Source of the DNA: Natranaeroarchaeum aerophilus
GTDB lineage: Archaea; Halobacteriota; Halobacteria; Halobacteriales; Natronoarchaeaceae
Direction: 5' to 3'
Assembly (NCBI RefSeq): GCF_023638055.1
Contig: NZ_JAKRVY010000010.1
Span: 1-64,000, forward strand
DNA: 64,000 bases
Below the pieces are notes generated by a model. It searched no databases. It worked only from the letters and a program-made list of their open reading frames with translations, and had not been told where the DNA came from. The position numbers were made by a program, and so were the translations under genes. Shown here piece after piece: positions 1-64,000 of this stretch (positions are counted from its first letter, which is position 1; each line of letters begins with the position of its first letter).

Positions 1-205
1 GTAGGTTCCCTCGTGAAAAACATCCTGCACTCATGCCACCAACTACTGGTGCAATAAGTATCGTTAAAATTACTGATGAGTAAACAGTTACTACGATAGC
101 ACCGACCGTGAGTGAAACGAGAAAACCGAGTAGTATCCCAAAAATTGAAGAAAGCACCGTTAGAGTGGGTTCACCTGGTTTAATACCTTCCCAGCCATAT
201 GCCAT
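1..205 (-). CDS. Partial small membrane protein (C-terminus off the window)
   Basis: An open frame begins at an ATG (203-205) and runs off the left edge with 68 codons visible. It starts MAYGWEGIKPGEPTL and then has two hydrophobic segments (about residues 18-42 and 45-58) followed by a glycine-rich turn (VVGGMSAGCF). This two-helix hairpin with a GG-x-x-AG motif resembles small haloarchaeal membrane proteins of the DUF5518 type, which is only a resemblance. The surrounding DNA is more A/T-rich than most of the window, hinting at an accessory region. Confidence 0.5.
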   Translation of the reverse strand, partial: MAYGWEGIKPGEPTLTVLSSIFGILLGFLVSLTVGAIVVTVYSSVILTILIAPVVGGMSAGCFSRGNL

Positions 206-391
206 AATATACAATAAAACTCAGAATTAATGTAATTTGTGCAGTGATGTGCATATATTGTCATGCCCCTAGAATAAAGCGAGCCGTTGTGTTGCAGTGA
301 TGCTCTATATTGACCGACTTCAGTCCTGTACCGATTGATCGATGATTGCCTCCATAGACAGTCGGAGAATCCGTGAGATTGCTGTCCCGGG

Positions 392-808
392 CTAGCGTGT
401 ATCGAATGAATCGATTACGTCGCTCGTCGAATAGACGTCAACCAGCTCCTGCTCGTCGAAATCGGAATCGTCACTCCAGATGGCCGAATCACAGCCGATC
501 GCACACGTCAGATAAAGTGCGTCGTCAGGGTCGGTATCGCCGATTGCTTCGTCTGCTCTCTCGATAGCCGGATAGAACTCGCTGGCGGGCACAACATCGA
601 TGTACTGGAACAGAAGGTCGATGAACTGTGAGACTCGATCTGGTTCCATTCCGGACTTCTCGACGATCAGCTCCTGGTAGTTTTCGATCTCGTCGTGGAC
701 GAACGCGGGAGTCAGCAGGTCAGGTTCAAGCGTAACGATGAGCTCCCGCGTTTTCGAATCAGCGATGAGCGCGGAGATGACGACATTGGCGTCGATGACC
801 AGCTTCAT
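392..808 (-). CDS. PIN-domain ribonuclease, VapC-type toxin
   Basis: This 138-residue protein has the PIN fold's acidic pattern. D6 lies in the opening strand (LVIDANVV), E40 in FVHDE, D96 in DPDDALYL and D114/D116 in SDDSDFD, enough to coordinate the catalytic metal ions. PIN toxins of VapBC modules cleave RNA and are neutralised by a partner encoded just upstream. Here the partner frame ends 9 bp before this start, the normal antitoxin-toxin order. It may be an active toxin or a domesticated nuclease; all acidic positions appear present. Confidence 0.8.
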   Translation of the reverse strand: MKLVIDANVVISALIADSKTRELIVTLEPDLLTPAFVHDEIENYQELIVEKSGMEPDRVSQFIDLLFQYIDVVPASEFYPAIERADEAIGDTDPDDALYLTCAIGCDSAIWSDDSDFDEQELVDVYSTSDVIDSFDTR

Positions 809-817
809 TCGTCGTCT

Positions 818-1048
818 CTACGCTGATTCCTCGTCAACGCGCTTGCGCCCACTTTCGTTGATCTTTTGAGCGATTTCTTGCACATCGCTCTCGGTGAGGT
901 CGCTCTCGCTGGTGAGTTCGTCCATCACTTCCAGCGTGTCGACTTTCTCCTGGATAGCCTGCCGGGTGACCTCACTCCAGTTGATTTCCGGGTGGTTTTC
1001 CATGCGCTCTTTGAGGTCGTCGTCAACGTTGACGGTGATACTGGGCAT
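818..1048 (-). CDS. VapB-type antitoxin, ribbon-helix-helix-like
   Basis: The 76-residue protein opens with SITVNVDDDLKERM, the strand-helix pattern of a ribbon-helix-helix DNA-binding domain. INWSEVTRQAIQEKV follows as the second helix. The acidic C-terminal half (about residues 38-76) would be the toxin-binding tail. It is co-directional with and directly upstream of the PIN gene, so the pair probably forms one operon that represses itself through the ribbon-helix-helix domain. The antitoxin role is inferred from context and size. Confidence 0.75.
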   Translation of the reverse strand: MPSITVNVDDDLKERMENHPEINWSEVTRQAIQEKVDTLEVMDELTSESDLTESDVQEIAQKINESGRKRVDEESA

Positions 1049-1304
1049 ATAGACTCCTATGGGAACACAGATTACTGTGTCTTTCGGTGTATCTCAGACC
1101 CGCCGGTTTTCGGGGTTGTAATCACCATACAGCGGCGTGTCGGGATGCTGCCCGAACGAAATTCCGGTGCGTTCGTTCGATGGTCGCTCGGGCGTGTGGG
1201 TATCACGAGTGTCCGCGTCCGTCCAGGCGTGCCGACCCAGTTCGAGTACCTTTTGCGGTCGTTCTCGGCCGATCGATGACTGATCCCAGCGGAACTGTGA
1301 CATC

Positions 1305-2207
1305 CTACAGTGGATCCGAGAGGTACGCCTTCGGAATCGCGTTCCGGGCGGTGACCAGTGGATCGACGACTTGACTGATTTCGAGTCCACCAACGAGGCT
1401 GGAGAGCATGTACGCCTCGGTCGTCGAAAGGTCGTGTTCAGTGGCGAGTAGTTCGATCACGTCCCTGTTTGCGAGTTCGCAGGCGGTTTCAATCGTCTCC
1501 GCGCTCGCGATCGTCTTCCACGCCTCCGGCGTCTCGACAAGCGGGCGCTCCAGTTGGACATCGGTTTCGACCACGTCGACAGTCAGGTCGATCTCGGTGG
1601 CGACCTCGCTACCGGTGCCACACATCTCGCCGTCGGCCATCGCAGCCTTGCAGTCGCCCATCGCAAAGAGTGCACCCTCCTGAAAGACGGGAAAGTACGC
1701 AGTGTGTCCGGCTGTCATGTCGGTCGTATCGAGGTTCCCGCCGTGGTCGTGGGGAACGAGTGTGGTGTAGGACTCCTCTGCCGGGGCAACGCCGATCGTC
1801 CCGATCACCGGGTCGATCGGGACGTCAATACCCTCGAAGGACAGTCGCCCGTCCTCGATCGGCGTCATCCGGCTTTCGGGCGCTTCGATCCGCGGCTGTC
1901 CGTCGAGAAGGCCAAAGCCGTCGATCGTGATGACCCGCCCCGCGGGTTCGACGACGCGAATCTCCTCGATCTCGATTTCGAGCACATCACCTGGGCTTGC
2001 ACCGTCGACCGCGATCGGTCCCGTAGCGGCGTTGACCTCCTCGGGGATCTCCTCAATAACGTCGGAATCCGCCTGTACGGCACCATCGAGGCTATCCCGT
2101 GTTTCGATTGTCAGCTCTGTCCCCGGTTCGACGGTCGCGGTCGGGTCCATCTCCGGTGCAAACTCATAGATCGCACCCTGTTCGTGTGTTACTGACTCGC
2201 GTGACAT
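1305..2207 (-). CDS. Acetamidase/formamidase family protein
   Basis: The 300-residue protein matches the FmdA/AmdA amidohydrolase family, which releases ammonia from formamide or short amides in the cytoplasm. It shows the expected landmarks: N-terminal E(F)AP, the mid-protein GPIAVDGASPGDVLEIEI strand pair, a VPHDHGGNLDTTDMT segment with family-conserved H, N and D residues, and MGDCKAAMADGEMCGTG. I place the start at the ATG ending at 2207 (MSRESV) rather than seven codons upstream because homology begins there. The specific substrate cannot be told from sequence. It stands alone, with no amide or urea transport genes nearby. Confidence 0.87.
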   Translation of the reverse strand: MSRESVTHEQGAIYEFAPEMDPTATVEPGTELTIETRDSLDGAVQADSDVIEEIPEEVNAATGPIAVDGASPGDVLEIEIEEIRVVEPAGRVITIDGFGLLDGQPRIEAPESRMTPIEDGRLSFEGIDVPIDPVIGTIGVAPAEESYTTLVPHDHGGNLDTTDMTAGHTAYFPVFQEGALFAMGDCKAAMADGEMCGTGSEVATEIDLTVDVVETDVQLERPLVETPEAWKTIASAETIETACELANRDVIELLATEHDLSTTEAYMLSSLVGGLEISQVVDPLVTARNAIPKAYLSDPL

Positions 2208-2266
2208 GGTCGATACTGCGGAGCGCAATTACCTAAAACGTATGCCATATCACGGACGGATACCGA

Positions 2267-3451
2267 TCACCGGCCGAGCTCTATCACATCCGCCGCCCGA
2301 GCGTCGCGCTGGGCGCGTTCCAGGAGGTCGTCCGGCTCCAGTCGCTGAATCGCGTCGAGAGATCCGTGTGTTTCGGCCTGCTCTGGGGCAAAACGGTTAC
2401 AACCAGCCGAAATTGTCGCGGTATCAAACGTGTCGATCGCCCGGGCGCGCTCGACGATCTCCTCTTTGTCCACAGTCAGCAGGGGACGGTGAACCGGAAG
2501 GTCGACAGACTGGCTCGTCACGCCCATATTTGCGGTCGTCTGGCTCGACTTCTGGCCGATCGCTTCGCCGGTGACGATGCCCACTGCCCCGCCGTCTTTT
2601 GCGACGGTTTCCCCGACCTGATACATGTAGCGGCGAAAGGCGAGCATCCGCCCTTCCTCGATAGTCTCGGCGAGGTGAGCGACCGTCTCTCCAGCGTCGA
2701 CGATTCGGAGGTCAAACGAGTGGTCCGGCGCGTACTTCGCCAGGGTTCGTACCGATTCGATCGCTCGCTCCCGGTGATCGACGCCGCCGTAGTCACCGAG
2801 ATCGAGATAGACAGGGATGGTCGGAGCCCCACGGCGCATGACCTCGTAGGCGGCGACAGGTGAGTCGATGCCGCCGCTGACCAGCGTAATGAGTGGGTCC
2901 TGAGTGCCAATCGGGAGCCCACCCGGACCCTGGCGCTTTTCGATAAATACGAACGCCTCCGCTTTGCGACACTCGACGTAGAACGTCAGGTCGGGGTCGT
3001 CGAGGTCGACTTCGGGATCGAACCGCTCGGAGACGGCGTCCCAGATAGCGTTGCCGCCAAACTTGCCGATATCTTCGCTATCGAATGGCGTTGTATTCCC
3101 GGCGCGACGAGCCTCGATAGCGAAGCTGCCACCGGTGTAACACGCCGTTGCCGTCCGTACGAGCGCGGATTCGATCGCTGCCCGATCGGCGTCGACGACG
3201 AGCGCAGGGCTGGCAGAGACGACACCGAATACGTCGCTTGCAGCCGTTGTCGCCGCTTCGACGTCCTCCTCGGCGACATGGATCAGCGGACGGGTCCATC
3301 GGCGCTCGACATCGCCATCGACTCCACGGTCGGCCAGTACAGCCCGGACGTTCTCGACGAGCCGTCGCTCCATGGCGAGTTGCACCTGCCGACTCTTGGT
3401 GTTTACCTCGCCGTGACGGAGCAGTACGGTGTCCGCGCCCGGGGGATGCAT
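2267..3451 (-). CDS. thiI: tRNA 4-thiouridine synthase ThiI
   Basis: ThiI adenylates uridine-8 of tRNA for sulfur transfer to give s4U. The N-terminal part (about residues 1-165) is the NFLD/THUMP RNA-binding region. The PP-loop SGGIDSPVAAYEV marks the adenylation domain from about residue 190, followed by conserved GEAIGQKSSQTTANM and a late CNRF cysteine. No rhodanese domain is present, as in many archaeal forms. I chose the start at 3451 (MHPPGADTVLLRHGEV) because ThiI homology begins there; 38 more codons upstream are open but carry no family signal. Confidence 0.92.
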   Translation of the reverse strand: MHPPGADTVLLRHGEVNTKSRQVQLAMERRLVENVRAVLADRGVDGDVERRWTRPLIHVAEEDVEAATTAASDVFGVVSASPALVVDADRAAIESALVRTATACYTGGSFAIEARRAGNTTPFDSEDIGKFGGNAIWDAVSERFDPEVDLDDPDLTFYVECRKAEAFVFIEKRQGPGGLPIGTQDPLITLVSGGIDSPVAAYEVMRRGAPTIPVYLDLGDYGGVDHRERAIESVRTLAKYAPDHSFDLRIVDAGETVAHLAETIEEGRMLAFRRYMYQVGETVAKDGGAVGIVTGEAIGQKSSQTTANMGVTSQSVDLPVHRPLLTVDKEEIVERARAIDTFDTATISAGCNRFAPEQAETHGSLDAIQRLEPDDLLERAQRDARAADVIELGR

Positions 3452-3519
3452 GCTCCGGAATAGACTACAGCCGAATATACACCCTTTGAAGTCATCCAAA
3501 CGTGACGGTTCTCGGATTC

Positions 3520-3559
3520 TTAGGCTCACCAAAACCTTTTTAGATTTAGGCCCGCCTAA
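3520..3559 (+). promoter_or_regulatory. Paired DtxR/SirR-type operator flanking a TATA box
   Basis: TTAGGCCCGCCTAA (3546-3559) is a perfect inverted repeat (TTAGGC, 2-nt spacer, GCCTAA). A degenerate copy, TTAGGCTCACCAAA, lies 26 bp upstream (3520-3533). Between them is a T-rich TATA-like box (about 3536-3543) set 26-30 nt before the ATG at 3569. The motif matches the general form bound by DtxR/IdeR/SirR metal-dependent repressors. A regulator bound here would overlap both promoter recognition and the start site. The site is seen directly; metal regulation is inferred. Confidence 0.65.
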
Positions 3560-3568
3560 CAACACTCA

Positions 3569-3727
3569 ATGAGCGCCACGGTCAATCCCGACGAGAGCGA
3601 GTCGACGGATAACGAGGTTCCAACTGTCGCAGTCTGTGAGACTACTCCTGGACGCGTTGTCTTTACCGAAGATGGTAACAGCGACGGCTGGATCGCAACT
3701 GATCTGACGGTTTCCCTTTCTCGGTAG
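3569..3727 (+). CDS. Small haloarchaeal protein (52 aa) behind a metal-type operator
   Basis: This frame encodes 52 residues ending ...GWIATDLTVSLSR. It has the look of very small haloarchaeal proteins with an acidic N-terminus and a C-terminal 'W-x-x-S/T-D-x-x-V-x-L' tail (DUF7331-like; recalled, not checked). The start lies 10 nt after the palindromic operator and about 26-30 nt after the TATA-like box, consistent with a leaderless mRNA. The opposite strand is also open over this stretch, but its product has no recognisable features. Function unknown; iron or manganese response is suggested by the operator and by dpsA 175 bp downstream. Confidence 0.6.
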   Translation: MSATVNPDESESTDNEVPTVAVCETTPGRVVFTEDGNSDGWIATDLTVSLSR

Positions 3728-3832
3728 GACAGCACCACTTCGCCGCTTGCGTGATGTATAGCCAGTGGTGCGACCGCTTCGGAGGCAAGCCGGCCCATCT
3801 ACCAGTGGATTGACTGTGAGCGAACATTATTT

Positions 3833-3874
3833 TATGAATCTATAAAACTCTTTTAGAGAGTATGAATCTTTAAG
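3833..3874 (+). promoter_or_regulatory. dpsA promoter with direct and inverted repeats
   Basis: TATGAATCT occurs twice 28 bp apart (3833-3841 and 3861-3869). Between the copies lies the inverted repeat ACTCT-N5-AGAGT (3847-3861). The second copy runs into CTTTAAG (3868-3874), a plausible TATA box about 27-30 nt before the dpsA ATG at 3902. A second TATA-like string (CTATAAAAC) lies in the first copy. The layout suggests a dedicated regulator site on this promoter. Confidence 0.5.
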
Positions 3875-3901
3875 TGTGTAGCCGTCCAACGTGAAGATGT
3901 A

Positions 3902-4450
3902 ATGAGCTCACAGAAACACGCCCGTCAGCCCTTCGGAGACATCCACGAGAGCGAAGCCCTTCGGATTCCCGAAGACAAGGCCGAACAACTCGTCGAGGCG
4001 CTCAACACCGACCTCGCCGCGACATACGTCCTGTATCACCAGGTCAAAAAGCACCACTGGATCGTCGAAGGTGCGGAGTTCCGCGACCTCCACGTCTACC
4101 TCGGCGAAGTCGCGGCCGACCTCGAAGAGGGTGCTGACATCCTCGCAGAACGAGCGCAGGCGCTCGGCGGCGTCCCACTCTCCGGTGGTGCAAACTACGA
4201 GGAGCGCGCCCCAGTAACGCCTGAAGACAAGGACGTTTACGACATCCGAACGTCGCTCGAAAACGACCTCGAGATCTTCGGGGACATCACCGAGCAGCTC
4301 CGCGAGCACGAACAGCTAGCCCGCAACCTCGGAGACCCCGCCACTGCCGAACTCCTTCGGGGGATCCTGATCGACGTCGAAGAGCACGGCCACCACCTCG
4401 AACACTACCTCGAGGACGACACGCTGGTCACTGAGAACTCGATCGAGTAA
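3902..4450 (+). CDS. dpsA: DNA-protecting ferritin-like protein DpsA
   Basis: This 182-residue protein belongs to the Dps family: dodecameric cages that oxidise Fe(II) and shield DNA from peroxide damage. The four-helix ferritin core is visible, with the ferroxidase-type residues HHWIVEGAEFRDLHVYLGEVAADLEEGADI spread over about residues 49-80 (His, Asp and Glu) and a late EEHGHHLEHYLED helix. It closely resembles the known haloarchaeal DpsA in length and motifs. It starts a few bases after the expected transcription start and is followed by a hairpin terminator, so it is probably monocistronic. Confidence 0.95.
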   Translation: MSSQKHARQPFGDIHESEALRIPEDKAEQLVEALNTDLAATYVLYHQVKKHHWIVEGAEFRDLHVYLGEVAADLEEGADILAERAQALGGVPLSGGANYEERAPVTPEDKDVYDIRTSLENDLEIFGDITEQLREHEQLARNLGDPATAELLRGILIDVEEHGHHLEHYLEDDTLVTENSIE

Positions 4451-4494
4451 TCGATCCGCTGGTTCGGATCGATCGCCTGTTCTTGGCTTTTTGT
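4451..4494 (+). terminator. Hairpin plus T-tract after dpsA
   Basis: Directly after the dpsA stop, TCGATCCG (4451-4458) pairs with CGGATCGA (4465-4472) across a 6-nt loop. About 15 nt further on is a run of T residues (4488-4492). Archaeal termination depends mainly on the T-tract; the hairpin may instead stabilise the 3' end. Confidence 0.5.
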
Positions 4495-4590
4495 ATAACC
4501 GAAAAACATTACTGACGAACGCACGCAGTCGAACCGTGTACTATGGTGCTGTGTAAGCACCACGGTTCGCCCCCTCTATCGCAAGAGACT

Positions 4591-6555
4591 ATGAACTCCG
4601 AGAATACGGTTCTGTGCCTGTCCAGAGACGCCGATGTCGTCGAACGGTTCGCCAGTCCACTTCGCTGGTCGCATCCCCGGATATCCGTCCGTGCGACGAC
4701 CCGGCTGGACGAAGCGGTTGCCGAGATCAACTCCGGAACTATCGACTGTGTGATTGCCGACCAGATGACGATAGAAACGGAGTCCGAAGTGCTCGGAGCG
4801 ATCCGGGAGCAGTACCCGTCTGTACCGTTGCTAGTGGTTTCGTCTACCGATCTTGACGGTGACAGCACGGTCTCCGAAGTCGTCGATTTTCTCGACCTTG
4901 ACGAGGAAAGCGACAAGACAGCCCTCGGCGGGTGGGTTGCAAATGCGGTCGTTCGTGGCTCCGGTTCTGCCGCGCGCCCGGTGGGCACCTCCCCCGAGGA
5001 CATGGTCCACGACATCAAGCGGCTGCTCGTGGATGCGAGTTCGCCAATGGATATCGAACATGCCGTCTGCAACCAGCTCACTGACGGCGGCAGGTACACA
5101 TTCGCGTGGGTCGGCGAATACGATGCGGGAGAGCGACAGGTCGTCCCCTGGGTAATGAGCACTGCGCCGGATGGATGGCCAACATCTCGGACGTTCGGCG
5201 TCGGCCCGAACGCCCCGGATAACGTACTCAATGAACTCCTCCGGAGACGAAAGTCCCAGATCGTCACTGATATCGACTCCTATCCTGCCAGCCTCCCGTG
5301 GCGCTCGGCGGCTCTGGAACAGGACTGTCGCGCCGCTGCGTTCTTCCCGCTGGTCGAGAACGACGACTTGCACGGTGTGCTCGGGGTCTATACCGATTCC
5401 AGCGACGGTTTTACCGACATCGAGCTAGACGTCCTCGAAGAGATCGCCGGGACGACCGCCCACGTTCTCGATTCGATTGCTGTCCGGGGGGAGATCGACC
5501 AGCAAGAGCGAGTGCTAGAACGATACGAGCGACTGGTCGAAACCGTCGGGGACGGGATGTACGCGCTCGATGCCGGGGGACACTTCATGACGGTCAACAA
5601 CGGCCTGCTGGAGATGACGGGGTACTCTCGCGAGGGATTGCTCGGCGAACACGTCTCGATACTGCTGGACGACGACGACATCGAACGCCGCCGCAAGACG
5701 ATCGACCGTCTCGAGGGGACCCACGATCAGGAGAAAGAAGCAATCGAGATCACGATCAACTGCAAGGACGGAACGACCGTTCCCTGCGAGAATCAGATCG
5801 CACTATTACCCCGTGGCGACTCTCACCGGGGCACTGTGGGTGTGCTCCGGGATATTACCGAACGTAAAAAGCGCGAACGGGAACTAGAGCGACAGAACGA
5901 ACGGCTCGAAGCGTTCGCAAGTATCGTCAGCCATGACCTCCGCAATCCCCTCTCCGTTGCCCAGGGCTACGTTGACCTCGCGACAGAGCAGGTCGGCGAA
6001 CTGGAATCACTCGACAACGTCCGTGCAGGACTTGATCGGATGGAAGATATCATCGGCGACGTACTCGCACTGGCTCGGCACGGACAGACCGTGACCGAGA
6101 CCGAACAGCTCCAGCTCGACGATGTCGCCAGCGACGCCTGGTCGAACGTCACGACAGAGCAGGCGCGGATCGAAATCGAAACGTCCGAACCGATCGCGGC
6201 CGACCGGTCACGACTCCTTCGATCGTTCGAGAACCTGTTCCGGAACAGTATCCAGCACGGGCGAGCGGACGTCACGATCCGTGTCGGCATGCTCTCCGAT
6301 GTTGGTGGGAGCGTCTCCGGTGATTCCGGTCGATCAGCCGGGTTTTACGTCGAGGACGATGGGCCTGGGATGCCCGAAGAGATCCGAGAGAACGCTTTCG
6401 ACTCGTCGTTTACGACATCCGACGAGGGGCTCGGAATCGGTCTGTGGGTTGTCAAGGAGGTCGCGTCCGCACACGGCTGGACGGTGAGCGTCGCCGAAAG
6501 CGACAGTGGCGGGGCACGCTTCGAGTTCCGGGACGTACGAGCACATCCCGAGTGA
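4591..6555 (+). CDS. Sensor histidine kinase (receiver-like, GAF, PAS, HisKA, HATPase)
   Basis: This soluble kinase has an N-terminal receiver-like domain (about residues 1-125, with CVIADQMT at the usual phospho-Asp strand). A GAF domain follows (about 150-320), then one PAS domain (about 330-440). The dimerisation helix carries the phosphorylatable His448 in IVSHDLRNPLSVAQGY. The C-terminal ATPase has an N-box (NLFRNSIQH), DDGPGMP and GLGIGLWVV. No membrane segment is seen, so the signal is cytoplasmic, probably a small ligand or redox change sensed by GAF/PAS. I use the ATG at 4591; another ATG 16 codons upstream is possible. Confidence 0.85.
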   Translation: MNSENTVLCLSRDADVVERFASPLRWSHPRISVRATTRLDEAVAEINSGTIDCVIADQMTIETESEVLGAIREQYPSVPLLVVSSTDLDGDSTVSEVVDFLDLDEESDKTALGGWVANAVVRGSGSAARPVGTSPEDMVHDIKRLLVDASSPMDIEHAVCNQLTDGGRYTFAWVGEYDAGERQVVPWVMSTAPDGWPTSRTFGVGPNAPDNVLNELLRRRKSQIVTDIDSYPASLPWRSAALEQDCRAAAFFPLVENDDLHGVLGVYTDSSDGFTDIELDVLEEIAGTTAHVLDSIAVRGEIDQQERVLERYERLVETVGDGMYALDAGGHFMTVNNGLLEMTGYSREGLLGEHVSILLDDDDIERRRKTIDRLEGTHDQEKEAIEITINCKDGTTVPCENQIALLPRGDSHRGTVGVLRDITERKKRERELERQNERLEAFASIVSHDLRNPLSVAQGYVDLATEQVGELESLDNVRAGLDRMEDIIGDVLALARHGQTVTETEQLQLDDVASDAWSNVTTEQARIEIETSEPIAADRSRLLRSFENLFRNSIQHGRADVTIRVGMLSDVGGSVSGDSGRSAGFYVEDDGPGMPEEIRENAFDSSFTTSDEGLGIGLWVVKEVASAHGWTVSVAESDSGGARFEFRDVRAHPE

Positions 6556-6608
6556 GTGCCGGAATCAGCCCCCACAGTTGCATCGTGAAAGCTAGTTCGT
6601 CAAAGAAC

Positions 6609-6750
6609 GTGAACTACCCCACCCTACTCAGCCGATGGCACGGTTTCGTTGAGGGTGGGGCTTCCTGTTTCTACGACGCGCTTTACATCCACAACGTCGG
6701 AAGACCCCGACGACGTGAACATAGGGAGCGCAGTCTCCACAGGCGTACCT
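6609..6750 (-). ncRNA. Probable omega-RNA (sense-overlapping RNA) at the tnpB 3' end
   Basis: The tnpB stop lies within a perfect 9-bp stem, CCCCACCCT (6617-6625) with AGGGTGGGG (6652-6660), enclosing a 26-nt loop with a smaller CCG/CGG hairpin. TnpB guide RNAs derive from the 3' part of the tnpB transcript and end at the right end, followed by a guide copied from flanking DNA. Such sense-overlapping RNAs have been described at IS1341-type genes of Halobacterium. The predicted guide would begin at 6608 and read downward on the minus strand. The RNA 5' end is a guess. Confidence 0.5.
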
Positions 6751-7877
6751 TCGGACTGCCCCAGTCCTAGCTCCTCGAAACCCCGAGAGAGAATATTAAT
6801 TGCGGCATTTGCGTCTCTATCCATTTCAAAACCACATGCAGGACACGAGTGTTCTCGCACCCAGAGCGGTTTGTCTGATTCGACACCACACGATGCACAC
6901 TCCTTGGTCGTGCCTGCTGGCTCAACCTCGGCAAAGTGTGTCCCTTCACGCTTGCACTTGTACTCAAGCATCGTGGTGAACGTGTCCCACGATGCCGAAG
7001 CAGTGTTTTGACTGTTGCCAGCCGACTCCAGCATCGATTTCACATTCAACTCCTCAACAGTTACCAAATCGTACTCAGTGGCGTAGTAATTCGAGAGTTT
7101 ATGTAGGACATCATGGCGTTTTCGCCTGACTTGCTGGTGGCACTCGGCTACTTTGAGTCGTTGTTTCTCCCAGTTGTTTGACCCAGTTTGCTTCCGAGAA
7201 AGAGACCGCTGTTCGCGCCTGAGACGCTCTTGTTCGTTTCTCAGTCCTAGCGATCCAACAGCACGCCCATCCGTATCGTGGGCGTACTTGAGGATCCCTA
7301 CGTCGATTCCAACGCAACGGTCAGGGTCTTTCGGTTTTGCTGGCGTCTCTTTTCCTTCGACAGCGAAAGAAGCGTACCACTCGCCAGTACGCTCTTTCTT
7401 GATAACGACCTCTTTGACGGTGACATCATCTGGAATTTTACGGTGGTACGTAATTGGAATATCTGCGAGTTTCGAGAGGGAGAGGACAGTCTGGCCGTTC
7501 TTCTTGTCGAACTCGAAGCCGGACTGTACATATTTGAAACTCCGAAACTCGTCAGGAGCCTTCCAGTTGAGACTCCCGACGTCATGGCCGTTCTTTTTGA
7601 GTGCTGAAAGTGCTTTGATGCTGTCTTCGATTCGCATGACAGCGGCTTGAGACACAGTGGAATATATATCGTTGAGTGCATTCCACCAGTCTTTGAGGTC
7701 GGGTAGTTGGTCTCGAACTTGACGCACTCGCTGGTTGAGCGCCCCTGCTGATTTGGGTATTTGCTTGAACTCGTTGAGTGCATGGTTGTAGAGTTGCCGA
7801 CAGGTATCGCGGTGATAGTCCAGTGTCTCACGCTGGGCTTCAGTCGGATGCAGTCGATACCTGTAGGCGTAGTGCAT
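6624..7877 (-). CDS. tnpB: RNA-guided nuclease TnpB (IS200/IS605 family)
   Basis: TnpB is the transposon-encoded ancestor of Cas12: an RNA-guided endonuclease that cuts empty donor sites and so favours element retention. All RuvC acids are present: D192 (GIDVGILKYA), E275 (VTVEELNVK) and D355 (DRDANAAINIL). The zinc finger is intact (C327, C330, C345, C348). Its 417 residues are full length and no frameshift is visible, so the protein may be active. It begins 3 nt after the stop of the small accessory ORF and its 3' end overlaps the omega-RNA structure. Confidence 0.93.
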   Translation of the reverse strand: MHYAYRYRLHPTEAQRETLDYHRDTCRQLYNHALNEFKQIPKSAGALNQRVRQVRDQLPDLKDWWNALNDIYSTVSQAAVMRIEDSIKALSALKKNGHDVGSLNWKAPDEFRSFKYVQSGFEFDKKNGQTVLSLSKLADIPITYHRKIPDDVTVKEVVIKKERTGEWYASFAVEGKETPAKPKDPDRCVGIDVGILKYAHDTDGRAVGSLGLRNEQERLRREQRSLSRKQTGSNNWEKQRLKVAECHQQVRRKRHDVLHKLSNYYATEYDLVTVEELNVKSMLESAGNSQNTASASWDTFTTMLEYKCKREGTHFAEVEPAGTTKECASCGVESDKPLWVREHSCPACGFEMDRDANAAINILSRGFEELGLGQSEGTPVETALPMFTSSGSSDVVDVKRVVETGSPTLNETVPSAE

Positions 7878-7880
7878 TGG

Positions 7881-8027
7881 TTACTCGTTGGGTTCAGATG
7901 TTCTGACGATTTTCACGTCTGCACCACGCCAATCTTTGGGAACGAGGATATGTGCACCGTTGCCAGTCGCCTTCACATCACCTTCTAGTACTTCATGGCC
8001 TTCGATTTCGTATCTATCTATCACCAT
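7881..8027 (-). CDS. DUF2080-like small transposon-encoded protein
   Basis: A 48-codon frame (MVIDRYEIEGHEVLEGDV... ending VKIVRTSEPNE) lies immediately upstream of tnpB with a 3-nt gap. Its AbrB-like pattern (GNGAHILVPKDWRGADVKIV) matches the small DUF2080 proteins often found ahead of tnpB in haloarchaeal IS1341-type elements. The likely role is DNA binding or regulation of the element; this is inferred. Because it is so short it is easily missed in annotation. Confidence 0.8.
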   Translation of the reverse strand: MVIDRYEIEGHEVLEGDVKATGNGAHILVPKDWRGADVKIVRTSEPNE

Positions 8028-8160
8028 AGTTTAAACATTATATCAACATAAAGGTGGCATTTTTTCGACCTGGTAGTGAGAAACAGTTGGTGTTATATAG
8101 ATGATGACGGCACTGTATCACCGGCCTAATCGCTCGCACCTTGAGGACTGGGGGTAGTGC

Positions 8161-8167
8161 ATATAAA
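8161..8167 (+). promoter_or_regulatory. TATA box for the HxlR-family gene
   Basis: ATATAAA sits 33-39 nt before the ATG at 8200, giving a predicted transcript with a leader of only a few bases. The upstream purine-rich bases could act as the BRE. No operator palindrome was recognised. Confidence 0.5.
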
Positions 8168-8199
8168 CTGCTAAATACGGGACTCGCCTACTTTGTTGT

Positions 8200-8532
8200 A
8201 TGTCGACCGGTACCCCACAGGAGGAGAAACACCACGGTGAGGACGTCTGTTCGGTCGTCGACTCGCTCGAACAGATCGGTTCCCAGTGGCGGCTGATCGT
8301 TCTCAACGACTTACAGGACGGCGAAAAGCGGTTCAACGAACTCAAACGCTCGACCGGTGCCAGCTCTCGAACGCTCTCCCGAGTGCTCGACGATCTCCAG
8401 GAGACGGGCTTCGTGACGCGTCGACTCGAAGAGGACGCCCCTGTCGCGACGTACTACAACCTCACCGAGAAGGGTGCGTCGCTCTGTCCTGTCTTCGACG
8501 AGATCGAAGCCTGGGCGGACGAGTGGCTGTAG
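8200..8532 (+). CDS. HxlR-family winged-helix transcriptional regulator
   Basis: The 110-residue protein has the HxlR/MarR-like winged-helix pattern: a single N-terminal cysteine (DVCSVVDSLEQIGSQW), then WRLIVLNDLQDGEKRFNELKR, the recognition helix SSRTLSRVLDDLQETG and the wing LVTRR/VATYYNLTEKG. HxlR proteins bind DNA as dimers and often sense aldehydes, redox change or small ligands, some through the conserved cysteine. It is transcribed away from the IS element and toward the convergent HTTM gene. The target is unknown; autoregulation is common in the family. Confidence 0.88.
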   Translation: MSTGTPQEEKHHGEDVCSVVDSLEQIGSQWRLIVLNDLQDGEKRFNELKRSTGASSRTLSRVLDDLQETGFVTRRLEEDAPVATYYNLTEKGASLCPVFDEIEAWADEWL

Positions 8533-8560
8533 TCCATCACTGTACTGTCGCGTCCCTGTT

Positions 8561-10228
8561 TCACTCCCCGTCAGGTGGCTGAATCACGGTTGGGCCATAG
8601 TCCCCACAGCCATGACTGTAGATCTCCAGATACGTCCGGTCACGGTCGGACGGTCTGTCTATCGTTTCTCGCGTAATCTCTTCGCTTATCATATACATGT
8701 TGACGTGCGTGAGTTCCGTCCCGTGCTCGTCAGCCCACTGCTCGCAGACGTGCTCGGCGAGATAGTGGGGAACATCGTTTCCGTACTGGCCGCCGCGCCG
8801 GACGCTGTTCATGTAAAAGCGCTCGCGATAGGTTCCGTGTTGTCGCTGTAGTCGGTCGTACGGGCGGTCGTAGGTTACTTTTCGTGCGTTGTATGCGTCG
8901 ACGAGATCTCCCTCGGCAGTGCGTGCCGGGAAGACGTAATACCGGTCCTCGGTCCGTGGCTGGGCGAAGATCCCCCAGGCAACCGGCTGGTCAACCCCGG
9001 CGCTTTCGGCGACAGTCTCGACGTGCCGGAGCCCCGTGATCCCGTCCAGCCCGTCGACGAGCACGTCATCGATCGTCTCTTCGGTCGGCTGGTGGTCATC
9101 AGCTGCAACCGCCGTCCCGATCTGGAACAGAAACGTAATCGAAACCAGCACGATCGTCACGACCACGATACCGATCGTGACGGTGTACACCCCGCTCCGG
9201 AGACGCCGTCTCCGGTCGGGCGGGAGGCCGAACCGGTCGAAGTCGCCGATGAGCGGTGATGCCGGAACGAGCGTCGCCAGATCCCGAACAGATGCTACGA
9301 TCCCGTCGACGTCGACTCGCGCTCGATCGAACAGGGTTCGTACGTGCTGCCAGAAGACCGGTGGGAGAAACAACAACAGTCCAGCGATCGAGACGTATGG
9401 GAACGCGCCGATCCGGACCGTCAGCGCAAAGGAAACGTGTCCGGCGACGAACAGGCCCACGAGTGCCAGTCGTCCTCGCCCGACAAGGGCCAGCAGGAGC
9501 CACGAGCCGAGCAACATGAGATACCAGACGAAGCCACCGATCCCGAGCAGGGCCGGAACCTCCCGCAGGAGATCCCCCAGCAGGAATGTCACTTCGTCGA
9601 TGCCGAAGACAAGCGTCGCGGCGGTTCCGCTGACCCACTCCTCGGACAGTGACTTCGTGAGCCCGTTGGTGAAGTAGACATAGACGACCTGTACGAGCAC
9701 GAGTGCGGTTGCAGCACTCGCCACCGACGCCCGCGGTGTGCGGTCCCGGTGGACGGCATCGATCGACCACCGCTCCCCGAGTGGGAGAAACATCGCCCAG
9801 AACAACAGGAAGCGAAACAGCGTATCGGCGTAGCTCAGTACGAGCGGATTGTGATGGTCCAGTGAGACGGCGAAAACGAAAGTGAGCACCGTGGCGAGGC
9901 GGGTTTTGTAGCCCACGATCAACTGCAGCGCGATGAGACCCTGAAGGACGAATAGCGCGGCAATCAGCGTCGGATCGGTCGTGAGGTGATAGATCGAGAG
10001 CGCGTAGTCCGCCGATAGCTCGCGGGCGAGCGAGCGGGGCACCACGCCGGATTCGGTGTAAAAAAATTCGAAATTGCGGGACCTGAGTAGCAGATCGGCG
10101 ATAACGAGCAGCCCAGCCAGTATGCGAAACGCCGCGAGCGACCGGCTGTCAACTCGAATACGACGCTCTACGGCAGTCTGTACCCGGGCGAACTGGGAGG
10201 GCGAGCCGTCGCGTCCGCGGGACGACAT
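8561..10228 (-). CDS. HTTM-domain membrane protein (vitamin K gamma-carboxylase-like)
   Basis: The 555-residue protein begins with a cytoplasmic stretch and the HTTM core (about residues 30-300): DSRSLAAFRILAGLLVIADLL, YTESGVVPR and SLDHHNPLVLSYADTLFRFLLFW are diagnostic. Several more membrane helices follow, including one near residue 355. The C-terminal portion is extracytoplasmic in appearance. HTTM proteins include the vertebrate gamma-glutamyl carboxylase, but the prokaryotic members' substrates are mostly unknown. No quinone or cofactor gene is adjacent, so the reaction cannot be named. Confidence 0.85.
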   Translation of the reverse strand: MSSRGRDGSPSQFARVQTAVERRIRVDSRSLAAFRILAGLLVIADLLLRSRNFEFFYTESGVVPRSLARELSADYALSIYHLTTDPTLIAALFVLQGLIALQLIVGYKTRLATVLTFVFAVSLDHHNPLVLSYADTLFRFLLFWAMFLPLGERWSIDAVHRDRTPRASVASAATALVLVQVVYVYFTNGLTKSLSEEWVSGTAATLVFGIDEVTFLLGDLLREVPALLGIGGFVWYLMLLGSWLLLALVGRGRLALVGLFVAGHVSFALTVRIGAFPYVSIAGLLLFLPPVFWQHVRTLFDRARVDVDGIVASVRDLATLVPASPLIGDFDRFGLPPDRRRRLRSGVYTVTIGIVVVTIVLVSITFLFQIGTAVAADDHQPTEETIDDVLVDGLDGITGLRHVETVAESAGVDQPVAWGIFAQPRTEDRYYVFPARTAEGDLVDAYNARKVTYDRPYDRLQRQHGTYRERFYMNSVRRGGQYGNDVPHYLAEHVCEQWADEHGTELTHVNMYMISEEITRETIDRPSDRDRTYLEIYSHGCGDYGPTVIQPPDGE

Positions 10229-10303
10229 TGATCAACGACACACGGGATCGGATCATATTTGTTACGGAGGCGGGTGTCAGTCGATCCGAACTGGAAGGCT
10301 CGA

Positions 10304-11413
10304 CTACAGATCCGCGACGTCTTCGATCGCGTCGGTGAGTTCCTTGATGCTCTCGATGTCGTGTTCGCCCATGTGGCCGATGCGGAACGACTCCTCGCTG
10401 AGGTCACCGTAGCCACTGGAGAAGGCCATGTCGTACTGTTCGTTGACCTTGGCCACGGTCTCGGCGACATCGATCCCCTGCGTGTTCTCGATACAGGAGA
10501 CCGTCTGGGACTCGTATCCCTCTTCGGGGAACATGGCGAAGTGCTCGCGAGCCCACTCGCGGGTGTACTCGGCCATCTCGCGGTGACGCTCGTCGCGGGC
10601 TTCGTGGCCTTCATCGAGCATATGTTTCATCTGCTTGCGGTAGGCCAGCATGATCGGGATCGCGGGCGTCGAGTGGGTCTGTCCCTTCCGGTCGTAGTAG
10701 TCCAGACAGCGCTGGAAGCCGCCGTACCACGACGCTTCGTCCTTTTCGAGTTCCCGCTCGTAGGCCTCGTCGCTGACAACACAGATCGCAAGTCCCGGCG
10801 GCATCGCGAAGGCCTTCTGCGAGGAGGCAAAGAGGACGTCGATGCCGTGTTCGTCGATATCGACGTAGTCACCGCCCAGCGAGGAGACCGCGTCGACGAC
10901 GAAGTACGTGTCATCGTACTCGTCGACGACGTCGCCGATCTCCTCGATCGGATTCCGGACGCCGGTCGAACTCTCGTTTTTAACGACGGCGACAACGTCG
11001 TAGTGCTTGTCGCTGGTTTCGAGCGCCTCGCGGATGTCTTCAGGTTTGACCGCGTTGCCCCACTCGTAATCAATCGTGTCGACGTTCTTGCCCAGTCGCT
11101 CGGCAACGTTGGCGTGGCGTTCACTGAAGCTCCCACAGGTCGCCACGAGGATGTTCTCGTCGACCAGATTGAGCGTCGATGCTTCCCAGAACTCCGTCCC
11201 CGAGCCGGTGAGGATGATGACGTCGTTGTCGGTGCCGAGGAACTCCTTCGTGTCCTCTACGATGGTCGTGTACAGATCGGTCATCCGATCCATCCGATGG
11301 CCGAACATCGGCTGTGCCATCGCGTCGATGACGTCCTCACGCACCTCGGTCGGACCGGGTATGTACAGTTTCTTGTCGGTGTAGTCGTCGCGGTATTCGC
11401 GTTTTTCTGTCAC
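10304..11413 (-). CDS. PLP-dependent class V aminotransferase (alanine/serine-glyoxylate type)
   Basis: The protein has the class V fold: an N-terminal LYIPGPTEVREDVIDAM, the glycine-rich TGSGTEFWEA, VVDAVSSLGG carrying the PLP-binding aspartate, and the Schiff-base lysine in SSQKAFAMPPG. This family transfers amino groups between alanine, serine or aspartate and glyoxylate or pyruvate; the donor cannot be told here. I place the start at the GTG ending at 11413 because AGGTGG lies 5 nt upstream; an in-frame GTG three codons earlier is the alternative. Its upstream region abuts the IS remnant. Confidence 0.88.
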   Translation of the reverse strand: MTEKREYRDDYTDKKLYIPGPTEVREDVIDAMAQPMFGHRMDRMTDLYTTIVEDTKEFLGTDNDVIILTGSGTEFWEASTLNLVDENILVATCGSFSERHANVAERLGKNVDTIDYEWGNAVKPEDIREALETSDKHYDVVAVVKNESSTGVRNPIEEIGDVVDEYDDTYFVVDAVSSLGGDYVDIDEHGIDVLFASSQKAFAMPPGLAICVVSDEAYERELEKDEASWYGGFQRCLDYYDRKGQTHSTPAIPIMLAYRKQMKHMLDEGHEARDERHREMAEYTREWAREHFAMFPEEGYESQTVSCIENTQGIDVAETVAKVNEQYDMAFSSGYGDLSEESFRIGHMGEHDIESIKELTDAIEDVADL

Positions 11414-11525
11414 AGGAGCCACCTATCTGTATGAGAGTGCCACCCGCGCGGACATGGATGTTATGATCCGCTTCTGTGCATGTGAAATTCGGATCGAGTT
11501 CCGATGTTGAGAAAGGAAGCCGCTG

Positions 11526-11640
11526 TGAACTACCCCACCCTGCTCGCGCTGACGCGCTCGCTGAGGGTGGAGCTTCCTGGTTCCGCGACGCGCTTTTTCA
11601 CGGACGGTCGGCTTGCGCCGACAGTCCGCGCAGGGAGCGC
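11526..11640 (-). repeat. Orphan TnpB right-end / omega-RNA-like module
   Basis: This stretch is clearly related to the right end of the intact element at 6.6 kb. It has GTGAACTACCCCACCC at 11526-11541, the paired CCACCCT (11535-11541) and AGGGTGG (11564-11570), GCTTCCTGGTTCC and GGGAGCGCAGTCTCC. The stem is kept at 7 bp while the loop sequence differs but remains self-complementary. There is no tnpB upstream of it, only the coding tail. It may be a decayed IS end or a retained guide-RNA module. Confidence 0.65.
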
Positions 11641-11682
11641 AGTCTCCGCAGGAGTAGATTTGGAGCGTCCCACTCCTACTCG
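11530..11682 (-). pseudogene. tnpB remnant (C-terminal tail only)
   Basis: The minus-strand frame reads VGVGRSKSTPAETALP..., aligning with the intact TnpB tail LGLGQSEGTPVETALP at residues 370-385. It continues through matching KRV and GSSTL/GSPTL motifs to a stop at the same place in the right-end hairpin. Nothing upstream matches the RuvC or zinc-finger part, so at least 85% of the gene is missing. It shares the orientation of the intact copy 5 kb away but differs enough to come from another element subtype. Confidence 0.75.
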
Positions 11683-11832
11683 GTGGTGACGGCGGAATCT
11701 GTCTCGACCGTCCTTCTTGTCGGACTCTAAGCCGAGACGATGAGTAGTTGCCATCTCGGTTCCAGCCTTCGGCTGGCACCATTATAAATTCATGGAACAG
11801 AGTGCAAGCAACTCTGTGGCGGCGCTGTATCT

Positions 11833-11897
11833 CCTCCCTACTGCGCTGCTTGTCCGCTACGCGGACTGCGCTGCTCGTTGAGGAAGGGGGGCTTAGC
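11833..11897 (-). repeat. Second, more diverged right-end-like hairpin
   Basis: CCTCCCT (11833-11839) can pair 6 of 7 bases with AGGAAGG (11881-11887). The loop contains CTGCGCTGCT twice (11841-11850 and 11866-11875) around the hairpin GTCCGC-TAC-GCGGAC. The outer frame (pyrimidine-rich arm, then GCTCGTTGAGG and a G-run) follows the plan of the two TnpB right ends in this window. No coding tail is recognisable. This element and the one at 11526 fill the otherwise gene-free interval 11423-11909. Confidence 0.45.
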
Positions 11898-11909
11898 GCC
11901 TCAATTCAG

Positions 11910-12665
11910 CTAACCGATATACCGCAGGTCGTCGTCGCTCGGGACGTTCTGTTGTTGTTCCATCTCCTGGATCTTCCCGATGACTTCCTCCATTTCGTCG
12001 GCACGCTCTTCGAGACTGCCGAAGTCGACCTCGAAGCCGAGGACGTCCTGCAGGATTTCCAGAACCGCCTGTGCGCTCTTCGGATCGACGAGATAGCCAC
12101 TCGTCTCGCCCATCAGACAGGCGGCTTCGTGGCCACGTCGTCCACCGAGGCCGAGCAGCAGGCCGCTCACGCCGACGATACCGCCCGCGGGTTCGGAGTC
12201 ACGGAACTCGACACCAGCGTCGGTCAGTCGCTCGACGACGTCCTCATTGGATGCCGCGCCGAGCACGTCGTACTCCTCGATCAGTTCGCCGGTCGGAACA
12301 CCACCGAGTGCGTACACCTCGCTCACGCCGAACTCCTCGGCGATGTCGAGGAACGTGTCAGTGAGTTCGTAGTGGCCCTCGTTGCTCTGTGCCTGATGAT
12401 CGCCCGAGAGGACGAGGAGATCACGACCCTCCGTCTCGACGGCGTGAAACTCCGCACAGGTGAGCTCTGCGACCCCATCATCACCGACCTCGACCTGTGG
12501 CGGGAACTGATCCGAATAGACGCGCCGGACCAGCGTCCCGTCAAGCTCGTCGAGCAGATGCTCGGCCGCGAGCTTCCCGACGTGACCGACCCCCGGAAGC
12601 CCCTCGATGAGTACCGGATCCTGTAGCTCGGCGCTCTCGACACGCTCGACATCGACTTCGTTCAT
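11910..12665 (-). CDS. PAC2-family proteasome assembly chaperone-like protein
   Basis: The 251-residue protein starts with DPVLIEGLPGVGHVGKLAAEHL, the glycine-rich motif of the PAC2 family. It continues with LVLSGDHQAQS, VYALGGVPTG and GLLLGLGGRRGHEAACLMGETSGY. Archaeal PbaA/PbaB relatives help assemble the 20S proteasome or act as ATP-independent chaperones. The last 40 residues form an acidic, glutamine-rich coiled coil. It ends the conserved translation cluster below and probably shares its transcript, with 5 bp separating it from nop10. Confidence 0.85.
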   Translation of the reverse strand: MNEVDVERVESAELQDPVLIEGLPGVGHVGKLAAEHLLDELDGTLVRRVYSDQFPPQVEVGDDGVAELTCAEFHAVETEGRDLLVLSGDHQAQSNEGHYELTDTFLDIAEEFGVSEVYALGGVPTGELIEEYDVLGAASNEDVVERLTDAGVEFRDSEPAGGIVGVSGLLLGLGGRRGHEAACLMGETSGYLVDPKSAQAVLEILQDVLGFEVDFGSLEERADEMEEVIGKIQEMEQQQNVPSDDDLRYIG

Positions 12666-12670
12666 ACCGC

Positions 12671-12853
12671 TTACTCGCGGGCGCGTCGCTTAAGTGCGCG
12701 TCGGTACTCGCCGTGCGGATCCTCCGGGTTAAAGGGCGCGGGTGCGCTGTTTACCGCGCCGGCCCCGCATTCGGGACAGTTCGAAGAAAGGGTGTACACC
12801 GGGCGTTCGTGGGCCTCGCGCCACGCCGAACAGATCCGGATGTCCGATTTCAT
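12671..12853 (-). CDS. nop10: H/ACA ribonucleoprotein protein Nop10
   Basis: This 60-residue protein has the Nop10 layout: an N-terminal zinc-ribbon-like part with cysteines (ICSAWREAH, NCPECG) and the C-terminal helix NPEDPHGEYRRALKRRA. Nop10 bridges Cbf5 and L7Ae in H/ACA particles that pseudouridylate rRNA and tRNA. The first cysteine pair appears reduced to one cysteine, so zinc binding may be altered. It overlaps the aif2a stop by one base, the usual archaeal gene order. Confidence 0.93.
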   Translation of the reverse strand: MKSDIRICSAWREAHERPVYTLSSNCPECGAGAVNSAPAPFNPEDPHGEYRRALKRRARE

Positions 12854-13653
12854 TACTCGTCGTCGGTGCGGCGTTCGCGATGGAACTCGCCGGTGCCGCC
12901 GATCCCCTCGATTGCTTCGATACCGCGGTCGGCACTCGTTTCGAGTTCGCTCTCGGCGGTCTTGTAGTTCGGTGCCTGCACCTTGATGCGGTACTCGGGC
13001 GAGCCGACGTAGGTCACTTCGAGGTCGACTTCGTCGGGCACCTCACCGTTTCCTTCGGCGGCTTTCAGCGCCTCTTTGATCGAGTCGACGCCGGTCGGGG
13101 TCGGACATTCGAGGTCGACGTAGCCGGTGACGTTGACGTAGGGCACCGAGACGTTCTCGCGAGCCGTCTCGACGAGCGCGTCAAGGTCGTCGTCGTCGAG
13201 ATCGGTTCCTTCGAGCGCCTCGTGACCGTGGATGGCGGCCTCCTCGAAGCCGTCGTAGAGGCTGCCGAACTCCGCGAGGATCCCGTTGGCGACGCGAGTG
13301 TAGGTCTCGTCGTCGACGTCCTCGCCGAAGGCGAGCAGCATCCAGTTATCCGCTTTTTGCTCGTTTTTCCACTCCTGAATCTTCTCGGAGCGCTGGTGGT
13401 CGTTGACGTCCTTGATCGAGAGGTCGATCTGCTGGGCATCCTCGTCGACATCAAGGACCTTGCAGACGACCGTCTGTCCCTCGCGGACGTGATCGCGGAC
13501 GTTCTTGATCCAGCCGGAGGCGACCTCGCTGACGTGTGTCAGGCCGCGTTTGTCGTCGTACTCCTTGAGATCGACGAAGACGCCGAAGTCCTCGATCTCG
13601 TCGACCTCGCCGACGACGAGCTCGCCGGACTCTGGCCAGCCGCTAAATTTCAT
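12853..13653 (-). CDS. eif2a: Translation initiation factor 2 subunit alpha
   Basis: The 266-residue protein has an N-terminal S1/OB domain (residues about 10-85: [41 protein letters not shown]), a helical middle domain (about 90-170) and a C-terminal alpha/beta domain that contacts aIF2-gamma. As part of the aIF2 heterotrimer it delivers initiator tRNA-Met to the ribosome. It lies in the classic archaeal order rpl44e-rps27e-aif2a-nop10-PAC2, with 18 bp to rps27e. Confidence 0.96.
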
Positions 13654-13671
13654 CGTCGATCACCTCGACGC

Positions 13672-13860
13672 TCACTGCGCCTCGGCAGTACGGTTCTCGA
13701 CGACGTCGAGGACCTCGCCCTCGAACTCCGCCTTTCCACCGGTGGGCGTGGCGAGCGTGACGCCACAGACCGCACACGAGACCTCCGTGGAGGCCTTGCC
13801 GAAGACGACCTGTTCGTTCTCGCAATCCGGACACTTGACTTTGTAGAAATTTCCTGCCAT
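13672..13860 (-). CDS. rps27e: Small-subunit ribosomal protein eS27
   Basis: This 62-residue protein carries the four-cysteine zinc finger of eS27: VKCPDCENEQVVF and CAVCGVTLATPTGGKA. The true start is the ATG ending at 13860 (MAGNFYKVKCPDC), 5 bp after the rpl44e stop. An upstream open extension of 22 codons lies inside rpl44e and has no family match. Co-transcription with the flanking translation genes is expected. Confidence 0.96.
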   Translation of the reverse strand: MAGNFYKVKCPDCENEQVVFGKASTEVSCAVCGVTLATPTGGKAEFEGEVLDVVENRTAEAQ

Positions 13861-13865
13861 CGTAA

Positions 13866-14144
13866 TCACTCCTGGAACGTCAGGCGACCGGCACGCCAGC
13901 CCGGACGGAGGTGGGCTTTGCCGCACTCGCCACAGCGGTATTTGAGGTCTGTCTTCTTGGTGGGCTTGTCGCCACCGGGCACCTTCGAGAACTTGCCGTC
14001 GTTCCCGATTCCTTTGTTACGCTTTTCCTGTCGGTCGATCCACTTCATGCCGGTCTGGCGACCGGTACGAACCTTCTCGACTTCGTGTTCGTAGTGCTCG
14101 TTGCAGTGCGGGCAGTACGTGTTAAATCGGCGTGGCATTTCCAT
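13866..14144 (-). CDS. rpl44e: Large-subunit ribosomal protein eL42 (L44e)
   Basis: The 92-residue protein matches haloarchaeal L44e almost throughout: [53 protein letters not shown] and a second zinc knuckle [16 protein letters not shown]. It sits near the ribosomal E site. The ATG at 14144 (MEMPRRF) is chosen because haloarchaeal orthologs carry two residues before MPRRF. It is the first gene of the five-gene translation cluster. Confidence 0.97.
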
Positions 14145-14259
14145 AGATATCGGCCTCTTGGAGTTTCGTTATCCGCGGGCGCTTAAAACCCGTTTGGTTC
14201 GGGACGGCTCACCGCTCGGTCTCGAAGCGCTTAATTGACGGTCGTACGAACGGTTCCGT

Positions 14260-14514
14260 ATGAAGCGTCTCATCATTCGCGGGGATCCCGGGATCCGTCG
14301 CAACGCCGTCATCGAGCACGATGGCGAGGAACTGACGCTGTTCCAGATCAACCGCAACGGTGACTGGCACGGCCCCGACGAGGTCCAGCTGTGGTGTGTC
14401 GCCGGAACCGAAGACGAGCGCGAGAGCTACGACAAACGCGAGTACATCCCACACTTCCTCGACGTCGACAGACTCGACGCCGGTGAGGTCACCGTCATCG
14501 AGCGAGCGGGATAG
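14260..14514 (+). CDS. HAH_0734-type conserved haloarchaeal protein
   Basis: This 84-residue protein (MKRLIIRGDPGIRRNAVIEH...) belongs to the uncharacterised haloarchaeal family known as HAH_0734. It is predicted soluble, with alternating strands and a DYDKREYIPHFLDVD-like middle. CTTAATT (14231-14237) is a well-placed TATA box for a leaderless message. It is divergent from rpl44e. No catalytic motif is visible. Confidence 0.85.
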   Translation: MKRLIIRGDPGIRRNAVIEHDGEELTLFQINRNGDWHGPDEVQLWCVAGTEDERESYDKREYIPHFLDVDRLDAGEVTVIERAG

Positions 14515-14539
14515 TTCGGCGTCGAAAATTCGAGCCGGT

Positions 14540-14929
14540 CTAGTCGCTCTGATGGACCGGGCGATCCGCGAGTCCCTTGAGCAGGTACTCCGCCGAAGCG
14601 AGGTTCGTCGCCAGGGCCGTGTCGTGAACGTCACAGATCCGTAGCAGCGCTGAGATGTCCGGTTCGTGGGCCTGCGCGCGTAACGGGTCACGCAGGAAGA
14701 CGATCCCGTCGAGGATACCCTCGGCGACCTCCGCACCGATCATCATGTCCCCGCCGAGCGGTCCGGACTCCTTACGCTCGACATCAAGGTCAGTTTCTTC
14801 CATCAATCGCTTGCCGGTCGTCCCTGTCGCGAGGAGGTCGTACTGCTCCAGCAGTTCCTCGTGTTCCTGTGCGAGGTCGATCATATCTGGTTTCTTATCA
14901 TCGTGTGCGATCAGCGCTACACGTGTCAT
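14540..14929 (-). CDS. mgsA: Methylglyoxal synthase
   Basis: This enzyme converts dihydroxyacetone phosphate to methylglyoxal plus phosphate. Family residues are present: [12 protein letters not shown] at the N-terminus, [11 protein letters not shown] for phosphate binding, [17 protein letters not shown] with the catalytic aspartate, and FLRDPL. I use the ATG ending at 14929 ([10 protein letters not shown]); five further upstream codons lack homology. In haloarchaea the pathway may vent triose phosphates during glycerol or fructose use. The gene is convergent with the HAH_0734 gene. Confidence 0.93.
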
Positions 14930-14954
14930 ACACCTACCTCTCACGGGGAGGGGG

Positions 14955-17144
14955 TTAGTCGTTTTGCTCGGCAGCCGACGCCGCAGGGAGACGAACGATA
15001 ACGAGACTCCCTGTTTCGGGCCGCTCGGTATACTGGACTGACCCGCCGAACTCGTCGACGATCCACTGTGTCAGTATCAGCCCGATTCCCTTGCCGTGCC
15101 GAAGCTGTGTTGGTGCATCCCGGACTTCCTCGTTGATCATCGACCACTCGTCTTCGGGGATACCAGGACCGGTGTCGGCGATCTCGATCCGCGCAGTATC
15201 ACCACGGCCGGACACACGAACGTCAACGTGTGGCTGATCGCCCGTGGTATGCTCGATTCCGTTCTCGATTAGCTGTTCGAGGACAATTCCGAGTCGCTCG
15301 TCACACTCGGCGACGACCGACTCCTCGATCGCTACGGTCACCGTAGCCGCCGGGTACTCACGCCGGAGCGATCGTGACACCGTTTTCACCACCGGTTCGA
15401 CATCCAGGGTAGCAGTATCTCTGACCGGGGCGAGAATCAGGTCGACCATCTCCTTTGCTTTTTCACTGGTCGATAGCAGATTATCCGCCGCAGCGTCGAT
15501 CTGTCCGGCATACTCGATCAGTTCTGGATCAGACACCGAGTCCGCGAGCGTTCCGGCGTAGCCCCGGATCGCGGTCAGGTCGTTTCGAATATTGTGCCGC
15601 AGGAGTCGATTGAGAACCCGGAGTAGCTGCTCTCGTTCCTTGAACTCGGTGATATCACGCCCCTCCGGGACCAGAAAGACGACCTCACCACTCTCGTCGG
15701 TAATCGGCCTGATCGAAACGTCGATGATGGTATCCTGTCCCTCGGCTCGAACACGGAGCTCGTCCCGGTACCAGTCGCCGGACAGCGCCTGCTCGAAGCC
15801 ACGGCGAAGCGACCGCTGTGCGTCGTCGGTACAGAGCTCCAGAGCCTCCCACAGCTTCACCCCGATCACCTCGCCCCGGCTCGTGTTAGTGAATTCGAGT
15901 CCGGCATCGTTGACCTCGATGAGCGTCCCCCCGGAATCTAGCAGACCCGTGAACTGGTAGGTGTTGTTAAACACCGCCTCGAAGCGTCGCTGCTGTTCCA
16001 GCCGACCCGAAATATCACGACCCAGCCCCACGAGTTCCCGCTCTCCCCGATCGCCCTTCGAGAGCGGTGCACTCGTGAATTCGTAGAGGATCTGCTCGCC
16101 TGATTTCGTCTTCAGTTGCGCTTTGACCGTCGTTGGGTCTTCGTCTTCGAGGACACTCCGTATTTTCGCCCTGACGGCGTCCCGATCCTCCTTCGCAATG
16201 AAATCCTCCGGACGCATCTCTGCAATCTCGTCATCGGAGTAGCCAGTCACACTCCGGAACCGATCGTTCCACCGTGTGAACTGCCCCTCCTCATTCAAGA
16301 CATAGAGGATATCCGGAAGCGCCTCGAAGATGCTTTTGGTCAGCGCCTTTTCCTCCCGAAGCGACCGCTCGCGTTCACGTCGATCCGTGACGTCCTGAAT
16401 CGCCCCCCGAACGCGGACCGTCTCACCGTCCTCGACCTGTGGAACACCTCTCGCACGAACCCAGCGCTGTTCGCCGTGATACGTGATAATTCGGAGTTCA
16501 TGGTCGAACGACTCGCCCTGCACAATGGCACGCTGTACCGCCTCCTGCATCAGCGGCCGATCGTCCTCGTGGTAGAACTCCAGGGCGTCCTCAACAGTCG
16601 GTTCGTAGTCCAGGGGAAGGCCGTGGATCCGGTGTACCTGATCGGTCCAGCGGAGGGTTTCGGTACGAGGATCCAGCTCCCACCCGCCTACGTCAGCCAT
16701 TTCCTGGGTCTGGGCAAACAGATCATTCTGCCGTCGCAGGCGCTGTTCGTACTCCTTGCGCTGGGTTATTTCGACGATGACTCCTTCGAGCGCGACAACG
16801 TCGCCGTCCTCGACGATCGGCAGACCACGCTCGAAGACGTGTTTGATCTCACCGCTACTCGTACGGATATCGTAGGTGACGCTGAACTGTGACCGCTCTT
16901 CGATTGCGGTCTCGATATCCTCGGTGAGGTTTGTGGACGTGTCTTCCCGAACGAGCTCGCCCCACGTCAGCTCGTGGGCCTCGAATGCTTCCACCGAATA
17001 CCCGGTGAGTGACTCCACCTGTCCGCGCAAAAACGTCATCTCCCACGGTGGCTGTGGCTCGCACCGGTACGCGAGACCCGGGAGGTTATCGATGAACCGC
17101 GTCAGATGTTGTTCCAGTTCATCGGGAGAGTCACTGTCGAACAC
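14955..17144 (-). CDS. Four-PAS sensor histidine kinase
   Basis: This cytoplasmic kinase of 729 residues has four PAS/PAC modules in tandem (about residues 10-130, 140-260, 275-385 and 390-505). The dimerisation helix with His517 in [16 protein letters not shown] is the haloarchaeal variant of HisKA. The ATPase ends with a degenerate N-box ([10 protein letters not shown]), [12 protein letters not shown] and [13 protein letters not shown]. No membrane segment is present. The start is a GTG (17142-17144) placed behind a TTTAAC-type box. No response regulator lies beside it. Confidence 0.88.
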
Positions 17145-17233
17145 GATACTCGTCGGAATACGTCACAGGTCAGGTAGTTAAACCCCACGGCGGAGTCGCA
17201 TGGCTTTTCACTCTCTCCGGGCGATACCAACCC

Positions 17234-17683
17234 ATGAGCGGTGGGGGATCTACTATCGATATACTGCAGGCACGGCTTCGCTCACTGGCATCCGGCGGCC
17301 GACTCGTCCGGTTCGCTACTGTCGGCCTCGTCGGTACCACGATCGATTTCGCCGTCCTGATCTCGCTTGTCGAACACTGGGAACTCCCGCTGGAACTCGC
17401 CAAGATTATCGCCGTCGAGGCTGCGATCCTCGTCATGTTCGTTCTGAACGACCGCTGGACGTTCTCGCAGTGGGGGAGGGACGGCTACCGGTCGCTGCTG
17501 GCACGCCTCGCCACCTCGAACGCCGTTCGTCTCGGCGGACTCACCGTCGCTACTGTCGTGCTCTCCGCACTGGTGCGGGTGTTTGGCGTCCCGTACCTGC
17601 TGGCCAACGCCGTGGGTATTGCCTGTGGTTTCGTCGTCAACTTTCTGGCGGAGAGCTACTTTACCTGGAGCGTCCACGAGTGA
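17234..17683 (+). CDS. GtrA-family four-helix membrane protein
   Basis: The 149-residue protein has the GtrA/DPMS pattern: FATVGLVGTTIDFAVLISL as helix 1, a second helix ending in FVLNDRWTFSQWG, and two more helices with LLANAVGIACGFVVNFL and YFTW near the end. GtrA proteins are thought to help flip or handle polyprenyl-linked sugars for surface glycosylation. No glycosyltransferase is adjacent, so its substrate is unknown. Homologs begin at this same position. Confidence 0.9.
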   Translation: MSGGGSTIDILQARLRSLASGGRLVRFATVGLVGTTIDFAVLISLVEHWELPLELAKIIAVEAAILVMFVLNDRWTFSQWGRDGYRSLLARLATSNAVRLGGLTVATVVLSALVRVFGVPYLLANAVGIACGFVVNFLAESYFTWSVHE

Positions 17684-17715
17684 GGAGAATCCACACAGGG
17701 CAGGTGAAACACAAC

Positions 17716-17722
17716 CCTTAAC
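17716..17722 (+). promoter_or_regulatory. TATA-like box for tRNA-Met
   Basis: CCTTAAC lies about 25-31 nt upstream of the mature 5' end of the tRNA, the spacing expected for an archaeal tRNA promoter. It begins 33 nt after the gtrA stop. Confidence 0.45.
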
Positions 17723-17746
17723 TAGCGGACGGCGGTACGAAGATGT

Positions 17747-17821
17747 AGCGGGATGGGATAGCCAGGAGATTCCGGCGGGCTCATAACCCGCAGATCGGTA
17801 GTTCAAATCTACCTCCCGCTA
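17747..17821 (+). tRNA. Initiator tRNA-Met (CAT)
   Basis: The acceptor stem AGCGGGA pairs with TCCCGCT, followed by discriminator A at 17821. The anticodon stem GCGGG/CCCGC encloses loop CTCATAA with anticodon CAT. The T-arm is GGTAG-TTCAAAT-CTACC. A1-U72 in the acceptor and three consecutive G-C pairs at the bottom of the anticodon stem identify it as the initiator rather than the elongator. There is no intron, and CCA is not encoded. Its 3' half is duplicated twice downstream. Confidence 0.93.
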
Positions 17822-18060
17822 TACTTTTGCCGCGAGCAACTCCGCGAGCGGCAAATATCGAATGGTGTAGATTTGAACTCAAGGACAAGCGAGCCAGTCG
17901 AGCGCAGTCCTCATAGTTCAAATCTACCTCCCGCTATACTTTTGCTGCGAGCAATCCCGCGAGCAGCAAATATCGTACGGAGTAGATTTGAAATAGACAA
18001 CGAGGGAGCACTGCGACCGAAGTTGGCGTAGTTCAAATCTACCTCCCACTTTATTTTCGC
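17799..18060 (+). repeat. Three copies of the tRNA-Met 3' end at a 115-bp period, with nested hairpins
   Basis: A 32-nt segment starting in the T-arm (17799-17830) recurs without change at 17914-17945 and, with changes, at 18029-18060; both steps are exactly 115 bp. Copies 1 and 2 are each followed by a hairpin (TTTGCCGC/GCGGCAAA at 17826-17855; TTTGCTGC/GCAGCAAA at 17941-17970) and then by an inverted T-arm copy (17867-17878, 17982-17992). Such tRNA-tail copies usually mark att sites of integrated elements. No integrase gene is present. The array and what follows fill the gene-free interval 17822-18173. Confidence 0.8.
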
Positions 18061-18124
18061 CACGAAAGAGCCACCGAATACGAGACCCGACTGTTAACAC
18101 ACTGTCACCAACGATCAACCCCTT

Positions 18125-18163
18125 TACTACAGTTTTCGAAGCGTACACTACAAATTTTGTAGT
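18125..18163. repeat. TACTACA...TTCGAAG plus ACTACA-N5-TGTAGT palindrome
   Basis: TACTACAGTTTTCGAAG (18125-18141) is followed by the palindrome ACTACAAATTTTGTAGT (18147-18163), just beyond the 3' end of the CinA-type gene. The same two elements recur at 58.6 kb. A palindrome with a 5-nt centre suggests a dimeric protein site or a small dispersed repeat family. Confidence 0.5.
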
Positions 18164-18173
18164 AACCTACCCC

Positions 18174-18908
18174 TCACACCACTCTGTCGACTGTAACCCG
18201 GCCTTGCAACCACTCTGCGGCAGCTACAACGTCATCAGCATCCTCGCCGCTCACTTTCAGTCGATTTAGCCCACCAGTGTCCGGATAGCTTCCAACTTGT
18301 ACATCGAACCGTTCGCGCACGCCCGCGAGAGCGTCGATCATCGAGCCCTCGGGCTGGGGGGTGTACAGCGTCCTCGATGTCACGTCACCGTCGAACTCGT
18401 GGGCGACCAGATCGAAGAGCGCCTGCATCTCCGCTGGGACGCCCGGAAAGGCGTAGACGGTCTCTAGCACACAGCCGGGACAGAGTCCTTCGGGGTTGAT
18501 GATCGCGCGAGCACCGCCAGGGAGCGACGCCCACGCGTCGACGTCAAGATCGAGGTCGTGTTCGGCGACGAGTTCGGGGTTGGCATCGCGGTAGGCCGCG
18601 GCGGTTTCGAGGACGTCCTCACGAACTGCCGGATCGACGACCAGATAGCGATCAAACGCGTCGGCGAGGGCGTCCGCAGTGACGTCGTCGTGAGTTCCGC
18701 CGAGACCGCCGGTGACTACGACAGCGTCGAACCGGCCGCGCCAGTCGCCGATCGTCCCGGCGATGAGAGTGCGGTCGTCCGGCAGCGTGAGGATCCGGGC
18801 GACCGTCGAGCCACGGCCCGTGATCTGTTCGGCGAGCCAGGTAGCGTTCGTGTTCGGCGTGTCGCCTGCCAGCACCTCGTCGCCGACAGTGAGGATCGCG
18901 ACTTCCAT
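18174..18908 (-). CDS. CinA-type molybdopterin-binding domain protein
   Basis: The protein has the MoCF (MogA/CinA N-terminal) fold: MEVAILTVGDEVLAGDTPNTNATWLAEQ at the start, VVVTGGLGGTHDDVT as the nucleotide/pterin loop, YAFPGVPAEMQALF and a C-terminal ridge with SYPDTGGLNRLKVSG. It lacks the C-terminal nicotinamide-nucleotide amidase of full CinA. Relatives hydrolyse ADP-ribose or NADPH-type compounds or bind molybdopterin; the reaction here is not settled. The start is the ATG at 18908, where homology begins. Confidence 0.85.
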   Translation of the reverse strand: MEVAILTVGDEVLAGDTPNTNATWLAEQITGRGSTVARILTLPDDRTLIAGTIGDWRGRFDAVVVTGGLGGTHDDVTADALADAFDRYLVVDPAVREDVLETAAAYRDANPELVAEHDLDLDVDAWASLPGGARAIINPEGLCPGCVLETVYAFPGVPAEMQALFDLVAHEFDGDVTSRTLYTPQPEGSMIDALAGVRERFDVQVGSYPDTGGLNRLKVSGEDADDVVAAAEWLQGRVTVDRVV

Positions 18909-19022
18909 CGGAGGAAAAAGGTGCTCTGTGGACAAAAGCCCACGCTTCGGCCCGAAGAGCAACTAACCAGATACTGTTTCTGAACTAACTATTTCTTTCC
19001 AATTGACGAACGGACACTCGGG

Positions 19023-20051
19023 ATGAGACGTTTCGTTGTCGTTCTCGTAGTGCTGGCGGTTGTGGGTAGTCTCGCGGTCGGTCCTGCCGTCGCCACGGCC
19101 GAGGAGACCAGGACCGGCGGTACAGTCGTCATCGAGGAAGGGGAGACTGTCGAGGATCTGACCGTCGCCGGTGGAACCGTCGTTATCGACGGGACCGTCG
19201 AGGGTGAACTGCAGGTCGTCGGAGGGACCGTAACGATCGACGGCGACGCGGAGAACGTGTCGGTGCTCGGCGGCGATGTCCGAATCACCGGTGACGTAAG
19301 TGGCGATCTGCAGGTCATCGGTGGGAACGTCTGGATCGGCGAGACGGCAACCGTCGGTGGATCGCTTTCGATCGCCGCAGGCTCGGTGACGATCGACGGG
19401 ACGGTTCAGGGAGATGTGGAGGCGGGGTCCGGTACAATCACGCTCGGATCGAGCGCGGTGATCGGCGGCGATCTGACCTACGCTGGCGAACTGGACGTCC
19501 AGCCGGGAGCGGAGGTGGAGGGCGAGACGACGCGCGACCCCGGTACGGTGATCGGTCCGGCGGAGTTCCCCGAGGAGCTTGAGTGGGCCATCGCGGCGTA
19601 CGCGCTGCTGTTGAACATGCTGCTCGGGGCGATACTGCTCGCTCTCGGCCCACGGTTTTCGCTGGCGGTAAGTGATCGGTTCAGGGAGTCCACGCTGTCA
19701 AGTGCCGGTGTTGGATTGCTAGCCATCATCGTGGTGCCGGTCCTGCTCGGCCTGCTTGCGTTGAGTATCCTTGGGCTTCCGCTCTCGCTGGTCGGGTTCC
19801 TGTTGTTCGCCGTTTTCCTCTGGGTGGCGACAGTCTACGGGAGGTACGCCGTTGGGATGTGGCTGCTTTCGTTTGCGAATATCCGGAGCCGCTGGCTCGG
19901 GCTGATCGTCGGATTGCCGCTCGTGGCACTCGTTGCACAAATACCCTATGTCGGGAGTCTGTTCGCGGGGTTAGTCTCACTGATAGGGATCGGGGCGTTG
20001 GCACTGGCAGTGAGGGAGCTGAGAACCGATGGGACGGACGTGAGTAGTTGA
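19023..20051 (+). CDS. Bactofilin-like secreted/membrane protein
   Basis: The 342-residue protein has a signal-like helix (about residues 3-25), then a beta-helix of short repeats (residues 30-165) rich in GGTVVIDGTVEG, GDVRITGDVSGDLQVIGG and similar units. Several hydrophobic helices follow (about 190-325). The repeats match the polymer-forming domain of bactofilins, and the membrane half resembles haloarchaeal 'bactofilin family' proteins. It may form a surface or membrane-associated scaffold. It is divergent from the CinA-type gene. Confidence 0.82.
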   Translation: MRRFVVVLVVLAVVGSLAVGPAVATAEETRTGGTVVIEEGETVEDLTVAGGTVVIDGTVEGELQVVGGTVTIDGDAENVSVLGGDVRITGDVSGDLQVIGGNVWIGETATVGGSLSIAAGSVTIDGTVQGDVEAGSGTITLGSSAVIGGDLTYAGELDVQPGAEVEGETTRDPGTVIGPAEFPEELEWAIAAYALLLNMLLGAILLALGPRFSLAVSDRFRESTLSSAGVGLLAIIVVPVLLGLLALSILGLPLSLVGFLLFAVFLWVATVYGRYAVGMWLLSFANIRSRWLGLIVGLPLVALVAQIPYVGSLFAGLVSLIGIGALALAVRELRTDGTDVSS

Positions 20052-20059
20052 TCAACGGA

Positions 20060-21004
20060 CTATCGGCGCCCGATATCCACGCGCGGATCGAGAAGCGAGT
20101 AGGTGAGATCCTGAATAATGCTGCCGACAACCCCAAGCAGAATAACGACCATCGTGTTGCCAAGCACTACAGGAAGGTCACGCTCAGTGAGGGCAATAAA
20201 AAACCGCAACCCAAAGCCGTCGATTCCGAACAGCACCTCAATCACGAATACCGAGAGTACCAGCAATGCGACAACTTCAGTAAATAGCATCGAGAAAAGC
20301 GGTATCGCAGCGTTCCGGACGATATGCCGTATCACTCGAAGCGGGTGTGCGCCCTTGGCTCTGACCAGTGTAACGAACTCCGCGTTCGTGTATTCCAGTG
20401 TATATGCCCGAGAATAGCTGACGTACCCACCGACCAACGCCATCGTAGTGAACAGAACCGGCAACCCGTGGTCGAACAGAAAATCTGGACGATCGATAAC
20501 GCCCCCCTCAACAAGTGAAACTGCGATCCCCCCAAGCCAGAAACTCGGGAGAGCAAACAGGAGGTACGCCGTCCCACGACCGAGATCCGACAAGGGATGA
20601 TCGCTCCGGACTCCCGCGTATATCCCGAGTAGACTGCCGATGAGAACCCCCAGAAACACAGCAGGGACGACATACGTCCCTGTACGGAGGACACCGCCCA
20701 CGACAAACGGAAGAACTGGTTCCCCTGTAGTGAACGAATCGCCCCACTGAAGCGAGATCATGTTTCCCATCCAGTCGATATACTGCTCATGGAGGGGTCG
20801 ATCATACCCGCGTCCAGCCATGTACTCGTCAATTCGTTGCTGCAGTTCCTCCTCGCTTGTCCCTCCCCAACGCAGCTGACCCTCTAGGCCCTGAGCGACC
20901 CAGTCGTCGGTGACGGACATCGCGGCGAAAACCGTCGTCAGAACCATCCACGCGGAAAAGACCCCGACGGCGATTCGTTTCAGGAATAAGCTGAGCAGAC
21001 TCAT
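20060..21004 (-). CDS. Peptide ABC transporter permease, DppB type
   Basis: The 314-residue permease has six predicted membrane helices, an N-terminal SLFLKRIAVGVFSAW helix, the soluble loop DRPLHEQYIDWMGNMISLQWGDS typical of DppB/OppB, and the EAA coupling loop YTNAEFVTLVRAKGAHPLRVIRHIVRNA. Unusually it is transcribed away from its probable partners dppC-D-F, which begin 180 bp away on the other strand. It ends 9 bp past the convergent bactofilin-like stop. No binding protein is adjacent. Confidence 0.88.
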   Translation of the reverse strand: MSLLSLFLKRIAVGVFSAWMVLTTVFAAMSVTDDWVAQGLEGQLRWGGTSEEELQQRIDEYMAGRGYDRPLHEQYIDWMGNMISLQWGDSFTTGEPVLPFVVGGVLRTGTYVVPAVFLGVLIGSLLGIYAGVRSDHPLSDLGRGTAYLLFALPSFWLGGIAVSLVEGGVIDRPDFLFDHGLPVLFTTMALVGGYVSYSRAYTLEYTNAEFVTLVRAKGAHPLRVIRHIVRNAAIPLFSMLFTEVVALLVLSVFVIEVLFGIDGFGLRFFIALTERDLPVVLGNTMVVILLGVVGSIIQDLTYSLLDPRVDIGRR

Positions 21005-21148
21005 ATTCTATGCTTGTGTTCTGCAGGTGTCGGTTACCTCCTTGAACGTAGACAGAACATATCGAACCATTCGAAAAGAGCAGTAGTCATGCCAACAAGT
21101 GAATGCATAGATAAATAAGTATTCTGGTCACATTGTAGAGGAATAGGC

Positions 21149-21157
21149 TTATAAATC
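21149..21157 (+). promoter_or_regulatory. TATA box for the dppC-dppD-dppF operon
   Basis: CTTATAAAT in the divergent intergenic region is centred about 32 nt before the ATG at 21185. A leader of only a few bases is predicted. The strength of this box contrasts with the unclear promoter of the divergent permease. Confidence 0.55.
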
Positions 21158-21184
21158 CTACGACCATTGTCAACTAGAGACACG

Positions 21185-22390
21185 ATGCGCGGCACCGATC
21201 GTGATGACCGGTTCGAAAACGTCGACTGGTCGGAGATCACTGCATCAAAGCAGCGGCTTTCAACGGAAAGAGCATTTCTGGTTGTTGGTATACTGGCAGT
21301 TTTCGTTGTGTACCTGTCCGATCGGTTCGTCGCGAACGCATATTTGATCGGGACGTGGAATCCCGGGCTCATCGATTGGGCGTTTTTGCTGTCATCTGTC
21401 ATCGTCGTAGCATACGGCGTAGTGCCGCTTATCAAGCGTCGGCGCGCAGTCCAATCCGAACTTGCGCAGTTGCGATCACGACCGATCGTCTTTGGCGCAC
21501 TTGGATTTCTCTGTGGCGTTTGTATGCTTGGACTGCTCGGGCCCGGACTCGTGTCGAATCCCGGATTGCGATTTGAGCATGCCTTCCATCCACCTGTTGG
21601 GTTTTCAACGGAGATTCCGCGTGTCGAGTGTGTCGGAAGTGTCACAGGTCCGCCGCTGGATAGTAGCTGTCACGGTTCCTGGACGTACCCGCTCGGCACG
21701 AACGAACGTGGGTTTGGAATGGGATACCTCTTGATTCGTGGTTCGAGAGTGACAGTATACATACTTGTAATCGCAGTTGCTGCGATTGTCCCACTGGCGG
21801 CTGCTATCGGGGCAATCGCCGGGCTTCACGGAGGCATCGTCGACCGGCTACTCATGTCGTACGTCGATCTCCAGCTCTCTATTCCGGCGATCGTCGCATA
21901 TTTTATTGGGTATACCTATTGGAACCCATCACTGTTGTTGTTAGTGTCAGCGTTCGCAGTGCTCAGTTGGGGCGGAGTGGCACGTCTCGTCAGGAGTGAA
22001 GTGCTCCAACGTCGAGAACGCGGACACATTCGTGTTGCACGCAGTCTGGGTGCCTCTAATCGATATATAATAGCTCGCCATATCATTCCGAATATAACGA
22101 ATACGTTGATTCCGGCCGTATGTCAGCTACTGGCCTTGCTGATCCTATTCGAAGCAGGCATTGCCTTCCTCGGATTCCACCATATCGAGTTGTACTCGTG
22201 GGGATCAGTTATCAGTGAATCCGTCAACGCTGAAATAGCGAGTCATCTGCAGACGAGAGCAGAGTATCCCGCGTACAGGATCTGGTGGGTTTCGACGCTA
22301 CCAGCACTTGCGTTGACAACAACGATACTTTCGCTCAAACTCGTCGGAGATGGACTCAGAGACATTCTGGATCCACGAGGTGGACAATGA
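21185..22390 (+). CDS. Peptide ABC transporter permease, DppC type
   Basis: This 401-residue permease has an N-terminal extension with extra hydrophobic segments (about residues 25-135) before the usual five or six DppC helices. The EAA loop is VLQRRERGHIRVARSLGASNRYIIARHIIPN (split over about residues 275-305), and the end (LKLVGDGLRDILDPR) is typical. An extracytoplasmic domain (about 140-185) contains three cysteines. I take the ATG at 21185; an upstream TTG would lie at the transcription start. Its stop overlaps the next start (ATGA). Confidence 0.88.
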   Translation: MRGTDRDDRFENVDWSEITASKQRLSTERAFLVVGILAVFVVYLSDRFVANAYLIGTWNPGLIDWAFLLSSVIVVAYGVVPLIKRRRAVQSELAQLRSRPIVFGALGFLCGVCMLGLLGPGLVSNPGLRFEHAFHPPVGFSTEIPRVECVGSVTGPPLDSSCHGSWTYPLGTNERGFGMGYLLIRGSRVTVYILVIAVAAIVPLAAAIGAIAGLHGGIVDRLLMSYVDLQLSIPAIVAYFIGYTYWNPSLLLLVSAFAVLSWGGVARLVRSEVLQRRERGHIRVARSLGASNRYIIARHIIPNITNTLIPAVCQLLALLILFEAGIAFLGFHHIELYSWGSVISESVNAEIASHLQTRAEYPAYRIWWVSTLPALALTTTILSLKLVGDGLRDILDPRGGQ

Positions 22391-23448
22391 AGCGAGAAAA
22401 CGGAGCAGAAAGTAGGGACGAACGGCCACTACTCACCGTTGAAAATCTTCGAACGACGATTCACACAAAACACAAAACGGTATCTGCCGTAGATGGAATC
22501 GACTTTACCGTCGACCGCGGCGAAACGGTCTGTATCGTCGGTGAATCAGGGAGCGGCAAAAGCGTCACATGCGAGTCGCTTACGGGACTTATCAAGCAGC
22601 CGCCAGCGGAAATCGTCTCCGGCACTGTGGAGTTTGCAGGTACTGAGATCCTTTCGGCGGATGACGCAACTCGACGGTCACACCGCGGGAGCGATATCGC
22701 CCACCTGTTTCAGAACCCCCAGCAGTCGCTTGATCCGGTCTATACTATCGGCGATCAGATCGTCGAGACGATCCGTATCCACGAGCAGGTAGACCGACAA
22801 ACAGCACGTCTCAGGGGTATCGAACTGCTGCGTCAAGTTGGTATTCCACGAGCAGACAGCCGGATTGATGTCTACCCTCACGAACTCTCCGGCGGGATGG
22901 CCCAGCGGGTTGCGCTCGCTATTTCACTTGCCGCAGATCCCACTCTTCTGATTGCTGACGAGCCGACTACTTCTGTGGACGTGACAGTTCAGGCACGATT
23001 GATCGAACTCTTTCGCGATCTGACTGACAGCGGAATGGGGTTATTGTTTGTAACACACGACTTGCGGGTAGTTGCTGCGCTCGCAGACCGTGTTCTGGTG
23101 ATGTTCGGCGGTACCATCGTCGAACGTGGACCCGTCGAGCAGGTCTTTGAGCGTCCAGCCCACCCATACACTCAGGAGTTGTTTCAGAGCTATGGGACCA
23201 TCGACCATCGAACCTCTCGAACTACGCGTGAGGATATCCCGGCCACAGGCTGTCGATTTCGATCCGAATGCCCCTATGAAATAGAGGCGTGTAGTGAGCG
23301 TACACAACCGCCGTCATATCCCGTTGCTGCCGAATCAGACCACGTTGTGTCGTGTGTGTACTACGACGGCGAGCACTCTCCCGCGCCGATACTCGAATCG
23401 GGTTCGGCAGTGAATCACCAGACTGACATGAGTAATACCGATGAGTAA
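22387..23448 (+). CDS. Peptide ABC transporter ATPase, DppD type
   Basis: The 353-residue ATPase has Walker A GESGSGKS (residues 52-59), Q-loop FQNPQQSLDP, signature LSGGMAQRVALA, Walker B LLIADEPTTSVD and switch His in FVTHDLR. The C-terminal oligopeptide-transporter extension has the cysteine set typical of DppD/F (GCRFRSECPYEIEAC and a later cysteine), possibly an iron-sulfur site. The ATG at 22387 overlaps the dppC stop, implying translational coupling. It should pair with the following DppF to drive the two permeases. Confidence 0.92.
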   Translation: MKRENGAESRDERPLLTVENLRTTIHTKHKTVSAVDGIDFTVDRGETVCIVGESGSGKSVTCESLTGLIKQPPAEIVSGTVEFAGTEILSADDATRRSHRGSDIAHLFQNPQQSLDPVYTIGDQIVETIRIHEQVDRQTARLRGIELLRQVGIPRADSRIDVYPHELSGGMAQRVALAISLAADPTLLIADEPTTSVDVTVQARLIELFRDLTDSGMGLLFVTHDLRVVAALADRVLVMFGGTIVERGPVEQVFERPAHPYTQELFQSYGTIDHRTSRTTREDIPATGCRFRSECPYEIEACSERTQPPSYPVAAESDHVVSCVYYDGEHSPAPILESGSAVNHQTDMSNTDE

Positions 23449-24715
23449 TCCAGATCACCACACAAAGTCAAACGGAGACGAGCCCCTGATAGTCGTCGAA
23501 GACCTCAAGACCCATTACCCGATCACCGAAGGGTGGCTACGACGTGAAACAGGTCGGATCCGTGCCGTGGATGGTGTGAGTTTCACCATCAATCGCGGAG
23601 AGGTGTTCGGGTTGGTCGGAGAGTCGGGATGCGGGAAGTCAACGACTGCGGAGTCGATTCTCCGGCTCGAAGAGCCGACCGCTGGAACCGTGCAGTTCGA
23701 TGGACAAGCAATCACAGAGCTTACTGGCCAAGCGCTCCGTTCGTTTCGTCGACGCGCACAACTCGTCGTGCAAGATCCAAACGAAGCGTTCAGCCCGCGA
23801 ATGACAATTGGAGAGGCGGTTGCGGAACCGCTTCGTCTCCACGGTATGGATGACGTGAGTCGCCGCCGGCGACTCGTCGAAGATCTGCTCGAACGCGTAG
23901 GACTCTCGGGCACTGATGCCGATCGGTATCCACACGAGTTTTCCGGCGGAGAAAAACAGCGTATTTCGATCGCTCGAGCACTGATACTCAACCCGGACCT
24001 GATCGTGGCCGACGAACCGACGAGCGCACTGGACAATCGCGTCGAAGCAGACGTACTTTCCCTGTTGGACAATATCCGTCGGGAGTACGGTATCTCGGTG
24101 CTGCTCATTAGCCACGATCTCGATATTGTCCGTCGTTTCTGTGATCGCCTCGCGGTAATGTACCTCGGGGAAATCGTCGAGAAGGGACCAGTCGACACGG
24201 TACTCGGTTCACCAGCACACCCGTATACCCGCGTATTGCTCGAATCGGTTCCGAGTCTCGACCCGAGCGACCAAACACTTGCCCGACCGCTCACTAACAC
24301 GGTACCCGACCCATCAGACCCCCCCAAAGGGTGTCGGTTCCACCCTCGCTGCCCAGAGATTATCCCGCCCGAACACGTCACTCTCGACCGGGATTGTTGG
24401 CGATCTGTTGCGGAGTTCCACTTCACGCTGCAAATGGGGGAGTTACCAGAGACGGTTACTGAAGGGAACGGTGATGCAGCGGCCGTCCGCAAGGCGTTCG
24501 ACCTACCGCAGCCGCTGTCCGATGACCGGGCCGAAACGGCAATCGAAACCGCAAGCAACGCAGTTGCCGATGGAAATACGGAACGCGCGAACAGCGTGCT
24601 GAAAGAAGCGTTCCCGACTGTTTGCGAACGGGAGGTTCCTCCTGAAAATTCTGTGGACGGCAAGCTGGCAAAATGCCACCTCCACAACGAGGGCTCCGAC
24701 AACGATCTACTCTGA
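23441..24715 (+). CDS. Peptide ABC transporter ATPase, DppF type
   Basis: The 424-residue ATPase begins 8 bp inside the dppD frame. Walker A is GESGCGKST, the signature FSGGEKQRISIA, Walker B LIVADEPTSALD and the switch region LLISHDLDI. The C-terminus (about residues 290-424) is extended beyond a standard DppF and carries four or more cysteines (GCRFHPRCP, DCWR, VCERE, KCHLH), plus a segment (about 340-400) that looks like a small helical domain. The paralogous OppF at 26.4 kb has the same extension, so it is a haloarchaeal feature. Confidence 0.9.
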   Translation: MSNPDHHTKSNGDEPLIVVEDLKTHYPITEGWLRRETGRIRAVDGVSFTINRGEVFGLVGESGCGKSTTAESILRLEEPTAGTVQFDGQAITELTGQALRSFRRRAQLVVQDPNEAFSPRMTIGEAVAEPLRLHGMDDVSRRRRLVEDLLERVGLSGTDADRYPHEFSGGEKQRISIARALILNPDLIVADEPTSALDNRVEADVLSLLDNIRREYGISVLLISHDLDIVRRFCDRLAVMYLGEIVEKGPVDTVLGSPAHPYTRVLLESVPSLDPSDQTLARPLTNTVPDPSDPPKGCRFHPRCPEIIPPEHVTLDRDCWRSVAEFHFTLQMGELPETVTEGNGDAAAVRKAFDLPQPLSDDRAETAIETASNAVADGNTERANSVLKEAFPTVCEREVPPENSVDGKLAKCHLHNEGSDNDLL

Positions 24716-24842
24716 TCTCAAATGAGGGGATCGCCCGGGGTACTGTGAACTCCATCAGTCGTACGACGCTTTCGTATCTCCAACCACATTGAAAACACGA
24801 GCGTCCGAAAACAGTTAATTTCCGCCGGAACAATCGTCTGGT

Positions 24843-25772
24843 ATGTCGAGCCGGATTTCTTCACTACAGGACATGATCCTGCGTGAGGAGTATACTGGGG
24901 AGAACCGCTGTGTGCCCTGTACAATAGTCAACCTTCTCATCGCTGTGGGTCTCTCGATGATCGCAGGATGGATTCAGGTCGAACTGGGTGTAGCCGTCTT
25001 GGTCGGCTCAATACTACTGATATATTTCCGTGGGTATCTCGTCCCGGGAACACCTACATTGACGAAACGATATCTTCCAAACCGGGTCCTGGCGGCTTTC
25101 GACAAAGGCCCTGAAAGCCACGATGAGACGGAGTGGGAGACGCTGGAGAAACTCGAAGCCTATCGGGAGAACAGGGTAGATGCAGAATCGTTTCTCCAAG
25201 AGATCGGTGCAATCGAACCCTGCAATATGGACACGGAGGTATGTTTTACCTCCAACTTCAACGAACGCCTTTGGGAAGAACTGGACACGCTCAAAACGGA
25301 AAACACTGAAACGGACCCCGCGGAAGGGAACAAACAACTCGAGACTGGACTATCCGAGGGTACATTCACCATCGAGATAGAAACGATCAGTGCGATATAC
25401 GATACCTCACCGTCATCAATCCGTGTCGAAGAGCGAGACTATCCGGCTGTTCGGGCCGGGCGACGGATCCGAAAGTGGCCCTCGGAAGAAGCACTTGCGA
25501 TTGATGCCGCCCTCTATCGTGCGTTGGAAACGCTGAGTCCCCGTTGGGATCAGGTACCACTGAAACAGCGCGTCGAAATCCTTCGGGAGTTGCGAGGGCT
25601 CGTTCGGCAGTGTCCCGGTTGTGGCGGAGCGGTCGGCGCAGACGAGTCTGTTGTGGAATCCTGTTGTGCGACCTACGATGTTGTGGCTGTACAGTGTCTG
25701 GATTGTGGGGCACATCTGCTTGAAAAGGACCCGGAAAAGAGCGACGAGGGTGATGGCGGATTCAACCCATAG
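24843..25772 (+). CDS. Uncharacterised membrane protein with C-terminal zinc ribbon
   Basis: The 309-residue protein starts with a short cytoplasmic part and CVPC (in EYTGENRCVPCTIVN), then two closely spaced membrane helices (about residues 29-65). A long soluble acidic region follows. The C-terminus is a zinc-ribbon-like module, CPGCGG ... CLDCG, with an extra CC pair between. Its third positions are more A/T-rich than most of the window, as in the adjoining ABC genes. It may regulate or assist peptide import or membrane insertion; this is a guess. No known enzymatic motif is seen. Confidence 0.7.
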   Translation: MSSRISSLQDMILREEYTGENRCVPCTIVNLLIAVGLSMIAGWIQVELGVAVLVGSILLIYFRGYLVPGTPTLTKRYLPNRVLAAFDKGPESHDETEWETLEKLEAYRENRVDAESFLQEIGAIEPCNMDTEVCFTSNFNERLWEELDTLKTENTETDPAEGNKQLETGLSEGTFTIEIETISAIYDTSPSSIRVEERDYPAVRAGRRIRKWPSEEALAIDAALYRALETLSPRWDQVPLKQRVEILRELRGLVRQCPGCGGAVGADESVVESCCATYDVVAVQCLDCGAHLLEKDPEKSDEGDGGFNP

Positions 25773-26315
25773 CTACGGACGAACGATCTTGACAGTCGTC
25801 TCGTCGTAAAGTCCCTTATTTTTGGCCCCATCGATATTGATGCCAGCACCTATCGTATGCTCCCCGACCGCTGCTGGTTCCCATTCGGACCGGCTGATTC
25901 TGATCATTCCGTCCCACTGCCGATACTGTGTCCGTCGCTCCCCGCGGCTAAACCGGAACCCACGCTCCTCGTCCGGTGGGTTTCCAATCTCGACGTGGGA
26001 TGCATCGGTTAATCCATCGACCTCCCAGATCCATGGGATCGGTGATCGAACTGGCAGAGTGACAGGAATCGGAAGCTTGTTTTTCATTGTAACTGCAAAC
26101 GAGATCTGTTCGTCCGTTGTAAACTCGTCCCGCGGCGTGTCGACGGAGACGCTAATCGCCCAGTTTCGTATTCGATGAGGAACGAGCAGCCGACTGAGAT
26201 AGGTCGAGGGAATGGTCCGCATCGCCTGTGGCTCATCGTTGGTATCCCGTTCGTTGGGCTGGAACGGCTCTTCGTTGTTACGGTCGATCGCCCCTGATTC
26301 GTAGATACGCCGCAT
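25773..26315 (-). CDS. Ig-like haloarchaeal protein (intracellular protease-inhibitor fold)
   Basis: This 180-residue soluble protein has a short N-terminal tail and then a beta-sandwich pattern: ISVSVDTPRDEFTTDEQISFAVTMKNKLPIPVTL, WIWEVDG, FSRGERRTQYRQWDG and WEPAAVGEHTIGAGI. This resembles BsuPI-type or Ig-like domains. It ends immediately after the convergent zinc-ribbon gene and precedes the complete opp operon in the opposite orientation of reading, so it lies downstream of oppF on the same strand. Function unknown; it may be part of the opp transcript. Confidence 0.65.
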   Translation of the reverse strand: MRRIYESGAIDRNNEEPFQPNERDTNDEPQAMRTIPSTYLSRLLVPHRIRNWAISVSVDTPRDEFTTDEQISFAVTMKNKLPIPVTLPVRSPIPWIWEVDGLTDASHVEIGNPPDEERGFRFSRGERRTQYRQWDGMIRISRSEWEPAAVGEHTIGAGINIDGAKNKGLYDETTVKIVRP

Positions 26316-26360
26316 TAGTCCGTCTCAAGACGTGAAGACGCAAAAATTATTCGGCAAACT

Positions 26361-27818
26361 CTAGTCGTCCGCGACTGCATCGTCTGCAATCCCTTCGGAC
26401 TCGTATTCCACGTCGTATAGATGACATGAGATTTCGTGAGAGGGCGTATACTCCATCAGTTCCGGTTCCCGTTGCTCACATGGTGAGACGAATACATCGT
26501 CAAGGTAGGTTTTGGCACCATCCAGTCCTTCCGTTTCGAGCCTCTCGATGAGTTCTTGGAACGCCGCTTCAGCGTTCCCGTCACCTACCGGTTCGGGAAG
26601 ATCGAACTCGCTTCGCACCAGTTGATCAAGCTCATCGGTGTCGAGTTGTGTTGGATCAAGCTCACCGATGTCTTCGTCTTCGGTCTCGCTAAGCGAAAGT
26701 ATCGCATTCGCAGATTTAGCTCCAAGAGCCCGTTGCTTGAGAGAGGTGAGCGCTCGCCAGACCTCTTGGTCGAGATCGTATTCCGGCGGTTGTATAATGC
26801 GCGGGCAACGGGTATGGAATCGACAACCCGATGGAGGATTGATCGGGGACGGCGGCGATCCTGGCAACAGAATCTGATCGCCCTCCCAGAGCGGATCCGG
26901 TTCGGGAATTGCAGACAATAGTGCCTCCGTGTACGGGTGGTACGGTGGCGCATACACGTCTTCAGTCGATCCGACCTCGGCAAACTTACCGAGGTACATT
27001 ACTGCTACCCGGTCCGAGATATGCTCGACGACACTCAGGTCATGGGCGATGAACAGGTACGCCAGATCGAACCGCTCTTGTAAGTCCTCCAGGAGATTGA
27101 GGATTTGCGCCTGCACTGATACGTCGAGCGCGCTCACGGGTTCGTCACAAATGATGACATCCGGGTCGACAGCAAGTGCTCGAGCAATACCGATTCGTTG
27201 CTTTTGTCCGCCGGAAAACTCGTGGGGGTAGCGGTTCGCGTGGCTCGGGTTCAGTCCGACTTCGTCCAGTAGTTCGTGGATGCGCTCAGTTCGTTCCGCG
27301 CCATCCGCGATATTGTGTATTTTCAATGGTTCGCCGATGATATCACCGACAGTCATCCGGGGGTTCAAACTCGAGTACGGATCCTGAAAGATGTACTGGA
27401 TGTCCTTCCGCATCTCCCTGAGTCTGCCTCGGGAGAGCTGTGTGATATCCTCACCCCGAAACTGCACTTCACCACTATCCGGCTCGACCGTATCGTCATC
27501 CTCGCCAGCCGTGTCGAACATCACTTCATCACTATCTGGATCAACCACGTCGTCTTCGTCCTCATCAACCGTGTCGAACAGCACTTCACCACTGTCCGGC
27601 TCAACCAGTCGAACCAGGGCCTGTCCAAGCGTCGACTTCCCACAGCCACTCTCGCCGACAACACCGAGTGTTTCACCGGGATATAGCTCGAAACTTACGT
27701 CGTCGACTGCTTTAACTTTCTGGGATTTGCCGAGGAGTCCCTCGATGAACCCTTCGCTGGTATCGTAGTATTTTTTCAGATTGTTCACCGTAAGCAGCGG
27801 CTCGTCTCTAGTACTCAT
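26361..27818 (-). CDS. Oligopeptide ABC transporter ATPase, OppF type
   Basis: The 485-residue ATPase has Walker [10 protein letters not shown] (about residues 55-63), Q-loop [10 protein letters not shown], signature [12 protein letters not shown], Walker [13 protein letters not shown] and switch FIAHDLSV. Between Walker A and the Q-loop the segment EPDSGEV-x-F is repeated three times with acidic spacers (residues 72-120). The C-terminal extension carries cysteines [14 protein letters not shown] and CHLYD. It overlaps the oppD stop by 11 bp and should pair with OppD. Confidence 0.92.
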
Positions 27819-29184
27819 GGTTAGATTCTACTGGCGTCGTATCTGTTGGTGCACCCGATTCGTCGATGACGACCTCAAATCCGAGTTCAGTTCGTAGATC
27901 ACCGGAGTAGGCGAGACACGAGGCCGACCGTTCGTTGGGATCAGTGACTATATCTCCTGACTCGGGGTTCAGTAACTGCGGTTCCTTCCGAGCACAGGCC
28001 TCTTCTGCGTACGGGCACCGAGGATGGAAGCTACAGCCGGAGGGGAGCTCTACGAGATCAGGCATCGTCCCTGGGATCGTCTGGAGCCGGTCGCTGTCAT
28101 CACCGATCCGTGGGATCGAACTCATCAGTCCTGCCGTATACGGGTGTTTTGGCTCGTAATACAACTGTTCGACTGATGCCTTCTCGACAGGCTTCCCAGC
28201 ATACATTACCATTACCCTATCGCACAGTTCTGCGATGACACCGAGATCGTGGGTGATGAACTGGACCGCCGTGTCGAAATCATCCGCAAGCTCGCGGATC
28301 AAATCCAGTATCTTTGTTTCGATTGTGACGTCCAGCGCGGTCGTGGGCTCGTCACAGATGAGCAGGTCCGGATCACACGACAGCGACATCGCGATGACTG
28401 CTCGTTGTTGCATCCCACCCGAGAACTCGTGTGGATAGTCGGAGTACCGTGTTTCTGCCTCCGGAATCCCGACTCTATCGAGAAGCCGGATCGCTCGTTC
28501 TTTGGCTTCCGCCTCGCTATAATCTAGGTGATGTCTAATCGTCTCGGAAATCTGCTCGCCAACCGTATACACCGGGTTGAGTGCGGTCTGAGCGTCCTGA
28601 AAGATCATCGCGATATGATTCCCCCGGAGTCGTCTAACGGCACTCTCCGGAGCGAGCATCAACTCCAGATACTGACGATCCCCATCGACGACGATGAAGG
28701 CGTCCTCGTCGACGATACCGAGCTCGGTGGCGTAGCCGAATCCCACGATGTCGTCAATCGTGAGATCGTTTTGTCTCGCCATTTCGGTCGGTGATTCGTA
28801 TCGGGCACCCGTGAGATCAGCGGCAGGTCCGTCAAGCGCCTCGATACGTTCTGCAATCGAGGTCAGGTCGTGATCATGACGGAGTGTTTCGAGATCAATT
28901 ACGTAGTCGTGCGCTCCCGACAACGTTTCGATACCGTAGTACTCCTGGAAGGATTCGACAATGCTCGAATCCGTGATTTTGATACTGCCGCCCTCTATCT
29001 GTCCCGGGTCCTCGATGAGTCGCATCAACGACAGGGCAGTGACGCTTTTTCCAGCCCCGCTCTCTCCGACGACACCGAATTTCTCTCCCCGTTCTACCGT
29101 GTAGGAGATGTTGTCTACAGCCGTCACCGTGCCGTCTCCGGTATAAAACCGGACTGTGAGGTTATTGACCTCCAGTAGAGCCAT
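27808..29184 (-). CDS. Oligopeptide ABC transporter ATPase, OppD type, with large insertion
   Basis: The ATPase has Walker [10 protein letters not shown], signature [12 protein letters not shown], Walker [13 protein letters not shown] and FITHDLGV. Between the Walker A helix and the Q-loop ([11 protein letters not shown]) lies an extra acidic domain of roughly 110 residues (about 75-185). The insertion contains regular helices and ends with [16 protein letters not shown]. It does not break the frame and leaves all catalytic motifs intact, so it is probably a surface domain. The last base of its ATG is shared with the oppC stop. Confidence 0.9.
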
Positions 29185-30233
29185 TACTGTGCACCCCCGT
29201 GAGTGACACCGCTCTCCTGGGCGTCGAGCGCGTCGTTGATGCCGTCACCGATCATGTTCATCGACATCACGAACAGGAAGATCGCACCACCAGGGAATAT
29301 TGTTGCGTGCCACGGGATCCGGCCGCCCGGACCCTGAATCAGCGTCTCACGCGTTTGGTCGAGCATAGTACCCCACTCTGCCGAGCCCGGGGGCATACCG
29401 AGTCCGAGGAACCCAAGTGCTGCGACGCCGATAACGACTGTTCCGATGTTGAGCGTCGCGACGACGATCACCTCGGACATGGCGTTCGGGAGCACGTGAC
29501 GTAGTACGACCGAACGGTCGCGCGCACCGAGCGCCTTTGCTGCCTTGACATACTCCATCTCCTTGATTTTGAGCACCTCACCGCGCATGATGCGAGCGTA
29601 ACCGATCCATCCGGCAAGTGAGAACGCCGCGACGAGCTGCCAGTAGCCGCCACCGAACAGCGTAACGATGATCGCTGCCAGAACGAGACCAGGGAATGCG
29701 TACAGCGTGTCGACGATTCGCATCAGCACTTCGTCGACCCAGCCACCGTAGTAGCCGGAGACGCTCCCATAGATCATCCCGAAGATTGCCGTCAGTGCCA
29801 CTACGACGAAGCCGATCGATATGCTGTAGCGGCCGCCATAGATGACTCTTGAGAACATATCACGGCCGCGACCATCGACGCCAAACCAGTACGCCGCCGA
29901 CGGCCAGTCGTAATTACTGACCGACGAGTCCACGCTAAGATACAGAATCGTCGTGGGTTCGTGCGGGGCGAGTGCGAACGGTTGCACAGTATATCCGAGT
30001 GCGGTGATGGGGCGAGCAAAGATTGCGAGAAGGCTGAGGAACGAAACCACAGCGAGACCGAGCAACGCCGATCGGTTGCGTTTGAACCGACGGAATGCAC
30101 GAACCCATCGACCCTCTGTCTCAGATGCTGTATCCGGCACCCAGTCGGAGACGGGATCTCGTTCTTCGACCGTCGCAGGATTGAACCCGGCGACTCTGAT
30201 TCGTCCACGTTGCGTGTGCGTCTGTCTAGTCAT
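29184..30233 (-). CDS. Oligopeptide ABC transporter permease, OppC type
   Basis: The 349-residue permease has a soluble N-terminus (about 1-50), the first helix ALLGLAVVSFLSLLAIF, a periplasmic-type loop with YWFGVDGRGRDMFSRVIYGGRYS (split) and four or more further helices. The EAA loop VLKIKEMEYVKAAKALGARDRSVVLRHVLPNA lies at about residues 220-250. It overlaps oppB by 8 bp. With OppB it forms the membrane channel for peptides of the binding-protein-dependent importer. Confidence 0.93.
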   Translation of the reverse strand: MTRQTHTQRGRIRVAGFNPATVEERDPVSDWVPDTASETEGRWVRAFRRFKRNRSALLGLAVVSFLSLLAIFARPITALGYTVQPFALAPHEPTTILYLSVDSSVSNYDWPSAAYWFGVDGRGRDMFSRVIYGGRYSISIGFVVVALTAIFGMIYGSVSGYYGGWVDEVLMRIVDTLYAFPGLVLAAIIVTLFGGGYWQLVAAFSLAGWIGYARIMRGEVLKIKEMEYVKAAKALGARDRSVVLRHVLPNAMSEVIVVATLNIGTVVIGVAALGFLGLGMPPGSAEWGTMLDQTRETLIQGPGGRIPWHATIFPGGAIFLFVMSMNMIGDGINDALDAQESGVTHGGAQ

Positions 30234-31182
30234 ATCTGATCCTTGGATCCAAGACCGCGTACAGTATATCTGCGACGAGATTCGCGATGATGATTGCTGT
30301 TCCAGTAACCAACGTTACCGCCATTATCATGTCGATTTCGTGACCTTGCAACGCTTCGATGAACTCCCGCCCCAGTCCAGGCCAGTTGAACACGTACTCG
30401 ACGACGACAGATCCGCTAATGATACTCGCAGTCAGGAGCGCGGCGAGCGTTACAACTGAGATCAGCGAGTTACGCAGGACGTGTTTCAGTACAATCGTTC
30501 GTTCCGGCAGTCCTTTCGCCCTGGCGGCTGTAACGTACTCCTTGTTTAGCTCCTCGGCCATCGACGTGCGCATCACGCGCATCAATGCCGCCGCTGAGGC
30601 AGTCCCGATAGTGATCCCTGGCAGGATGAGATAGTACAACATATCGGTACTGAGCAGCGGTTGTCGAGATGGCGGAGTGACGGACCACCAATCCAGATAG
30701 AGCGCAAATACGAGGATGAGCATCAGCCCGAGCCAGAAGTTGGGAATCGAGATGCCCGAAAGGGCGAAGATCCGGCTGACCGAATCGCCCAGCTGATCCT
30801 TGTTGACTGCCGCGTAAATCCCCGACGGAATGGCAATAACGAGAGCAAATACCCAGCCGAAAATGCCGAGCAGGATCGTTTCGGGGAGCCGCATCCAGAC
30901 GATCGAACCCACATCACGACCCGAACTGTACATCTGACCGAAGTCTCCCACAGCCAGGTTTGCAAGCCAGTTCAGGTACTGTTCGTGGAGTGGATCGTTC
31001 AACCCGTAGCGTTCTCGAATCGCGGTCTCCTCCGCCGCAGTGATATCGGGGTTCAACCCCACCATCTGTTGAACGGGATCACCCGGAGTCCAGTGAACGA
31101 GGGCGAAAGTAATGACTGATACACCAAACAGTATTGGGAAGACGAGCAACACTCGTTTCGCTATGAATCGTCTGAGGCTCAT
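30226..31182 (-). CDS. Oligopeptide ABC transporter permease, OppB type
   Basis: The 318-residue permease starts with SLRRFIAKRVLLVFPILFGVSV, followed by the loop NDPLHEQYLNWLANLAVGDFG that marks OppB/DppB. It has six predicted helices and the EAA loop EYVTAARAKGLPERTIVLKHVLRNS, and it ends LYAVLDPRIRYD. It lies 17 bp downstream of the binding-protein stop region and overlaps oppC. Orientation and order (A-B-C-D-F) match a complete importer operon. Confidence 0.93.
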   Translation of the reverse strand: MSLRRFIAKRVLLVFPILFGVSVITFALVHWTPGDPVQQMVGLNPDITAAEETAIRERYGLNDPLHEQYLNWLANLAVGDFGQMYSSGRDVGSIVWMRLPETILLGIFGWVFALVIAIPSGIYAAVNKDQLGDSVSRIFALSGISIPNFWLGLMLILVFALYLDWWSVTPPSRQPLLSTDMLYYLILPGITIGTASAAALMRVMRTSMAEELNKEYVTAARAKGLPERTIVLKHVLRNSLISVVTLAALLTASIISGSVVVEYVFNWPGLGREFIEALQGHEIDMIMAVTLVTGTAIIIANLVADILYAVLDPRIRYD

Positions 31183-31226
31183 ATTGAAAAATATCTCACG
31201 CGAAGATCAGCGAACTGGATCCGCTG

Positions 31227-33200
31227 TTACGCTTCGAACCAGGCCACGCGCTCGTCGGCTGGCGCGTACAGTGCGTAACTGAGGTAATCCTCATGGAACG
31301 GCCACTGTGCCCAGTTCGAGAGGTCGGCTGTGAGAACCGACTCCTGAACGCCAAAGTGGGTGACCGCACTGCCAGCGTACTCTTCCAGATCACGGAAGAG
31401 TTCGTCGTATCGCTCACGACGCAGGTCCACGTCCTCGGCAACCTCTGCGCCGTATCGGGCGTTGTCGAGCGCCTCGTCGATCCAGTCCTCACTGATACCT
31501 GCCAGGTTACAACACTGGCCGACGTTGCTACTGTGGTGTAGCGCATCACAGAAGCTGTGCGGATTGAATGTACCCGAGAGTCCAACACCGGCAATATGAC
31601 CGCGTTCACCGTACTCAGGGTCGAGAACGCGACCGAGGTAGGTCGTCCACTCGTACGTCTCGACAGTCGTCTCGAACAGCCCGGTTTCCTGCATCGATTC
31701 CGCAATCAGCTCGACCATGGCAACCCGATCGTCGTTGTCGACGTTGGTTTCGAGTTGGACCTCTAGCGGTGCCTCGATACCGTAGTCGTCGAAGACTTCC
31801 TGGACCATTTCGGAAGCCTCCTCCGGGTCGTACTCGTTGTAATGACGGACATCGTCTTCGAGAGCCGCTGCATCCGCTGTCCCTGCTCCCTGTGCGAGTT
31901 CTGGGATCATCGTGAACGCTGGGCGGGCCCAACCGTCGAAGATGTTCTCGACGATTAGGTCTCTCGGGACCAGTTTGTTGAACGCCTGACGAAGTCGCTG
32001 GTCATCCCATGGTTCCACGTTCACGGGTGGCTGAAGATACGTGTATCCACCTGTTTCTACGGCTGTGACAGTAAACTCGTCGTCAGCATCGAAATCGTTG
32101 AGCGTGGCCGATGCGAGGCCGGTCGTGACGTCAATCTCGTCGTCCTGAAGCGCACCGGATCGGGTCGCATCGTCGGGGATAATCTCCAGCGAAACCTCGT
32201 CGATCACCGGTCCATCGGGGTACGCTTCCGGCCCGTCGAACCAGTCGATTGAATCGACACCCATCTCTTCGACCCAGTAGCTGTCGGACTTCTCGTAGTC
32301 GACGTACTGCTCGTCCTCCATCTCGACAAACTCGTAGGGGCCAGTACCGATCGGGTCGTTACCTTGACGAGGATCGAGTTCGCCGTTTGGAAGCTCCGCC
32401 TGCTCAACTGTGTACACGTACAGCGGTGGTAGCTCCCGTTCGGCCTCCGCATCCGGAACTTGAGCGTAAATATCAACCGTGTACTCGTCGATCTCCTCGT
32501 AGTACAACGTCGAGTCGAAATACTGTGCGTCGACGTCGGACAACTGGATCCGATCGTACGATGCGACGACGTTCTCTGCAGTGACCTCCTCACCGTTGTG
32601 GAACTCGACACCTTCTCGGAGGTGATACCGGATGTGCACGCCATACGTACCGTCCTCAACGGCGTCAGCGGCATCCTCGAAGAGCAGCGTTCGTACCTCA
32701 TCGCCCTCCTCGGGAGCAAGGTCTTGTGGGTGACGGACGACCTCTTGCTGACCATCCGTATCGACGACCCCTTCCTCGCCAGCCGTTATCGTCCGCATGT
32801 ACGGCTCGTAATCCGTTCCGTCGACCGCGACGTCCTGGGCGTCAACTACCTCCCAGTCCTCGGCGAGCCACGGATAGAGGTTCCCCTCGTTATCGGTCGT
32901 CGCTAGCGATTCGAAGATGAGCGACTGTGAGAGCGTGGACGTCGTGTCATTACTATACGGTGGGTCGAACGAGTCAACGTTCGATCCAACGCCGGCTCGA
33001 AGATGCCCTCCCTCCTGAAGATCCTCGAGTTCGCCCGGATCCTCGGTCGCCGTTCCGTTTTCATCGCCGTTCTCTTCTCCGTTCTCCTCTTCATCGCCAC
33101 CAAAGCAACCAGCCAAACCGACGGCTGCTCCTGTGCCGACTATTCCTAGAAGCTTTCGTCGAGTGCTTTCTAGGTTGACTAACTCGCTACCACGAGACAT
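31227..33200 (-). CDS. Oligopeptide-binding lipoprotein, OppA/SBP family 5
   Basis: The protein carries a Tat-type signal (STRRKLLGIVGTGAAVG) and lipobox LAGC, so it should be exported folded and lipid-anchored. An acidic linker rich in E-N-G follows (about residues 35-60). The mature SBP_bac_5 domain contains GVHIRYHLREGVEFHNGEEV, DPIGTGPYEF and the late FGVQESVL/LSNWAQWPFH region. The start at 33200 (MSRGSELV) is preferred over one 16 codons upstream: a TATA box (33221-33231) sits 26 nt before it, implying a leaderless mRNA. Confidence 0.92.
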   Translation of the reverse strand: MSRGSELVNLESTRRKLLGIVGTGAAVGLAGCFGGDEEENGEENGDENGTATEDPGELEDLQEGGHLRAGVGSNVDSFDPPYSNDTTSTLSQSLIFESLATTDNEGNLYPWLAEDWEVVDAQDVAVDGTDYEPYMRTITAGEEGVVDTDGQQEVVRHPQDLAPEEGDEVRTLLFEDAADAVEDGTYGVHIRYHLREGVEFHNGEEVTAENVVASYDRIQLSDVDAQYFDSTLYYEEIDEYTVDIYAQVPDAEAERELPPLYVYTVEQAELPNGELDPRQGNDPIGTGPYEFVEMEDEQYVDYEKSDSYWVEEMGVDSIDWFDGPEAYPDGPVIDEVSLEIIPDDATRSGALQDDEIDVTTGLASATLNDFDADDEFTVTAVETGGYTYLQPPVNVEPWDDQRLRQAFNKLVPRDLIVENIFDGWARPAFTMIPELAQGAGTADAAALEDDVRHYNEYDPEEASEMVQEVFDDYGIEAPLEVQLETNVDNDDRVAMVELIAESMQETGLFETTVETYEWTTYLGRVLDPEYGERGHIAGVGLSGTFNPHSFCDALHHSSNVGQCCNLAGISEDWIDEALDNARYGAEVAEDVDLRRERYDELFRDLEEYAGSAVTHFGVQESVLTADLSNWAQWPFHEDYLSYALYAPADERVAWFEA

Positions 33201-33220
33201 ACAACCACATCCACATTCCC

Positions 33221-33231
33221 TACATAAAAAA
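33221..33231 (-). promoter_or_regulatory. TATA box of the opp operon
   Basis: On the minus strand TTTTTATGTA reads at these positions, centred 26 nt before the oppA ATG at 33200. It fixes that ATG as the likely start and predicts a leaderless transcript covering oppA to oppF. Confidence 0.5.
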
Positions 33232-33293
33232 CTATCGTCGATTGACACTCTTTCTTGGAAATCGGAACAGAGAGACGGATATAACTACAGCAA

Positions 33294-33944
33294 TTAAACC
33301 TTTGTTCCGTTATTACCGTTTTTCGCAAGGCCGTCAATCTCGTGCTCTGTTTCAATGTTTCGAAGCATCTCTGCGACTGTCGGCTCAGCAAGGTCGAGTT
33401 CAGCGGCGATCGCTTCGTGGTCGTACTCAAAGGTTTTCGCGAGAGTGAACACTTCCGCTTCCATCGTATCGAGATCGGTGTTCGCTGTGAGATCTGCAAC
33501 GATCTGCTCTTTATCATACCGCCCTTCGACCGTCGTGAGACAGCGCTCAACCTCACGCTCTTCCATATCGAGTTCCGCGGCTACCCTCTCGCGATCGTAC
33601 ACAAGTCCCGAAAAGAGAACGACGACACGAGCCTCCTGTTCTGACAGCTGAGTTCCGTGCTGGATTTTGGCCGAGAGTGTCTGCAGTGACGTAGGTTCCA
33701 GTTTGGTAAGAACCAGTCCTTGGCCGTTCGAACTGATATTAGACAGGTCGATTTCCCGCGACTCGACCTCGTTTTCTTTGATCATGCTCCAACCCAACAA
33801 CTGTTCAGGGATCAAGACGAACTGATCGTCGAGCCGCCCAAACCGCTTGTCGGGTTCGCCAACTGCAGCAGCTACCTCCCCGTATCGCAGCACCTGGTCC
33901 TCCCCAAATTCGTGCTCAGTCTGTTCACGTGTGTCCTCAGTCAT
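33294..33944 (-). CDS. Uncharacterised protein with repeated helix-turn-helix-like units
   Basis: The 216-residue acidic protein has an N-terminal region (about 1-95) with no known motif, then repeated units of the form 'D-x-E-x-[VI]-A-A-E-L-D-[ML]-x-E-x-x-V' (about 117-137 and 174-194). These read like two helix-turn-helix cores. TATATAG-like DNA (33953-33960) precedes the start. A role as a transcription factor is a reasonable inference, and the neighbouring opp operon, read in the same direction downstream of it but with its own promoter, is not clearly linked. Confidence 0.6.
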   Translation of the reverse strand: MTEDTREQTEHEFGEDQVLRYGEVAAAVGEPDKRFGRLDDQFVLIPEQLLGWSMIKENEVESREIDLSNISSNGQGLVLTKLEPTSLQTLSAKIQHGTQLSEQEARVVVLFSGLVYDRERVAAELDMEEREVERCLTTVEGRYDKEQIVADLTANTDLDTMEAEVFTLAKTFEYDHEAIAAELDLAEPTVAEMLRNIETEHEIDGLAKNGNNGTKV

Positions 33945-34087
33945 AGATACTCTCTATATTACGCTTGTACTTCTGATATTCCGAGGCACCTCGTACTAGT
34001 TGTGTCATAAATGAATACATGAAACGTGTTGAACTTGATAACGCATAGGTCCTTTGCCGGAGAAGACACTGCGTGGTGAACGAACAA

Positions 34088-34657
34088 TCAGTCGTCCCCG
34101 TTCTCGTCGACGATGACAACCTCTCCGTCAACCACGTCGACGTTGATCAGCGTCTTCGCGTCGTACTCGGTGCCTTCGAGCGCGTTCTCGCCGCCTACCT
34201 TCTTGATGACGGCAACGACGTCGATGACGTCCGCACCGATGTCTTCGAGCGAGCCGAGGATAGCCTTCAGCGTCCCACCGGTCGAGAGCACGTCGTCGAG
34301 CACCAGCACGCGGTCGCCCTCGTAGACGTCGTTGATGTACATCTCGGATTCGGAGTAGCCGGTTTCCTGAAAGAGCGCGACCTCACCGTCGAGCCCGTAC
34401 TGGCGCTTGCGGATGACAACCAGCGGGATATCGGTCATCAAGGAGACCGCCGTGGAGATGTGGATCCCCATCGCGGCGGGCGTAACGATCTTGTCGACAT
34501 CTTCGAGATCCGCCTTGCGGATGATCCGAATGACGATCTCCCGGAGGAGTTCGGGTTCGAGCATCGGGACGCCGTCGCTGATGGGGTGGACAAAGTAATG
34601 ATAGCCGTTTTTTTCGATGATCGGCGCGTCGAGGAGCGACCGCTTCAACTGGTCCAT
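34088..34657 (-). CDS. hpt: Hypoxanthine/guanine phosphoribosyltransferase, archaeal type
   Basis: The 189-residue enzyme salvages purine bases with PRPP. Its PRPP-binding motif is [14 protein letters not shown], and the N-terminal [36 protein letters not shown] and [14 protein letters not shown] match archaeal Hpt proteins. The same fold serves GfcR-type regulators, but those carry an N-terminal winged helix that is absent here. A TCTTTACC box near 34681-34688 suggests a leaderless message. Confidence 0.93.
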
Positions 34658-34776
34658 GTTGGGACTACTGCACGCGGCAGGTAAAGATGACGGAAACAGT
34701 TCGGTCCGATCGATCGTTCACGGTCGTTTCGACTTTGGCGCGGGGTTTACACCCGTCGAGCACGTACAGAGATGTA

Positions 34777-35007
34777 ATGAGTTCCTCCATAGAACCATCG
34801 CACGAACCACCCGACAACCGATCCAAACGAGTACTGATCTGTCCGATCTGTGATCACGAAAGCGCCGTCGACGGCGACTGGTTGAGCGAGCAGCGCCATG
34901 GCGCAGAACTCCGGAGCTGTCCCAGTTGTGACGCAGTGATCGAACGCCGACCGTCCTTCGAGCGCACTGAACGTGCGGTCAACGAACATCACTCGGCCGA
35001 ATCGTAA
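34777..35007 (+). CDS. Small two-CxxC zinc-ribbon protein
   Basis: The 76-residue protein carries two knuckles, CPICDH and CPSCD, 28 residues apart, in a compact ribbon. I take the ATG at 34777 because GTTTACA (about 34745-34751) lies 26-32 nt upstream, fitting a leaderless transcript; a longer in-frame extension begins at 34687. It is divergent from hpt. Small stand-alone ribbons of this kind are abundant in haloarchaea and probably mediate nucleic-acid or protein contacts. Confidence 0.68.
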   Translation: MSSSIEPSHEPPDNRSKRVLICPICDHESAVDGDWLSEQRHGAELRSCPSCDAVIERRPSFERTERAVNEHHSAES

Positions 35008-35120
35008 TCCATTGGAGGGCGAGTTTGCGAGAGGCGAGCTCTCTCACACGACTCGTCGACCTCCGCACGCCCGCGGGGTCTTGTATTCTGTGCGGTGTAG
35101 ACGTCCAGACGCTCGCTCAT
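34989..35120 (-). CDS. Possible 43-aa ORF of unknown function
   Basis: A minus-strand frame starting MSERLDVYTAQNTRPRG ends at 34989, overlapping the zinc-ribbon gene's 3' end by 19 bp. It is hydrophilic and charged, without recognised motif. No convincing promoter was found, and it lies downstream of aif1A on the same strand. It may be spurious. Confidence 0.25.
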   Translation of the reverse strand: MSERLDVYTAQNTRPRGRAEVDESCERARLSQTRPPMDYDSAE

Positions 35121-35212
35121 GCATCCACTGAAGACCACTCGTGGAGTCGACAAACACGGTGTCGAGAGCAATCGCTATTCGGACACCTGATTCGGCGGAG
35201 AGAAAAGAGAAA

Positions 35213-35497
35213 CTACTGAATGTGGCCTTCGCGGCGCAGCTGGTCCGCGGCCTGACCGTCGTAGCGCCACTCGATGTTGGCCTTTTCGTCCTGCCAGTCC
35301 CATGGCTCGGCGAGGACGACGTCGTCCTCGTTGATCCATGTCCGGTATTTCATGCGCCCGGGAATTCGGCCGAGCCGCTCCTCGCCGTCAGCACAGCGGA
35401 GTCGTACGTGGTTGCCACCGAGGTGTTCGGTGACGACTGCAAATACCTCATTGTCGTCGGGCATTCGAAGGTTTCGACGCCCAGATTCTTCGCTCAC
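35213..35497 (-). CDS. eif1A: Translation initiation factor 1A
   Basis: The 94-residue protein is a classical aIF1A: basic N-terminus (GRRNLRMP), OB-fold strands [44 protein letters not shown], and [23 protein letters not shown]. It binds the ribosomal A site and promotes scanning or dissociation during initiation. A pyrimidine-rich stretch follows its stop (35199-35212, minus strand), a probable terminator. It stands alone rather than in the translation cluster at 12-14 kb. Confidence 0.96.
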
Positions 35498-35562
35498 ACC
35501 ATACCTACGGCCGAACTACGTTTAAAGGATTTGATGCACGTGGTAGCGTGGAACACGACTGA

Positions 35563-36060
35563 CTACTCCCCCACGAACTCGACTTCGTGCGTGGCGAGTG
35601 CGGCAGTGCTGTCGGTCGATGAACTGGCCCAGAGCACCTCGACACCGGTACCAGCGATCAGTCCGCGTTCGAAGGACTCGTGTTCGGGGTCATCTGCGAC
35701 GACGACTTCCCCGTCAGCATCCTCTGCCACGTACAGGGCGCTATCCTCGTCGAGGCCGTCCGCGCTGTTCGCCCAGTCCGAGCCGGTGGCGACGCGTTCA
35801 CCGTCGACAAAGACGACGATCGTCTCGGGATCGTTGATCGGCTCTCCCGAGAGATCTCCGAGCCTGAGTTGCTGTCCGTCCTGCCCGTACTGTTCGATCT
35901 CGAAGCTGGTGTCAGGGGCTTCCTCTGCATTTCCCACGAGATAGAAGGCCATGAAGCCAAAGAGCGTGCCGACGACGATAATCGCGACGACGAGCAGGAG
36001 AGTCGCCCTGCGCGGTGGTCGCCACGTCTCTTCGACCGGCGGGGGGTCGGAACGGGACAT
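35563..36060 (-). CDS. Single-span membrane protein with pilin-like C-terminal domain
   Basis: The 165-residue protein has a basic N-terminus (PPRRATLLL), one membrane helix (about 19-43) and an exposed acidic beta domain starting EEAPDTSFEIEQYG. The order resembles archaeal type IV pilin proteins (helix then beta domain), but the usual G-x-x-x-x-E cleavage context and SPVIG motif are missing. The gene is 53 bp downstream of the Mrp operon and may be part of its transcript or independent. Role unknown. Confidence 0.6.
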   Translation of the reverse strand: MSRSDPPPVEETWRPPRRATLLLVVAIIVVGTLFGFMAFYLVGNAEEAPDTSFEIEQYGQDGQQLRLGDLSGEPINDPETIVVFVDGERVATGSDWANSADGLDEDSALYVAEDADGEVVVADDPEHESFERGLIAGTGVEVLWASSSTDSTAALATHEVEFVGE

Positions 36061-36113
36061 CTACTGAATCGTAGAACGGAGCGAGGGTAAGGGCTACGGT
36101 TGAACGGGGGCGC

Positions 36114-37973
36114 TCAGATCAGCAAGAGCAGGACGAGCGCGAGCGCGCCCGTCAGTATGAGGATCGACGTCCCCATGCCCGCACGCAAGTAGATGGTCGA
36201 CGGTCGCTCCTCGGGCGTCTCGCCGACCTTCCCCCCGTCGGCGGATCGTCGGTCCCGTGGCGAGCCGATGTCGATACCCGGGAGCCGACTGGTGGCAATC
36301 TCGGCCGTTCGAACGGGATTCGTTCCCATCCAGTAGCAGGCCCTGACGGTCCGAACCGCCGTCCGGTCGACCGCAGCGTATAGCTCGGTCGTCCCGATGA
36401 CGAGCCCGCGACCGCCATAGAAGACGAGTGGGTTGATGAACCGTTCCATATCGTGGACGTGGCCGATCTTGCTGAGCGGTTTCTTGATGATCACGAAACC
36501 GATGACGCTGACGGTCAGCAGCGTCGCGGCGTCGAGCAGGTGCCCCGTGCTATACGGAGTCAGATCGAGCGCCTCGCCGCCGGGGACCAGCCCCGCGAGC
36601 GCTCCCCAGAAGACGCCGAAGAACACACATGCCCCGCCGACCGCCAGCATGGCGACTGACTGGCCCGGCCTGGCGTCCCGAACGCTGCCCCCGTACTCGC
36701 CGTTGAAGAAGGCGTAGTAACCCAGCTTGATGAACGAGAGGAAGGTGCCGACCGCCCCGATCCAGAGCAGCCAGTAGACGATTTCGTTGCCACCGCCGAA
36801 GTAGCCCGGATCGGCGGCGTCCAAGATCATCCCCTTGCTGATGAACCCGTTGAACAGCGGGATCGCCGTGATCGAGAGCGCTCCGAGTCCGAACCCGGCC
36901 GCCGTGATCGGCATCTCCCGCCAGAGGCCGCCGAGATGGTAGAGATCCTCCTCCCCGGTCCGGAAGATGATGACGCCGACCGCCATGAACAGCAGTGCCT
37001 TGAACAGCACGTTGTTGAAGGCGTGGGCGAGCGCACCGGCCCCACTGATCTCGGGCGTGCCGGCGACCGAGATCAACCCGATTGCGGCGACCATGTAACC
37101 GACCTGCGCCATGATGTGATAGGACAGCAGCGCGCGCATATCGTGCTGGAGTAGGGCGAAGACAACGCCGTAAACGGCCATCACACCGCCGAGGTAGGCC
37201 AGCCAGAGCGCGCCCTCGGGGAACGCCTGCCAGAGGACGTATGCGCCGGTCTTCGTGGTAAACACTGAGAGGAAGACCGACGCCGCGATGTGTGGGCGCG
37301 GGTAGGTGTCGGGCAGCCACGTGTGGAGTCCGATGAACCCACAGTTGACGCCGATCCCCAGTCCCGCGAGCAGGGCCGGAGCTGTGATTCCGCCGAGTGC
37401 AGAGAGGCTCGCGGCACCCTCAACTGCGATGCCGCCGTCGATCGCCATCCCGCCGCCCGCCGCGAGATGCCAGACGACAGCAAAGAGGAACAGGCTCCCG
37501 CCGATTCCGTGGGCAATAGCGTAGCGGAAGCCCGCACGGACCGCTTCGCCGCCATGATGCCAGACGAGCAGCGTCGACGTGACAGCCATCAGCTCCCAGT
37601 AGAAGATCAGCGTCAGCCAGTCACCGGAGAACACGACGCCGAGCGTCGAGGCGACGTACGCGAGCGCGAACGCCGTCATCACCCGCGGTGCGTCGCTACT
37701 GTAGGCGTAGACGACCGCAGCGGTCCCGAGGATCCCGATAGCTGTTGCCAGCAACTGCGAACCCGCGTCGATCTGGAAGAAGATCGCTCCATCGAAGCCG
37801 AGGAACGACGTGGCGAGATGATCGCCCTTCTCCGCGAACTGTGCAACAACGAGCGCCGACAGGGTCGCCAGCGCGCCGAGCGCGTGGCCGACGGCCCGTG
37901 GCAGAACCACCACGAGGAACGCGGCCACGAGCACGAGCGCTGGCGGGTAGAGACTGGTCAGTAGTTCGTTCAT
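36114..37973 (-). CDS. mrpD: Mrp antiporter subunit MrpD-like (third copy)
   Basis: The 619-residue subunit is a NuoM/MrpD-type proton-conducting membrane protein with about 14 helices. Landmarks are LIFYWELMAVTSTLLVWH (conserved Glu), HTWLPDTYPRPHIAAS, LLSYHIMAQVGYMVAA and HAFNNVLFKALLFM with channel lysines and histidines. The C-terminus has extra soluble sequence (about 555-600). The start at 37973 (MNELLTSLYPP) overlaps the upstream gene's stop; 49 codons further upstream are open but read through that gene. It is last of the nine Mrp genes. Confidence 0.88.
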   Translation of the reverse strand: MNELLTSLYPPALVLVAAFLVVVLPRAVGHALGALATLSALVVAQFAEKGDHLATSFLGFDGAIFFQIDAGSQLLATAIGILGTAAVVYAYSSDAPRVMTAFALAYVASTLGVVFSGDWLTLIFYWELMAVTSTLLVWHHGGEAVRAGFRYAIAHGIGGSLFLFAVVWHLAAGGGMAIDGGIAVEGAASLSALGGITAPALLAGLGIGVNCGFIGLHTWLPDTYPRPHIAASVFLSVFTTKTGAYVLWQAFPEGALWLAYLGGVMAVYGVVFALLQHDMRALLSYHIMAQVGYMVAAIGLISVAGTPEISGAGALAHAFNNVLFKALLFMAVGVIIFRTGEEDLYHLGGLWREMPITAAGFGLGALSITAIPLFNGFISKGMILDAADPGYFGGGNEIVYWLLWIGAVGTFLSFIKLGYYAFFNGEYGGSVRDARPGQSVAMLAVGGACVFFGVFWGALAGLVPGGEALDLTPYSTGHLLDAATLLTVSVIGFVIIKKPLSKIGHVHDMERFINPLVFYGGRGLVIGTTELYAAVDRTAVRTVRACYWMGTNPVRTAEIATSRLPGIDIGSPRDRRSADGGKVGETPEERPSTIYLRAGMGTSILILTGALALVLLLLI

Positions 37974-39811
37974 AGTGCCACCTCCGCACCGGTTGCGGCT
38001 TCCGCAATCACTTCGACCACGTCCAGGAAGACCGCATGATCGGGCACGATCCCGAGTGCGATCGCTCCGGTGACGATCACCGTAATCGGCATCAACATGA
38101 GCCACGTGCTCTCGGTCCACGGCTTGTGCCGGACCCAGCCGCCCTCCGGCGGGCCACCGTGGTGGTGATGATCGTCGTCGTGGTGGGCATCGTGGTCTTC
38201 GGTGTGGTCATCGTGACCATCGGACGCCCCTGCATCATCCGATCCGACGCCGAACGGGACATCCGCGTCACTTGGGTGTGCATCCACTGCGAGCCCCTCG
38301 TCGGCGTCCGTATCGTCCTCTGGCGTCCCGCCGTCAGTCAGGAGCCCCTCCTTCACGTCCCCGACGCGTTTGCCGCCGATCGGGAACTCGACGAGCGGTT
38401 TCGCGTCGTGGGCGTCCTCGCTCTCGAAGAAGGCCTGGTAGACGACCGGCCAGAAGTACGCGACGTTGAACACGCCACTGACGACCAGCGCGGCCGCGAA
38501 GGCCCACATCGAGGGGTCGGCCGACGCGCCGACGAGCATGTAGAACTTGCTGACGAAGCCAGCGACGAGCGGGATGCCAGCCATCCCGGCTGCAGCGATG
38601 GCAAACGCCGAAAGCGTCAGTGGCATCCGTTTCCCGATCCCCGCCATGTCGCTGATGTCGTCGGTGTGGGTCTCGACGTGGATCGCCCCTGCACAGAAAA
38701 ACAGGGTGAGTTTCATGAACGCGTGGGCGGGGATATGCAGCAGCCCCCCGGCGAGCGCGATCGCCGCGTAGCGCGGGTCTGCCCCCGATCCGAAGGCGAT
38801 CGCCCCGAGGGCGATCCCCAGGACGATATACGAGAGCTGGCTCACCGTGGAGTAGGCCAGCCGTCGCTTGAGATTGTCCTTGCGGAGCGCGATGACACTC
38901 GACGCCAGCAGCGTGAACGCGGCCAGCGCGGCAAGTGCGGTCGCCATCCCGAGAGTGGCGGTGAGTTCGAGCCCGAACACGTCGATCACGACGCGAGCGA
39001 CCCCGAAGGCTCCGGATTTGACGACTGCGACCGCGTGGAGCAGCCCTGAAACGGGTGTCGGCGCAACCATCGCGTCGGGCAGCCACGAGTGCAGCGGCAT
39101 GATCGCCGCTTTGACGCCGAAGCCGAGCGCGAGCATCGCAAAGGTGATCTGGGCGAAGATCGGATCCGCCTGCGCCAGCGCGGTTGCGGTCTCGCCGAAC
39201 GTCACGGTTGCCGCCCCCTGAAGCCCGGTCAGCCAGTAGGTCAACACTGTCCCGCCGAGCACGAGGACGCCGCCGCCGAAGAAAGTGTACGCGAGGTACT
39301 TCCGGCCGGCGATGCGGGCCTCCTCGGTCTCGTCGTGGGCGACCAGCGGGTAGGTCGCGACCGAGAGCAGTTCGTAAAAGAGGAAGATCGTGACGAGGTT
39401 GCCCGCGAAGGCGATCCCGACTGCCGTCGAGAGGCTCGCCGCGAACGCCGCGAAAAACCGCGTCTGGGCGTGCTCGCCGAGCCCGCGCATGTAGCCCGCG
39501 GTGTAGAAGGCGGTGAAGATCCAGAGGAAACTCGCCAGCATAGCGAAGAGCATGCCGAGCGGATCGGCCCGGAGCACGAAGTCGATCCCCGGCAGGAACT
39601 GGACGCCGAGTTGCTCTTGCATACTCCAGACGTACTCCTCGCCGTCGAGGATGCCGGGGAGCATACTGGCGATCACGCCGAACTTGGCGAGTGCGGCCAG
39701 CACGGACCACGACTCGCGGACGTTCGGATAGCGATACGACGCGACGATCAGCGCCGTCGCGACCGCCGAAATGAGGACGGCAGCGAGCGGCAAGATAGAT
39801 GGCTGGGGCAT
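37970..39811 (-). CDS. mrpD: Mrp antiporter subunit MrpD-like (second copy), His-rich loop
   Basis: The 613-residue subunit has about 14 helices with IFLFYELLSVATYPLVAHD (conserved Glu), LHSWLPDAMVAPTPVSGLLHA, RLAYSTVSQLSYIVLG and HAFMKLTLFFCAGA. A long hydrophilic insertion before the last helix (about residues 500-575) is full of His and Asp (HDDHTEDHDAHHDDDHHHH), which could bind metal or sense pH. The stop overlaps the next start. It is co-directional with the rest of the Mrp operon. Confidence 0.88.
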   Translation of the reverse strand: MPQPSILPLAAVLISAVATALIVASYRYPNVRESWSVLAALAKFGVIASMLPGILDGEEYVWSMQEQLGVQFLPGIDFVLRADPLGMLFAMLASFLWIFTAFYTAGYMRGLGEHAQTRFFAAFAASLSTAVGIAFAGNLVTIFLFYELLSVATYPLVAHDETEEARIAGRKYLAYTFFGGGVLVLGGTVLTYWLTGLQGAATVTFGETATALAQADPIFAQITFAMLALGFGVKAAIMPLHSWLPDAMVAPTPVSGLLHAVAVVKSGAFGVARVVIDVFGLELTATLGMATALAALAAFTLLASSVIALRKDNLKRRLAYSTVSQLSYIVLGIALGAIAFGSGADPRYAAIALAGGLLHIPAHAFMKLTLFFCAGAIHVETHTDDISDMAGIGKRMPLTLSAFAIAAAGMAGIPLVAGFVSKFYMLVGASADPSMWAFAAALVVSGVFNVAYFWPVVYQAFFESEDAHDAKPLVEFPIGGKRVGDVKEGLLTDGGTPEDDTDADEGLAVDAHPSDADVPFGVGSDDAGASDGHDDHTEDHDAHHDDDHHHHGGPPEGGWVRHKPWTESTWLMLMPITVIVTGAIALGIVPDHAVFLDVVEVIAEAATGAEVAL

Positions 39812-41469
39812 TACTGGGTCACCTCCTGGGGACCGGCAAGGAACTGGTCGATAATCGGTTCGAGCACGGCATCGAACGCGCCGCCAGCGAAGCCGAGCGC
39901 GATCGTGACCAGCGCCAGCCCGACGACGAGTAGGGTCGCCGCGATCGTCACGCGGGAGCCGACGACGCCCCCGGTGGTAGCCTGGGAAGCCGACTCAGTG
40001 CCGCCGTCAGTGGCGGCGTGCTCGCCACCGTCGGCCGCGACTCCGCCCTCGTGGTCGTGTGGCTCGCCGCCGGGATGGTCGAAGTACATCTTCTCCAGCA
40101 GGCGCGCGACGTACGCGAGCGTCAGGAGGGTACTGAGGATGATCACCGCGACGACGGGCCAGAGTTCGGACTGGACCGCTCCGACAGCAACGAACCACTT
40201 GCCGACGAAGCCGACCGTCGGCGGGACGCCGACCAGCCCGATCCCGAGGATGGCGATCGATCCGGCGAAGAAGGGCCGTCGTCGGGCGAGGTTTGCGTAC
40301 TCGTCGACGGTTCGTGCGCCGGTACTCAACGCAACGCCGCCGACCGCGAGGAAGGCCCCACCCTTCATTACGCCGTGGCCGACGAGGTGGACGAGCGCGC
40401 CGAGCAGGGCGTACCGGGCCGCCGTCTCCGCCCCGATAGAGGGGGCGTAGGCCGCCAGTCCGAACGCAGCGACGATCAGCCCGAACTGCGCGACAGAGGA
40501 GTACGCCAGCATCCGCTTGACGTCGCGCTGGATCACCGCGAGTACCGATCCGGCGAGAATGCTGACCGAGCCGATGACCGCGATGAACAGCGCAGCCTCG
40601 GGCACGGCCTCGAAGAAGTCCACGGTGTAGACGGTGAACATGACGCGGCCGAGCGCGTACGCGCCGACGGTCGAGACGAGCGCGGAGATCAGCGCCGTGA
40701 CGCTGTGTGGCGCGGTCGCGTAGGCGTCGGGCTGCCAGGTGTGAAGCGGGTAGATCGCCGCTTTGGTCAGGAGCCCAACGGCGATGAATCCAAAGGAGGC
40801 CAGTACGAGCGGGTAGCTGTAGAGCTCGTCGTAGCCCTCGTACATCTCGGCGTTCTGGACGACCTCGGTCTGTCCGGCGAGCGCCTGCGAGAGATCGACC
40901 ATGTTCAGCGTCCCCGTCGCCACGTAGAGGTAACCGACGCCGATCAGGAACAGGGATGCGCCGACCGTTCCGATCAGCAGGTATTTCAGCGACGCGACAG
41001 CGGCATCGGCACGGCGGCTACTGGCAACCAGCGCGTACGTGGCGATCCCCGTGATTTCGAGGAAGACGAACATGTTGAACAGGTCGCCGGTCAGCGCGAC
41101 GCCCATCAGGCCGCCAACCAGCAGTAAGTACGCACTGTAGAACGCGTTCCCACGGGGTCCGGCCCGCCGCGAGAACACGAGCACGGCAAGCGAGAACGCG
41201 GCGATCAGCGAGATCACGAGCAGCGAGTACAGATCGACGACCAGCTCGATCCCGCGTGGTGGAACGAATCCGCCGAGCTGGTGACGGACGGTCCCGTTGC
41301 CGATAACCACGACGGCGACCAACCCAGCCAGTACTGTCTCGACGGCTAGCGTGACAGCCGCAATCGACCAGCCGATCCGCTCGCGGAGTAATCCAAGCCC
41401 GAGCGGGAGCGTCGCCGCGAGGATCGGGAGGGCGATCAGTAGCGCAGGGATCGCGTCGGCGTTACTCAT
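39811..41469 (-). CDS. mrpD: Mrp antiporter subunit MrpD-like (first copy)
   Basis: The 552-residue subunit is another NuoM/NuoN-type membrane protein with FVFLEITGIATYALVAS, KAAIYPLHTWQPDAYATAPH, RMLAYSSVAQFGLIVAA and HLVGHGVMKGGAF. Late in the sequence a soluble insertion (about 460-505) is again His/Gly/Asp-rich (HPGGEPHDHEGG, GEHAATDGG). The start at 41469 (MSNADAIPALL) overlaps mrpC; 21 further codons upstream are open but lie in mrpC. This copy is the most MrpD-like. Confidence 0.9.
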   Translation of the reverse strand: MSNADAIPALLIALPILAATLPLGLGLLRERIGWSIAAVTLAVETVLAGLVAVVVIGNGTVRHQLGGFVPPRGIELVVDLYSLLVISLIAAFSLAVLVFSRRAGPRGNAFYSAYLLLVGGLMGVALTGDLFNMFVFLEITGIATYALVASSRRADAAVASLKYLLIGTVGASLFLIGVGYLYVATGTLNMVDLSQALAGQTEVVQNAEMYEGYDELYSYPLVLASFGFIAVGLLTKAAIYPLHTWQPDAYATAPHSVTALISALVSTVGAYALGRVMFTVYTVDFFEAVPEAALFIAVIGSVSILAGSVLAVIQRDVKRMLAYSSVAQFGLIVAAFGLAAYAPSIGAETAARYALLGALVHLVGHGVMKGGAFLAVGGVALSTGARTVDEYANLARRRPFFAGSIAILGIGLVGVPPTVGFVGKWFVAVGAVQSELWPVVAVIILSTLLTLAYVARLLEKMYFDHPGGEPHDHEGGVAADGGEHAATDGGTESASQATTGGVVGSRVTIAATLLVVGLALVTIALGFAGGAFDAVLEPIIDQFLAGPQEVTQ

Positions 41470-41839
41470 CGGCACGCACCTCCCGGAGGACGTCCTCACG
41501 GAGCGTGCCGTACTCGCTGTAGATCCGGACAATAAGCGCCAGCCCGACCGCCGTGAGACTGACGCCGACGACGATCGCAGTCAGCACGATCACGTGTGGT
41601 AGCGGACTGACGTACGTTCCCGTCGCCTCCCCGGCTGGAACGACGGCGGACTGTCCTCCCTCGACGTACGCCGAGGTGACGAAAAACAGAAACGCCGACG
41701 TCTGGAACAGGTTGACCCCGATCAGCTTCTTGACGAGGTTCGGGCTGGCGATCATCATGTACAGTCCGATCGCGATGAGGAACACGAACACGATGTACGT
41801 GTACCGCGTGGCCAGCAGTTCGAGTGTACTCTCGATCAT
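41462..41839 (-). CDS. mrpC: Mrp antiporter subunit MrpC (NuoK-like)
   Basis: The 125-residue protein has three helices in the NuoK/MrpC arrangement: TYIVFVFLIAIGLYMMIA, KLIGVNLFQTSAFLFFV and PHVIVLTAIVVGVSLTAVGLALIVRI (over about residues 82-107). The first loop and the SPNLVKKLIG motif are standard. It overlaps mrpB by four bases and mrpD by eight, in the normal Mrp order. Confidence 0.93.
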   Translation of the reverse strand: MIESTLELLATRYTYIVFVFLIAIGLYMMIASPNLVKKLIGVNLFQTSAFLFFVTSAYVEGGQSAVVPAGEATGTYVSPLPHVIVLTAIVVGVSLTAVGLALIVRIYSEYGTLREDVLREVRADE

Positions 41840-42336
41840 GCGCGATCACCACCGTCGTAGCCTGCCGCGGTAGCGAAAAACAGACCCATGATGATCCCGG
41901 AGACGATGAGCGCGATCCCGCCGATTTCGATGGCTTCCATCCCCCAACTAATCGCATCGCCGGACTCGGCAAAGATCGGGAGTGCCTCGCCGTACAGTTC
42001 GTATTCGAGGAACGCGCCACCGAGTGCGATGGTCCCGAGCCCAACGAGGACGAAGAAGGCAGTCCCGCCCGCCGCGAGGCCGACCACGACTTTGTTCTGG
42101 AGCCAGCGTCGGGTCGGCTCGATACCGAAGGCAAAGGCGATCATCAGGACGACCGATCCCATGATTGCACCGCCCTGGAACCCGCCACCGGGCGTACTCG
42201 CGCCGTGGAACGTCATAAAGAGCGCGTAGGTAAGCGCGAACGGAGCGACGACCTGCACGGTCGACATGATTACCTGACTCTCGACGTACTGTGTCTCGTA
42301 CTCCTCGTCGGAATCCAGCTTTCGATCTGCACTCAT
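41836..42336 (-). CDS. mrpB: Mrp antiporter subunit MrpB
   Basis: The 166-residue protein has four helices with the MrpB motif FMTFHGASTPGGGFQGGAIMG and a later AFAFGIEPTRRWLQNK. MrpB is the small domain that pairs with the MrpA C-terminus in the antiporter. I use the ATG at 42336 (MSADRKLDSD); 61 upstream codons read through the previous gene without homology. It overlaps both neighbours by four bases. Confidence 0.93.
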   Translation of the reverse strand: MSADRKLDSDEEYETQYVESQVIMSTVQVVAPFALTYALFMTFHGASTPGGGFQGGAIMGSVVLMIAFAFGIEPTRRWLQNKVVVGLAAGGTAFFVLVGLGTIALGGAFLEYELYGEALPIFAESGDAISWGMEAIEIGGIALIVSGIIMGLFFATAAGYDGGDRA

Positions 42337-42875
42337 TCCGTGAACACCTCTCGCTGAAGCACGACCAGTACCGCGATCCCGGCGGCGAAGACGACGACCG
42401 CCTCGCCGAACGTGTCGAAGCCGCGGTAGGCGGCAAGTACTGCTGTCACCGCGTTGTTGACGCCAGTATCGACGTACGTGTTGTCGATGTAGTACTGGGT
42501 CACATCCGGGTTCGCCCACGCGGGCGCGTTCGAATCACCCACAGCGGGGAACGCACTCATCGTCTGCAGGACGACGACCGTGAAGAGACCGACCACCGCC
42601 ACCGCCGGCCAGTCGATCGACTCGAACGTTTCCTCGTGGGACGGCCGAACCGTCTTTGCGATCGTCAGAAGCAAGAGCAGGGTCGTGACACCGGCACCGA
42701 TCGCAGCCTCGGTCATGGCGACGTCCGGCGCGCGGAGGAACGTGTAGAACACGGCCATCCCGAGGCTGTAGGCCCCGAAGACGATAATCGCCGCGAGCAC
42801 GTCCCGGAACAGCGCGGTCGCCAGCGCTGTAAGCAAAACGAAGACGATCAACGTCGCTTCGACGGGGCTAATCAT
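42333..42875 (-). CDS. MrpA C-terminal / MbhD-MbhE-like subunit
   Basis: The 180-residue membrane protein has the DUF4040/MbhD core: IIVFGAYSLGMAVFYTFLRAPDVAMTEAAIG, followed by an MbhE-like half. In bacterial Mrp this region is the C-terminal end of MrpA; here it is a separate gene, as in Mbh/Mrp clusters of many archaea. No full MrpA NuoL-like part exists in the operon, so one of the three MrpD-like subunits must take its place. Confidence 0.87.
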   Translation of the reverse strand: MISPVEATLIVFVLLTALATALFRDVLAAIIVFGAYSLGMAVFYTFLRAPDVAMTEAAIGAGVTTLLLLLTIAKTVRPSHEETFESIDWPAVAVVGLFTVVVLQTMSAFPAVGDSNAPAWANPDVTQYYIDNTYVDTGVNNAVTAVLAAYRGFDTFGEAVVVFAAGIAVLVVLQREVFTE

Positions 42876-43246
42876 CGGTCGTCACCTCCGTCAGTTCGTC
42901 GCCTGGCGTCGGCCGCCAGCTCCTCGTCAGTACGGTCGTCCTCGACTGTCCACGGCGTGATTCCCTCCTCGTCGGCAGCCCGTGCGATGGCGTGAGCCGC
43001 CGTCGGGTTCGTCACGAAGATGAAAAACAGCAGGATAACAGTCAGGATCGACGACGTGGTCCACCCGAGTGCGAGCGCGACTGCTGCAAGCGCGAGTCCA
43101 GCCCCGAGCGTGTCAGTCTGAGACGCGGTGTGGGTTCGCGAGTAGACATCCGGAAGCCGGATAACGCCAACTGCAGAGACCAGCGTAAAGAACAGCCCAC
43201 CCACTAATAGCACGATGATCGCACCAAACCGGACGGATTCGATCAT
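42872..43246 (-). CDS. mrpG: Mrp antiporter subunit MrpG
   Basis: The 124-residue protein has three helices with GLFFTLVSAVGVIRLPDVYSRTHTASQTDTLG (split) and FFIFVTNPTAAHAIARAA, the MnhG/PhaG hallmarks. A short acidic C-terminal tail follows. It overlaps mrpF and the MbhD-like gene by four bases each, showing tight translational coupling. Confidence 0.93.
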   Translation of the reverse strand: MIESVRFGAIIVLLVGGLFFTLVSAVGVIRLPDVYSRTHTASQTDTLGAGLALAAVALALGWTTSSILTVILLFFIFVTNPTAAHAIARAADEEGITPWTVEDDRTDEELAADARRRTDGGDDR

Positions 43247-43530
43247 ATGACACCACCCCGTTCCACGGTGAACTTCGAGATGGCGACCGCCATCAGGAAG
43301 TTAAGGAGCGCGTAGATCAGCGCGATATCGAGGAACCACGGCTCGTCGAGCGCGGCCGCAAGCAGCGCAAGGATCACAACGGTGTTCGTCCCGAGGACGT
43401 TCACCGCGAGTACGCGATCTTGCATCGTCGGGCCTTTGATCACCCGATAGAGCATCAGTACGGCAAGCAAAACGAAAAGCGCCGCAGCAACGAGGAAGAT
43501 ATCGTTGAGCGTGTCACCGGTAAGGGTCAC
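43243..43530 (-). CDS. mrpF: Mrp antiporter subunit MrpF
   Basis: The 95-residue protein has three helices and matches MrpF/PhaF: YRVIKGPTMQDRVLAVNVLGTNTVV, then FLDIALIYALLNFLMAVAISKF. MrpF sits beside MrpA/MrpG in the complex. It starts four bases inside mrpE and ends four bases inside mrpG. Confidence 0.93.
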   Translation of the reverse strand: MTLTGDTLNDIFLVAAALFVLLAVLMLYRVIKGPTMQDRVLAVNVLGTNTVVILALLAAALDEPWFLDIALIYALLNFLMAVAISKFTVERGGVI

Positions 43531-44603
43531 TCTTCGTCACCTCCGATTACTTCCGCGTCACCACGGTCCCGGGGACTCTCGATACGCATCGCACGACGCC
43601 CGAAGAAGACAAACCGAACCGCTCGTTCGAGTGCACCATCAAACAGGTCCTCGCGAGCGTCGGGGATCAGTGTGTGAACTGTCATCTTCTGGCCCTGCAC
43701 GCGAACGGACAGCGTTCCGGGTGTCAGTGTAATACTATTCGCGAGCGTCGTCACGGGGAGTCCACCCCAGACCGCACCGCGCATGCGCGTCATTTTCGGG
43801 TCAATCGGCATCGAGGGGCGCATGATAACGATGGCGATAGCAATATTCGATTTGATGATCTGGACGAGTAGATACGGTACGTACAGACACCACCGGAGCA
43901 GTCGCTTTGGCGACTCCCGAAGCGACGGCGAGTTCGAAAACGAGACCTGCGAGAGCGCGACTGTCGTTACAGCCGCTGCGATGACGCCGGTCACGAGATC
44001 GAATGTCCCGTAAAACTCGCCGAACTCGAAGATGGGTGCCAGTCCACCGAGCACCTGGTAGAAGAGGAACGACACGACGAACATGCCCGCATACTTGCTT
44101 GCTGTCGCAGCGCTGACGAGCGGGAGTTGCATCCGGTCGGGGGTGACGGCTGCCTCATCGACTGTCACCGTTCCGCTCTCTCGAAGCGCCGCCTCCAGTG
44201 GCTGTAGCAGCGGTTGCCCGACACCGGGGTCGTACTCCGGGTCGAACACGACCCGATCGATCCCCCGCTCTGTTGCTGCCCGCTCGATTACTCGGGCGTA
44301 GTCCGTGGGACTGAACAGGTACTCCTCGGCACCGAGGACCGTCGTCTCGATCCGAAGATCCTCCGGACGGCCCCCGGCGTCCTCGGTCGCCCAGATGCGT
44401 GCCCGGTCAAGCAGGGACTCGGCCTCCGATCGCAGCGACTCGCCGGTCGGTCCAGTCACGGCAGCCGCGAGGATATCGACGAAAACGAGTTCGACCGACC
44501 CGGAGGGGCCCGCCCTGTCAAACGCCGATTCGACGGCGTATGCGATAGTCTGTCGCAGGGTAGAGGATTCCTCAACGGGAACGAGTACGCGCTGGGTGCT
44601 CAC
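43527..44603 (-). CDS. mrpE: UspA-MrpE fusion (first gene of the Mrp operon)
   Basis: The N-terminal half (about residues 1-150) is a universal-stress-protein-like alpha/beta domain: RVLVPVEESSTLRQTIAYAV, VELVFVDI and ATERGIDRVVFDPEY. The second half (about 165-358) is MrpE: membrane helices around VVSFLFYQVLGG, LVQIIKSNIAIAIVIM and VTTLANSITLTPGTLSV. I choose the GTG at 44603 because GGAGGTG lies 6 nt upstream; the frame stays open for another 46 codons without homology. The fusion suggests control of antiport by a cytoplasmic nucleotide or stress signal. Confidence 0.88.
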   Translation of the reverse strand: MSTQRVLVPVEESSTLRQTIAYAVESAFDRAGPSGSVELVFVDILAAAVTGPTGESLRSEAESLLDRARIWATEDAGGRPEDLRIETTVLGAEEYLFSPTDYARVIERAATERGIDRVVFDPEYDPGVGQPLLQPLEAALRESGTVTVDEAAVTPDRMQLPLVSAATASKYAGMFVVSFLFYQVLGGLAPIFEFGEFYGTFDLVTGVIAAAVTTVALSQVSFSNSPSLRESPKRLLRWCLYVPYLLVQIIKSNIAIAIVIMRPSMPIDPKMTRMRGAVWGGLPVTTLANSITLTPGTLSVRVQGQKMTVHTLIPDAREDLFDGALERAVRFVFFGRRAMRIESPRDRGDAEVIGGDEE

Positions 44604-44609
44604 GACGGC

Positions 44610-44616
44610 CACCTCC
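44610..44616 (-). promoter_or_regulatory. Shine-Dalgarno fixing the mrpE GTG start
   Basis: CACCTCC on the plus strand reads GGAGGTG on the coding strand, six nucleotides before the GTG at 44603. It is a much stronger site than anything before the alternative upstream starts, and it implies a leadered transcript. Confidence 0.6.
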
Positions 44617-44860
44617 TGGCCGACTTCGATATTCGTGAACTCTCGGCGATCCGTCCGACGCTTTTTACAATTACGATACTCATGGCTCGGTTCGTTACTC
44701 GCAACAAGCGGTATCCGACCGAAAACAATTTCGTTATCCACCGGGCGTCTTCCGAAACAAGCGGAATGACATCCCGTATTTTAAATCATAGATGGGTGGG
44801 AAGCAGATTTTATAAACGGTACCGCGACCCATGGCTCATAAAACTGACCGCTCTTACAGT

Positions 44861-46084
44861 TTACAGCCTGGTGGGGTCCGAAAGCTCTGTCGCGAGGCGC
44901 TCTGCAAGGTGCCACGCGAGGTCAGCTTTCGACCCTGTAAAGGACTCCGCACTGTCCGCAGTGACGAACTGTGCCGCGGTCTCGTTTGCCCCCATTACGC
45001 TTGCATCGTTGGCGACAACGAACGCGAGACCGACGCGGTCGAGAATTTCGCGAGCCGCCGCTACCATCTCCTCGGTCGAATCCGCCGTCTCCGCTTTGAA
45101 GCCGATGATCGGTAACTCCGGTCTGTGCTCTCTGATCGCGTCAATCAGTTTCGGCGTGGGATCGAGATCAAGGGCCAGTTCCTGTCCCGACCGGAGCTTG
45201 GTGTCGTGTGGTTCAGGTGTATAATCGCCGACTGCGGCGGCGGCGATCAGTGCATCGGCATCTTCGACTGCACCCTCCGCTGCATCGAGCATTTCGCTCG
45301 CGGTTTCGACGGGAACGTACTCCGCGTACGGGACCGGAGAGCCAGCACCGAAGGTCGGATCATCGGGCGTCCCCGACGGGAGGTGTGGTCCCACGACGCC
45401 GTGCACGAGCGTGACGTCCGCGCCGAGTACATAACAGGCGCGAGCGACACTTCGTCCGGTTCGCCCGGACGACCGGTTCGTCAGCACTCGAACGGGGTCG
45501 ATTGGCTCCGCCGTCGCCCCGCTCGTAACGACCACGTGCTCGCCCGCAAGCGGGCGTTCACCCGCACTGCGGGCCACTTCGATAGCGATCGTTTCTTCGT
45601 TGGCAATCTTGGCTTTCCCCTCCTCGACACGGGGATCGACGAACTCGACGCCCCACGCCTCGACGCGCTCGATCGCTTCTAACACGCCGGGGTGGTCATA
45701 CATCGGTTCGTGCATCGCGGGTGCGATCACGACTGGCACGTCGGCACCGATTGCGGTCGTCGCGCACGTCGTTACGGGCGTGTCGTCGATCGCGCCCGCA
45801 ATCTTCCCGACCGTATTTGCCGTCGCGGGGGCGATCAGAAAGACGTCGGCCCAGCCATCCCGACCACAGAGTTCGACGTGTTCGACGTCACCGGTGATCT
45901 CCGTGACGACCGATCGGTCTGTCGCGAACTCGACCGCCCATGGGTGGACGATGCCGCGCGCGCTGGAGGTCATCACGGCTCGAACCGATGCGCCGCGGCG
46001 ACGGAGCTCGTGGGCTAGCTCAACGGTTTTGACCGCGGCGATGCTTCCGGTCACTCCGAGCGCGACGTTGACGTCCTCTAGCAT
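44861..46084 (-). CDS. coaBC: Bifunctional phosphopantothenoylcysteine synthetase/decarboxylase CoaBC
   Basis: CoaBC makes 4'-phosphopantetheine in coenzyme A synthesis. The flavoprotein half (about 1-185) has GVTGSIAAVKTVELAHEL, APATANTVGKIAGAIDD and the PAMHEPMY motif where bacteria have PAMN-x-x-MW. The synthetase half (about 190-407) has VVVTSGATAEPIDPVRVLTN, RSSGRTG and AAAVGDYTPE. Both halves look intact. It stands alone between the Mrp operon and the response regulator. Confidence 0.93.
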   Translation of the reverse strand: MLEDVNVALGVTGSIAAVKTVELAHELRRRGASVRAVMTSSARGIVHPWAVEFATDRSVVTEITGDVEHVELCGRDGWADVFLIAPATANTVGKIAGAIDDTPVTTCATTAIGADVPVVIAPAMHEPMYDHPGVLEAIERVEAWGVEFVDPRVEEGKAKIANEETIAIEVARSAGERPLAGEHVVVTSGATAEPIDPVRVLTNRSSGRTGRSVARACYVLGADVTLVHGVVGPHLPSGTPDDPTFGAGSPVPYAEYVPVETASEMLDAAEGAVEDADALIAAAAVGDYTPEPHDTKLRSGQELALDLDPTPKLIDAIREHRPELPIIGFKAETADSTEEMVAAAREILDRVGLAFVVANDASVMGANETAAQFVTADSAESFTGSKADLAWHLAERLATELSDPTRL

Positions 46085-46167
46085 TCGTTCCGGAGTTCAC
46101 GCTACGGTCTCTAAACACTATCGTCGGACGGGAGACCAGAGAGACCGATATCTGGACACCACGACGG

Positions 46168-46734
46168 CTATTCCCATCTCGAAAGCGCCAGCTCGAACGC
46201 CTCGGCATCATCAAGTTCGTCAAGCGAGTCTCTCAGCTCATCTCTGAGCAGTTCGAACTGTGACGTCAGTTCGGAAAATTCGTCGCTGTGTTCGAGTTCA
46301 GTCTGTGACTTTTCCGCTTCGAGCGCAGCGCGTTTCGACGCGAGACGGAAGAATTCCTGCAGGGAGCTATCGACCGTGGCTCGGTGGAGCAGGTGATCGA
46401 CCGTTGTGAGCAACTGATCACCGGTAACTGGTTTGAACAGGTACTCGTCGAACTCCATATCAATGATCTCGAAGTCGGGTTCGACCGCAGTCACCATCGC
46501 AACCTGGCAGTTCAGCCCCTGCTCGCGGATCCGTTCGAGTACCTGGTCACCGGTTAGCCCGGGCATCCGCCGATCCAGCAGGACGATGTCGACATCATCG
46601 TCGAGACTATCCAGTGCTTCGGTGCCGCTGTACGCGACTCTGACGGTGTGGGCGTTGCGCAGTTGCTCGGCGTAGACGCGTGCCACCCGTGGATCGTCGT
46701 CGACGACCAGCACACAGCCGTGAGCTTCAGCCAT
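46168..46734 (-). CDS. HalX-domain response regulator
   Basis: The 188-residue protein has a receiver domain (about 1-125) with DDD near the N-terminus, phospho-acceptor D54 (DIVLLDRRMPG) and the late YLFKPVTG lysine. The C-terminal HalX domain (about 130-188) is a coiled helical region unique to haloarchaea and presumed to be the output. No kinase is adjacent; the partner could be one of the three kinases in this window or elsewhere. It is divergent from the SRPBCC gene. Confidence 0.9.
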   Translation of the reverse strand: MAEAHGCVLVVDDDPRVARVYAEQLRNAHTVRVAYSGTEALDSLDDDVDIVLLDRRMPGLTGDQVLERIREQGLNCQVAMVTAVEPDFEIIDMEFDEYLFKPVTGDQLLTTVDHLLHRATVDSSLQEFFRLASKRAALEAEKSQTELEHSDEFSELTSQFELLRDELRDSLDELDDAEAFELALSRWE

Positions 46735-46871
46735 CTACCCGTAGATGTGTCGTCTGTCGTCGTAATAGTTTCGGGCGAGCACGTGCTCATACAACCCCTG
46801 AGAACTCAGGTCAGGCCACCCAACGGGAAACGCCGCACAACATTTACCTTGTATCCACCATACTGACGAAC

Positions 46872-47402
46872 GTGGATCGAGTAGAGGTAAGCACAGTCGT
46901 CTATCTACCCCCCGAAGAGATCTACGAGTTCCTCGAGGACTTCCCCCGATACGCGGACTACTCCGAGTATCTACAGAAGGTGCGAGCGCATGGCGAAGGC
47001 AAGGAAGGAACCCGGTATACACTACGATTTGCCTGGTGGAAGCTGAACTACACGGCTCACTCGGAGGTCACAGACACCGATCCGCCAACCCGGATCGACT
47101 GGGAAGTGATCAAGGACATTCACGCGCACGGGTTCTGGCGGATCGACCCGCTCGACGAATCGGAGCGAGAGGGCAAAGACCACGCCTGTCGGGTCCATTT
47201 CGTCGTCGAGTTCGATACGGACACGGCACGATCGGGCGCACTCGACTTGCCGCGATTCGTCTCCGTAGGCTGGGCAATAAATAAGGTGAAGCCGCTGATC
47301 CTCGAAGAGGCCGAACGGATCGTCGAACGGATCGTCGAAGATCTCGAAGGGGAACGAAGGCCGGTCGAGTTGACGATTCACGACCGCCCGTCCTCAGTGT
47401 GA
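46872..47402 (+). CDS. SRPBCC (START-like) family protein
   Basis: The 176-residue protein has a START/polyketide-cyclase fold: VEVSTVVYLPPEEIYEFLEDFPRYADYSEYL (split), RFAWWKLNYTAHSEVTD, PTRIDWEVIKD and FWRIDPLDE. Related proteins carry hydrophobic ligands or act as coenzyme Q-binding factors. I choose the GTG at 46872 because a weak TATA (CATTTACC, near 46841) lies about 26 nt upstream. The longer upstream frame runs through the response regulator's promoter. It abuts the convergent halocyanin gene. Confidence 0.78.
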   Translation: MDRVEVSTVVYLPPEEIYEFLEDFPRYADYSEYLQKVRAHGEGKEGTRYTLRFAWWKLNYTAHSEVTDTDPPTRIDWEVIKDIHAHGFWRIDPLDESEREGKDHACRVHFVVEFDTDTARSGALDLPRFVSVGWAINKVKPLILEEAERIVERIVEDLEGERRPVELTIHDRPSSV

Positions 47403-47403
47403 C

Positions 47404-48087
47404 CTATTCGATTTCCTCGCCGTACCCGCCGTACTTCATGAAGAAGTACGCCAGCGCAAGCGTCGAGACCATCGCGCCGATGGTTCCGACCGCGAGGCTC
47501 ATCGCACTGTCGGGGATCGAGCGGGTCGCTGCACCGCCACCGCCACCACCGCCACCGCCTGCCCCTTCTTCGACCGTAAGCGTCGCATCCATCCCGGCCG
47601 CAACGTGGGGCTCACAGACGTACTCGTAGGTGCCCTCTTCCTGGAAGGTGTGTTCGTGCTCGAAGCCGGTATCCTCGATCGGTTCGTGGCCCTCCCACTC
47701 CTCGGGACCGCTCTCAACCGCGATGTTGTGCGTATCCGACTCCCAGATGAACTCGACCGTCGTTCCGGGCTCGATCGCCAGATCGTCCGGCTCGAAGACG
47801 TTGTTCCCGTCCGGCCCGACGATCACCGTCTCCGTGGCACCGCCTTCGTCACCGTTTTCGGCTGCACCGTTCTCTTCATCGCCGTTTTCTTCTTCACCAT
47901 TTTCCTCTTCTCCGTTCTCCGTGCCATTCTCCTCTTCGCCATTCTCTTCCTCGCCGTTCTCCTCCTCGCCGTTTTCTTCCTGTGCGCTCACGGTTCCAGC
48001 CCCGCCAGCAGCGGCAGCGGCCGATCCGGCAGTCGCCCACATGAACGAGCGCCGAGAGAGATCGCCACGTCCGTCGGTACCTGTCAT
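47404..48087 (-). CDS. Halocyanin-type blue copper protein 1
   Basis: The protein has a Tat signal (SRRSFMWATAGSAAAAAG), a long acidic repeat linker of E-E-N-G units (about residues 36-85) and a plastocyanin-like domain. Copper ligands are His in DTHNIAV, Cys in YEYVCEPH with the following His, and Met in AAGMDATL. After a Gly-rich spacer, one membrane helix (about 198-218) anchors the C-terminus, so the copper domain faces outside. Halocyanins carry electrons from the bc complex to terminal oxidases. It is near-identical to the second copy at 54.8 kb. Confidence 0.92.
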   Translation of the reverse strand: MTGTDGRGDLSRRSFMWATAGSAAAAAGGAGTVSAQEENGEEENGEEENGEEENGTENGEEENGEEENGDEENGAAENGDEGGATETVIVGPDGNNVFEPDDLAIEPGTTVEFIWESDTHNIAVESGPEEWEGHEPIEDTGFEHEHTFQEEGTYEYVCEPHVAAGMDATLTVEEGAGGGGGGGGGAATRSIPDSAMSLAVGTIGAMVSTLALAYFFMKYGGYGEEIE

Positions 48088-48139
48088 ACTCGACCCTTAG
48101 AATTGGGGCGTACTGAATACTTTGGTTCGCGCCCGACGG

Positions 48140-49204
48140 TCACTGCTCACGCTCGACAACGAATCGGGTGAACTCCGCGAGCATCGACGCTTCCGGTTCC
48201 GCAAGGTCGGCGTCAGCAAGCTGGTCCCGCGCCTCGGCAGCGAGCGAGAGTGCGCGCTCGCGTGAGAACTCGATGCTGTCAGTTTGCTGGAGGATATCGA
48301 TCGCCTCCAGTATCTCCTCGTCGGTGTTCTCCTCTGCATTGAGGATCGTCCGGAGCCGGTCCGCGCGTTCCTCGCTCGCCGTTTCCAGCGCGTGGATCAC
48401 GAGCAGCGTCTTTTTACCCTCTCGAATGTCGTTACCGAACTCTTTACCGAATTCACCCGCCTCGCCCAGCGAGTTCTCGATATCGAGGATGTCATCGCCG
48501 ATCTGAAAGGCAACTGACATTAACTCCGCATAGCGAGCGACTGCTTGCTCGCGCTCGTCGGACTGGCCCGTAACGATCGCGGCCAACCGGGCAACGATCC
48601 GTCCCAGACAGCCAGTCTTGCACGCACACATCTCCAGATACTGCTCCCGGCTGACCTCGACACCGCCGTCGTTGTGCCAGCAGATATCGGTCCCCTGTCC
48701 CAGATGGGTCCGGTTGAGCTCCGCCATCAACATCTCGTAGAGAGCGAGCCTTGTACCGTTATCGAGGTCAGCAGGGTTCTGTGTGATAACTTTCAGCGGC
48801 ATAAAATACAGCGCGTTTCCAGCGTTGAGCGCCACGTCGGTGCCATAGACGTGGTGCAGTGCCGGATCGCCGCGACGCATCGCGGCCCCGTCCTCGACGT
48901 CGTCGACGATGATCGTCCCCGTATGAAGTATTTCGGGGATCGTCGCATAGGGAAGGTACGGTTCGTGGTCCTCACCAAAGCCCCTGACGAGCAACAGAAA
49001 GACGATCGCTCGCCATCGTTTTCCCCCGCGATCGAGCAGTTCCCAGACAGGATCTGACAGTGCCCGCTGGAGCGTCTCCGGATCGTACGCGTAGGTCGCC
49101 GGACCGAAAAATTCCGTCAGGTACTCCTCGTCGATCCGTCGTGGGATCACCTCCTCGATCGCTTCGTCGACCACCGGCTGCCACTCGGCGAGCGTCTCCC
49201 GCAT
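48140..49204 (-). CDS. idsA: Trans-polyprenyl diphosphate synthase (GGPP synthase type)
   Basis: This prenyl synthase makes the C20 (or C15) chain for archaeal lipids. The first aspartate-rich motif is IIVDDVEDGAAMRRG and the second GDDILDIENSLGE; YFMPLKVI and HLGQGTDICWHN are also conserved. Bases upstream include CTTTTTACA, a TATA box with spacing suited to a leaderless ATG at 49204. Chain length is set by residues before the first Asp motif, which I did not model. Confidence 0.9.
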   Translation of the reverse strand: MRETLAEWQPVVDEAIEEVIPRRIDEEYLTEFFGPATYAYDPETLQRALSDPVWELLDRGGKRWRAIVFLLLVRGFGEDHEPYLPYATIPEILHTGTIIVDDVEDGAAMRRGDPALHHVYGTDVALNAGNALYFMPLKVITQNPADLDNGTRLALYEMLMAELNRTHLGQGTDICWHNDGGVEVSREQYLEMCACKTGCLGRIVARLAAIVTGQSDEREQAVARYAELMSVAFQIGDDILDIENSLGEAGEFGKEFGNDIREGKKTLLVIHALETASEERADRLRTILNAEENTDEEILEAIDILQQTDSIEFSRERALSLAAEARDQLADADLAEPEASMLAEFTRFVVEREQ

Positions 49205-49297
49205 ACTCCATCGGTCGCAACCGTACTGTAAAAAGGTTCAGTTACACCGTCGCGACAAATCACGCAGCCTTTTGTGAAGCGTCCCGAAGGCGGAGGT

Positions 49298-50071
49298 ATG
49301 GATTGCGGCCACGGTGGCAATGTGATCGGGATCGTCGATCAGGATGGCACCGATGGTCTCGTCGATCGGATCACCGGAGCCGTTCAGGATGCCGGAGGAT
49401 CACCGATCGTCGGAGCTGTCACGGAGCTGCTGGAAGCCGACCCGGACGGTATCGTTGCTCAGGGCAACTGTACGGTGCTCGATCTCGGCCGGACAGGAAC
49501 GACTGTCCCGATACTCCCGATCGACGCAGGACCGGGCGTTCGATCAGTTCCGGCTGACTCGCTCGAAAGTGCGATCAGCGAACTTGTTTCAGGGGAGTTC
49601 AATACGGTCGAACAGTGTCGATACACCGTAACAGTCGGTGGAACTGACGCCGGTATTGCCGTCTCGGATGCCATGCTCGTTACCGAGGAGCCAGCCCGAA
49701 TCTCGGAGTACAGCATCCACACGAAGAGCAACCGGGTGACACAGTTCCGCGCTGATGGCGTCGTGGTCGCCACTCCGACCGGCTCGCACGGCTACGCGGC
49801 CGCCGCAAGAGGCCCAATGCTCGCTCCAGGAACTGGCGTCGTGGCCGTCCCGATCGCACAGTTCGCGACCGATCGGGACAGTTGGGTCCTCGGCACGGGT
49901 GAGCCAGTCACCCTCCGCGTAGAGCGCGACGACGGGCCGGTGGAACTACTCGTCGATGACCGACGATACGGGCACGTTGCGCCCGGTGTAGACGTCACAC
50001 TGACCCCAGGAGTACCGCTCCAACTCGCAGTGGTCACCGAAAGCGAACCCTACTGGGTCGACGATCAGTAG
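49298..50071 (+). CDS. NAD kinase-like protein lacking the GGDG motif
   Basis: The C-terminal half is typical of ATP-NAD kinases: HTKSNRVTQFRADGVVVATPTGSHGYAAA and a late VDDRRYG strand. The N-terminal half lacks the GGDGT nucleotide-binding motif (AQGNCTVL instead) and the catalytic N-E pair. It may therefore be a catalytically dead, regulatory or differently acting paralog. I use the ATG at 49298; a GTG eight codons upstream is possible, and GGAGGT just before 49298 is too close to act as its ribosome site. Confidence 0.7.
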   Translation: MDCGHGGNVIGIVDQDGTDGLVDRITGAVQDAGGSPIVGAVTELLEADPDGIVAQGNCTVLDLGRTGTTVPILPIDAGPGVRSVPADSLESAISELVSGEFNTVEQCRYTVTVGGTDAGIAVSDAMLVTEEPARISEYSIHTKSNRVTQFRADGVVVATPTGSHGYAAAARGPMLAPGTGVVAVPIAQFATDRDSWVLGTGEPVTLRVERDDGPVELLVDDRRYGHVAPGVDVTLTPGVPLQLAVVTESEPYWVDDQ

Positions 50072-50144
50072 GACGTATCAAATCAGGTCGATTGACGGGA
50101 GTAGATTGGAAAAACTCTAATGGGTTAACCACTGTGTGTGAGAT

Positions 50145-50579
50145 ATGGACCCGAATTCGTTGCTCGGCCCGGTAGATCTGCTGTTGCCGTATATAGAGGA
50201 GGTGCTACTGGTACTGGTGCTGGTCAATGGACTGACGCGACTCGTCGCCCAGCGACAGTACAAATCACAATACGAGGAAGGGGGAGCCGAGGCAATCGTT
50301 CGCCATCCCGTTCATGCGGCCTCGAACGTCCTCCTGTTGCTCGGGACGTTTTATTATCTGACGGTGACTTTCCACGCAGGCGTCCTGCTGACGATCCTCG
50401 TGATCGGACTCTTCTTCACGGATTTCTTCGAGTTCGAGGCTCGGCTCGCCGAAGCCCGACGTGAAGCGAAGATAGAACTTCCCAAAGGAGCGCTGGCAGC
50501 ATGGGGACTCGTCTTCCTCTACGTTTCCTATCGCAGCCTCTTTTTCGTCGTCCAGCCGATCTGGGAGAGCATCGTCTAG
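50145..50579 (+). CDS. Uncharacterised membrane protein (three to four helices)
   Basis: The 144-residue protein has hydrophobic helices at about residues 15-35, 60-80, 82-95 and 118-138, with a basic loop RLVAQRQYKSQYEEGGAEAI between the first two. It fits the haloarchaeal DUF7313-type small membrane family (recalled, unchecked). It is co-directional with the NAD-kinase-like gene. No residue suggests an enzymatic function. Confidence 0.65.
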   Translation: MDPNSLLGPVDLLLPYIEEVLLVLVLVNGLTRLVAQRQYKSQYEEGGAEAIVRHPVHAASNVLLLLGTFYYLTVTFHAGVLLTILVIGLFFTDFFEFEARLAEARREAKIELPKGALAAWGLVFLYVSYRSLFFVVQPIWESIV

Positions 50580-50597
50580 GCGTGGTCGTTGGGGGTT

Positions 50598-51260
50598 TCA
50601 GACATTTTCATCCGAGCCGAGCAGTGCCTCCGCGATCCGGGCACAGACGTACGCGACGGCGTTCGTGACGTGGAGACACACGAGGATCAGTAGTCCCCCG
50701 ATCGGAACCGCAAGTGCCGCCTCGGGGAGAGTGTTGATGGTCCATGCGATCGGTTCGCCGTTGACCGTACCGAACTCGACTCGATGGGGATAATGAAGCG
50801 GAGCGGTCGCCATCTGTACGGCACTGACCAGCCCGACGATCAGCACGAGACCGACGATTCCGGTCCAGAGTTTCATCGTCACGAAACTCAGTCCCCGCCA
50901 CGTCGACGGAGCGTCAACGTAGCGCGTCACTGTCGCGAGTACGCCACTACCAGTTCTGTCAACGTCACCAGCAGGACCTAACGACGTCGACAACAGCGCG
51001 TTGGCCAGCCGCCGCTCGAGTTCGGCAAACAACCGGACGAGACCGATCGTCGCTGCCAGCACGGCGACGCCGACAACTACGACGGAAAGCACCAGTCCGA
51101 ACGTGAGGCCGAAGCCGACAAACAGGTAGTATATCAGTCCGAGTGGAAACGCCAGCAGCAGATACAGCAGATGCCGATACGTCTGGCGCTCAAAGACGAG
51201 ACCTACGGTTCTGGAGAGCCAGCCACTGCCGGAGGATGTTGAGCTATCGACGGGTGACAT
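50598..51260 (-). CDS. Membrane protein with putative sensor domain
   Basis: The 220-residue protein has four membrane helices in two pairs (about 30-75 and 128-210). RQTYRHLLYLLLAFPLGLIYYLFVGFGLTFGLVLSVVVVGV (spread) matches the start of PF13796-type 'putative sensor' domains, often fused to kinases. Here the sensor stands alone. It may regulate a kinase in trans, or be a truncated family member. Confidence 0.7.
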   Translation of the reverse strand: MSPVDSSTSSGSGWLSRTVGLVFERQTYRHLLYLLLAFPLGLIYYLFVGFGLTFGLVLSVVVVGVAVLAATIGLVRLFAELERRLANALLSTSLGPAGDVDRTGSGVLATVTRYVDAPSTWRGLSFVTMKLWTGIVGLVLIVGLVSAVQMATAPLHYPHRVEFGTVNGEPIAWTINTLPEAALAVPIGGLLILVCLHVTNAVAYVCARIAEALLGSDENV

Positions 51261-51359
51261 ACCGTATACGTGTCACCCGTCAGACATAGGTGTTTTCCAC
51301 GAACTGTGTCGGAGATCAGACTGCCGATCAACGCAAGTCGACGGTGAGAGAAAAGCGAC

Positions 51360-51629
51360 CTAGTTGGCGTTCCGCTCTTCGACTGCCGCGGTCAACTCCT
51401 TGTACGCAGGGATGACAACCCAGAACGCTAGCGTTCCGAGGATCATAAACCAGAACATTCCGTCCATCAGCATGATACCCATCGCGTCGAACGTGCTCGG
51501 ATCCGTCGGGGCAGCCTCGGTAAACTGCGGTCCCTCAAAGCTAGAGGTCCGGTACCAGCCCGCGAGGATCATCCACAGCATGGCGGCGCCACTGAACGTC
51601 GCCAGCCCCTTGATGAACTCGTCAGCCAT
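51360..51629 (-). CDS. Small membrane subunit of the cytochrome bc cluster (DUF7314-like)
   Basis: The 89-residue protein has a first helix (about 9-25) and a second (about 55-75), with a polar loop between. It lies last in the bc operon and overlaps the preceding gene by eight bases. Haloarchaeal bc clusters regularly end in two such small membrane genes. A role as an accessory subunit or assembly factor is inferred from position. Confidence 0.7.
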   Translation of the reverse strand: MADEFIKGLATFSGAAMLWMILAGWYRTSSFEGPQFTEAAPTDPSTFDAMGIMLMDGMFWFMILGTLAFWVVIPAYKELTAAVEERNAN

Positions 51630-51936
51630 TACCTGTATCTTGGTTGGTGTCGTCTTTAGCGTTTCCCATTGCTTCGGGCTGAAAGCGAGTCGAGAATACG
51701 TAGACGACGCCGCCGAAGGCGATCAAACCGATACCAAGCAGTGCAGTGATAACGTTGACATCCTCCGTCTCGGCGGTCGCCTGATCAGTGGCGCTGTCGA
51801 GCACCAGAAACCCGCCGACGACGAGTCCGATCGCGATCAACATCGAAAACACCGTCACGACCTTGTAGATCTCCATCGGAACAAGGACATCACGTTGCAG
51901 GGACGCGCGGTCGTCCGGCGCGTTCGAGTCGGCCAT
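51622..51936 (-). CDS. Small membrane protein of the bc cluster (DUF7315-like)
   Basis: The 104-residue protein has an N-terminal soluble part (DDRASLQRDVLVPMEIYK), two helices (about 25-47 and 62-85) and a short acidic end. It sits between cytochrome b and the last small gene. Its sequence matches a family restricted to haloarchaeal bc operons, as far as I recall. Confidence 0.7.
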   Translation of the reverse strand: MADSNAPDDRASLQRDVLVPMEIYKVVTVFSMLIAIGLVVGGFLVLDSATDQATAETEDVNVITALLGIGLIAFGGVVYVFSTRFQPEAMGNAKDDTNQDTGNG

Positions 51937-51967
51937 ACCTAGAAGGAGATCCGGAACGAGAAAAGGG

Positions 51968-52741
51968 TTATCGTGGCGGTCGAAGCCGGTAGTACCGACG
52001 GTTCAGGTTGTACATGTACCCCTCCTGCATCGCCTTCAAAACGGAGTAGGTAATCACCCCCGAGACGATCGGCACGATGAACACAAGATCGAACAGTAGC
52101 GTTGCGGTCATCATCGGAACGCGCTCGGCGATGATGTTGTCGATTGCAAGCGCGCTCCAGGTGAACGAGTACATGACGCCGGTCATCCCGAGCGCGGCCC
52201 AGAACGGCTCCTCTACGGGGCGTCGCGCACTCCCCTTGTTCAGGAACGGGACGAGGAAGATCAGGCCGATGATCGGCGCGTGAACGAGGACGCCGAACGT
52301 GTCCGACTGCATCAGGCGCTCGCCGCCCAGAATCGCCAGTTCGGGGTTGAGCGGGTCGGTCTGAAGCAGGCCGAACGACCAGTACAGATACCAGTCGGGC
52401 AGGATGACCGCGGGGGTCGTACTCGGGTCCGCCGGATCCCCGAAGTGGGGCGGCATCGTCGCCGACAGGAAGATGATAATCCCGATGAAGAAACTCGTGA
52501 TCGCCAGATTCCGGATGGTTTCGTGTGGCCATGCCGGGAAGCCGAGCACATCGCGCTCGACGTAGTCCGACTCCTGGCGCAGGTCCTGGTCCTCTCGTCG
52601 GGCCCGCTCGAAGTACTCGTAGGTCAGCCGGGAGAGCCCCTGCGTGCGCTCCTTGCGATTGCGCCACGTGGGTGTCTCGTCGTCCGGCGGCACGATGCCT
52701 GTTCCGCTTCCGTCCGCTCGTGTCTCTTGATCCTCTGACAT
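51968..52741 (-). CDS. petD: Cytochrome b C-terminal subunit (subunit IV-like)
   Basis: The 257-residue protein carries the C-terminal, quinol-binding half of cytochrome b. It shows the PDWY variant (ILPDWYLYWSFGLLQ) of the PEWY motif at the Qo site. Four or more helices follow a long cytoplasmic N-terminus. Its start lies 4 bp after the petB-type gene's stop. The divided cytochrome b is like cytochrome b6f and Gram-positive bc complexes. Confidence 0.9.
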   Translation of the reverse strand: MSEDQETRADGSGTGIVPPDDETPTWRNRKERTQGLSRLTYEYFERARREDQDLRQESDYVERDVLGFPAWPHETIRNLAITSFFIGIIIFLSATMPPHFGDPADPSTTPAVILPDWYLYWSFGLLQTDPLNPELAILGGERLMQSDTFGVLVHAPIIGLIFLVPFLNKGSARRPVEEPFWAALGMTGVMYSFTWSALAIDNIIAERVPMMTATLLFDLVFIVPIVSGVITYSVLKAMQEGYMYNLNRRYYRLRPPR

Positions 52742-52745
52742 TGTT

Positions 52746-53543
52746 TTAGTGTGGCTCCGCGATCCCCTGCATCCAGACGATTCCGACGTGTAGCGCGATC
52801 AGCGCCGTGACGACGAACGGCAGGATGAACACGTGCATAATATACATTCTCATTAACGTCGGTTGGCCCATCTCGAACCCGCCGAAGATGAGCAGCGCCG
52901 CCCATTCACCAACAAGCGGCACTGACATCGCCATCTCAACCCCGATCTGCCCGGCCCATAGCGAGAGCTGGTTCCACGGCAGGAGGTAGCCGCTGAAGCC
53001 GAACAGGAGCAAGAGGAGGATCAACACGACGCCGATGATCCAGTTGACCTCGCGGGGCTCCTTGTACGCGCCCGTGAAGTAGACGCGCAGCATGTGCAAG
53101 AACACGGCGGCAACCATGAACTGGGCCGCCCAGCGGTGGATGCTCCGGAGCATGAACCCGAAGTTTAGCTCGGCCATAATGAACAACATCTGGTTGTACG
53201 CGACCGAGGCTTCCTCGCCCGCCGTCGCGGGCGCGTAATAGAAGCCAAGCAGGGCACCTGTTATCGCCAACACGACGTACGCGATGATCGATAACGAACC
53301 CAGTGAGTATAACGGATACCAGTACCAGAACTTGTTGTCCAGGTTGTACTGTTCCGTGTGGCTCTTGGGCATCTGCATGTTCATCTTGTAGTACTGGTCT
53401 TCCAGTAGCTCAAGATAGTCCACGACCCGAAGTCGCTTGTCGAGCCACATCAGGGTGAACAGATACGTCTTCTCGATCAGCGAGAGCTCCTTGTTGTCAA
53501 GCCACTCGCCGTGATCGAACTCGTCTTTCTTTTGCAGACTCAT
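52746..53543 (-). CDS. petB: Cytochrome b N-terminal subunit (b6-like)
   Basis: The 265-residue protein has four haem-carrying helices. The two histidine pairs are His in IHRWAAQF plus His in FLHMLR, and His in YIMHVFIL plus His in IALHVGIV. The spacing of 13-14 residues matches cytochrome b6. The ATG at 53543 (MSLQKKDEF) is favoured because four codons further upstream would run into the Rieske stop. It passes quinol electrons to the Rieske protein and across the membrane. Confidence 0.93.
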   Translation of the reverse strand: MSLQKKDEFDHGEWLDNKELSLIEKTYLFTLMWLDKRLRVVDYLELLEDQYYKMNMQMPKSHTEQYNLDNKFWYWYPLYSLGSLSIIAYVVLAITGALLGFYYAPATAGEEASVAYNQMLFIMAELNFGFMLRSIHRWAAQFMVAAVFLHMLRVYFTGAYKEPREVNWIIGVVLILLLLLFGFSGYLLPWNQLSLWAGQIGVEMAMSVPLVGEWAALLIFGGFEMGQPTLMRMYIMHVFILPFVVTALIALHVGIVWMQGIAEPH

Positions 53544-53544
53544 A

Positions 53545-54408
53545 CTAGTTCCCACCCGGTAGGACCGAATCTCCCGGTCGGGGGAGTGCGGTGTACTGTT
53601 GCTCGGTGATGCTGTACGGGTCGTACACCGACTGGTGACAGTTGCAGTAGATCATGTTCTCCGCGCCGAACTGTCGGGACTCGCCAAGCACACGGAAGCC
53701 GGGGACACAACAGTAGTGCGTACACTGGTTGAGGTTGGCGATGAACCCCTGGTCCGTCGACCCCTCGATCCACTCGTCGTCCTGAGCCGCCTCCTCGACT
53801 TCCGGGCTCCGGATGAGAAGTACCGGCAGCCGGTCAGCCGGGGAGAGCCCTTCGGAACGCCAGTTGACCAGCGCGGGTTTCCCGGCACCTGCATCGCCGA
53901 CGACCGTATCGTAATCGTCGTAGTCAGCGAAGTCGTCGACGTGGACGCGATCGCCGCCCTCCACTTCCTCGTTTTGCCAGTCGATCTGGGTCGCGCCGAC
54001 GTATCGGAAGTAGTTGTCACGGTCCTCTCGGGGATCCACTGCAGGGCTCGTCTGGGAGCCACAGTACTGGAACCACGTCGTCGAGTAGTTGACGCCACCG
54101 ATCTCCTGTTCCGCGGTTGCGACATCGTCGGGGCCCTCGGCTTCCTCGACGTCGGGCCAGATTCCGCGCACGTAGCCTTCGTCGTCGACTTCAAGTGGAA
54201 TCTGTGGCATCCCACGGGGGGCAGGGCCACTGACCAGTTCGTTACCTCTGTACACCGTCGTCCCGCCACCTGCTCCCGTCTGGGACGTCATGGAGTCGAC
54301 GCTCACCGCAGTGGTGACGCCGATCCCCGAGAGCGCAGCGCTCCCGACGACGCCTTTGACGAAGCGGCGGCGACCGGATTCGACCGGATATTTGTCGCTA
54401 TCTGGCAT
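53545..54408 (-). CDS. Rieske 2Fe-2S protein
   Basis: The 287-residue protein has a Tat signal with SGRRRFVKGVVGSAAL, so it is exported folded and anchored by its N-terminal helix. The cluster ligands are in NQCTHYCCVPGF (Cys, His) and IYCNCHQSVYD (Cys, His). These variants keep both Cys-His pairs but replace the usual Gly of the first loop (C-T-H-x-G-C). It ends 2 bp before the cytochrome b start and receives electrons from quinol oxidation. Confidence 0.92.
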   Translation of the reverse strand: MPDSDKYPVESGRRRFVKGVVGSAALSGIGVTTAVSVDSMTSQTGAGGGTTVYRGNELVSGPAPRGMPQIPLEVDDEGYVRGIWPDVEEAEGPDDVATAEQEIGGVNYSTTWFQYCGSQTSPAVDPREDRDNYFRYVGATQIDWQNEEVEGGDRVHVDDFADYDDYDTVVGDAGAGKPALVNWRSEGLSPADRLPVLLIRSPEVEEAAQDDEWIEGSTDQGFIANLNQCTHYCCVPGFRVLGESRQFGAENMIYCNCHQSVYDPYSITEQQYTALPRPGDSVLPGGN

Positions 54409-54410
54409 GT

Positions 54411-54806
54411 TTATTTCTTGTAATACGGGTAAACTGCTCGTTTGAACTGCTCGACTGCGCCGTCTCCGAGCTCCTGGCCGTCGGCGTCTTCCTCGTTAAT
54501 GTAGAGATCCTCCCACTTGCGGCGTCGCTTCTTGACGATCATCACGTCCGGCAGGAACTCCTTGCGATAGAGCGCAAGAATAAAAGCGAGATCGATGAAG
54601 ATCAGCGCCAGAATCGTGCCAAGGAACATGTTACCGGGGTCGGGATCGGCACCGCGTGCCCAGCCCTCGATGAGCCCGAAGGTGAAGATGCCGACGAAGA
54701 CGATTTCAATGATCGTCAGCAGAACGATCGCGAGCGCGGCAGCCGTGCTCTCGCGGGGCTGCTCGTAGCGGTGAATGTCGCCGTAGGAACTTCCTGTTGA
54801 TGACAT
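54411..54806 (-). CDS. Two-helix membrane protein of the bc cluster (DUF7318-like)
   Basis: The 131-residue protein has two hydrophobic segments (about 22-48 and 60-78) and a charged C-terminal half with KKRRRKWEDLY. It lies between halocyanin 2 and the Rieske gene with spacings of 2-3 bp. Conserved position implies an accessory subunit of the bc complex. Confidence 0.75.
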   Translation of the reverse strand: MSSTGSSYGDIHRYEQPRESTAAALAIVLLTIIEIVFVGIFTFGLIEGWARGADPDPGNMFLGTILALIFIDLAFILALYRKEFLPDVMIVKKRRRKWEDLYINEEDADGQELGDGAVEQFKRAVYPYYKK

Positions 54807-54809
54807 TGG

Positions 54810-55487
54810 TCAGTCCTTTTTGTTGGGGTAACTCGTGTTTGCCGATTCGCCGTACTTGAGCACGTAGAACGTGAACACGAAGGTCACGAAGATCGCGGCG
54901 AACGTCGCCATACCAATGAAGTGCTTTTGTACGGGGACGCCGATCGCGTGGGGATCGACCTCGGTCGGTCCCTGTGCCGCCGCGCCTCCAGCGTCTTCCG
55001 TGACGGTAAGCGTCGCATCCATCCCGGCCGCAACGTGGGGCTCACAGACGTACTCGTAGGTGCCCTCTTCCTGGAAGGTGTGTTCGTGCTCGAAGCCGGT
55101 ATCCTCGATCGGTTCGTGACCCTCCCACTCGTCGGGCCCGCTCTGGACCGCGATGTTGTGAGTGTCCGACTCCCAGATGAATTCGACCGTCGTGCCCGGC
55201 TCGATCGTCAGATCGTCCGGATCGAAGACGTTGTTCCCGTCCGGCCCGACGATCACCGTCTCCGTGGTAGCCTCGTCGCCGTTCTCGGCTGCGCCGTTTG
55301 CCTCCTCACCGTTTTCTTCCGCACCGTTCTCCTCCTCGCCGTTCTCCTCGTCGTCCTCCTCCTGCAGCGAAGACACGGCGGAGTACGCATCGCGACCGTC
55401 GGCCGCGGCTGTCGTACCGACTGCGCTAACAGCGGCCGCGCCAGCCGACGCGCCGGTGGCCGTCCTCAGAAAGTCCCGCCTGTTCAT
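54810..55487 (-). CDS. Halocyanin-type blue copper protein 2 (bc-operon copy)
   Basis: The protein has a Tat signal (MNRRDFLRTATGASAG), an acidic linker of E-N-G repeats and a copper domain with ligands as in the first copy. The C-terminus carries a membrane helix (about 188-213) and KYGESANTSYPNKKD. Being within the bc operon, it is the most likely partner of the Rieske protein. A block of 113 bp in the copper domain is identical to halocyanin 1 (see findings). Confidence 0.93.
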   Translation of the reverse strand: MNRRDFLRTATGASAGAAAVSAVGTTAAADGRDAYSAVSSLQEEDDEENGEEENGAEENGEEANGAAENGDEATTETVIVGPDGNNVFDPDDLTIEPGTTVEFIWESDTHNIAVQSGPDEWEGHEPIEDTGFEHEHTFQEEGTYEYVCEPHVAAGMDATLTVTEDAGGAAAQGPTEVDPHAIGVPVQKHFIGMATFAAIFVTFVFTFYVLKYGESANTSYPNKKD

Positions 55488-55549
55488 ACACGCAAAGTTC
55501 AGGATTGGGTTTGCTTAAACCCACCGATGAATCCGCCAAAGCGAGGGGT

Positions 55550-56452
55550 TTAATCACCGTTTCGGTTCCGTTCTCGAACCGGCCGCAGTTGTGCATCGGG
55601 ATCCTCGATCGGCAGGAAATCCGGGCGCTCGCCGTCTTCCAGACCGATCGAACGAAGCCGCCCCCTGTACTCCTCGGACCGGAAGCGATCGGAGAGCCGA
55701 GCGTTCGCCACGGTGACGAACAGAAAGAGCGCGATAACACCGAAGGCGAATCCCGCGACACCAGTGATCAGCGCCGTCCCCTGCCCGCCGCTGCCAGTGA
55801 CTCCGAAGTACAGCGACACACCGATCAGCCCAACAGCAGCGAGCAACTGCGCGCCGGCGATCAACTGGATCATCAGGTTCCCGATCTCGCTGCTCTGTTC
55901 GGGCACTTCGTCGGGATGTGGGAGCAGGAAGTCACCCTCCGGTGGGATCTGCGGATCGTACTCCTCCATCGAGCACAGCGCGATACTGGGTTTGACGTCA
56001 CGAAGAACAGTGCCGGTCCCCTCAACGCCGCCGTCCGGATAGATCAACGCGTAATCCTGATCGGAGTACGCAAGCAGCAGTTCATCGCCTTCGCCCGCAT
56101 CGACGCGTTCGAGTACGGCAAACACCTCACGTTGTGCGATCCTCGCGAGCAGTTCCTGTTCGACGCGGTCGATCAGCTCCGCGCCCGTGATCCACGAGTC
56201 TGCGTCGAACGCCGCCTCCCACTCATCGACCGACATCTCCGCCATGTCGGACGGGCCGAAATCGTCGAAGTCGTACTGGGACTCGATTTCGGCGAGGAGC
56301 TCCTCATCGGTCGGCTCGTCGCCGTCAGGGGCCGCGTTGCTGGTGGTGTCCACGTCACTATCGGTCTCGATCTCTTCGGCGTCCGCCGACTCCTGAACGT
56401 CGGACCGATCAGCGTCGCCCTCGGTGTCGGGTGACGTCGATGAGTCAGCCAT
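55550..56452 (-). CDS. Membrane protein of the bc cluster with acidic N-terminus (DUF7319-like)
   Basis: The 300-residue protein has an acidic, low-complexity N-terminal region (about 1-60), a soluble domain (about 65-180) and a pair of helices (about 205-260), then a charged tail. I take the ATG at 56452 (MADSSTSPD); longer upstream codons pass through the divergent promoter of the next gene. It is the first gene of the bc transcript. The role is inferred from conserved synteny. Confidence 0.72.
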   Translation of the reverse strand: MADSSTSPDTEGDADRSDVQESADAEEIETDSDVDTTSNAAPDGDEPTDEELLAEIESQYDFDDFGPSDMAEMSVDEWEAAFDADSWITGAELIDRVEQELLARIAQREVFAVLERVDAGEGDELLLAYSDQDYALIYPDGGVEGTGTVLRDVKPSIALCSMEEYDPQIPPEGDFLLPHPDEVPEQSSEIGNLMIQLIAGAQLLAAVGLIGVSLYFGVTGSGGQGTALITGVAGFAFGVIALFLFVTVANARLSDRFRSEEYRGRLRSIGLEDGERPDFLPIEDPDAQLRPVRERNRNGD

Positions 56453-56545
56453 TATCCCGAGTTGGGCCGCCCGAGACATACGTTTTCCGCCATCGATTTC
56501 GGACCTTTCGCGCCATTTAACACTCCGTCCTCCCAAGAGCAGACG

Positions 56546-57028
56546 ATGTCGGAGTACGTCGTCGCGACGGTGGCCACGCTGCTCGTGACGCTTAGCTTTC
56601 CCCTGTATCTCTACGGTGCGTGGATCATCATCCAGGAAGAAGTCGTCACCTGGAACGTTCTGATGCGCCATCTCAAGTACGTCACCGCGGGGTTGGCACT
56701 GACGACCGTCCCGATGCTGACGTGGATGGTGCCAAACGCGTTCAATCAGTTTTCGCCCCTGCTTGCCGTGCATATGTTCTTCGGACTGCAGGCGTACGCA
56801 CTCTTGCTCGTCGCGTTGACTGGGATCGTCCGGATCTTCCAGGTCAAGCGCCAGCACAACCTCTATCACGATACGAGCGGTGACATCGACATCGGCGAGT
56901 TACACGAAAACATGGGTGCGTGGCGATGGCGACTCCGGATCGGCGTCTTCGGCTACGTCGGCTGCTGGATCATCGCCTATCTGCTCGGCCTGTTCCGGTT
57001 CGTCCTCCGATTTACATTCCTGTGGTGA
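56546..57028 (+). CDS. Four-helix membrane protein divergent from the bc operon (DUF7321-like)
   Basis: The 160-residue protein has four hydrophobic helices (about residues 3-28, 42-60, 66-90 and 130-158). It shows conserved histidines in LMRHLKYV and LLAVHMFFGL. The pattern is reminiscent of small cytochrome-b561-like or haem-binding proteins but is not conclusive. The start at 56546 (MSEYVVATV) lies about 31 nt after a CATTTAA box. It faces the bc operon and may share its regulation. Confidence 0.7.
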   Translation: MSEYVVATVATLLVTLSFPLYLYGAWIIIQEEVVTWNVLMRHLKYVTAGLALTTVPMLTWMVPNAFNQFSPLLAVHMFFGLQAYALLLVALTGIVRIFQVKRQHNLYHDTSGDIDIGELHENMGAWRWRLRIGVFGYVGCWIIAYLLGLFRFVLRFTFLW

Positions 57029-57037
57029 CGCCGTCAG

Positions 57038-57277
57038 TTAGCTGTTAAACGGCGGGTCGTCACGGTGTGCGTTCGCGTTCTCCTGCTCTTTGGCGTCCTG
57101 TGCGCGCTCCTTTGAGTCCTCGCGTTCCTGTTCCGCTCGTTCCTCTGCTGCGCGCCGACGCGCTTCCTTTTCCTCCTCGGTGAGGTCGTCATCGACCGAG
57201 TGGTGCGGTGGTGTCTCACGGCCCTCGTCCCCGCCAGTCTCTGTGCGTCGGTCGGCCGCTGTCTCTTCGTCAGTCAT
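57038..57277 (-). CDS. Small highly charged coiled-coil protein
   Basis: The 79-residue protein is almost wholly E, R, K, D and A; a continuous helix, LTEEEKEARRRAAEERAEQE, makes up the middle (about 32-65). There is no domain match. It converges with the four-helix gene and lies about 100 bp downstream of the nth stop on the same strand. It could be a nucleic-acid or protein adaptor; unknown. Confidence 0.55.
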   Translation of the reverse strand: MTDEETAADRRTETGGDEGRETPPHHSVDDDLTEEEKEARRRAAEERAEQEREDSKERAQDAKEQENANAHRDDPPFNS

Positions 57278-57374
57278 TCTCTCTCCCACCGTGAACTCCC
57301 ACGCCGAGCCGTAAATGGCTTTGTGGACCTCTCTAGCAGCGGATACGAACGGTTGCGCACCCGTGGGATACCCG

Positions 57375-58058
57375 TCACCACGCCTCGCCGCTGGCGAGGT
57401 CGATGTCGCTGTCCCCCTTCTCCGAGGGACAGATGTCCGCGAGCACGCAGTCGTCACAGTCCGGGTTCCGTGCGGTACAGGTCGCGCGCCCGTGATCGAT
57501 CAGGAGATGCGTATACTGTTGCCAGACGTCCTCGGGGACGATCTCCATCAGATCCGGCTCGATGGCTTCCGGACGTTTCTCCTCGGTCAGTCCGAGCCGT
57601 CGCGAGATGCGCTGAACGTGTGTGTCGACGACGATACCCTCGACGACATCGTGGCCGTGCTGGAGGACGACGTTTGCCGTCTTGCGCCCGACGCCGGAGA
57701 GCTCGGTGAGTTCGTCCATCGTATCCGGGACCTCGCCGTCGTGTTTCTCGATGATGTCCCGTGCGGAGCTTTTGATGTAGCCCGCCTTGCTGTTGTAGTA
57801 CGTGATCGAGTTCAGATCCTCGGCGAGTTCCTCCTCGTCGACGCTCGCGTAGTCCTCTGGCCCGTCGTACTTGGCAAAGAGGTGTTCGGTCTCTTTGTTG
57901 ACCCGCTCGTCGGTACACTGCGCCGAGAGGATGACGGCGATCAGCAGTTCGAGCCGGTTCGAGTACCGCAACGAGATGGTGCTGTCGGGGTACTCCTCCA
58001 TGAGGCGGTCGACGACTTCCTCGGCCTGCGCGTCTCGCGGTTCGAGCGGCGTTCCCAT
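57375..58058 (-). CDS. nth: Endonuclease III (DNA glycosylase/AP lyase)
   Basis: The 227-residue enzyme removes oxidised pyrimidines. The helix-hairpin-helix LSGVGRKTANVVL carries the catalytic lysine, GIVVDTHVQRISRRLG the catalytic aspartate, and the iron-sulfur cluster loop is CTARNPDCDDCVLADIC. Full length and intact. It is monocistronic, divergent from the small DUF7522-like gene. Confidence 0.95.
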   Translation of the reverse strand: MGTPLEPRDAQAEEVVDRLMEEYPDSTISLRYSNRLELLIAVILSAQCTDERVNKETEHLFAKYDGPEDYASVDEEELAEDLNSITYYNSKAGYIKSSARDIIEKHDGEVPDTMDELTELSGVGRKTANVVLQHGHDVVEGIVVDTHVQRISRRLGLTEEKRPEAIEPDLMEIVPEDVWQQYTHLLIDHGRATCTARNPDCDDCVLADICPSEKGDSDIDLASGEAW

Positions 58059-58156
58059 GCGTTCGCGTTCGAGCGGAGGGGTTTCAGCGGTTCGGTTTCT
58101 CGCCGGTCAGTAACTAGCCCATCACATTATCTGGACTCGCGTCGAACTGCCAGCGT

Positions 58157-58549
58157 ATGACGCCAGCTAACGAGGAGTTCGAGCTCGACGAGGAGTTGTT
58201 AAGCGTCTGTCGAACAGCGGTCGGCGACGAGCTCCGGAGTATCACGTACTTCACACACGAGGACGTCGATCAGCTCTACCTGCGGTCGGACCTGGATCCC
58301 GACGCAAACCTCGAAGGGTTTGCGGAGCACGAACGACTCGGGTTCCGGTCCCAGGAGGCATACGAGAACACCGAACTCGGCGAGTACGAGGCGACGATTC
58401 GGATGTTCGAGTACGGCTATCTCACCCGGGTCGTCCACGACGGACACGGCGTCTGGGTGACGACCGACGACATGTCGATCGATCGCTTCGAGGAGTTAAG
58501 CGTCGCAGTGCGGAACGTGCTATCGTCGTTCGAGGCAGTAGACGCCTGA
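58157..58549 (+). CDS. Uncharacterised haloarchaeal protein (DUF7522-like)
   Basis: This 130-residue acidic protein (VCRTAVGDELRSITYFTHED...) matches a conserved haloarchaeal family with an alpha/beta sensor-like pattern (YEATIRMFEYGYLTRVVHDGHGVWV). It lacks catalytic motifs. ACATTATC (about 58125-58132) is a candidate promoter for a near-leaderless mRNA. It is followed by the palindrome region at 58.6 kb. Confidence 0.7.
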   Translation: MTPANEEFELDEELLSVCRTAVGDELRSITYFTHEDVDQLYLRSDLDPDANLEGFAEHERLGFRSQEAYENTELGEYEATIRMFEYGYLTRVVHDGHGVWVTTDDMSIDRFEELSVAVRNVLSSFEAVDA

Positions 58550-58579
58550 GTCGGCAGGCAGTGACCCTCGTGTTCCTAT

Positions 58580-58639
58580 ACTACACTTTTTGTAGTGTTT
58601 TACTCCGTGTTTCGAACCGTAATACTACAAGTTTCGAAG
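58580..58639. repeat. ACTACA-N5-TGTAGT palindrome and TACTACA...TTCGAAG motif
   Basis: ACTACACTTTTTGTAGT (58580-58596) has the same arms and centre length as the palindrome at 18147-18163. TACTACAAGTTTCGAAG (58623-58639) differs from 18125-18141 at only two positions. Another TTCGAA lies between them (58611-58616). The region lies between the DUF7522-like gene and the decarboxylase promoter. Confidence 0.55.
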
Positions 58640-58760
58640 TTAGGTAGGGCTTCGAGGTCGAGGGGACGGCGATCCTCGAAGCGGCGTGGCGGGCGAGGAC
58701 TGACGATCGATGGAAGCCCGTTGGAGTGACCGCAACCGGAGCAGCTTCCAAGCCGAACCT

Positions 58761-58767
58761 TTATGCG
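58761..58767 (+). promoter_or_regulatory. TATA-like box of the decarboxylase gene
   Basis: CCTTTATG-type DNA around 58759-58765 lies 25-30 nt before the ATG at 58790, indicating a leaderless transcript and supporting that start. Confidence 0.4.
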
Positions 58768-58789
58768 CGTATCACGACGCCATGATGGT

Positions 58790-59773
58790 ATGAAAGCCAC
58801 CGCGAAGGCACACCCGATCCAGGGGCTGGTGAAGTACCACGGAATGCGAGATGAGCAGTTGCGGCTTCCCTACCACGACAGCATCAGCGTCTGTACCGCG
58901 CCGAGTCACACGAAAACGACCGTCGAGTTCGACTTCGAGCGCGAGGAAGACACCTATATCGTCGACGGCGAGGAGCTAGAGGGACGCGCGAAAGAGCGCG
59001 TCGACGACGTCGTCGACTACGTCCGGAAGACTTCGGATGCTCCACACGCGGTGTACGGCGTCAAGCTCGAAAGCGAGAACTCCTTCCCGACGAACGTCGG
59101 CCTCGGCTCGTCCTCGTCGGGCTTTGCGGCGGCCGCGATGGCGCTGGCAAACGCCGCCGAACTGGAGTGGTCCCGCCCCGAGATCTCGACGATCGCTCGC
59201 CGTGGCTCCTCCTCTGCTGCACGCGCGGTGACGGGTGGGTTCTCTCATCTGTACGCCGGACTCAACGACGAGGACTGCCGCTCGGAGCGGATCGAGACCG
59301 ATCTCGAAGAGGACCTCAGAGTCGTCATCGGGCTCGTTCCATCGTACAAGGAGACCGAACAGGCACACGAGGAAGCCGCCGACAGTCACATGTTCCAGGC
59401 CCGACTGGCGCATATCCACGAGCAGATCGCGGAGGCGCGTGATGCGCTTCGAGCGGCCGACTTCGAGCGTACTTTCGAGCTCGCGGAGCACGATTCACTC
59501 TCGCTTGCAGCAACGACGATGACAGGTCCCGCCGGGTGGGTCTACTGGCAGCCAGCGACCCTGCGCGTGTTCAACGCCGTCCGGGAGCTCCGCAACGAGG
59601 AGGATATCCCGGCGTATTTCTCGACCGATACCGGCGCGAGCGTCTACGTCAACACGACCGACGAGCACGCCGAACAGGTCAAAGAGACCCTCGAAGACTG
59701 CGGCGTTACGTCCGCCATCTGGCAGGTCGGCGGTCCCGCCCGGATCCTCGACGAGTCAGAAGCGTTGTTCTGA
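58790..59773 (+). CDS. mvaD: Mevalonate-pathway decarboxylase (phosphomevalonate decarboxylase, MvaD type)
   Basis: The 327-residue GHMP-family protein has KATAKAHPIQGLVKYHGMRD at the N-terminus, FPTNVGLGSSSSGFAAAAMAL as the ATP-binding loop and SSAARAVTGGFSHLYAGLND with the catalytic region. In haloarchaea this homolog decarboxylates mevalonate 5-phosphate to isopentenyl phosphate rather than acting on the diphosphate. The start at 58790 is set by the TATA box and homology; a longer form would begin at 58763. Confidence 0.92.
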   Translation: MKATAKAHPIQGLVKYHGMRDEQLRLPYHDSISVCTAPSHTKTTVEFDFEREEDTYIVDGEELEGRAKERVDDVVDYVRKTSDAPHAVYGVKLESENSFPTNVGLGSSSSGFAAAAMALANAAELEWSRPEISTIARRGSSSAARAVTGGFSHLYAGLNDEDCRSERIETDLEEDLRVVIGLVPSYKETEQAHEEAADSHMFQARLAHIHEQIAEARDALRAADFERTFELAEHDSLSLAATTMTGPAGWVYWQPATLRVFNAVRELRNEEDIPAYFSTDTGASVYVNTTDEHAEQVKETLEDCGVTSAIWQVGGPARILDESEALF

Positions 59774-59843
59774 CCCGGCGTTCCGGTTCCCGTCACCGAA
59801 CGTTCGCAGACAGGCTTTACTATCAGCAATCGATAGGATCGGT

Positions 59844-61001
59844 ATGAACGTGCTCGTTCTCGGCGGCGGCTACGCTGGCGTTGCCCTCACACAGCGCCTC
59901 GAAGACAGATTGCCACACGATGTCGATATCCGCCTGATCGACGATACCGGCGAGCATCTGGTCCAGCAGGAGCTCCATCGGGTGATCCGGAAGCCGGAGC
60001 TGGCCGAGGAAATCTCGATCCCTCTCGACGACCTCGTCGACCGTGCGACAGTCGAGACGGCCACGGTGACCGGCATCGACGTCGACGCGAAGATCGTCGA
60101 ACTCGACGGCGAGCGCACCCTGGAGTACGACTATGCTGGGATCGCGCTCGGGGCGGAAACGGCCCACTATGGAATACCCGGACTGGACGCGAACAGCCAT
60201 CCAGTCAAACGGCTGTCCGACGCACAGATGATCCGGGAGCGTTTTCTGGATATTCTCGACCGGACCGACGGTCGGGTCGTCGTCGGGGGGGCCGGGCTCT
60301 CCGGGATTCAGGTCTCGGGAGAGCTGGCTGCGCTGGCCCGAACGGTTGGTGGGGCCGACGGGATCCCCGACCTGCAGCTCCTGGAGATGCGCGACCGGGT
60401 CGCCCCGAACTTTCGTGAGTCCTTCTCGACGGCGATCGAACGCGCACTCGACGAGCAAGGAGTCACAGTGCGGACGGGAGCGACGGTTGCCGGTGTCAGC
60501 GAGGACACGATTACGCTTGCCAGCGGCGAGGACATCGAGTACGATCTACTCGTCTGGACCGGCGGCCTCCAGGGACCTGACGCCCTCGGCGGGGACCGAC
60601 CCGACGTCCGAAGCACACTCGAACTTGGGGATGGGACCTTCGTCCTTGGGGATACGGCCCGGGTCGTCGACGACGATGGGGAGACGGTCCCGGCGAGCGC
60701 GCAGGCTGCCGTTCGCGAAGCCAACCCGGTTGCGGACAGCATCGCTCGGGCCATCGAGCACGACCGCGGTGGTGGTGGACTGTTCGATCCCCGACCCGAG
60801 CGGTTCACCTTCGACTCACCGGGCTGGGTCGTCAGTGTCGGTGACGATGCCGTCGCACAGCTCGGTCCCACGGTTGTCACTGGGCGGGCGGCGGCAACGG
60901 CAAAAGCGACGATCGGTGCGTCCTATCTCACGACGATTGGCCGCGTGCGAGAGGCGGTCGATCTCGTCAACAGCGAGCTGGGTCCAGAACGGGAGTGTTA
61001 A
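59844..61001 (+). CDS. Type II NADH dehydrogenase-like flavoprotein
   Basis: The 385-residue protein has two Rossmann folds: LVLGGGYAGVALTQRL binds FAD and VVGGAGLSGIQVSGELAAL binds NAD(P)H. GDTARVVDDDG near residue 270 is the FAD-contact motif. It resembles NDH-2 and sulfide:quinone reductase-like enzymes but lacks the paired redox cysteines of the latter. It would pass electrons to the quinone pool without pumping. It ends four bases beyond the convergent membrane gene's stop. Confidence 0.88.
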   Translation: MNVLVLGGGYAGVALTQRLEDRLPHDVDIRLIDDTGEHLVQQELHRVIRKPELAEEISIPLDDLVDRATVETATVTGIDVDAKIVELDGERTLEYDYAGIALGAETAHYGIPGLDANSHPVKRLSDAQMIRERFLDILDRTDGRVVVGGAGLSGIQVSGELAALARTVGGADGIPDLQLLEMRDRVAPNFRESFSTAIERALDEQGVTVRTGATVAGVSEDTITLASGEDIEYDLLVWTGGLQGPDALGGDRPDVRSTLELGDGTFVLGDTARVVDDDGETVPASAQAAVREANPVADSIARAIEHDRGGGGLFDPRPERFTFDSPGWVVSVGDDAVAQLGPTVVTGRAAATAKATIGASYLTTIGRVREAVDLVNSELGPEREC

Positions 61002-61342
61002 CCCGGGACGCCGTAGGCATCGAACCCGCCGAGTCCGACCATCGACAGGATCACCAGCGTGACGAAAATCGCGAGCCACGCGATCAACGTGATCAGGATG
61101 GCGTCGATCCAGCCGCCGGGATAGCGCCGATTGATCAGCCAGAGATACGCGATGAACGCGACCAGTCCGCCGATGAAGGGAACGATGAACTCGACGACTC
61201 CCCACAGAATCCCTCCGATCAGCGCCGTGATCAGTGCGTACGAATAATCCTCGACATCGGCGACGACTTTCGCCCCGACGTAGATACCGATACCGCCAAT
61301 GAACAGACTGACGACGAACGTAATGAGTGAACTAACGACCAT
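60998..61342 (-). CDS. Small four-helix membrane protein
   Basis: The 114-residue protein has four hydrophobic segments (about 4-27, 33-49, 53-73 and 83-106) and is almost wholly membrane-embedded. Homologs are common and uncharacterised in haloarchaea. The 3' end overlaps the NDH-2-like gene by four bases. Confidence 0.68.
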   Translation of the reverse strand: MVVSSLITFVVSLFIGGIGIYVGAKVVADVEDYSYALITALIGGILWGVVEFIVPFIGGLVAFIAYLWLINRRYPGGWIDAILITLIAWLAIFVTLVILSMVGLGGFDAYGVPG

Positions 61343-61407
61343 ACCAGTAATTCTACCTCGCCCTTGTTAAACCCAACATATCCGATAGTAGTTGTCTGAA
61401 AGTATAT

Positions 61408-63108
61408 TCACCGGGGGAGGTCGTCACGTACCGCTCCGGGGATCCGAAGCGTGACAGTGGTACCATTCTCCGTCGAAAAGGAGAGATCACCGCCGAGCGC
61501 AGTGATTCCCGACTGGACGACCCAGAGCCCGATCCCACTGCCATGCTGGAGGGCGTCCTCGCTCCCGTTCTGCAGTGCGTCGAGCTCCGCCTCCGGAATG
61601 CCGGGGCCGGTGTCCGTGATCTCGATACGGATGGAGTCACCATCGTCTCGTACCGGTATCGCGCTAATCCGGACAGACGGATCCTCTATGTGTTCGATCG
61701 CGTTGTCCAGCAGGTTACCAAGCACGAGCGCCAGGACGTCCGAATCGGTTCGCACGGAGAGACCCTCCGAGATGTCGACCTCTGGACTCCACACCGAATC
61801 GGCACGTTCGTCAACGAGGTCGTCGACGAGAGCACGGAGTTTCGTCGGCTCGCCGTCCGCGACGGTCCCGTCGATCGTCCGGTTCAGTTCACGGGCACGT
61901 TCGGCAAGGGCCACCAGGGCTGCGCTCTCATCGACGATCGTCTCCGCGGAATCGGTGACAGATGGATCGGTATCTCGTCCCGCGATCAGTTCGGCGTGAC
62001 CGCCGATAACCGTGAGATCGTTGCGGAGGTTGTGTCTGAGCACCCTGTTGATCACTGCAAAGCGCTGTTGGCGCTGGCGGAGGTCGGTGATGTCCTGTAG
62101 AACAGTCGTATAGCCCAGTGGGGTACCGGCCACGTTCTCGAACGGCGAACTCGTGATCCGGTACTGCCGTCGCTCGCCGTCGATCAGGAGTTCGATGTCC
62201 TGTTCCCGATTCCCGAGATCGATCTCCGTCGAGAGGAGTTCGGAAAGGTTTCGCCCGACCAGTCCCCGCGCGCGCTCGCCGAACAACGCTGCGGCGGTCG
62301 TATTGAAGTTAATGAGTCGGCCCTCGGTATCGACGGTCAGCACTGGCGTGTCGAGGTCGTCGATAGCCGTCCGTTCACCGATGCGACGAGTCGCTGGCTT
62401 GAACTCGAACATTCCCGCACTGAACAGGGCGTAAATGTCGAGCAGCATATGCGGAACCAACAGGAGCGGCAGAAAGCTGTACTGTGGAACCGGGCCGAGC
62501 GAAAAGAAGTACGCGACGATACCGACCACGGGAAAGATCGGGGTGAGCAACAGGGCAGCGACCTGCGACTGGAACAGCCGGCCGTAGCTGAGCAGCGTAT
62601 CGAGCAACAGCAACTGGGCGATACTCAGGAGGATGACGCCGATGGCAAACAGCACGTAAAACATCAGAGTGAGATCGTAGGTTACCGTCGCCGCCCCAGC
62701 AACTGGATCGAGTTCGAACCCCATCCAGATCAGTTCGTGATAGCCGTTCGTCAGCGCGACGAGCGTGATGATACCGAAAAAGCCGGTGATAGCGGCTGCG
62801 GGGACGGTCCGAAGCACGTACTGTCGGCCGGTGTACACCAGCGCGAACGCGAGCCAGGCAACGCCAAGCCAGAGGGTGCACAGCATCACCACCATCTCCA
62901 GAAGCTCACGTAACCACAGCGGGTCGAACACGAACAGCGCGCCGCCGTAGGCGAAACAGATCGCAGTCATCAGCGAGGCAACGCCGATGAACCACGTCCC
63001 ACCGACCTGATCGCGGTGTTTCGAGACCGCCCAGACGAGAATCAGATTGGCAAACCCACTGGAGAGAGTAACAAGCGCCAACCACGACCACTGCACACTG
63101 AGCGACAC
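61408..63108 (-). CDS. 7TM-PAS sensor histidine kinase
   Basis: The N-terminal 215 residues hold seven membrane helices of the histidine-kinase N-terminal 7TM class. One PAS domain follows (about 235-345), then the dimerisation helix with His359 in VLRHNLRNDLTVIGGH. The ATPase domain (about 450-560) has the N-box LLDNAIEH, TDTGPGIP and GSGIGLWVV. The signal is probably sensed within the membrane. The start is a GTG (63106-63108). Confidence 0.9.
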   Translation of the reverse strand: MSLSVQWSWLALVTLSSGFANLILVWAVSKHRDQVGGTWFIGVASLMTAICFAYGGALFVFDPLWLRELLEMVVMLCTLWLGVAWLAFALVYTGRQYVLRTVPAAAITGFFGIITLVALTNGYHELIWMGFELDPVAGAATVTYDLTLMFYVLFAIGVILLSIAQLLLLDTLLSYGRLFQSQVAALLLTPIFPVVGIVAYFFSLGPVPQYSFLPLLLVPHMLLDIYALFSAGMFEFKPATRRIGERTAIDDLDTPVLTVDTEGRLINFNTTAAALFGERARGLVGRNLSELLSTEIDLGNREQDIELLIDGERRQYRITSSPFENVAGTPLGYTTVLQDITDLRQRQQRFAVINRVLRHNLRNDLTVIGGHAELIAGRDTDPSVTDSAETIVDESAALVALAERARELNRTIDGTVADGEPTKLRALVDDLVDERADSVWSPEVDISEGLSVRTDSDVLALVLGNLLDNAIEHIEDPSVRISAIPVRDDGDSIRIEITDTGPGIPEAELDALQNGSEDALQHGSGIGLWVVQSGITALGGDLSFSTENGTTVTLRIPGAVRDDLPR

Positions 63109-63212
63109 TACTGTGCAGACAGCGGTGGAGTAGGCAAAACGTTTGGGCTATCGGCGGTCGAACGGGCGCGCGTTCCGGAACGTTTAGCATCCACAGACGG
63201 TGAGTACCCACC

Positions 63213-63737
63213 ATGGGCCTGTTCGATTCCCTGTTCCGGTCGAGCGAAGTCCTCGGGATCGCCCGGGAGACGCTGGAGTTCGCCCTGCAGGCGTCCGAAC
63301 AAACACACCCCGACGAGTACATGGGAATGTTGCGCGGGACGGAAGCCCGGGAGGTCGGTCTCGACCGAGATGGACTCGTCATCACGGACGTGCTCGTGAT
63401 CCCCGGCACGGAATCGAACAGCGTCAGCGCGACAGTCAAGACGAACATGATCCCGAACGACAACAAGTCGCTCGGCTCGGTCCACTCGCATCCCAACGGC
63501 GCGCTGCGCCCGAGCAAGGCCGACCTGGCGACGTTTACCCGGGGCGATGTCCACATCATCATCGGTGCGCCCTATGGACGCACCGACTGGAAGGCGTTCG
63601 ACTCGGACGGCCAGCCGACCGAGCTAAACGTCCTCGATGTCGACCTGCCCGATGACGATGAGTTCTTCCACTTCGACCAGCACGACATCGACGCCGAACT
63701 GCGCGAGGACGAGTTCGACCGGGGGCGACGATGGTGA
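63213..63737 (+). CDS. JAMM/MPN+ metalloprotease
   Basis: The 174-residue protein is of the JAMM family, with the zinc motif [14 protein letters not shown] and a conserved Glu in DEYMGMLRG. Haloarchaeal JAMM1 removes ubiquitin-like SAMP modifiers from proteins. All zinc ligands (two His, Asp, and the Glu general base) are present, so it should be active. It overlaps the following nucleotidyltransferase frame by seven bases and is likely co-translated with it. Confidence 0.9.
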
Positions 63738-64000
63738 CGACGGTCGTCGCACAGGGCACCTTCGACATCCTCCATCCCGGTCACGTCCACTACCTGCGGG
63801 ACGCCGCGGCGATGGGTGACGAGCTCGTCGTCATCGTCGCCCGGGGAGAGAACGTTACTCACAAGCAGCCCCCGATCCTCCCCGACTCTCAACGCGTGGC
63901 GATGATCGAAGCGCTGGAGCCGGTCGACCGGGCGGTTCTGGGACATCCCGACGATATTTTCAGACCGATCGAGGAGCTCGATCCGGACGTCATCGCCCTG
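63731..64000 (+). CDS. ribL: FAD synthetase-type nucleotidyltransferase (partial)
   Basis: The first 90 codons are visible: [21 protein letters not shown] carries the HxGH motif (HPGH) of the cytidylyltransferase superfamily. [22 protein letters not shown] and VDRAVLGHP are typical of archaeal RibL, which makes FAD from FMN. A glycerol-phosphate cytidylyltransferase is a possible alternative. The frame runs off the right edge. Confidence 0.82.

Follow-up and report, generated by a model that had tools for sequence, protein, structure and literature searches.

Arrays of non-coding hairpin cassettes bounded by tRNA-tail copies behind tRNA genes of Halobacteria, an apparently undescribed repeat type

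The rtT repeats of Escherichia coli tyrT lie downstream of a tRNA, and each of them starts by duplicating the 3' end of that tRNA; they belong to one enterobacterial operon, have longer units than the haloarchaeal repeats described here, and are not known to contain an inverted T-arm. T-loop attachment sites of tyrosine integrases (archaeal families SNJ2, pR1SE, and HSTV2) give a direct repeat from the T-loop to the tRNA 3' end, with the tRNA restored, and tRNA genes are targets of haloarchaeal integrases (reviewed in PMC8371274). Integron attC arrays are tandem and polar and lie next to intI; inverted arms surround a variable hairpin, the structure is kept despite sequence change, and a folded single strand is the likely substrate. 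A survey of archaeal integrons leaves Halobacteria unmentioned in its main text (PMC9668308). Haloarchaea also contain PATEs, palindrome-associated, MITE-like elements related to IS605 that are non-coding, palindromic, and repeated (PMC3119063).

Each of these four systems shares some anatomy with the repeats analyzed here, and each fails a defining feature. The locus lies behind the initiator tRNA-Met (iMet) gene in a 64-kb stretch of DNA (the window) from a haloarchaeal genome of 3.29 Mb in 32 contigs (G000). The order of a unit is the tRNA, a T-run with hairpin 1, an inverted T-arm of the same tRNA, hairpin 2, and a copy of tRNA positions 53–73 (the tail); units are single or arrayed, with at most five tail copies, and their length of about 45–214 nt leaves no room for genes. 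The direct repeat and the restored tRNA are common to these units and T-loop attachment sites; however, between their repeats the units contain neither an integrase nor cargo nor any kilobase element, and they have a conserved hairpin grammar with an inverted T-arm, at many tRNAs at once. With attC arrays they share the inverted arms, the structural conservation, the tandem polar order, and probably the folded single-stranded substrate, whereas their core is GTTCRAAY rather than GTTRRRY, their cassettes are non-coding hairpins without an ORF, and it is a tRNA gene that anchors the array. No rtT match is seen in the window, where RF00005 alone passes the Rfam gathering threshold. Like PATEs, the units are non-coding, palindromic, and repeated in haloarchaea, but their location is restricted to the downstream side of tRNA genes, where a 21-nt copy of the target accompanies them; six genomes with at least three units have no Y1 transposase, and Y1 transposases are dispensable for the units. 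The searchable literature, whose coverage is partial and no proof of novelty, holds no published account of tRNA-tail hairpin cassettes, and their arrays are apparently an undescribed genome-wide repeat type.

Table 1. Features of the initiator tRNA locus in the window (positions counted from its first nucleotide).
Feature	Position	Strand	Basis
Initiator tRNA-Met(CAT) gene	17747..17821	+	ARAGORN, Rfam RF00005
Repeated tail: tRNA positions 53–73, the final 21 nt	17801–17821	+	Boundary profile
Unit 1, T-run and hairpin 1 (stem 17826–17855, tandem G.A pairs within the stem)	17822..17855	+	Fold; covariation with 25 other hairpins
Unit 1, inverted T-arm (anti-tail), reverse-complementary to the T-loop and T-stem of the tRNA	17867..17879	+	tRNA-specific at other tRNAs
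Unit 1, hairpin 2, flanked by the anti-tail and tail copy 2	17880..17915	+	DNA fold z = -6.0
Tail copy 2, exact match to tRNA positions 53–73	17916..17936	+	Sequence comparison
Unit 2, T-run and hairpin 1 (stem 17941–17970, compensatory pair 17946/17965)	17937..17970	+	Fold
Unit 2, inverted T-arm	17982..17992	+	Sequence comparison
Unit 2, hairpin 2; core and next tail common to the first unit of congener G001	17993..18030	+	Comparison, fold
Tail copy 3 (2 mismatches in 21 nt), then a decayed T-run and hairpin	18031..18051	+	Sequence comparison

A sequence-only reading had described three copies of a 32-nt piece of the iMet tail at 17799, 17914, and 18029, in steps of 115 bp; these are present as claimed, with copies 1 and 2 identical across all 32 nt and four mismatches in copy 3. 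Both hairpins fold as that reading proposed, the pair 17831/17850 (C-G) being replaced by 17946/17965 (T-A), and the inverted T-arm does enclose a hairpin: hairpin 2 when paired with the tail copy that follows, or hairpin 1 when paired with the tail of the tRNA itself. Within the 64-kb window, matches to the strict hairpin-1 motif are confined to the two units, compared to 0.04 expected in shuffles. The arrangement is far above chance, since copies of a tRNA's own tail are found within 400 nt downstream for 21 of the 42 tRNAs of the genome and for 0/42 upstream or with shuffled tails. Just upstream of the tRNA (17234–17683) is an ORF for a small membrane protein, putatively GtrA-like as judged by eye; several relatives seem to share this neighbor of the initiator tRNA.

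Searches behind tRNA genes of haloarchaeal genomes recover the unit across Halobacteria. Own-tail copies follow 15 of 29 tRNAs in a congener and 9 of 30 in a member of another family, with almost none upstream and none for shuffled tails, and tails of other tRNAs compared to the same flanks match at four or fewer mismatches in only 1–2.5% of comparisons. About a third to half of the examined haloarchaeal tRNA genes trail such arrays. A region search in 59 relatives shows that many repeat the tail 80–150 nt behind the same tRNA. At least one tail copy is present at 69 of 128 iMet loci (a few of the 128 being one locus reached twice), and 18 of these 69 have two or three. In non-haloarchaea of the phylum, mostly at iMet loci, 2/30 have a tail copy, and on our reading both are tandem whole iMet genes, the matches being full-length duplicates. 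The grammar pattern derived from iMet units (ATTTGAANNAG, 15–45 nt, CGTNGTTCAAAT) matches 73/117 Halobacteriales genomes, with 0 matches for the reversed-pattern control and none in 12 non-haloarchaeal genomes. All 30 of the pattern-matched loci examined are directly behind a tRNA gene (Glu, Thr, Lys, Gly, Ile, Leu, Ser, Arg, Val, and both Met), about 23 of them with a perfect tail copy. Beyond the sequence-only reading, units occur at tRNA genes of nearly every isotype, with hairpins common to different tRNAs, and a phenomenon of the initiator tRNA only is rejected, as many other tRNAs bear units.

Six genomes of genus g25 in family f12 (G095, G102, G109, G116, G142, and G148) have no strict unit match, compared to nine matches in G044 of the same family; hence, unit load is lineage-dependent. 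A second iMet allele (tail CAGTAGTTCAAATCTACTTCCCGCTA) has no units in Natrinema and Natronolimnohabitans (L088, L112, L127, L129, L136, L138, L140, L167, and L168), and is possibly carried by mobile elements. At L194, two complete iMet genes are about 160 nt apart, and the DNA between them does not show the unit grammar.

The tRNA-to-copy identity is about 0.8–1.0 at positions 53–73 and falls to background on either side (72 iMet and 43 other loci), and these repeat edges are those of a T-loop attachment site. The inverted arm has, on average, 1.00 mismatch of 11 nt to its own tRNA and 4.34 to permuted tRNAs (lowest permutation 3.09); it also retains traces of the acceptor end (2.85 matches vs 2.40 permuted, reached in 0/1000). 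Tail copies and inverted arms thus track each tRNA in sequence, while hairpins 1 and 2 are common to different tRNAs. Distal tail copies are more decayed, mean mismatches by copy order being 0.97, 1.63, and 4.60. The first tail copy lies 82–136 nt beyond the tRNA end (5th–95th percentile, 110 loci). Spacing differs among loci, and a conserved 115-bp period is rejected; the exact period in the window is a local coincidence of two units of equal length. Of the conserved folded unit of fixed period suggested from the window, the folded unit stands, given the covariation and the homologous loci, and the fixed period does not. Homologous loci lacking both period and compensation would have spoken for chance duplication; the homologous loci seen here have lost the period but show further compensation.

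The same sequence-only reading had considered a stack of satellite or excision scars, which is not borne out, with no coding DNA or integrase between tail copies at the examined units and no unit pattern in IMG/VR viral contigs. More generally, the units might be interior-deleted remains of ordinary plasmids or proviruses that target tRNA genes. Direct repeats that begin in the T-loop and extend to the 3' end do define the T-loop class of integrase attachment sites, and tRNA genes are the integrase targets named in the review cited above (PMC8371274); however, interiors with one conserved grammar, a narrow length (82–136 nt), and no coding remnants, absent as a pattern from viral contigs, make this origin highly improbable. 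Hairpin 1 is likewise absent from phage and plasmid collections. A viral attP origin is rejected: the iMet tail occurs in six IMG/VR contigs, in all cases within complete Met-type tRNA genes, and these contigs do not look haloarchaeal. Matches on plasmids are either iMet genes that the plasmids carry together with units of their own or unrelated tRNAs. Neither excised circles nor free cassettes are seen, including on phage records. Tyrosine recombinases, counted as PF00589 proteins, are present in 111/114 genomes, and unit load correlates neither with their number nor with that of Y1 transposases.

Covariation was assessed for 26 aligned hairpins of one class. In this set 93.1% of cells pair, a share biased upward because the hairpins were chosen by a filter requiring at least six of eight outer pairs; the number of pair types is not dictated by that filter. 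Eight of the ten pairs change on both sides, a level that 0/500 shuffles reach, and slid controls collapse. A tandem G.A step (CGAnC ... GnGAG) is invariant in the 26 hairpins, being partly demanded by the filter, and its inner pair is A-T in 14 cases, G-C in 11, and G-T (G-U) in none. The C(GNA)G triloops are preferred on the tRNA-sense strand (62/211 triloops, antisense 10/141), and frequent inversion of the module is unlikely, because this sense-strand loop signature is retained. Among hairpin tetraloops, GNRA accounts for 4/123 and UUCG for 0. Strictly isolated mismatches, counted this way since a looser count is inflated by misaligned G.A regions, are G.T in 13 cases and A.C in 6 in the hairpins, compared to 21 and 0 in tRNA acceptor stems. 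In DNA, GNA minihairpins and Y-GA-R steps have exceptional stability. Taken together, the hairpin features indirectly point to single-stranded DNA.

The units might instead act as structured RNA, transcribed as tRNA trailers in which the hairpins serve as a terminator, a processing signal, or a small RNA, and tail copies would form a switch by pairing with either the anti-tail or the 5' acceptor strand. The structure is on the tRNA-sense strand, the covariation is strong and consists of compensatory changes, and the predicted RNA fold of 17747–18060 joins the tRNA 5' acceptor strand to tail copy 2. T-runs follow 85% of the unit-bearing tRNAs and 69% of tail copies, compared to a background of 5%, and two RNA 3' ends are found behind a tRNA-Pro gene of Haloferax volcanii (PMC7237163). 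However, the T-run terminator comes before the hairpin, roughly half of the tRNAs are without units, and units turn over even inside one species. The rarity of G.U intermediates at the inner pair, the lack of preference for GNRA or UUCG loops, and the absence of Rfam matches other than the tRNA also weigh against RNA, which we regard as a rather unlikely explanation. An ordinary intrinsic terminator is rejected, as the T-run precedes the hairpin and the tail and anti-tail would be left unexplained.

Hairpins are widely shared, by different tRNA genes and by different families. One hairpin 1 (71 nt, from tRNA-Asp) is present in 36/114 genomes, where it immediately follows the tails of Asp, Gly, Ile, Lys, Ser, Val, and other tRNAs. 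An identical hairpin 2 core occurs at Arg(ccg) and Lys(ttt) in one genome, Ser(tga) in a second, and Thr(cgt) in a third, and one hairpin 1 family pairs with different hairpin 2 families (L105/L109; L115/L123/L163). Orthologous flanks of G000 and its congener G001 align after whole-unit shifts of 66–130 bp, mostly beside the tRNA. Extra DNA is seen in G001 at Arg(cct) (about 109 bp), Val(tac) (111 bp), Ser(gga) (119 bp), and Phe (about 130 bp), and in G000 at Val(cac) (about 108 bp) and Glu(ttc) (about 66 bp); with two genomes, gain and loss are indistinguishable here. Between two strains of Haloferax gibbonsii, the tRNA is nearly identical, as is all sequence starting with tail copy 2, and the cassette that separates these parts is unrelated. 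Such strain-to-strain swaps could be ordinary homologous recombination between the tRNA and the flank.

Local fold-back replication and slippage would account for the arrays with no dedicated enzyme, the hairpins self-priming the copying of tails and the tails driving unequal recombination and gene conversion. It agrees with the alternating orientation of the tails, direct then inverted, the partial acceptor end kept in the inverted copy, the near-perfect palindromes, and the tandem units with partly shared hairpins in the window and in H. gibbonsii ARA6. It is at odds with the identical edges (53, 73) at all tRNAs, the same hairpins at different tRNAs, the conserved non-Watson–Crick motifs, which templated palindrome repair would not be expected to yield, and the restriction to Halobacteria among the genomes sampled. 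We consider fold-back quite unlikely.

The edges, as expected of T-loop recombination, the attC-like fold, the polarity of the array, and the whole-unit differences beside the tRNA therefore favor site-specific insertion and exchange of non-coding cassettes at the tRNA T-loop, a reading that we hold with belief and doubt in equal measure. A site-specific event in the T-loop, between positions 52 and 53, would insert, remove, or swap cassettes. The 21-nt tail would be the recombined or duplicated segment, and hence the tRNA 3' end and the T-run terminator would always be restored. The inverted arm may pair with the tail copy across hairpin 2, so that a single folded strand yields a double-stranded site, as in integron attC; this would probably be the tRNA-sense strand as single-stranded DNA. 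The hardest fact is that a cassette carrying its own attachment site fails, as a sole model, on tRNA-specific tails combined with shared hairpins; the tail may be either duplicated from the target at insertion or corrected later by gene conversion. More tentatively, Halobacteria may have a distinct recombination system, with an enzyme not yet recognized, in which T-loops are the insertion sites for folded single-stranded non-coding cassettes that form integron-like arrays at many tRNA genes.

In an archaeal class rich in model organisms, a repeat system that accompanies up to half of the tRNA genes appears to have been overlooked. If the cassettes are mobile single-stranded hairpins, they would represent an integron-like process anchored on tRNA genes, relevant to the frequent use of T-loops as integration targets and perhaps to how structure-encoded recombination sites arose. 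If the cassettes are RNA, an undescribed structured trailer follows many tRNA genes of haloarchaea. Under either reading, the arrays affect the annotation of partial tRNAs and assembly, and offer fast-evolving strain markers. An array of similar build, its tail resembling that of tRNA-Gln (TTCGATATCCGCCCGGGACTA), is located at a contig end (L079, G000:C2:478000-480123); hence, arrays may break short-read assemblies.
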